A stretch of 20,712 bases of DNA, taken from IMG/VR virus record IMGVR_UViG_3300007345_003061, positions 1-20,712 of that record. One strand, given 5' to 3'. The notes under the pieces were generated by a model. It was not told the DNA's origin. It ran no database searches and worked only from the letters and a program-made list of their open reading frames with translations. Positions 1 to 20,712 of this stretch are shown here, in pieces. The translations under genes and the position numbers were made by a program. Source of the stretch: a virus. Position 1 is the stretch's first letter. Every line of letters starts with the position of its first letter.

Positions 1-156
1 CAAATGCGTGAAGAAGTCTGGGTTGTTCGCGTTGTATCTGATGACCCCACATTCTCTGGCCTCAATCTAATTGAAGCTGAACTATTCAAACGTAACGAGA
101 AATGTGTCATGTCAACCACTCAAAAAATAGCAGCGAGGTTCAACTATGACAGCTGA
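1..156 (+). CDS. Small early phage protein, possibly cut by the left window edge
   Basis: An open frame runs from the window edge to TGA at 154-156. The first ATG is at position 4 and would give a 50-residue product starting MREEVWVVRVVSDDP. Because the frame is open at base 1, the true start may lie outside the window. I recognise no family. The frame overlaps the next gene by 11 bases, which is the packing seen throughout this early cluster and supports its being real. It was identified by direct translation and is too short for usual ORF cut-offs. Function unknown. Confidence 0.5.
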   Translation, partial: QMREEVWVVRVVSDDPTFSGLNLIEAELFKRNEKCVMSTTQKIAARFNYDS

Positions 157-364
157 TTATGTTTATCCAAGACTAGATGGTGGTACTACACTATGCTATG
201 GTGTCGTAGAAGAGGATAGTAATTTCTCTGTTGTATGTAGTGATGAAGATATGGATGGTATCTGGGCTGGTGATATTGACTTCGTACCAACAGACTGGAA
301 AAGTGTATGCCAATATCTTGAGCAATACTACTATGATCAAATAGAAGAACTGGAGTCATGCTAA
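146..364 (+). CDS. Small acidic early protein, unknown function
   Basis: A 72-residue ORF, strongly acidic (many D/E, with a DEDMDG stretch and a C-terminal EELESC) and rich in tyrosine (YYYDQ near the C-terminus). It overlaps the preceding gene by 11 bases, and its TAA shares the A of the next gene's ATG at 364, so translation is probably coupled. No domain, signal peptide or membrane segment is visible. Small acidic early proteins in lytic phages are often host-takeover or DNA-mimic factors, but nothing specific supports that here. Confidence 0.6.
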   Translation: MTADYVYPRLDGGTTLCYGVVEEDSNFSVVCSDEDMDGIWAGDIDFVPTDWKSVCQYLEQYYYDQIEELESC

Positions 365-567
365 TGTTTGACATAGGTAAATCATACAGCGTACTCGTAT
401 GGGATATGCCTGTCAGTGTATTTGACAACGAACTGGATGACTACATTCGTAATGAAGATGGCACAGTCAAGCTGTTCAACATACCTAACTATGACTACTC
501 ATACATCTGTGATGGAATAGATGTAAATGACCTGTATGAACGTGAAGAAGGAGATAGGTATGACTAA
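364..567 (+). CDS. Small acidic early protein, unknown function
   Basis: The start was chosen at ATG 364, in the stop/start overlap TAATG, because a GGAG at 352-355 sits 8 bases upstream. The earlier in-frame ATG at 358 would leave only 2 bases. The product has 67 residues and begins MFDIGKSYSVLVW. It is acidic and tyrosine-rich like the preceding ORF (YDYSY, DDYIRNEDG), so the two may be distant paralogues or simply share an early-gene composition. No recognised domain. Confidence 0.6.
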   Translation: MFDIGKSYSVLVWDMPVSVFDNELDDYIRNEDGTVKLFNIPNYDYSYICDGIDVNDLYEREEGDRYD

Positions 568-724
568 ACAAGACTTTGAGTTCTTTGCTAAGTTTGCTGT
601 GGATCACAACCTATCAGATACAGCTATAGGTCAACTACTAGAATTATTCATTGCTCGTAATGATAGATTCTCACAGAAAATGTGGTGGAAACGTTTCCAT
701 TACTTGGAGAAACAAAATGGGTAA
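560..724 (+). CDS. Small early protein, unknown function
   Basis: The start was set at ATG 560 (MTKQDFEFF), which follows a strong GAAGGAGATAGGT Shine-Dalgarno region; upstream in-frame starts at 527 lie inside the previous gene without such a signal. The product has 54 residues, is predicted mainly helical and ends in an aromatic/basic stretch (MWWKRFHYLEKQ). It overlaps the previous gene by 8 bases and the next by 8 bases. No family recognised. Confidence 0.6.
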   Translation: MTKQDFEFFAKFAVDHNLSDTAIGQLLELFIARNDRFSQKMWWKRFHYLEKQNG

Positions 725-944
725 ACTAAAAGAAATCCATATGAGCATTCAAGAAATGATAGATCAAGAAGTGTACAATGAATGGGTCATGGTCGAGGAC
801 TACATTGCAGAATCAAAAGAATATATAAAAGTGCATGTAAAAGACCTTGTAAACTTTCAACTACAAAACATTGGTCTTACGATGTCTCAAGATGAAATCC
901 AAGATATGGTAGAAGACGCAATCAATTCAATTTATGGAGCATAA
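717..944 (+). CDS. Small early protein, predicted helical, unknown function
   Basis: The start at ATG 717 (MGKLKEIHMS) is favoured by GGAG at 706-709, seven bases upstream. The longer frame from 651 would lie mostly inside the preceding gene. The product has 75 residues, is acidic and apparently all-helical (MSIQEMIDQEVYNEW, then DEIQDMVEDAINS). It overlaps its upstream neighbour by 8 bases and is followed one base after its TAA by the next ATG. Function unknown. Confidence 0.6.
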   Translation: MGKLKEIHMSIQEMIDQEVYNEWVMVEDYIAESKEYIKVHVKDLVNFQLQNIGLTMSQDEIQDMVEDAINSIYGA

Positions 945-945
945 C

Positions 946-1167
946 ATGAAACTACGATTTGATGTATACACTAATAATATCAAAGATGCAAAAACAGCAT
1001 TCAGTGATCTAACAATATACTGTAAAGACCTAACCCTAAGTAAAGGTAAACGTTACAATAGTGACACTGAATACTACAACGTATATGGTTGTATTGATAC
1101 AGCAGATATTGCAGTATTACATGACGCCTTTTCAGGATCATTTGTCGATGACTCTTGTGATCTGTAA
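946..1167 (+). CDS. Small early protein, unknown function
   Basis: The start at ATG 946 (MKLRFDVYTNN) has GGAG at 936-939, six bases upstream, and follows the previous stop by one base. The frame-extending ATG at 934 has no comparable signal. The 73-residue product ends in an acidic DDSCDL tail. Its stop TAA overlaps the next ATG by one base at 1167. A beta-rich start and a DVYTNN...DLTIYCKD pattern are visible, but no family is recognised. Confidence 0.6.
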   Translation: MKLRFDVYTNNIKDAKTAFSDLTIYCKDLTLSKGKRYNSDTEYYNVYGCIDTADIAVLHDAFSGSFVDDSCDL

Positions 1168-1331
1168 TGGTAGAAGCTAATATAGAAAACGTATACGCTG
1201 AAGCCGATGGTAAAATTGCCATTGACTTCGGTGGTGAAGAAGTGCTTCTCACACATGATGAAGCTATCGGACTATACATTGACCTAGGCTTCGTACTGCA
1301 AGACCTAGATGCAACATTTACAACTCAATAG
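1167..1331 (+). CDS. Small acidic early protein (54 aa), unknown function
   Basis: Found by direct translation of the gap between two clearer genes. ATG 1167 overlaps the preceding TAA (TAATG), and the frame runs to TAG at 1329-1331. The product, beginning MVEANIENVYAEADGK, is 54 residues, acidic, with a hydrophobic C-terminal half (IGLYIDLGFVLQDL). The stop/start overlap and fit into an otherwise empty interval argue that it is translated. No Shine-Dalgarno is obvious, so expression probably depends on coupling to the upstream gene. No family recognised. Confidence 0.55.
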   Translation: MVEANIENVYAEADGKIAIDFGGEEVLLTHDEAIGLYIDLGFVLQDLDATFTTQ

Positions 1332-1343
1332 AAAGTTATTATT

Positions 1344-1538
1344 ATGCAAAAAGCAATCACAGCTAAAATTATCGTAAACCCTATTGGTCGGCAGAACCTG
1401 CAGTTTCGCCGTACAACTAACCAATATGGCCCTAAAGGTTCTTTCTCAAGCAACCAAGGATACTTGTCTGTATCACGGTTAGCTGCAGGTAGCCCTAACG
1501 GTACTGGTGGTAACTTCTGTAGCCGCCCTAAAGTATAA
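1344..1538 (+). CDS. Small basic Gly/Ser/Asn-rich protein, last gene of the first early cluster
   Basis: A 64-residue ORF starting MQKAITAKIIVNP at ATG 1344, with only a weak AGAAAG upstream. Unlike the acidic early proteins before it, the product is basic and its C-terminal half is rich in Gly, Ser, Asn and Arg (GRQNLQFRRTTNQYGPKG, then SPNGTGGNF), suggesting a flexible nucleic-acid-binding or regulatory peptide. It is followed eight bases later by the stem of a strong terminator, so it closes this transcription unit. Function unknown. Confidence 0.55.
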   Translation: MQKAITAKIIVNPIGRQNLQFRRTTNQYGPKGSFSSNQGYLSVSRLAAGSPNGTGGNFCSRPKV

Positions 1539-1545
1539 CCAAAAA

Positions 1546-1590
1546 TCCCTAGGTACACTTTGTGTGTACTTAGGGACTCTTTTATTTTAT
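1546..1590. terminator. Bidirectional intrinsic terminator between converging units
   Basis: A 13-bp stem (1546-1558 with 1564-1576, one G:T pair) closes a 5-base TTTGT loop. On the + strand it is followed by a T-rich run (CTCTTTTATTTTATTTT); on the minus strand the five As at 1541-1545 give TTTTT after the stem. It lies between the + strand small-gene cluster ending at 1538 and the minus-strand gene ending at 1646, and can stop transcription from both sides. Confidence 0.85.
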
Positions 1591-1594
1591 TTTA

Positions 1595-1646
1595 GGTAAC
1601 CGACAAAACGCATATGCATCTTTTTTGGGTAACCGACAAAATGCAT
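1595..1646. repeat. Two-copy 19-bp direct repeat, period 33 bp
   Basis: GGTAACCGACAAAACGCAT at 1595-1613 recurs at 1628-1646 with one mismatch (C to T). The copies start 33 bp apart, about three helical turns, and are separated by a stretch with GCATATGC and TTTTTT. The second copy reaches the stop codon of the minus-strand gene. I see no other full copy in the window. It could be a protein-binding site, a phage promoter pair or packaging-related; the sequence alone does not decide. Confidence 0.6.
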
Positions 1647-2050
1647 CAGTGCCGTGGTTGCGCCTGATCCGATGCAGCTTGATCTAATAGCTCTTGCAGT
1701 TCCTCATCAGATAAATCTTCAGCCTGTATTTCTACATTGGTCTGATCAATACGTGCAAGCTTAGGTGCTTCAAACTCTGCAAGAGTCTTTGCAATCTCTA
1801 ATGCTGTATCAAGATCATCTTTTGCTACTGCTTTAATCATCATAACTTTAAGAACATCTATAGATGTCATATCTGTTGAATCAAGAACATCTGTTTTATA
1901 CAGCTTCCATTCAGCCATAGACATCTTAGCAGCTTCACGAGCCTCTTTGTTAGCCTTACGTGTTGCTACACCTTTCTTTTGGGCTTCTCTAGCAGACTCA
2001 GTAGTCCACCCATCAGCAAGGTTTTTCAAACTCTTTTTATTAAAAGGCAT
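1646..2050 (-). CDS. Putative terminase small subunit (DNA packaging)
   Basis: A 134-residue product when started at ATG 2050 (MPFNKKSL), which has GGAG five to ten bases upstream; an in-frame ATG at 2062 would add four residues but uses that Shine-Dalgarno as coding sequence. The N-terminal half is very basic (EAQKKGVATRKANKEAREAAK), consistent with DNA binding. The C-terminal half carries a run of features common in phage TerS proteins: a helical IDVLKVMMIKAVAKDDL, then ALEIAKTLAEFEAPKLARID and an acidic LSDEELQELLDQ end that normally contacts the large subunit. It is a single minus-strand gene isolated among + strand genes. The call rests on remembered family character, not a search; a transcription regulator is the main alternative. 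Confidence 0.55.
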   Translation of the reverse strand: MPFNKKSLKNLADGWTTESAREAQKKGVATRKANKEAREAAKMSMAEWKLYKTDVLDSTDMTSIDVLKVMMIKAVAKDDLDTALEIAKTLAEFEAPKLARIDQTNVEIQAEDLSDEELQELLDQAASDQAQPRH

Positions 2051-2068
2051 TGTCTTCTCCATAAATTC

Positions 2069-2090
2069 TATATACCCCTTATAGGTATAT
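2069..2090 (-). promoter_or_regulatory. Minus-strand arm of a divergent promoter/operator
   Basis: Read on the minus strand, CTATAAGGGGTATATA lies about 20 bases before the start of the putative terminase gene. The same 16 bases occur in the opposite orientation at 2134-2149. The CTATAAGGG core resembles the initiation end of T7-family promoters (CTATAGGG), so this may be a promoter for the phage's own RNA polymerase; bases further upstream are poorly conserved between the arms, which also fits a dyad operator. Confidence 0.45.
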
Positions 2091-2099
2091 CTTTTATGC

Positions 2100-2114
2100 C
2101 GAGGACAAGCCTCG
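2100..2114. promoter_or_regulatory. GC-rich hairpin at the centre of the divergent region
   Basis: CGAGG (2100-2104) and CCTCG (2110-2114) form a perfect 5-bp stem with an ACAAG loop, conspicuous in a very AT-rich intergenic stretch and roughly midway between the two inverted-repeat arms. N4 virion RNA polymerase uses small single-strand hairpins as promoters, so the site is a candidate of that kind, but the N4 loop is 3 bases and this one is 5. Confidence 0.3.
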
Positions 2115-2120
2115 TCATCA

Positions 2121-2149
2121 ATAAGGTATAATTCTATAAGGGGTATATA
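2121..2149 (+). promoter_or_regulatory. Plus-strand arm of a divergent promoter/operator upstream of the MazG-like gene
   Basis: CTATAAGGGGTATATA at 2134-2149 is the exact reverse complement of 2069-2084. If transcription starts at the G run (about 2140), the leader before ATG 2158 would be only about 18 bases. The element also holds a perfect TATAAT at 2127-2132, usable as a host sigma-70 -10 box, although I see no good -35. Either way this is the likely start of the replication operon. Confidence 0.5.
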
Positions 2150-2157
2150 TAATTACT

Positions 2158-2493
2158 ATGAATTTCAATGATTACCAAACAAAAGCTATTACTACAGCTG
2201 TCTATCCAAAACATCAAGCACTTCCGTACTTGGCATTAGGTTTGTCAGGAGAGGCTGCAGAAGTCGCAAACAAAGTGAAGAAAATTCTTCGTGGAGATTA
2301 CGACAATGACCCAACAAAAGCAGAAGAAGCCCTGGTCTCTATTAGTAAAGAACTTGGTGATACTCTTTGGTATCTCGCTGTTCTTGCCTCAGAGCTTGAC
2401 ACTGACCTTTCTACTATTGCTGCTGCTAATCTGGATAAACTAGCTTCACGTAAACAAGAAGGAACACTGAAAGGATCAGGAGATGAACGTTAA
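2158..2493 (+). CDS. MazG-like nucleotide pyrophosphohydrolase
   Basis: The 111-residue product matches the single-domain MazG/dUTPase-like all-alpha NTP pyrophosphohydrolase pattern. GLSGEAAEVANKVKK (about residues 28-42) supplies the EAAE metal-binding helix and KELGDTLWYLAVLA (about 62-76) the second conserved acidic helix; the length suits the family. Members hydrolyse nucleoside triphosphates to monophosphates, and phage versions are proposed to tune nucleotide pools or alarmone levels. It is the first gene of the replication cluster, directly downstream of the inverted-repeat promoter region, and overlaps the next gene by 11 bases. No clear Shine-Dalgarno is close to ATG 2158, so a short-leader mRNA is possible. 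Confidence 0.8.
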   Translation: MNFNDYQTKAITTAVYPKHQALPYLALGLSGEAAEVANKVKKILRGDYDNDPTKAEEALVSISKELGDTLWYLAVLASELDTDLSTIAAANLDKLASRKQEGTLKGSGDER

Positions 2494-2746
2494 CCATGAA
2501 CCACATGAAGCATTTATGAAAAGGATGAGTAAAGAAATGGATGCTAAATCAAGACAAGTAGACGGTGACCACTATCAACTACCAATACAACCAATAGATT
2601 TCATTGTTAAAAACAATATACCATTCAGAGAAGCAAACGTTATCAAGTATATCGTTAGGCATCAGAATAAAAACGGTAAGAAAGATATTGAGAAAGCTAT
2701 GCATTATTTACAAATGATACTGGAGGATTATGATGTTACTACATGA
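2483..2746 (+). CDS. DUF3310 family protein
   Basis: The 87-residue product has the hallmark of DUF3310 (SaV-like) phage proteins: QVDGDHYQLPIQPIDFI near residues 25-41, followed by FREANVIKYIVRHQNKNGKKDIEKAMHYL, ending near residue 80. Such proteins are common in phage replication clusters and are often labelled nucleotide-kinase-like, but their biochemical role is not settled. ATG 2483 has AAGGA seven bases upstream, inside the end of the MazG-like gene; later in-frame ATGs at 2516 and 2525 would also leave the conserved domain intact. Overlaps both neighbours. Confidence 0.75.
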   Translation: MNVNHEPHEAFMKRMSKEMDAKSRQVDGDHYQLPIQPIDFIVKNNIPFREANVIKYIVRHQNKNGKKDIEKAMHYLQMILEDYDVTT

Positions 2747-2942
2747 GTTTTACAGTGACGATGATTGTTCACGTGGTGATTCAAGTTATCGTAAAGCATT
2801 AGTATTCAAGGAACCCGATGGTTCATATACTGTCACAATGGTACAAGACGCAGCGATCATTGAAGAACGTAACATCAAAGGACACTCAGAGCAATACGCA
2901 GAAGACTGTGCAGAAAACTGGGTACTTGGTGTTATAAAATGA
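2733..2942 (+). CDS. Small hypothetical protein
   Basis: The start was set at ATG 2733 rather than the adjacent ATG 2730, because GGAGG at 2722-2726 then has 6 bases spacing instead of 3. The 69-residue product begins MLLHEFYSDDDCSRGDS and is predicted beta-rich in the middle (KALVFKEPDGSYTVTMVQ), ending in a helix. It overlaps the preceding gene by 14 bases and the next by 4 (ATGA). No family recognised. Confidence 0.6.
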   Translation: MLLHEFYSDDDCSRGDSSYRKALVFKEPDGSYTVTMVQDAAIIEERNIKGHSEQYAEDCAENWVLGVIK

Positions 2943-3097
2943 AACAAGACAGAAACAAATTAGATCACATAACAGATAAACCATTTAAAAAAGTAACATG
3001 TATAATGTGTAACAAAACCTTTTCCACTATGGCTATTGATAACCGATCTAAAATCTGTCCCAAATGCGACATAGAGAAAGTAGAAAACAGTGAATGA
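2939..3097 (+). CDS. 52-residue zinc-ribbon protein
   Basis: Found by translating the gap before the HNH gene. ATG 2939 overlaps the preceding TGA (ATGA), and the frame ends at TGA 3095-3097. The product has two CxxC pairs, CIMC at residues 21-24 and CPKC at 40-43, the classic small zinc-ribbon layout, with a basic N-terminus (MKQDRNKLD). Such mini zinc fingers in phages often bind nucleic acid or a protein partner. It overlaps the next gene's GTG start by 8 bases. Reality is supported by the cysteine pattern and tight packing; function is inferred only at fold level. Confidence 0.65.
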   Translation: MKQDRNKLDHITDKPFKKVTCIMCNKTFSTMAIDNRSKICPKCDIEKVENSE

Positions 3098-3392
3098 AGA
3101 CGTAAGTAAAACAGTACTAAAAATCAGAAGACGTAGAGAAATACTAGACCGTTACAAAATAAGTAAAGGTTGCATTGACTGTGGTTACAACAATAACCCC
3201 TATGCTCTTCAATGGGATCACAGAGATCCATCAGATAAAATATTCACACCTCATCGAATGGCTTCTTACAGTATTAAGAACATCATCCTTGAGGCCCGTA
3301 AGTGCGACATCCGTTGCGCTAACTGTCACACAATCAGGTCAGTGAAAGAAAAACACTACCTAGAAAGAAAAGTTTATGAAACTAGTATATGA
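3090..3392 (+). CDS. HNH endonuclease
   Basis: A 100-residue product with a GTG start at 3090 overlapping the zinc-ribbon gene. It shows a compact HNH layout: CIDC at residues 28-31, the catalytic-type DH at 43-44 in ALQWDHRDP, and CANCH at 76-80, so two CxxC pairs form the structural zinc site. The basic N-terminus (KIRRRR) fits DNA binding. Small HNH proteins in phages are either free-standing homing endonucleases or packaging/replication nucleases. Its position, overlapping the DNA polymerase gene by 17 bases, is typical of the mobile free-standing type, but no sign of recent insertion is visible. Confidence 0.8.
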   Translation: MNEDVSKTVLKIRRRREILDRYKISKGCIDCGYNNNPYALQWDHRDPSDKIFTPHRMASYSIKNIILEARKCDIRCANCHTIRSVKEKHYLERKVYETSI

Positions 3393-5202
3393 TATTGAAA
3401 CAGACGGTATTGATGCAACAAAAGTATGGTGTCTTGTAGCTTACAACTTAGACTCAGGTACAACATACAAATTCAGTGATTACGATGACTCTCTTCCAGG
3501 AATGGATGATGGTTGTGCTGTATTAAACAATGCAGAAGTCCTCATTGGTCATAACATTATTGGCTTTGATAATTTAATTATGGAAAAGCTATACGGTTTG
3601 AAACTAAATGACAAGAAAGTGTACGACACTTGGGTCATGTCTCAAGTATTACAGTACAAGAGGCAACACAAGCATGGACTAGCAGGTTGGGGAGAACATC
3701 TTAACAACTCAAAGATCTCTTTTGATGACTGGGATAAGTACTCTAAAGAAATGCTACGGTACTGTGTACAGGACGTAATGTTAAACGTAGATGTATTCAA
3801 CACCCTAATGGCAGAGTACAAACGTATTGCTGCTAAACGTCCTACAATCAAAGAAGGTTTGCTTATTGAGCATGATACAGCTAAATTCAATGCCCGTGTC
3901 AAGACCCGTGGTTGGAACTTTGACAAGACAAAAGCTAAGAAGAACCTTAAGCTTATGGAAACACGTATGTCTGAGATTGAAAAGATAATACATCCACAAT
4001 TGGGTACCCATAAAGTATTCATTGATAAGATCAAAAAGTTTCCTAAGTACAAAAAGAATGGTGACTACACCACAGTAAGTGCACGTTTGTTATCTGACTA
4101 CTACGGTAAAGAGATTAAACAAACAGACATCCATGTACACCCAGCAGGAGAACCATTCCAACGTTTTACTGTAGAACAAATAACACTTGGCTCTATGGAA
4201 CTTGTTAAGGAATGGTTGTTGACTATCGGATGGAAACCTGACGAATACAATCGTAAAAAAGTTGGTCGTGAATGGGTAACCGTAGGTCCTAAGATTACTG
4301 ATACATCTTTAAGTAAACTAGGTGATATCGGTAAGATGATCAGTGAGTACTACACCTTACGTAATCGTAGTTCTGTAATCAAAGGCTGGCTTGAGGTTCT
4401 TCATGATGGACGTATCCACGGTAACATGTGGACTATCGGTACTCAAACATTCCGTTGTCGTCACGAGGTCATCGTGAATCTTCCAGGTGTTAATGCACCC
4501 TGGGGTAAAGAGTTACGTGAACTATTCATTCCTGATGATAACTGGAAAGTTGTTGGTGCAGATAGCTCCGGTAACCAATTACGTGGCCTATGTCATTACG
4601 TAGGTAACGAAGACTTTACCAATGAGGTTATCTATGGTGACCAACATCAACGTAATGCAGATGCCCTAGGTTGTGATAGACCTACAGCAAAGAACTATCT
4701 TTATGCTTATCTCTTTGGTGCTGGTGATGCTAAGCTGGGTTCTATCCTTACAGGTAAACCTAATGCTAACGCTGGTAAGAAGTCACGTGAAGACTTTGCT
4801 AAAGGTATCAAAGGTTTGCAAGAACTACGTGATAAACTAGGTGAAGTCTGGCGCAGCACACAGTATGCTTCAGGTGAGGGTTGGTTCCCTGGTCTTGATG
4901 GTAGACCTGTGTTTGTATCTGGAGAATATCAAGCTCTTAACTACTTACTGCAAACTGCAGAGGGTATCACTTGTAAGTCTGCTTTGTCATACTCCATGAA
5001 TAAGATTGATGAAGAAGGACTACGTGCAGAACCACGCTTGTTCTATCACGATGAGATTGCTTACGTTGCACATCCAGATGATGCTGATCGTGTAGGTGAA
5101 ATCTTACAAGAGTCATTCAAGAAAGGGCCAGAGATGTTTGGTGTTACTTGTATGGAAGGTGGTGATTATGTTATCGGAAACAGTTATGCAGACGTACATT
5201 AA
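3376..5202 (+). CDS. T7-type family A DNA polymerase with 3'-5' exonuclease domain
   Basis: A 608-residue replicative polymerase. The proofreading exonuclease shows motif I YDIETDG (D6, E8), motif II GHNIIGFDN (D65) and motif III YCVQD (Y129, D133). In the polymerase domain, motif A is GADSSGNQLRGL with D396, motif B is RPTAKNYLYAYLFGAGD with K439 and tyrosine at the nucleotide-selectivity position (Y443), and motif C is YHDEIAYV with H558-D559. All catalytic residues are present. It is about 100 residues shorter than T7 gp5 (704). It copies the phage genome with the primase-helicase and exonuclease encoded downstream. The start ATG 3376 has only a weak AGAAAG upstream, and translation is probably coupled to the HNH gene. 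Confidence 0.97.
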   Translation: MKLVYDIETDGIDATKVWCLVAYNLDSGTTYKFSDYDDSLPGMDDGCAVLNNAEVLIGHNIIGFDNLIMEKLYGLKLNDKKVYDTWVMSQVLQYKRQHKHGLAGWGEHLNNSKISFDDWDKYSKEMLRYCVQDVMLNVDVFNTLMAEYKRIAAKRPTIKEGLLIEHDTAKFNARVKTRGWNFDKTKAKKNLKLMETRMSEIEKIIHPQLGTHKVFIDKIKKFPKYKKNGDYTTVSARLLSDYYGKEIKQTDIHVHPAGEPFQRFTVEQITLGSMELVKEWLLTIGWKPDEYNRKKVGREWVTVGPKITDTSLSKLGDIGKMISEYYTLRNRSSVIKGWLEVLHDGRIHGNMWTIGTQTFRCRHEVIVNLPGVNAPWGKELRELFIPDDNWKVVGADSSGNQLRGLCHYVGNEDFTNEVIYGDQHQRNADALGCDRPTAKNYLYAYLFGAGDAKLGSILTGKPNANAGKKSREDFAKGIKGLQELRDKLGEVWRSTQYASGEGWFPGLDGRPVFVSGEYQALNYLLQTAEGITCKSALSYSMNKIDEEGLRAEPRLFYHDEIAYVAHPDDADRVGEILQESFKKGPEMFGVTCMEGGDYVIGNSYADVH

Positions 5203-5446
5203 TAATATAAAAGAGAGGCCTTATGAAAACTCAATTGAGTACCCAGGATACCTTGTATCTTACCACCCCAAGCCTAAAGAACTTATGCCCAGAGAGTGGT
5301 TCAATATACTATCTCGCTGGTATACTTCACAAGGCCACATCGTCCTCCATAAACTCGCAGCAGTTGAATACGAAAGAGATAAATGGAATCCCTACCCATT
5401 AGAAAACAAAGTAAAACACTGGGGTATAGAAATAATTTATAGATAA
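5168..5446 (+). CDS. Small hypothetical protein between polymerase and exonuclease
   Basis: The frame is open from 5096, but that part lies inside the polymerase gene. ATG 5168 (MLSETVMQTY) has GGAAGG about 8 bases upstream and gives 92 residues; ATG 5186 gives 86 and also has a weak GGA. The distinctive part is YPGYLVSYHPKPKELMPREWFN, followed by an aromatic, mixed-charge helix and a WGIEIIYR end. No family recognised. It overlaps the polymerase by 35 bases and ends ten bases before the exonuclease start, so it belongs to the replication operon. Confidence 0.6.
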   Translation: MLSETVMQTYINNIKERPYENSIEYPGYLVSYHPKPKELMPREWFNILSRWYTSQGHIVLHKLAAVEYERDKWNPYPLENKVKHWGIEIIYR

Positions 5447-5456
5447 AGGAAACAAA

Positions 5457-6254
5457 ATGGCAATAGCATTAGTTGATGCTGATTCTATATACTTCAGGGC
5501 TGCTTACAGTAACCCTAGTAATATAGAGATCCGTAAGATTATTGATAGAACAATGAGGGAATGTATCTCCTACGCCTTCTCAGGGCCTCAGGAGTACCGT
5601 GTAGCCCTTAAGGGTAGGGGGAACTACCGGAAAGGTCTTTACCCCGACTACAAGGGCACCAGACCCCCATTACCGAACGATCTAAAAGAAGCCCTTAACT
5701 ATGGTCATGATTACATGAAAGAGAAATGGGGTGGTATTGAAGCTGACGGTATGGAAGCTGATGACCTTGTTTGTATCTGGGCATATGAAGCTAGAGAAAT
5801 GGAACTAGACTTTGTTGTTTGTGGTATCGATAAAGATCTTAAACAAATACCAGGTCATCATTACAATTACTCTAAGAAAACACATGAGTTTGTTGATGAT
5901 GACAAAGCAGAAATGAACTTAATGTTACAATGCCTAACAGGTGACACGAGTGATAACATCCCTGGGATCAATGGTATTGGACCAAAGAAAGCTGCTAAGA
6001 TACTTGAGGGAATTCCAGCAGGTCAACGATGGGCAGCTGTTGAAAAGGCTTGGAAGGAACACAATGCAGGTGACCCTTGGCTTAGTCGTAAACTACTTAC
6101 TATGTTGACAACATGGGAAGAACTAGAGGAAATGAGTAAGTATGTACAAGATGAGTCACTACTTCTCCCTGAAGCCACTGAGTGCAAACAAGATGTGGAA
6201 CCGGAGGGGGAAGACAACGTTCAAGTCAGCGGATTATCTACAGTATCAGAATGA
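5457..6254 (+). CDS. T7 gp6-like 5'-3' exonuclease (PIN/FEN superfamily)
   Basis: The 265-residue product has the metal-binding acids of the flap-nuclease family: D7 and D9 in ALVDADS, E100/D102/D103 in MEADDLV, D125 and D127 in GIDKDLK, and D163/D166 in TGDTSDNIPG. A helix-hairpin-helix (GINGIGPKKA, about 170-179) follows. The basic arch region GRGNYRKGLYPDYKGTRP (about 53-70) suits 5'-end recognition. In T7 the equivalent removes RNA primers, degrades host DNA and aids recombination. AAAGGA lies six bases before ATG 5457. The last 37 residues form an acidic, low-complexity tail that shares its DNA in another frame with the start of the next gene. Confidence 0.93.
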   Translation: MAIALVDADSIYFRAAYSNPSNIEIRKIIDRTMRECISYAFSGPQEYRVALKGRGNYRKGLYPDYKGTRPPLPNDLKEALNYGHDYMKEKWGGIEADGMEADDLVCIWAYEAREMELDFVVCGIDKDLKQIPGHHYNYSKKTHEFVDDDKAEMNLMLQCLTGDTSDNIPGINGIGPKKAAKILEGIPAGQRWAAVEKAWKEHNAGDPWLSRKLLTMLTTWEELEEMSKYVQDESLLLPEATECKQDVEPEGEDNVQVSGLSTVSE

Positions 6255-6567
6255 TATCCGTGATCAACTGATCGGAACTGACTGGCCCTTCGGGTCTGGT
6301 CAGGTATCCTTTAACATTATAGCAGGTCTATCTAATCGTGGAGCAGACCTAGATAATGTAATCAAACCAATACTAGATACATATCAAGGAGTGTATGAGG
6401 AATTCAATGACAATAAAGTTTACAACATCGAACTTGAAAAGCGAATCGTTAAACGAGGAGGAGAGTTCCTTGACATCAGAATACGAGAGTATGAAGGTGA
6501 TCAAGCAACAGAGACTCAACAAGAAACGAGAAGCGAGTTACAAGAGGAAACTAAATCGTCAAGCTAA
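6142..6567 (+). CDS. RusA-type Holliday-junction resolvase
   Basis: The 141-residue product has the RusA fold signature. The N-terminal YFSLKPLSANKMWNRRGKT matches the usual first strand and basic loop. The acidic active site is D69, D71, D90 with K75, in GADLDNVIKPILD and FNDNKV; spacing is identical to E. coli RusA D70/D72/K76/D91. RusA enzymes cut four-way junctions symmetrically, here presumably resolving recombination or replication intermediates before packaging, the job done in T7 by gp3. The first 113 bases lie inside the exonuclease gene. The start is at ATG 6142 (AGAGGA 11 bases upstream) or ATG 6151; both keep the domain. The C-terminal tail after residue 118 is a Glu/Gln/Ser-rich extension. 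Confidence 0.85.
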   Translation: MYKMSHYFSLKPLSANKMWNRRGKTTFKSADYLQYQNDIRDQLIGTDWPFGSGQVSFNIIAGLSNRGADLDNVIKPILDTYQGVYEEFNDNKVYNIELEKRIVKRGGEFLDIRIREYEGDQATETQQETRSELQEETKSSS

Positions 6568-6586
6568 AGAAGAAAGATGGAACTAA
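6491..6586 (+). CDS. Possible 31-residue basic peptide
   Basis: A short frame from ATG 6491 to TAA 6584-6586 overlaps the RusA tail in another frame and stops immediately before the primase-helicase ATG at 6587. The peptide is almost entirely Lys/Arg/Gln/Glu (KVIKQQRLNKKREASYKRK), a single basic helix. No clear Shine-Dalgarno. The abutting stop/start junction is the only positive argument; the composition may be just the other-frame reading of the repetitive RusA tail. Confidence 0.25.
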   Translation: MKVIKQQRLNKKREASYKRKLNRQAKEERWN

Positions 6587-8218
6587 ATGAATGAACGAAG
6601 ATATACTAAAGGACCCTGCCCATTCCCTGAATGTGGTAGCTCCGATGCATTCACAACATACACTGATGGAGTAGGTCACTGCTTCAGCTGTGGAAAATCA
6701 AAGAAAGTAAATACAAATATGGATAGTTATGAACCTACCACCTTTACTGAACTTACTAAGTTCTCCGATATCAGTTCTTATCGTAGCTACCCTGTTACTT
6801 CTCGTGGTATCTCTCAAGAAGTAATAGATCACTTCGGTATTAAAATGAGTGTAACAGATACAGGTATGCCTGAAGCACACTTTTATCCGTACACAAAACA
6901 TGGTATCACTGTCGCATACAAAGAACGCAAGCTACCAAAAGAGTTCAAGACTCATGGTGACTTCAAAGACTGTGAACTGTTTGGTCAGTCTTCTTGTGTT
7001 GCTGGTAAACACAGATTGGTTATCACTGAAGGCGAACTAGATGCCTGTGCGGTAGCCCAAAGTATGCTGAGTACCAGTAAGAAAATTTGGAATGTTGTGT
7101 CAATCCCATCAGCATCTAATCTAAAGGGTCTTCTAGAACAACGTGACTGGATTAACTCATTCAAAGAAATTGTACTGTGTTTTGATCAAGATGATGCAGG
7201 TCAGAAAGCACAAGATGCTGCAGCTAAAATGTTTAGTGCTGGTAAAGTAAAAGTTGCTAAGCTTCAAGAGAAAGACCCATGTGAAGTACTAATAAAGCAT
7301 GGACCAAAGTCTCTTAATGATGCTATCTTTACTGCTCAAGTCTGGTCACCTGCAGGTATTGTAACAGGTGAAGCAGTATGGGAACAATTCAAATCAAGAC
7401 AAAACGTAAAGTCTGTCCCATATCCTGATTGCATGAGTGGACTCAATGAAAAACTAAAAGGAATACGATATGGTGAGATTACTCTGTTTACCTCTGGCAC
7501 TGGTAGTGGTAAGTCTACTGTCATTAAAGAGATTGTTCTTGACCTTCTTGCTAAGACAAGTGATAAGGTTGGACTCATTAGTCTGGAAGAAAGTGTTGGA
7601 GATACAGCCGAAAAGTTTATCTCAATGCAACTTAAACGTAACATCATGGATCCTCCACCAACTAGTGAAGAGGAACTTAGACGCGGATACGAAGCTGTGT
7701 TCGGTGACGAGCGACTGGTTCTCTTGGATCACCAAGGCTCCGTTGGGGACTCATCTCTTATCGATAAGATCGAATACATGGCCCTTATGGGCTGCAAGTA
7801 CCTCGTTCTTGACCACATCACTATCGCGGTATCAGAAGGTTCTGAAGGACTATCTGGTAACGAAGCGGTAGATAAAGTAATGTCTGACCTATTGAAAGTT
7901 GTAAAGAAACACAATGTATGGTTGGGTCTCATCTCACACCTACGCAAAGCCCAAGGGGGTAAGAGTTTTGAAGAAGGGAACATCGCATCTATCGATGATA
8001 TCAAAGGCAGTGGTTCGATCAAGCAGATCTCGTTCGACATCATTGCCTTCTCAAGAAACCTTGTCGCAGAGTCAGAGTCAGAACGAAACACAATCAAGTT
8101 CAAAGTACTCAAGTCTAGATTCACCGGACTTACAGGACCTGCCGGAAGTTCTACGTACAACAATAAGACAACAAGACTAGTATCTTCAGGAGGATTTGAT
8201 GAATACTTCACAATTTGA
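6587..8218 (+). CDS. T7 gp4-like bifunctional primase-helicase
   Basis: A 543-residue protein in the T7 gp4 order. The N-terminal zinc-binding domain has C11, C16, C32 and C35 (CPFPEC, HCFSC) for primase template recognition. The TOPRIM domain has E149 in VITEGELDA and D200/D202 in CFDQDDAG. The C-terminal RecA-type helicase has Walker A SGTGSGKST (303-311), E334/E335 in SLEES, Walker B YLVLDH (405-410) and a GSGSIKQISFD segment (474-484) matching the DNA-contacting motif. The enzyme unwinds DNA as a ring and lays RNA primers for the polymerase. It is slightly shorter than T7 gp4 (566). It abuts the frame upstream and overlaps thyX by 20 bases. Confidence 0.96.
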   Translation: MNERRYTKGPCPFPECGSSDAFTTYTDGVGHCFSCGKSKKVNTNMDSYEPTTFTELTKFSDISSYRSYPVTSRGISQEVIDHFGIKMSVTDTGMPEAHFYPYTKHGITVAYKERKLPKEFKTHGDFKDCELFGQSSCVAGKHRLVITEGELDACAVAQSMLSTSKKIWNVVSIPSASNLKGLLEQRDWINSFKEIVLCFDQDDAGQKAQDAAAKMFSAGKVKVAKLQEKDPCEVLIKHGPKSLNDAIFTAQVWSPAGIVTGEAVWEQFKSRQNVKSVPYPDCMSGLNEKLKGIRYGEITLFTSGTGSGKSTVIKEIVLDLLAKTSDKVGLISLEESVGDTAEKFISMQLKRNIMDPPPTSEEELRRGYEAVFGDERLVLLDHQGSVGDSSLIDKIEYMALMGCKYLVLDHITIAVSEGSEGLSGNEAVDKVMSDLLKVVKKHNVWLGLISHLRKAQGGKSFEEGNIASIDDIKGSGSIKQISFDIIAFSRNLVAESESERNTIKFKVLKSRFTGLTGPAGSSTYNNKTTRLVSSGGFDEYFTI

Positions 8219-8840
8219 AGTAACACTGATTGATAGTATGGGGAGTGACCTAGCAGTAGTTAATGCTGCTAGAGTCTCCTTTAATAAACAACGATCAGAG
8301 TATACTGATGGAGATAAAAGATTAATCCAGTACCTTGCACAACATGGACACTGGACACCCTTTAGTCAAGTACAATATCAAGTACGTATTAAAGCCCCTA
8401 TCTTTGTAGCTCGACAATGGTTCAAACATATGGTTGGTATTACACGTAATGAAGTATCCCGAAGATATGTTGACAGTACACCAGAGTTCTACGAACCTAC
8501 CACGTGGAGAGCTAAACCAACAGATGGGGCTAAGCAAGGATCCAGTGGTGCTTCTGAGTCCCAGTACTTCCCTAGTAAATACCTAAGGGATATCCATGAA
8601 AACGCTATTGTGTGTTATGAAAAGATGTTAGCCCAGGGTGTATGCCCTGAGCAAGCACGTATGATTCTACCCCAATCAATGATGACTGAATGGGTAGAAA
8701 CAGGATCCCTAGCTGCTGCTGCACGTATCTATGCTCAACGTACAGATGCACATGCACAAGTAGAGATCCAAGATTTAGCCAAGATGTTTGGTGACTGTCT
8801 AGAAGATATCGCCCCCATCAGTTGGGGGTGCCTAACTTAA
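8199..8840 (+). CDS. thyX: Flavin-dependent thymidylate synthase (ThyX)
   Basis: The start at ATG 8199 is set by AGGAGG at 8188-8193; the TTG three bases upstream is disfavoured. The 213-residue product makes dTMP from dUMP using FAD and methylenetetrahydrofolate. ThyX features include GHWTPFSQVQYQVRIKAPIFVARQW (about 50-74), the signature segment ending TRNEVSRRY (82-90), and C-terminal RTDAHAQVEI. The usual signature RHRxxSxNExSxRY appears altered here: the RHR part reads KHM and one extra residue seems to precede NE, so the canonical first Ser is not obvious. It sits in the replication operon to supply thymidine. Overlaps the primase-helicase by 20 bases. Confidence 0.92.
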   Translation: MNTSQFEVTLIDSMGSDLAVVNAARVSFNKQRSEYTDGDKRLIQYLAQHGHWTPFSQVQYQVRIKAPIFVARQWFKHMVGITRNEVSRRYVDSTPEFYEPTTWRAKPTDGAKQGSSGASESQYFPSKYLRDIHENAIVCYEKMLAQGVCPEQARMILPQSMMTEWVETGSLAAAARIYAQRTDAHAQVEIQDLAKMFGDCLEDIAPISWGCLT

Positions 8841-8857
8841 AACAGAAAGAGGATTGT

Positions 8858-11176
8858 ATGAATCCATTCGATCAGATCTCAGAGTACCTGATAGATAAAG
8901 TCTCAAGGGTTAATCCAAATAACCCTAAGGCTAACTCAGGTGGTGTACTCTTGAGGTTATATAAAGAATACAAAGAAGATATGCCACGGCTAGTTGCTGT
9001 AGCATTTCAAACAATACAAATGAGATTCACCTACGATACCTCCGATAGTCCTGCAGGGACTGCACAGTTAACTGCTGTATCCACAGCAATAGGACAACGT
9101 GTAGCACGTGTAATAAAAAGAGAACCCCCTGGGTTACCCTGGAATATGCATGTAAGACTAGGTGATCTCTTCATTGAAGCTTTCTTTAACTGTGGATATA
9201 TTAACTTGTACTACCCCAAGACAAGGGATACTAGTTATATTGTATCAGCTACAGCTAAATGGATTGACCTAGCAGATATCCCTGAGGCACTATCAAGGAT
9301 CTCTTTGAATCACACAGTACTAGAAAGACCAGAAAGAATAACAAAGGTTACACAACCAGATGGTGAACCCCTAATCAAGAACTGGACAGAAGAGGACAAC
9401 GATGAGTTCCGTACAATGATAGGGCAACCTTGGATTAAAGCAGTGGATAATCTACAAAGGACAGGTTGGCGTATTAACCAACGTGTCTACGATGCTTTAA
9501 TGGACAACAAAGATTCTTTTGTTTCATCTGTACCCATCGAAGATAACGATGCTAAGGAAATGAAACGTAGAAGTAAGAATGTTGAGTGGGGTTTCATCAC
9601 TACGAAAGCCAAGCTTCTGTATGAACATGATGTGTTCTATCAATACATGCAAGCCGACTATCGTGGTAGGCTTTATTACTCAGAGTCTTTCTTAAACTAC
9701 CAGGGATCTGATCTTGCCAGGGGTATGATGTCTTTTGCCAGGGGTAAACCTATGACAGAAGATGGTCTCTTCTGGTTAGCTGTGCACACAGCAAGTAGTT
9801 TTAATCAAAGCTACAACATTGATGAGCTACCTGAGTGGTGTGAGGGTGAATACCAAAAGTACCTACAAGAAGAAGGCTTAGAGTCTATCAGTGTAGATAA
9901 GTTTACACTAGAGGATAGAGTGCGCTGGACTAATGACAACATGAATATCCTAATTGAAATGGGTAGAGAATCTATCATTGCTGATATTGCAGAGAAACCA
10001 GTATCGTTTCTTGCTTGCTGCTTTGAATGGTACGACTATCAAAAGGCAGTCAAAGATAATAGAATCTACATAAGCCACCTTCCAGTGCCCGTAGACGGGT
10101 CTAACAATGGTTGGCAGCATCTAGGTGCTATTTCTAAAGACAGCCACACAGGGAGGCTTGTAGGCCTTGTACCAGTAGATATACAATATGACTTCTATGT
10201 TCAGACTGCGAAGCAATTGTATAACCTTGTCACTGATGATCGTCTTAAAGGTATCTTAGATAAGATGCCAATGAAACACATCAGAAAAGGTATATCTAAA
10301 CGTGGGAGTATGACAAGAGCATACTCTGCAGGTGCTAGGAAGATTGCTGAAAATATGTTCTTTGATTGTAAGACAGAAGACTTCCATCTTACTTATGGTA
10401 TAACACAAGATGACTGTGATAAGTTATCTAAGTTACTAATCAAAGCAATCAACATGGTATGCCCAGGTCCTTTACACACTATGGCATTCTTACAAAAGAT
10501 TGCACAGTATGAGATCGGTGAGTACAAAAAGTTCTGTCCCAATGGAGATGTTGCTGGACCTGAATACAAGCAACTAGTCAAGGATCAGAAAGAACTATAT
10601 ACTAAGAAAGATAAAACAGATGAAGAGATTGAAGAGTTAAACAATCTAACTGTCGAGTTAAAATCTTTCAAGAGTAAGCTCATCTATGGTAACGGTAGAG
10701 ATAAACTTACATGGGTAACACCTTCAGGGTTTAAAGTAACCTATGAAAACTTTACAACAGCTACACGTAAATGTAGAGGTACCATAAGTGGATACAAGAC
10801 TGACTCTAAGGGACACAAAGGAGTAAACCATGTGGCAAGAGTACCTACGAAGACCCCAGATATTCGCGGATTTATGTGCGGTGTCAGCCCTAACTACATT
10901 CACAGTCAAGATGCAAGCCACATGGCATTGGTTATTGAGGACTGGAATGGTGACTTCGGAGCAGTGCATGATTCCTTTAGTACTCATGCATGTGATGTCG
11001 AAGAGTTACTAACAAAGACAAAGAAAACATTTATCGATATGTACGATAAAAGAAATTACTATGACTTAATTCAAGACAACATCATCACTGATGCTACTAA
11101 CCTTGACGTTGAGCAACCACAACTAGGTGATCTAGATGTAACACAGATCTATGAGTCTGATTACTTCTTTGCCTAA
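8858..11176 (+). CDS. T7-like single-subunit DNA-directed RNA polymerase
   Basis: The start at ATG 8858 (MNPFDQIS) is chosen for AGAGGA about 6 bases upstream; the longer frame from 8822 begins inside thyX. The 772-residue product has DYRGR (D267, R271), motif A VDGSNNGWQH (D413), motif B KRGSMTRAYS (K481, Y489) and motif C VHDSF (H704, D705), preceded by IHSQDASHMA. It ends in ESDYFFA, mirroring the T7 C-terminal foot ESDFAFA. It is shorter than T7 RNAP (883), mostly in the N-terminal promoter-binding part. It should transcribe middle/late genes from phage-specific promoters. Its position after the replication genes, rather than before them as in T7, recalls phiKMV-type order. Confidence 0.96.
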   Translation: MNPFDQISEYLIDKVSRVNPNNPKANSGGVLLRLYKEYKEDMPRLVAVAFQTIQMRFTYDTSDSPAGTAQLTAVSTAIGQRVARVIKREPPGLPWNMHVRLGDLFIEAFFNCGYINLYYPKTRDTSYIVSATAKWIDLADIPEALSRISLNHTVLERPERITKVTQPDGEPLIKNWTEEDNDEFRTMIGQPWIKAVDNLQRTGWRINQRVYDALMDNKDSFVSSVPIEDNDAKEMKRRSKNVEWGFITTKAKLLYEHDVFYQYMQADYRGRLYYSESFLNYQGSDLARGMMSFARGKPMTEDGLFWLAVHTASSFNQSYNIDELPEWCEGEYQKYLQEEGLESISVDKFTLEDRVRWTNDNMNILIEMGRESIIADIAEKPVSFLACCFEWYDYQKAVKDNRIYISHLPVPVDGSNNGWQHLGAISKDSHTGRLVGLVPVDIQYDFYVQTAKQLYNLVTDDRLKGILDKMPMKHIRKGISKRGSMTRAYSAGARKIAENMFFDCKTEDFHLTYGITQDDCDKLSKLLIKAINMVCPGPLHTMAFLQKIAQYEIGEYKKFCPNGDVAGPEYKQLVKDQKELYTKKDKTDEEIEELNNLTVELKSFKSKLIYGNGRDKLTWVTPSGFKVTYENFTTATRKCRGTISGYKTDSKGHKGVNHVARVPTKTPDIRGFMCGVSPNYIHSQDASHMALVIEDWNGDFGAVHDSFSTHACDVEELLTKTKKTFIDMYDKRNYYDLIQDNIITDATNLDVEQPQLGDLDVTQIYESDYFFA

Positions 11177-11186
11177 GGAGATAACA

Positions 11187-11435
11187 ATGAGCGATAAGAA
11201 ATCGTATAACTACTTGGCTCTGCGTGGAGCACCAGTAGATGACATGGAATATGTAGAACAGTTTGGTTTATCACCAGACTCTGCATACTCAAATAAGATT
11301 AACGAAGACATGCTACAGTATAACTATGATAAAGCAGTTCAACGAGGTATGGAACCTAAAGAAGCTGAACAAATAAAGAAAGATGCTGAGCGTGATATCA
11401 GAGAGCTGCTGGCTAAAAACGGTATGCTTAAATAA
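11187..11435 (+). CDS. Small hypothetical protein at the end of the replication operon
   Basis: The start at ATG 11187 (MSDKKSYNYLAL) has AAGGAG with 7 bases spacing; the frame extension to 11151 lies inside the RNA polymerase gene and is rejected. The 82-residue product is helical and charged, with a C-terminal amphipathic helix (EAEQIKKDAERDIRELLAKNG). It follows the polymerase stop by ten bases and is followed at once by the convergent terminator, so it is the last + strand gene. No family recognised; a small partner or inhibitor of the polymerase is a guess only. Confidence 0.65.
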   Translation: MSDKKSYNYLALRGAPVDDMEYVEQFGLSPDSAYSNKINEDMLQYNYDKAVQRGMEPKEAEQIKKDAERDIRELLAKNGMLK

Positions 11436-11440
11436 AAAAG

Positions 11441-11487
11441 CCCCTACTAGTTTCCTTAATTGGATTCTAGTAGGGGTATTTTTTTTT
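11441..11487. terminator. Convergent bidirectional intrinsic terminator
   Basis: CCCCTACTAG (11441-11450) pairs perfectly with CTAGTAGGGG (11467-11476); the 16-base loop can add a short TCC/GGA inner pairing. A run of T follows on the + strand (11479-11487), and AAAAAA before the stem gives a T run on the minus strand. It separates the + strand replication operon from the minus-strand virion operon, both ending here. Confidence 0.9.
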
Positions 11488-11490
11488 ATT

Positions 11491-14400
11491 CTAGTGAGAG
11501 TAGTACTGAAGTACTGCTAAGTCTGGATCATTACTATTAACGTTAGCCATAATCTTTGACTTTAGTTTAGATCTTAATGCTTCAGTCTTAGATATGAATT
11601 GATCTAACTTATTAAGACCTATGCTTTTTTCAAGAGCTTCTATAAATATTTGAAGATCCTTTACTGTTAAAGTTGTAGAGGGTTCAATAATGTTAATACC
11701 TTTTGGTCCACTTGAAAAACCTCTAAACCCTTTATTTGTCATAGCAGATTGTAAAGATTTAACCTCTTTAAAAATATCATCAGGTACCGGATACATAACC
11801 TGTCCCAGTTTATTGTTGATATTTAACACAGGGTTACCCTCTTTACTTATGTAAGTTGAAAAGAGGTAATCCATCATAGCTCTTTCATTACCTAACAGTA
11901 CTTGATTCGGATTCTTAAACCTTTCATTTAACGACTGCTTTAGTTTGTTTAAAGAGTTTTGTGTTTGCTTTAAGTAAGACCACTGAAAATTAATATCTAC
12001 CCATGCCTTGTTAACGTCTTTAAGAACAGCGTCATACGAAGCAGCATCCATTTTAAATGCATCATAGATAGGGAACACATATGGTTGTTGCTTAGGATTC
12101 TGTGATCTTTGTCTAATATCTTTCCAATAACCACCCTTGTCAGATGCTAACCTTGCTACTGTTGCAGCATCGATTGACTGTACAGGGATAGGTATTGCAG
12201 CACCCCAAGATGATCCACCTACTTCAGTAGATTGTTCACCTGTTATAGGATCAGTTCTAAATTTAGGAGCAGCAGATGTAGCTTCTTCACCGTACACTTG
12301 GGACTTTGGTGTTGTTAGTTTTCCATCAACAAAAATCTTTATAGGAGTAGCTTCACCTTTCTTAGCACCAGTGGTCATCATACCACCCATATTAAGCTTG
12401 GAACCTGTTGGTCCATTAATAGTGAACAACTCATTTGCTATAGAGTGTAAAAACGCAGCACCTCTCATAATATTACGAGACTGCATCGTCTCTTCACCAA
12501 GTACTTCTTTTAATGCAGAATCATAATGTGAATGTATAGCGTCAATTAATTGTTGCTTAGGGTTAAACTGATCCGATGCTGTTTGAGAAGACTTACTGTT
12601 ATAAATTGACATCAAGTCATTAAGACGTTGAGACTCAGGAGTACCCTGACCTTGCATTACTAACATAAATTCTTCAATGTCGGATTTAAAACCAGCAGCA
12701 TTCTTTCCATAACCGAATGTCATGGATGTGGTTTTATTCAAACCCCTATTACCATAGACAATCTGAGCTATCTCGTACACTTCAGGCCACTCATCTCTTG
12801 GGAACGCTTCATACTCACTATTTACTGATAGGTCTATGAGAGTATTCTCAAGTACATCTCGTATGTCTTGATCATCGTCAAGAAAGAAAGGGCTAGTTCC
12901 ACTACGGATTACACCAGTTCTTCTAGCAGTTTCCATGTTACCAAGCTGCATACCATTACCAGCAATACCATTAGTTTTACCATCTATGTATGCATTAAAG
13001 TATGTATGATATGGTTTACCAGCATCCATAGCTTCTTTATAATTAGCAAAGTCTATAAGCCCATCGATATAAGCTTGACCATCTTCACCTTTCTTTTGAA
13101 TCTCTGCCATAAGGATTGCATCTGATTCGTTATTAGGATCAAGTTGTAATGCTGGCATCTGTGGAAAGTTAGGATCACTCAAAGGCATACCTGCAGCAAT
13201 AGCATCAGCTACTTTTTCAACTTGACTATCAGAGATTGCAGCTAAAGCAGTACGAAGTCTAACACCTTTATTATATAAAGACCCTTCTGCATCTGTAAGA
13301 GCTTTTTCTCTAGCCGAAGGAACCAAGGCATCTGCACCTTTGACTAAAGCCATAGCATACATTTGTCTAAGAGCCTTATCAAACCTAGATCCTTTATTAA
13401 TCATTGTTGGTACAGCACTACGAGTAACAAACCGAACAGACTTTTTAGTTGTTGGATCAAAGTTTGTTTGTTGTACAGCAATACGACCTGTTGCACCTTG
13501 TAGATAAAACGTAAGATAGTTTGCACCCTTTCGATCAAGAGCTATACCATACAGTGCTTGAGCTAAATCATTCTCGATTGCTCTCATACTATCATTTGGA
13601 TCAGGGATAATCCTTCGTCCTTGAGACTGAGCAATCTTTTGTCTAGCTACAAACTCATTCATCTTATCTTCACCAATATGATTAATGGATCTATAAGGGT
13701 TGTTTGGGGAACTCAATGCTGGCAAAGCAGTGGCTAACAAAATCTTTAAACGTTGTGGGTCAACGACATGAGCCACCTGAGAATAGTTTCTCATAGCTTC
13801 ATTAAGTTCTGCAGCAGCTACAGCATCTCCAGGAACAAAGACTCTTTGAGTAACACTTCTTGTTATTCTACCTAGCTCACCACCTAACATACCGTCTACT
13901 GGTGGTGTCTTTAATGGACGAACATGGTCTTTGGGTAGTAGTTTCTTACGAAGGGTATTACCTTGTCTTAGAAGAGAAGAGCCAGTATCAGTTACTTCAA
14001 ACATAACCTGCTCACCCTGAACATTAGCGTCTGGTGTTTGTCTATTAAGAAAAACATTTTTACCATACTGCCTATTCATCCCTTGGTAATATAGTTCTTT
14101 TGCTATATCACCTAGTAAGAAAGCATCATCAGGAGACAGATCAGTATAAGCATCAGTGGGTTTCTGTTGCTGCTCATTAATAATCCTTTGGTGTGCTCTG
14201 TGTATTTCTTGACCAAGCCTACGGTTACCATCAGCCTTAGAGAAAGCACCAGTACCCATGAGTTGATCATCGGTAACCTGATCCATCGGATCAAACTGAC
14301 CCTCTTCATTCTTACCAAAAGAAGTTTGAGACAGAGCGTCTTCAGTAACATACGTCAATACCTTAGCAAACAATGGGGTCATTCTTGGTTTCCCAGAATC

Positions 14401-14961
14401 ATTATTACCACCATCAAGAGCATTGGTATTGTTTAACAAAGAGTTAAGTTTATTGTCTTGATCTGCAGCAGCTGTAGTACCACCGAGATATATAGCACCT
14501 GATGCAACATCTTCAGCTAACCTTGCTGCTCTTCCTTCAATGTCACCGTTAGGCATAGCGTTAGAGGAACCAACAGCATCGGGGTCTGGTTGTGTTTCAA
14601 ACGCTGACCAGTATGTAGATGCTTGTGGTTGGGTTCCCCTTGCTGCTTGAGTCATAGGTACTGCTGTTCTTGCAGGGTCTGGAGGACCAAACACTTCAGG
14701 CTCATCTTCAGTCACCTCTTCCACAACCCCTGCTGTTTCGGCAACCGTACTAGGCAAGGCTTCTGGAGAGGTCTCCACAGGAGCTTCTGTGACAGGCACT
14801 ACAGGTTCTACTGGTGGGGTAGTAACCTCAGGGGCTTCAGGGGATGCTGGCGGGGTTGTATCCCCCGCTAACACCTCTTCAAATCCTAAAGCTAACTCTA
14901 ATTGTTCTGAAGGTAGTACTGCACCAGTGTCTAGACCTGATACATTAGATTTACCTGCCAT
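11491..14961 (-). CDS. Putative virion-associated single-subunit RNA polymerase (N4 vRNAP-like)
   Basis: The start is ATG 14961 (MAGKSNVSG), with AAAGGAG at ideal distance; the frame extension to 15033 lies inside the upstream gene. Of the 1156 residues, about 30-100 form a Pro/Glu/Thr/Val-rich linker. The core carries the ordered landmarks of the T7/N4 polymerase family: GATGRIAV (R493, TxxGR/DxxGR position), motif A IDGKTNGIAG (D660), motif B RGLNKTTSMTFGYGKNAAGF (R739, K743, Y751; the exact Rx3Kx7YG signature), IPVQSIDAATV (D931, equivalent to T7 VHSQDGSH) and motif C PIYDAF (D967). Spacings between D660, K743 and D967 (83, 224) fall close to T7 and N4 values. N4 vRNAP's polymerase core is about 1,100 residues, and it is packaged and ejected to transcribe early genes. 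The gene lies last in a virion-protein operon. The motif evidence is strong; virion location is inferred from context. Confidence 0.8.
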   Translation of the reverse strand: MAGKSNVSGLDTGAVLPSEQLELALGFEEVLAGDTTPPASPEAPEVTTPPVEPVVPVTEAPVETSPEALPSTVAETAGVVEEVTEDEPEVFGPPDPARTAVPMTQAARGTQPQASTYWSAFETQPDPDAVGSSNAMPNGDIEGRAARLAEDVASGAIYLGGTTAAADQDNKLNSLLNNTNALDGGNNDSGKPRMTPLFAKVLTYVTEDALSQTSFGKNEEGQFDPMDQVTDDQLMGTGAFSKADGNRRLGQEIHRAHQRIINEQQQKPTDAYTDLSPDDAFLLGDIAKELYYQGMNRQYGKNVFLNRQTPDANVQGEQVMFEVTDTGSSLLRQGNTLRKKLLPKDHVRPLKTPPVDGMLGGELGRITRSVTQRVFVPGDAVAAAELNEAMRNYSQVAHVVDPQRLKILLATALPALSSPNNPYRSINHIGEDKMNEFVARQKIAQSQGRRIIPDPNDSMRAIENDLAQALYGIALDRKGANYLTFYLQGATGRIAVQQTNFDPTTKKSVRFVTRSAVPTMINKGSRFDKALRQMYAMALVKGADALVPSAREKALTDAEGSLYNKGVRLRTALAAISDSQVEKVADAIAAGMPLSDPNFPQMPALQLDPNNESDAILMAEIQKKGEDGQAYIDGLIDFANYKEAMDAGKPYHTYFNAYIDGKTNGIAGNGMQLGNMETARRTGVIRSGTSPFFLDDDQDIRDVLENTLIDLSVNSEYEAFPRDEWPEVYEIAQIVYGNRGLNKTTSMTFGYGKNAAGFKSDIEEFMLVMQGQGTPESQRLNDLMSIYNSKSSQTASDQFNPKQQLIDAIHSHYDSALKEVLGEETMQSRNIMRGAAFLHSIANELFTINGPTGSKLNMGGMMTTGAKKGEATPIKIFVDGKLTTPKSQVYGEEATSAAPKFRTDPITGEQSTEVGGSSWGAAIPIPVQSIDAATVARLASDKGGYWKDIRQRSQNPKQQPYVFPIYDAFKMDAASYDAVLKDVNKAWVDINFQWSYLKQTQNSLNKLKQSLNERFKNPNQVLLGNERAMMDYLFSTYISKEGNPVLNINNKLGQVMYPVPDDIFKEVKSLQSAMTNKGFRGFSSGPKGINIIEPSTTLTVKDLQIFIEALEKSIGLNKLDQFISKTEALRSKLKSKIMANVNSNDPDLAVLQYYSH

Positions 14962-14962
14962 A

Positions 14963-17900
14963 TTATTCTCCTTTAAAATTCCATGAGTCTGGTGCAAAGT
15001 CTCCAATTCTTGAGAATCCACCAGTGACACCAACGGCAGGTATTAACCTACTACCTTCTTGTGCACCACCAGCAAAGTCCCCTGTTGCTACCTTACCAAC
15101 TGCTCTACCAATACGTTTTAATGTACCAGTAGCAGGTGCTTCACCTGTTGTTGTATTCCACAACCACTCTCCAGCATTACCAGAACGTTGTTCGTATATG
15201 GGGAAGAACTGATCAAGCACACGCTCACCAACACCAAGTAGACCTGATGAACGGATACCACGTTGGATATACTCTTCAGTCTCTAGGTGAGGGTTCTTAC
15301 CTGTCTTGTATTCGTCTTCATCCAAACCGCCATACTTAATGAGGTCCTTTAGATACTGAGAGGCAAAGCCCATCATAATCATAGTAGCCATGATAGCAAA
15401 TGCATTGTACTTCATTGCTGGAGTACCACGTTTTACATACTCACCCCACAGTTTAGGGATATGGTTTGCTGTAAATGTAGCAATGAATCCCTGGAACTGT
15501 GTAAACAAAAAGAACCTTGGGTCTTGATAGATCAATGGTCTGTTAGCTACCCCTGGGAGTGCTATAGCATCATCGATAAAGTTCATAGATCCAATTCTTA
15601 TATTGTCATTCATAAGTTTATCATCAGCTTCTATTTCTTGATTTGTTCTGTTATCAATACCAGTGGCATCTCTTTTTCTTGATTCGATAAACAACGTAAC
15701 CATGTCATCAACATTGATACCAATATTCCTTAAAGCTTCTTCTGACTGTTGAACCTCATTGGTTTTTACTTCACCGCTTGTTCTTTGATCAACAACAATA
15801 TTTACATGATCAAAAATATAATCAGCAGATATAGCTGCTCTCATAGAACGAGTCATGTTAGTAAAACCAGTAAGACCAGTAGCCTTGAAGAAGATTTCAT
15901 AGAACCTTTGATGTGATGGATTCATTTCTGAAACACCAGTCACTGTAGCTGCACCAAGTTCCCACGCATCATAACCTAGTTCTCTGCGTAAAGCTTGACC
16001 CCTAGATCTACTAGCAAAAGGAACACCTGTAGTTGGGTCAATGTTTCCTAACGCTTGTTCTCTACGTGTTATAACAGAGCCTGTTTGTTTTACAGCAGCA
16101 CCTAAAGCAGAAGCCAGTTCTTTACCAAAGTTCTGTAAGCTTGTATCATTTGAAGATGAACCTTTTCTTTTAAAGATCTGTTCAGCTGTTAAAGCACGAG
16201 AGGACAGTGCAAGTTCTGGAAGAGATGACACAGCAGCCATACCTAGTGTTCCAATAGTTGTAAGGAACATAAGGTTTTTCTGGATACCAATAAGCATTTT
16301 ACCCATGTCTGATGTCGGACGTTTGTAGTTCCCTGACTCAGCGTTTAGATAGTCTTTCATAAGCTTAGCTATACGATTAACTTCTGCAGCGGGAACACCC
16401 TCTGCTTGCATCTTATCTAAAAGGAAAGCAATCTTCTCACCATTCTTACCAATATAATCTCTATGTGCTGTAAATCTAGCAGCAGACTTAATAGAGTGCT
16501 GAATGTTCTTATAGATATCTTGTTCCATAAAGTCTTTAAACACAAGATTACCATCAGCATCCATCTTATCAGACATGCCAAGGGTATTACTTCTGTGTGA
16601 CCCAGGAACGATACCACCTTTAGTAACATCAAAACCTTTTACAAATTCAATACCTGCAACAGCACCAGCTTCATCAATGTCAGTAATAGTATCAGAGTTA
16701 AGTATCTCATCTACTAAAACCTTAGCATCTCCTGGACTAATTTGCGGATATGTCTGTACTAGTAAAGCCTCAAATGCATTACGGTTCTTTTGAACAGCAA
16801 CCTTATTTAAAGTTTTGTATCTATGTAAATAGTTTTTACGTTGACCAAGATCACCACCTGCTGCTATCTGATCATTATACATAGCATCTGCTGTCATGTT
16901 CATTTGTTTAGCAAGTGTATCAATTGCAGCCGCTTGTTGTGGGTTAAGTCCAGCAGTGTTTAAAAGATTAGAATCGTAATTCCCATCACTATCTACTGCT
17001 GCTTGTAGTCTTTTATAAATATCATCACTAAGAGTATCTATTTCTTTTTGACTTAAAACTTTTCCATTACCCATAACATTCCAAAAGTCATCAGGATTCT
17101 GTAACATATTTCTGTATATAGAAACACGATTACGTTTAGCCATTTCAAAATCAGCACCACTGAATACCTTTTGAAGTCCACCACCAAACTGTGCAGCTAA
17201 CTCTCTAGCTGAAGCAGATACTCTTTTTACTTCAGCAGGTATAATATAATCAATAGACCTTCTCCAAAGTGCAGGAGCCGAGGCAAACATTTCACCAATG
17301 GTTTCCCCAAGAGTTCTTTCAGATTTTGTTTTACGATGGGCTTCTGTTCGATCATCTAAATCTACAGGTTTATAATTAGAGTCAGCTTCTTTACGTTCAG
17401 CTAGTTCTTTATTACGTTCCTGTTGTTTTTCTTCAATAGACTTAACACGACTACCAGCTATACGGGCTTGCTCTGCAAACTCTTCAACTTGAATCATGTT
17501 TACAGTTTGACCTGCATCTAATTGTCGTTGTGTTTCTGCAGCCTTAGCTTCTTGATAAGCAATTTCACCATTAGCTTTACGCTCTGCTTCAGCCTGTGCT
17601 CCCTCTTCAGAAAGACGTTTGGCTTCTGCAGGTAACTGACGTACTGCTACATCAGCCCAAGCACCAGCATTAACTGCGGCCCCAGGAACTGCAAAGGCTG
17701 TACCTAAAGAAGTACCAGCTATTGAAGCAGCAATCATCCGATCAGTAAGTTCATTGTAATCAAAGACCTTATCAGAACCAAGGGTTGCTCCAAGGTAAGC
17801 AGTAGCTTCTTGCATAGCTTCAGTTGCACCTTCACCAGTGCCACCAATTAACCCACGTGTTGCAAGGTCTTTGAAAATAGCCTTACCTGTGATCTGTTGA

Positions 17901-19270
17901 CGAGCTACCTTAGCTGCATCTCCAGCAAACCCTGCGAGTTCCTTACGTGTTGCTGTAAGAAGTAATCTTTGAGCATCTCCTAGGTCCATACCTCTAGATG
18001 TTAACGCAGTTAAAGCATCCTTATACATAGCTTTAGGTGTAATGCCTTGTTTAAATATAAGATTAATACCAATCTTATCTAATGCAGCTTGAAGAACACC
18101 TGCACCAATTGCAACAGTAGCACTTTTATTATCACCCTCCATCTCTGACCATGTGTTACCAGTATATAAAGACACTGGTGCTAAGTAACTCAATCCCCCA
18201 GTTACTGGTGCAAGTAAAGCAGCACCACCAGATGCAGCCATATAGGGTAAAGACATTGCAGCATTGGTTCCTAAGAACTCAACGGCTGTCAGGAATCCAT
18301 CCACATCCTTGTAGTCTGTAATGATTTTACCGTTCTCACCCATACGGGTACGAGCACGTTCCATTCCTGCTTCACCAAAGTTTTCTGCAGCTTCCCAATC
18401 TATTTTTTCTCCAAGCATATCTGCAAGAGCATAAGCAGATTGAGCTACACTGTTCCATCCGGTTTCCCAAGCAACAGTCATAGGGTTGTTTGCACGACCA
18501 GTTACATCATCTCTATCGAAATAATCAATGTCGGGTTTAGCACTTTCATTAATAGCAGCCCTTTGTTTTTTAAGCATCTGGAGTCCTACAAGGTCTTGGT
18601 CTGTAGGTTGTTCTCCGCTTTTCCGCATTTCAGATAGTCCATCTTCAACCATCTTGATCTGCTCATCAAGCATACCAATCTCACCAGAAAACTTCTGTGC
18701 TCTTTTAAACTGTTGAGCAAACCTACGCTCTTCATCAACCCCTTCTTGTATCATCATCCGAGCTTTGTCAAACTCATTTGGTTGATATTCAGCAGAGGTT
18801 TGATCTGCTCTAGGTCCTTTTAGAAAATCTTGATAAGTTCTAGAACTACGTAGTATATTTCCTGGGTCAAAACCACTAGCAATATCTACGACACCATTGA
18901 TAGCAAGCTCACGAGAAAAAGATTTACCAGTTTCTGGATGAACAAGATCACCCATTTGACGACTCCCAGTGGCATCCATTTCTGGAGTACCATCTGGGTT
19001 AAATCGTCTACGTACTTCTGTATAACCAAGTTGATTAGCTAAAGATTGTACTTGTTCAGCTGTTTGCACAGCCCCAACTTCTTGTGAAGCACTTAAACCT
19101 TGCCATTCTTTGTACGTTTCAGGAGCATCTATACCACCGAAACGTACATCTAGATCGTTGCCTTCTTCACGGATAGTGTCTGCGTCTAAGAATGTAGTTT
19201 TATTCTTTGCACCCACTAGTTGGTTTGCATCACCACTAAGGATGTTAGCATAATCCGATACATCAAGCAT
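14963..19270 (-). CDS. Giant internal virion/ejection protein with N-terminal staphylococcal-nuclease-like domain
   Basis: The 1435-residue product starts at ATG 19270, with AAGGAG seven bases upstream. Residues about 24-130 look like a TNase domain: LDADT (D29, D31, T32), VRFGGIDAPE (R43, D48, E51), GSRQMGDLV (R104) and SRELAINGVV (E121), matching SNase D21, R35, D40, E43, R87 in order, with R43-E51 spacing identical. A charged helical region follows. Hydrophobic or Gly/Ala-rich segments near 335-375, 380-405, 512-537, 997-1020 and 1288-1308, and a GEGATEAMQE motif near 477, suggest membrane insertion, as for T7 gp15/gp16 that form the ejection channel. Residues about 545-640 are coiled coil. 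It sits between two other large virion-type genes. The T7 gp16 counterpart bears a transglycosylase; here the enzymatic cap appears to be a nuclease. Structural role by analogy. Confidence 0.75.
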   Translation of the reverse strand: MLDVSDYANILSGDANQLVGAKNKTTFLDADTIREEGNDLDVRFGGIDAPETYKEWQGLSASQEVGAVQTAEQVQSLANQLGYTEVRRRFNPDGTPEMDATGSRQMGDLVHPETGKSFSRELAINGVVDIASGFDPGNILRSSRTYQDFLKGPRADQTSAEYQPNEFDKARMMIQEGVDEERRFAQQFKRAQKFSGEIGMLDEQIKMVEDGLSEMRKSGEQPTDQDLVGLQMLKKQRAAINESAKPDIDYFDRDDVTGRANNPMTVAWETGWNSVAQSAYALADMLGEKIDWEAAENFGEAGMERARTRMGENGKIITDYKDVDGFLTAVEFLGTNAAMSLPYMAASGGAALLAPVTGGLSYLAPVSLYTGNTWSEMEGDNKSATVAIGAGVLQAALDKIGINLIFKQGITPKAMYKDALTALTSRGMDLGDAQRLLLTATRKELAGFAGDAAKVARQQITGKAIFKDLATRGLIGGTGEGATEAMQEATAYLGATLGSDKVFDYNELTDRMIAASIAGTSLGTAFAVPGAAVNAGAWADVAVRQLPAEAKRLSEEGAQAEAERKANGEIAYQEAKAAETQRQLDAGQTVNMIQVEEFAEQARIAGSRVKSIEEKQQERNKELAERKEADSNYKPVDLDDRTEAHRKTKSERTLGETIGEMFASAPALWRRSIDYIIPAEVKRVSASARELAAQFGGGLQKVFSGADFEMAKRNRVSIYRNMLQNPDDFWNVMGNGKVLSQKEIDTLSDDIYKRLQAAVDSDGNYDSNLLNTAGLNPQQAAAIDTLAKQMNMTADAMYNDQIAAGGDLGQRKNYLHRYKTLNKVAVQKNRNAFEALLVQTYPQISPGDAKVLVDEILNSDTITDIDEAGAVAGIEFVKGFDVTKGGIVPGSHRSNTLGMSDKMDADGNLVFKDFMEQDIYKNIQHSIKSAARFTAHRDYIGKNGEKIAFLLDKMQAEGVPAAEVNRIAKLMKDYLNAESGNYKRPTSDMGKMLIGIQKNLMFLTTIGTLGMAAVSSLPELALSSRALTAEQIFKRKGSSSNDTSLQNFGKELASALGAAVKQTGSVITRREQALGNIDPTTGVPFASRSRGQALRRELGYDAWELGAATVTGVSEMNPSHQRFYEIFFKATGLTGFTNMTRSMRAAISADYIFDHVNIVVDQRTSGEVKTNEVQQSEEALRNIGINVDDMVTLFIESRKRDATGIDNRTNQEIEADDKLMNDNIRIGSMNFIDDAIALPGVANRPLIYQDPRFFLFTQFQGFIATFTANHIPKLWGEYVKRGTPAMKYNAFAIMATMIMMGFASQYLKDLIKYGGLDEDEYKTGKNPHLETEEYIQRGIRSSGLLGVGERVLDQFFPIYEQRSGNAGEWLWNTTTGEAPATGTLKRIGRAVGKVATGDFAGGAQEGSRLIPAVGVTGGFSRIGDFAPDSWNFKGE

Positions 19271-19281
19271 AGCAATACTCC

Positions 19282-20712
19282 TTATTGTTTAGGTTTGTTA
19301 AGTTCAGCATGTAATGCCTGGGCTGTGTCCATCATGTACTTATAAAAGCCAGATTCACCAGCACTCTTTTCAGCACTGTCATTATATTTCTTTCTTAAAG
19401 TACGACCATCTTCAGTGGAATCTAACTTGTTCCATTTTTGAATAGCAATATTTATAATATCTCCACGATCAGTACTAGAGTTTGGAATACCTGAGATAAC
19501 AGTATCAAGGTTTTGATAAAGCAAACTCATTTTATCTGCTTGTACATATTTTGGAGTTGCCTTTTTGTTCATTACAGCATCTTCATTAATGATAAACAAC
19601 TCTGGAGCACCTGTGGTTTCTCTTAGCTGTTGATCTTCTAAAAACCTAGTAAAGTCATTAGGTGTATACTTAATGTCTTTACCTGCAGCTTCTGCAACCA
19701 TAGTTTCATATGCTTGAGTCATAACCTTACGACCAGCTGTAGAGTCTGGGTCAACCCCTTGCTTTTTGGCCCAATCATAATACGCTAATGCTGCTTCCTT
19801 AGGGCCAACACTAACAATGTACTCTTTATCTTTACCTTCACCTTTAAAGTTTCCAGGTTTATCTCTAATTTCTGAGAAGTAACCTTCCATGTCACCAAGG
19901 ATTCTACTACGTCTTTGCTTATAAGCTTCAGTATTAGCATCAAGTTCTTCACGATAATCATTAAGACTTGAAACCTGTGCAGGATGCATTACAGCACCAC
20001 TACGTGATTGGTAATGTGTGCCACCTGTAATACTATTCTTTACAGGAACTAAAGTTGCTTTCTTATAACCTGTAACTTGACCCTCTTTATTAAACTGAGG
20101 AACCATTTTAGTTATAGGGGCACCACCAGTTGGTGCATAAGTAGCACCTTTCTTTTCAAGGTCTGATATGTTTTTAGTTTTGTTATATAAGGCAATAGAT
20201 TTTGGCGTGTATGTTCCATCCTTTGTTAACTCTTGAACATACTTTTTATGTGCAGAAACTTTAGAGTCAACACGTTTAACATATTGTTTAGCAGCAAAGT
20301 TAAGAGAACCACTGTGAGAACCACCTAACATACGACCACCAACATACATAATAGCCATGCGTTTAAGCTCATCAGAATCAAACAAGTCACCAAAGATACC
20401 TGATAAGAAAGACTCTGCTTTGTTTATCTGTTCTGGTGGTGCTGTTTTACCTGCATCAGCTGCATCTTTTGGTTTTGTGCCTGGAGGAATAGTACCATCA
20501 TCTTTAGTTTTCTTAACAATATCTTCAGCAGTTTTTGTACTAGTAGAAGAATCTTTAGGAGGTACACCTTCAATAGTAGGTACAGCTGGATCTAATGCTT
20601 CAGTCTGATCATCCTTAACAAGCTCTTGGCTTTTACCTTCTAATCTTTTCTTTTTATCTTTAAGATCATCAGCATCTTTCTGAACCTTCTCAGCTTCTTT
20701 AGTTAATCCAAG
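19282..20712 (-). CDS. Large virion-type protein, N-terminus beyond the window
   Basis: The frame is open from the right edge to TAA at 19284-19282, giving 476 visible residues. A TTG at 20385 could be mistaken for a start, but 109 further in-frame codons with the same composition precede it and no start lies within the window, so the gene is partial. From the N-terminal side: a highly charged helix (KEAEKVQKDADDLKDKKKR), a Pro/Thr/Lys/Asp-rich linker of about 65 residues, ESFLSGIFGD, then a Gly-containing helix (MAIMYVGGRMLGG), and a mixed-charge C-terminal half ending in a helix. Downstream spacing to the nuclease-domain protein is 11 bases. Probably an internal core or tail-associated protein; no family recognised. 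Confidence 0.7.
   Translation of the reverse strand, partial: LGLTKEAEKVQKDADDLKDKKKRLEGKSQELVKDDQTEALDPAVPTIEGVPPKDSSTSTKTAEDIVKKTKDDGTIPPGTKPKDAADAGKTAPPEQINKAESFLSGIFGDLFDSDELKRMAIMYVGGRMLGGSHSGSLNFAAKQYVKRVDSKVSAHKKYVQELTKDGTYTPKSIALYNKTKNISDLEKKGATYAPTGGAPITKMVPQFNKEGQVTGYKKATLVPVKNSITGGTHYQSRSGAVMHPAQVSSLNDYREELDANTEAYKQRRSRILGDMEGYFSEIRDKPGNFKGEGKDKEYIVSVGPKEAALAYYDWAKKQGVDPDSTAGRKVMTQAYETMVAEAAGKDIKYTPNDFTRFLEDQQLRETTGAPELFIINEDAVMNKKATPKYVQADKMSLLYQNLDTVISGIPNSSTDRGDIINIAIQKWNKLDSTEDGRTLRKKYNDSAEKSAGESGFYKYMMDTAQALHAELNKPKQ

Follow-up and report, generated by a model that had tools for sequence, protein, structure and literature searches.

The N4 programme of the Schitoviridae employs a virion RNA polymerase (vRNAP), gp50, for early genes and RNAPII, gp15/gp16, for middle genes. 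N4 gp50, a protein of ~3,500 residues built of three domains, the C-terminal one bearing HExxH, recognises small DNA-hairpin early promoters; phage phiKZ follows a fully phage-driven transcription scheme. The RNAPII that N4 pairs with its packaged vRNAP belongs to the T7 family (gp15 + gp16), and the late genes of N4 use the host RNAP (PMC4496689). In a 2015 survey, vRNAP phages were found to possess a two-subunit RNAPII, two exceptions being put down to annotation, and vRNAPs were inferred to be older than the split enzyme (PMC4496689). Alteromonas phage R22Y was described with two RNAP genes (PMC11705849); CRP-7-type phages are presented as widespread in the sea, and the polymerase passages of the CRP-7 paper mention only a T7-like RNAP (PMC6918029).

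The window, that is, the whole stretch of DNA analysed here, was the 20,712-nt (20.7 kb) virus record IMGVR_UViG_3300007345_003061. Encoded in order on its plus strand were MazG, DUF3310, a family-A DNA polymerase, an exonuclease, a RusA-like protein, a primase-helicase, ThyX, and a 772-aa RNA polymerase; the minus strand encoded, running toward the convergence point, a lysozyme-containing ejection protein, a 1435-aa virion protein, and a 1156-aa protein. The features were located as follows:

1646-2062, TerS-like gene, identified by similarity to CRP-7 gp61 and by the adjoining TerL
2069..2084, plus strand, TATATACCCCTTATAG, exact 16-mer, candidate promoter of the T7-like RNAP, facing the MazG-DNAP-RNAP arm
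2134..2149, minus strand, second exact copy of TATATACCCCTTATAG, divergent, facing the TerS-like gene
8858..11176, plus strand, T7-like single-subunit RNA polymerase, 772 aa (PF00940, 2.7e-54)
11151..11435, plus strand, small conserved gene, 94 aa, overlapping the 3′ end of the T7-like RNAP gene
about 11438..11482, both strands, bidirectional intrinsic terminator at the convergence point of the two arms
11491..14961, minus strand, compact N4-vRNAP-like single-subunit RNA polymerase, 1156 aa
14963..19270, minus strand, Cys-free virion/ejection protein, 1435 aa (PHROG 6958, virion structural protein, 1.3e-15)
19282..20712, minus strand, C-terminal part of the lysozyme-containing ejection protein, the gene running past the window edge

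The coordinates and lengths of the two polymerase ORFs (772 aa, 8858-11176; 1156 aa, 14961-11491), as well as their convergent 3′ ends with one small gene (11151-11435) and a terminator (~11438-11482) in between, were as given in the preliminary description. The product of the small gene showed a weak similarity to CRP-7 gp32 over 39 aa and no family match in Pfam or PHROG, and the terminator folded at -29.5 kcal/mol on the plus strand and -25.2 kcal/mol on the minus strand (z -7.0 and -6.4, respectively). The gene for the 1435-aa protein lay directly upstream of that for the 1156-aa polymerase, likely in one operon. The ejection protein at the window edge had BLAST matches in relatives L003 and L005, and its relatives carried a Phage_lysozyme domain (PF00959, 4e-33 in L003).

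This arrangement resembled that of N4 in possessing two polymerases of the single-subunit family, in a vRNAP gene that ended the leftward late arm after the ejection-protein genes and was convergent with the early/replication arm, and in a vRNAP without Cys that was related to the N4 enzyme at profile level (E 4e-7). It differed in that the predicted vRNAP had 1156 aa instead of the ~3,500-residue three-domain build and lacked both an HExxH domain and BLAST-level similarity to the N4 enzyme, that the second polymerase was one chain instead of two subunits, and that the genome was about 58 kb in a complete relative. The designation of the minus-strand enzyme as N4-type was thus apt insofar as N4 vRNAP was the closest named family by sequence profile, but not as regards size or BLAST-level similarity. 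Roseobacter phage CRP-7 (MK613349) had the same gene order, with a T7-like RNAP 38% identical to that of the window and, in the slot of the 1156-aa gene, gp33 of 1235 aa (profile E about 1e-8). Alteromonas phages V19 (OP751378) and R22Y, like the window, combined an N4-like vRNAP (2,082-2,083 aa) with a second RNAP, which in V19 was a single chain of 670 aa; however, the V19 vRNAP gave no significant alignment to the 1156-aa family, and the V19 single-chain RNAP was nearer to N4 RNAP2 (29% identity, 2e-12) and was encoded close to where the early arm starts instead of at the far end. With T7 and the Autographiviridae, the window shared a single-chain PF00940 polymerase and T7-like replication genes, whereas it was set apart by its additional vRNAP-like polymerase, by its convergent arms, and by the terminal position of the RNAP gene in the replication arm.

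The combination had been proposed to be a hybrid between the T7 and N4 programmes. Two distinct RNAPs were indeed present, but the contrast was overstated, the N4 middle enzyme itself being of the T7 family (PMC4496689) and a vRNAP being accompanied by another RNAP in V19 and R22Y also. The principle of joining a packaged polymerase to a T7-like one is therefore not new, and the scheme is closest to that of N4, with an undivided middle enzyme. What is new here is the compact vRNAP lineage (1,156-1,474 aa versus 2,082-3,500 aa in those known, and unrelated by BLAST to N4 or V19), its cassette exchange, and the candidate promoter; the lineage is set apart by this compact vRNAP, its undivided canonical T7-like partner, and the genome of about 58 kb in the complete relative.

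Taken jointly, the explanation judged best, and probable, was that the window belongs to a marine podovirus related to CRP-7 in which a compact packaged vRNAP of the N4 branch acts early and the T7-like RNAP later. Encoded by the gene that closes the ejection-protein operon, the 1156-aa enzyme would be synthesised late, enclosed in the capsid, and threaded through the tail along with the other ejection proteins that lack cysteine. Once inside the next host cell, it would transcribe the early/replication arm, including the gene for the T7-like RNAP, and the 772-aa enzyme would then transcribe both the replication and the structural arm, using TATATACCCCTTATAG-type promoters. As a copy of this repeat also sits at the start of the early arm, the order of use is only presumed.

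Sequence comparison left no doubt that, as had been stated, the plus strand encodes a T7-like RNA polymerase: in a single chain, the protein matched PF00940 (RNA_pol) with 185 bits against a cut-off of 22, PHROG 414 at 5.7e-102, and T7 RNAP chains in the PDB at 1e-32. Its nearest annotated relative was CRP-7 gp30. In the phylogeny proposed for this enzyme, it formed one clade with gp30 and two further contig groups (support 100/99), and this clade of CRP-7-type enzymes fell outside the sampled Autographiviridae, several of the branches being long. The T7-like enzyme was found in 80 viral contigs, and co-occurrence, which had been suggested as a check, was seen in all of those with enough flank: a convergent large gene occupied the same slot in 40 of the 40 contigs that reached at least about 1.3 kb past the T7-like gene. 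In CRP-7, this gene was gp33, on the minus strand, Cys-free, and annotated as hypothetical. Exactly one PF00940 match, in an open frame of 777-829 codons, was observed in each of 11 longer relatives. Separate RNAP1 and RNAP2 genes for a heterodimeric RNAPII, a trait of the Schitoviridae, were thus found in none of these 11, and standard annotation misses the second polymerase.

A candidate promoter for the T7-like enzyme was provided by TATATACCCCTTATAG, which had two exact copies in the window. In relatives, it was also located upstream of TerL, TerS, and other operons (packaging, tail, and replication). A relative complete by its ends (58,751 bp, with 280-bp terminal repeats) had six such sites, the one in the terminal repeat being counted once: one on either side of TerL, one ahead of a 581-aa/1416-aa gene pair, one each at TerS and the MazG arm, and one where the early arm starts. 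The 16-mer was unchanged across phages with vRNAPs only 34% alike and T7-like RNAPs 84-99% alike. In CRP-7, with its more distant T7-like RNAP, an altered repeat, TATAGTCCCCTATTA, was observed, which, with 3 mismatches, also occurred upstream of the gene for the T7-like RNAP. Since the 16-mer is stable while the vRNAPs diverge and is changed in CRP-7, it appears to follow the T7-like enzyme, which, if the repeat is its promoter, would serve structural as well as replication genes, in contrast to N4 with its late transcription by host RNAP. Reading TATATACCCCTTATAG in the opposite orientation, as CTATAAGGGG, was disfavoured by the direction of the same-strand genes at the sites at 22616 in relative G001 and 49147 in relative G002; another sequence, AACCGACAAAAYGCAT, recurred, yet near chance with 3 mismatches.

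An alternative confined to the promoter, and otherwise compatible with the explanation above, is that TATATACCCCTTATAG is the promoter of the packaged enzyme, its TATA arms pairing around a C-rich centre, loosely like the hairpin promoters of N4. The self-complementary arms and the copies upstream of the early arm (58444 and 51271 of G001, minus strand) agree with this. It was considered unlikely because a divergence of 60% or more between vRNAPs leaves the repeat unaltered, whereas a different T7-like RNAP comes with a different repeat, and because the repeat precedes packaging and structural genes as well. No separate repeated hairpin early promoter for the vRNAP was found in the intergenic regions.

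For the 1156-aa protein, no Pfam match, no BLAST-level similarity among 50,697 phage records, and no match in a PDB sequence search were obtained, and its match to PHROG 414 was weak (7e-4); the lack of BLAST and PDB sequence matches was not taken as absence of homology. Small matches to VirB7 were attributed to chance. Relatives were gathered from IMG/VR to give a diverse alignment, and the resulting profile was compared with others, using shuffled and reversed profiles as controls. The family profile matched 13 N4-type vRNAP polymerase domains with an E value of 4e-7 over 584 columns, the CRP-7-type neighbours at about 1e-8, and T7-like RNAPs at 1e-3, versus 0.09-0.3 for unrelated control families. 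The respective scores were 59.6, 67.8, and 37.6, compared with a maximum of 23-27 in 50 column shuffles. By this measure, N4 vRNAP was a nearer relative of the protein than the T7-like RNAPs were. Motifs A, B, and C (catalytic Asp, Arg/Lys/Tyr, and Asp) and a GR motif aligned in order with those of N4, the aligned pairs (N4 versus the 1156-aa family) being VGRMQMLGKYNPQSAK and TGRIAVQQTNFDPTTKK, ADGVTNG and IDGKTNG, KRGIAKNPLTITIYG and NRGLNKTTSMTFGYG, and KIFDG and PIYDA.

An AlphaFold model of moderate quality, built from 17 sequences (pLDDT 69, pTM 0.61), had the right-hand polymerase fold; an earlier model from 5 close sequences was set aside (pLDDT 38). In a Foldseek search against the PDB, the top 50 matches were all single-subunit RNA polymerases (T7, mitochondrial, and N4), including T7 8dh3 (E 2.7e-12) and N4 mini-vRNAP 3c3l (E 4.3e-11, TM about 0.4), a search that does not separate N4 vRNAP from T7-like RNAPs. 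Among viral models, most matches were annotated as RNA polymerases; the others comprised unnamed entries and "coil containing" proteins of Vibrio phages. The predicted active-site residues were R493, D660 (motif A), R739/K743/Y751 (motif B), and D967 (motif C). In the clade A/L041 relatives covering them (13-15 sequences), none of the six was substituted. The preliminary description had allowed that the minus-strand protein might not be a polymerase; the profile, the conserved residues, and the fold search together show more than a chance resemblance and identify it as a true single-subunit RNA polymerase. The catalytic residues of both RNAPs are intact, and the claim of two different single-subunit RNAPs in one phage, one T7-like and one N4-vRNAP-like, was borne out.

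It could be argued that the 1156-aa protein is an ejection protein derived from an RNAP and no longer catalytic, in which case early RNA would come from host RNAP, as it does in T7, and the sole active phage polymerase would be the T7-like enzyme. The protein does lie among ejection proteins and evolves fast, and CRP-7 gp33, like 14 of the 24 CRP-7-type relatives covering the position, has Arg in place of the motif B Lys. However, all catalytic residues are invariant in the lineage of the window at an overall identity of 34-44%, which is hard to explain without catalysis, and sigma-70-like sites, the counts of which do not discriminate, showed no enrichment (34 against an expected 53.6 in the window; 55 against 51.5 in relative L132). 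This alternative was therefore regarded as very unlikely, and an active vRNAP-like enzyme remained the preferred reading.

Packaging of this enzyme is likely on circumstantial grounds, namely operon position, cassette co-exchange, and lack of Cys. Its gene was the last of the late/virion arm, after those of the lysozyme-containing and 1435-aa ejection proteins. In relative L010, the replication arm and the T7-like RNAP were 97-100% identical to those of the window at most genes (DNAP and T7-like RNAP, 99%; ThyX, 86%), whereas the three cassette proteins shared only 34, 41, and 33% identity. The DNA identity between L010 and the window (97%) stopped at nt 11509, by the terminator, marking a recombination edge of the ejection cassette. 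Because the cassette diverges as a unit with the break at the terminator, the polymerase appears to travel with the ejection proteins. No Cys was present in the 1156-aa polymerase, and only 6 were present in the 44,269 aa of 40 family members, whereas Cys made up 1.5% of the residues of the T7-like RNAPs from these phages. The ejection proteins encoded alongside contained one Cys at most, and N4 gp50, with 3,500 residues, is Cys-free as well. In a further alternative, both enzymes would be active, the vRNAP-like one being synthesised during infection, unpackaged, to serve late genes or prime replication. This was likewise regarded as very unlikely, given a gene at the end of the late/virion arm that is exchanged with those of the ejection proteins and a product Cys-free like them and N4 gp50, unlike cytoplasmic enzymes.

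If the 1156-aa RNAP is packaged and injected with the DNA, the phage may start transcription without the host enzyme. An N4-like phage need not be host-independent, since the late genes of N4 itself need host RNAP. It is conceivable, and proposed here only tentatively, that the whole transcription programme is free of host RNAP, with the compact packaged polymerase acting early and the undivided T7-like enzyme serving replication and structural genes. Such a programme would parallel the phiKZ scheme with single-subunit enzymes, and the N4 programme could plausibly have arisen from it once the second polymerase had split in two. A vRNAP-like enzyme together with an undivided T7-like RNAP bears directly on the inference that vRNAPs predate the split RNAPII (PMC4496689). 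These phages also extend the vRNAP branch to polymerases roughly a third as long as N4 gp50, and the second polymerase of CRP-7-type phages seems to have been overlooked as a hypothetical protein. CRP-7, growing on RCA roseobacters, is a cultured representative whose transcription can be examined under rifampicin for independence from the host enzyme.

When 85,000 species genomes of bacteria and archaea were scanned, a single contig was retrieved, in a Bacteroidetes MAG, which was probably a viral contig binned along.

Comparison of the window with the relative viral contig L010 showed that the entire ejection cassette (11491-20712, minus strand), encoding the N4-vRNAP-like polymerase, a 1435-aa virion protein, and a lysozyme-containing ejection protein, had been swapped, the phages being 97-99% identical elsewhere. 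The breakpoint of this exchange lay at the bidirectional terminator on which the T7-like RNAP arm and the cassette converge.

In some vRNAP-like proteins, not including that of the window, the stretch separating motif B from motif C held an insert of ~125 aa resembling a NADAR domain. The following genes in relative contigs encoded it:

L005:10001-13855, vRNAP-like gene with NADAR-like insert
L003:10001-14026, vRNAP-like gene with NADAR-like insert
L025:3773-7927, vRNAP-like gene with NADAR-like insert

The insert matched PHROG 1017 at 1e-8, and PF08719 at 1e-4 in L025 and 1e-3 in L003, both Pfam scores being below the cut-off. A NADAR domain within a putatively packaged polymerase could counter ADP-ribosylation defence.

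The motif B lysine, which corresponds to the catalytic lysine in T7 RNAP, was replaced by arginine in 14 of the 24 CRP-7-type vRNAP-like proteins covering the position and kept in 10. The Roseobacter phage CRP-7 has the replacement:

L006:17862-21566, CRP-7 gp33, vRNAP-like, motif B Arg for Lys

The small protein encoded at 3090-3392 had a CxxC...H...CxxC pattern and looks like an HNH-type endonuclease; a Pfam search with it gave no match. AACCGACAAAAYGCAT occurred as a tandem pair, spaced 33 bp apart (1598-1646), where the TerS-like gene has its 3′-end, and the pair adjoined a strong terminator-like stem (1546-1576); AACCGACAAAAYGCAT copies were present in relatives as well. A conserved stem-loop, CGAGGACAAGCCTCG (2085-2133; z -4.3), was located in the transcribed region common to the two divergent promoter candidates, and in the relative G002 its closing pair was altered, with the change matched on both sides.

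Follow-up and report, generated by a model that had tools for sequence, protein, structure and literature searches.

Which enzymes can a phage bring into its host on the proteins that it ejects? Wall hydrolases are familiar from ejection proteins, and N4-type phages add an RNA polymerase. A 20.7-kb IMG/VR virus record, analysed over its whole length of 20,712 nucleotides and called the window here, raises the question of whether a nuclease belongs on this list, as the N terminus of one of its giant late proteins had been read in an earlier note as a domain like staphylococcal nuclease (SNase), an enzyme that cuts both DNA and RNA. The features under discussion are collected in Table 1, and residue numbers are those of the 1435-aa protein.

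Table 1. Features of the SNase-bearing gene and its neighbours, in window coordinates.
Feature	Position	Strand	Basis or remark
SNase-like OB-fold domain, residues 21-141	18848..19210	-	family profile, model, Foldseek, VIA-align
D29-A30-D31, equivalents of SNase D19 and D21 (Ca2+ ligand)	19178..19186	-	D29 and D31 invariant in 22 sequences
R43, D48, E51, equivalents of SNase R35, D40, E43	19118..19144	-	invariant in 22 sequences
R104, equivalent of SNase R87	18959..18961	-	invariant in 22 sequences
ORF of SNase-bearing probable ejection (internal virion) protein	14963..19270	-	1435 aa, no cysteine
AAGGAG ribosome binding site	19278..19283	-	7 nt before ATG, read directly
Central glycine/alanine-rich hydrophobic segment, residues 317-540	17651..18322	-	blastp all-against-all, hydropathy
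C-terminal module, about residues 1095-1360	15191..15988	-	common to CRP-7, phiA008, KPP25, UFV-P2, CRP-810; phrog_6958 virion structural protein
Upstream ejection protein, C-terminal 476 aa, truncated by contig end	19282..20712	-	full-length relatives carry lysozyme domain
Downstream T7-superfamily RNA-polymerase-like protein, 1154-1180 aa	11491..14955	-	motifs A/B/C across 13 loci; phrog_414 E 7e-4

An SNase fold at the N terminus

Taken by itself, the window sequence is too diverged to prove an SNase domain. The protein has no SNase match in Pfam even at E<=10, SNase is absent from NCBIfam and PHROG scans of it, a PDB search with a profile of the window and two relatives at ~88% identity fails to bring up SNase, and an AlphaFold model made from the window sequence alone is poor (pLDDT 47). 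With every threshold failed, an SNase claim from this sequence alone would stay a guess, and it is the relatives, through their shared profile and a model, that confirm the domain. A tblastn search with the whole protein brings up two isolates, Roseobacter phage CRP-7 (gp34, 26% identity) and Aeromonas phage phiA008 (gene 66, 24% identity), both matched via the C-terminal module only. The N termini of these two proteins are also SNase domains (DGDT...VRFGFGDAGET...DPYGRQ in CRP-7 and DGDT...FRLYGIDTEEM...DAYGRK in phiA008) with the five catalytic residues in place, and that of phiA008, at the same position as the window domain, scores above the Pfam SNase cut-off (E 8e-7, 29.9 vs 21 bits). Pattern scans cannot follow the C-terminal module, which has diverged too far, so the T7-like RNA polymerase (RNAP) was taken as the anchor for finding further relatives, a strategy that worked. 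This anchor was used to fetch 80 IMG/VR loci, in which the ejection protein was located by HMM, and the domain is present in all distinct homologues with an intact N terminus beside the T7-like RNAP. Loose SNase patterns searched against IMG/VR confirmed one known locus among the matches listed, phiA008 as the IMG/VR query found nothing, and tblastn of the phiA008 SNase domain against phages returned only phiA008 itself and one unannotated record. The viruses bearing the domain are mostly marine and infect bacteria.

The fold assignment comes from an alignment of 22 homologous N termini from IMG/VR, most of them 15-30% identical to the domain in the window. As a profile, from which phiA008 and the CRP-7 isolate were left out, this alignment finds staphylococcal nuclease in the PDB at E 6.6e-8, with all 60 matches listed being that protein, and with phiA008 added the value is 9e-9. 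PF00565 at E<=1 matches 4 of the 22 family members, the best at 1.8e-5. AlphaFold2 supplied with the alignment gives a model of moderate confidence (pLDDT 69, pTM 0.63) whose elements run strand-strand-strand-helix-strand-strand-helix, the order found in SNase. An SNase fold match was one of the checks named in the earlier note, and in addition to the family profile it is provided by Foldseek, where SNase fills all of the best 50 rows against the PDB (best E 9e-4). VIA-align places model residues 21-141 on SNase 11-127 (Z 8.6-9.0, ~109 residues, rmsd 3.6); this range and the conserved spacing are compatible with the five side chains clustering in a single site. The best match among viral models is a 1368-aa protein, the same length as CRP-7 gp34. 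Other very long viral proteins also match the model (BFVD A7KUR9_2, A0A7R7G2A4_1 and A0A516LXN0_1) and are possibly further virion proteins with an SNase domain.

The predicted active site can be followed residue by residue. Motifs LDADT, VRFGGIDAPE, an arginine and RELAINGVV had been singled out from the letters, and D29-A-D31-T32, R43, D48, E51 and R104 are indeed read there. The five catalytic residues are complete in the window protein, D31/R43/D48/E51/R104 corresponding to SNase D21/R35/D40/E43/R87, and D29 and T32 (SNase D19 and T22) flank the catalytic D31. The spacing from R43 to D48 (5) and to E51 (8) is the same as in SNase, as had been claimed. Identity of spacing is only partial, because the D31-to-R43 gap is 12 vs 14 and the E51-to-R104 gap, with an insertion, is 53 vs 44. 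Invariant columns across the 22 sequences are, in full, M1, D29, D31, T32, R43, D48, E51, R104 and G115, and the chance of five residues named beforehand all falling among 8 invariant columns of 125 is ~2e-7. The pattern DxDT-x(7,17)-R-x(4,5)-D-x2-E occurs in 24 of the 1940 distinct ORFs of all fetched loci, always at the N terminus of the SNase protein; derived from the family itself, it shows specificity rather than independent discovery. Profile, model and structure comparison together confirm the N-terminal ~21-141 of the 1435-aa protein as an SNase-type OB fold with an intact predicted active site, which is where the earlier note had placed it (18877-19203, minus strand).

The parent protein and its neighbours

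The start of the 1435-aa ORF is sound, because a ribosome binding site precedes its ATG at close range; the stop codon of the upstream gene overlaps this site. Homologues of the ORF are found in all related loci where the region is intact. On its plus strand the window encodes a canonical T7-like RNAP (8822-11176), a primase-helicase, DNA polymerase A and a 5'-3' exonuclease, with the large late genes on the minus strand. The early region also holds, by Pfam, the nucleotide and recombination genes MazG (2158-2493), DUF3310 (2483-2746), a RusA-like resolvase (6142-6567) and ThyX (8196-8840). The SNase protein is the middle one of three successive giant proteins of the late operon (lysozyme-bearing, SNase and RNA-polymerase-like), each with 0-1 cysteines. 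Across the loci examined, the genes run T7-like RNAP (convergent), a 1.2-1.5-kaa RNA-polymerase-like protein, the SNase protein and a further large ejection protein, an order that is kept where the neighbour genes are intact, also in CRP-7.

Homology and gene order both support the earlier proposal of an internal virion protein, and the 1435-aa product is probably an ejection protein. Its C-terminal module matches phrog_6958, a virion structural protein, at E 1e-15 and recurs in the LUZ24-like phages UFV-P2, NV1, SCYZ1 and BroderSalsa as well as in KPP25, where the proteins are annotated as virion structural or particle proteins; those of UFV-P2, NV1 and KPP25 were matched by the phiA008 homologue and the shared profile. 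The LUZ24-like and KPP25 homologues have no SNase domain, so the nuclease appears to be an add-on to a conserved ejection/virion protein. While phiA008 has an SNase ejection protein, its nearest relatives by the C-terminal module (KPP25 and LUZ24-like; loci L006-L011) do not, and the domain may have been gained or lost across phage groups, as a comparison of phiA008 (L005:6751-12903) with L006-L011 would suggest. The segment 317-540 is common to the phiA008 and LUZ24-like homologues in an all-against-all blastp and is a possible membrane-active part. Searched by sequence against the PDB, the rest of the SNase protein matched nothing, T7 gp16 included, so homology to gp16 is unproven. The SNase proteins contain 3 cysteines in 33,817 residues. 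Near-absence of cysteine suits proteins that unfold and refold, but CRP-7 structural proteins are generally cysteine-poor, and this depletion was rejected as proof of ejection for being non-specific. A small CTP-synthase-like match (E 0.002, below the cut-off) covers residues 1136-1191, within the phrog_6958 module, and was regarded as a chance hit. In the middle of the protein, HExxH metallopeptidase-like motifs (HELGH, HESMH) occur in phiA008 gene 66 (L005:6751-12903) and in KPP25 (L007), thus in SNase-bearing and SNase-less homologues, and are reminiscent of polyvalent proteins; Pfam peptidase matches on phiA008 are sub-threshold only.

The neighbouring genes encode a further ejection protein upstream and a putatively ejected one downstream. 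In relatives, a phage lysozyme domain is recognised in the upstream protein (E 4e-32); the CRP-7 version has a pesticin-like lysozyme domain instead. A Hint/intein-like autoprocessing domain lies within a large product of the virion cluster encoded two genes upstream of the SNase protein (L003:2909-4747, with PT-HINT at E 1e-10, and L001:2806-4641). In the downstream RNA-polymerase-like protein, the motif A Asp, the motif B R..K..YG and the motif C Asp align in 13 loci, with the R and K of motif B at 12 and 8 residues before Tyr-Gly, as in T7 R627/K631/Y639; in motif C, YD replaces HD in the window copy. A PDB sequence search with this neighbour gave no match, so the call rests on the motifs and a weak match to phrog_414 (E 7e-4). 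The protein may be a virion RNAP of the ejected kind that does not belong to the N4 family. Some copies (L001:12331-16431, L003:12244-16170 and L039:3773-7930) carry a NADAR-like insert between motifs B and C (PF08719, with E 1.8e-5 in L001, short of the gathering cut-off; phrog_1017 in L001 and L039); the window copy lacks it.

A proposed role at entry and its alternatives

With its site intact, the SNase-type domain is likely to be a working Ca2+-dependent, sequence-nonspecific nuclease delivered by the virion. Judging by homology and synteny, the SNase protein would be made late, from the lysozyme-ejection/SNase-ejection/RNA-polymerase-like gene order, and stored in the head. On adsorption it would leave unfolded via the narrow portal/tail channel and refold in the envelope, for which a small cysteine-free OB fold would be well suited. 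By analogy with T7 gp15/gp16, the neighbouring lysozyme protein would open the wall, and the SNase protein, with its hydrophobic middle and its C-terminal module, would help build a trans-envelope conduit. SNase needs Ca2+ in the millimolar range, and the bacterial cytoplasm has far too little. In T7, the N-terminal domain of gp16 is periplasmic and the C-terminal domain reaches the cytoplasm (PMC8954989). Placed like the gp16 transglycosylase, the SNase domain would lie on the periplasmic side, where millimolar seawater Ca2+ would switch it on while DNA already in the cytoplasm would stay protected. Periplasmic placement by the gp16 analogy and the Ca2+ supply thus favour an envelope-activated nuclease, one that would cut nucleic acid at the entry site. 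As its target, host nucleic acids are tentatively ranked first, at somewhat below an even chance; the DNA of phages that compete or arrive later, together with environmental DNA in the periplasm, comes second and is the less likely choice, followed by other targets. Were the nuclease active, survival of the packaged genome beside it in Ca2+-rich seawater would be a puzzle, which is counted against this best explanation: inside a head filled with DNA and surrounded by seawater, a Ca2+-dependent nuclease has to stay silent until ejection. The wider picture, which we offer with less confidence than the choice of host nucleic acids as target, is of a three-enzyme ejection kit in widespread, largely marine phages. 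A lysozyme would attack the wall, the conduit protein would carry an SNase triggered by Ca2+, and a second RNAP of the T7 superfamily would complete the set; within the first seconds of infection, and ahead of any phage gene expression, the nuclease in the envelope would destroy nucleic acid of the host or of rivals.

Alternatively, the N terminus could cross the inner membrane first and degrade the host chromosome and/or RNA at once, providing shut-off and a nucleotide supply. This would resemble the packaged restriction enzymes of chlorovirus PBCV-1, which, it is believed, break down host DNA in a matter of minutes (PMC7019647), and it would be in keeping with the intact catalytic residues and with the RNA-polymerase-like neighbour, which, if ejected, would act in the cytoplasm. 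We nevertheless find a cytoplasmic site of action unlikely, given that the incoming phage genome would be exposed and that SNase needs Ca2+ far above the level of the bacterial cytoplasm. The periplasmic N-domain of T7 gp16 (PMC8954989) also speaks against it. Slightly less probable again is a nuclease ejected into the periplasm against competitors, with the DNA of superinfecting phages, extracellular DNA or carrier DNA as its substrate. A nonspecific nuclease in a Ca2+-rich compartment would suit this purpose, and an action on rivals has been proposed for injected DNases of the ParB type in polyvalent proteins (PMC5512222); for PBCV-1, however, an exclusion role was proposed and degradation of host chromatin is now favoured (PMC7019647). 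Processing of the phage's own DNA, by trimming the portal-held end or cutting concatemers during packaging, would fit a protein made late and, presumably, held near the genome end in the head. It is improbable, as SNase is nonspecific, ends are normally made by terminase, and the LUZ24-like homologues without the domain show that it is not needed for the conserved role.

A relic, an option that the earlier note had left standing, or a purely structural OB fold without catalysis could be imagined from the distance of the domain to SNase and from the window copy having no Pfam match. Selection argues against it. When the window is compared with each of its two closest relatives, residues 15-135 show a dN/dS of 0.11 and 0.12, the low end for the SNase protein; the same two pairs give 0.21 and 0.19 for the whole protein, and these comparisons indicate that the domain is under purifying selection. 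Distances within the domain also track those in the remaining sequence (Spearman 0.45, Mantel p 0.001), as expected if the domain is inherited with the protein, and the catalytic residues stay invariant while the remainder of the domain diverges. With a dN/dS of ~0.11 and such strict conservation, a relic is disfavoured and very improbable. That the domain is no SNase at all and its motif a product of chance, as the weak single-sequence scores might suggest, is hardly credible and already contradicted by the family profile, the fold and the orthologous, Pfam-positive domain of phiA008.

Comparison with known systems

Like SNase/thermonuclease (PF00565), the domain has the OB-fold order of elements, the five catalytic residues with the D19/T22 equivalents, and the R-D and R-E spacing. 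SNase is a small secreted enzyme, whereas here the fold forms the leading domain of a phage protein of ~1400 aa, with 16-19% identity in structural alignments, a loop insertion before the R87 equivalent and scores mostly below Pfam detection. The comparison with T7 drawn in the earlier note is apt as an analogy. Like gp16, the window protein is a giant late and probably internal protein with an N-terminal enzymatic domain, but where gp16 has a lytic transglycosylase the N terminus here is an SNase fold, sequence homology was not detected, and the wall hydrolase is found on the adjacent upstream ejection gene. Polyvalent proteins, the packaged enzymes of phage heads (Iyer et al. 2017), are likewise multidomain, with an enzymatic domain predicted to be injected; their DNases predicted to be injected by phages are ParB-like, however, and SNase is absent from the main text of that paper (PMC5512222).

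Closer relatives can be found among cultured phages. The proteins of CRP-7 (gp34) and phiA008 (gene 66) share both the N-terminal SNase domain and the C-terminal module with the window protein, and both were deposited as hypothetical proteins with the nuclease unannotated; the description of CRP-7 does not mention a nuclease in gp34 (PMC6918029). These two proteins now gain a function prediction, and as CRP-7 is a cultured Roseobacter phage that carries the domain, the question is testable now. The virion proteins of KPP25 and the LUZ24-like phages (UFV-P2, NV1, SCYZ1 and BroderSalsa) have the same C-terminal module, the LUZ24-like ones also the central part, but, unlike the window protein, no N-terminal SNase domain. 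An active domain would mean that the virion itself supplies a nuclease, one that the virus may bring along at the moment of entry and that would act ahead of phage gene expression.

A precedent exists in Bacillus. The BtI1 prophage homologue of gp147, the baseplate-hub protein of Bacillus phage 0305phi8-36, has an SNase-related N-terminal domain where the phage homologue has a transglycosylase, and the purpose of this domain was 'not obvious' to its authors (PMC2147016). As in the window protein, itself a predicted virion protein, an N-terminal SNase-related domain takes the place of a transglycosylase. BtI1, though, is a single Bacillus prophage case on a myovirus baseplate hub, whereas the domain described here is on a probable podovirus-type ejection protein and conserved in a large family. 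Within open-licence papers, a conserved nuclease at the gp16-like N terminus of an ejection protein is without a literature description except for this 2007 remark on a hub protein, although other reports may exist. What is new is the family-wide, podovirus-type case, set beside one hub-protein precedent.
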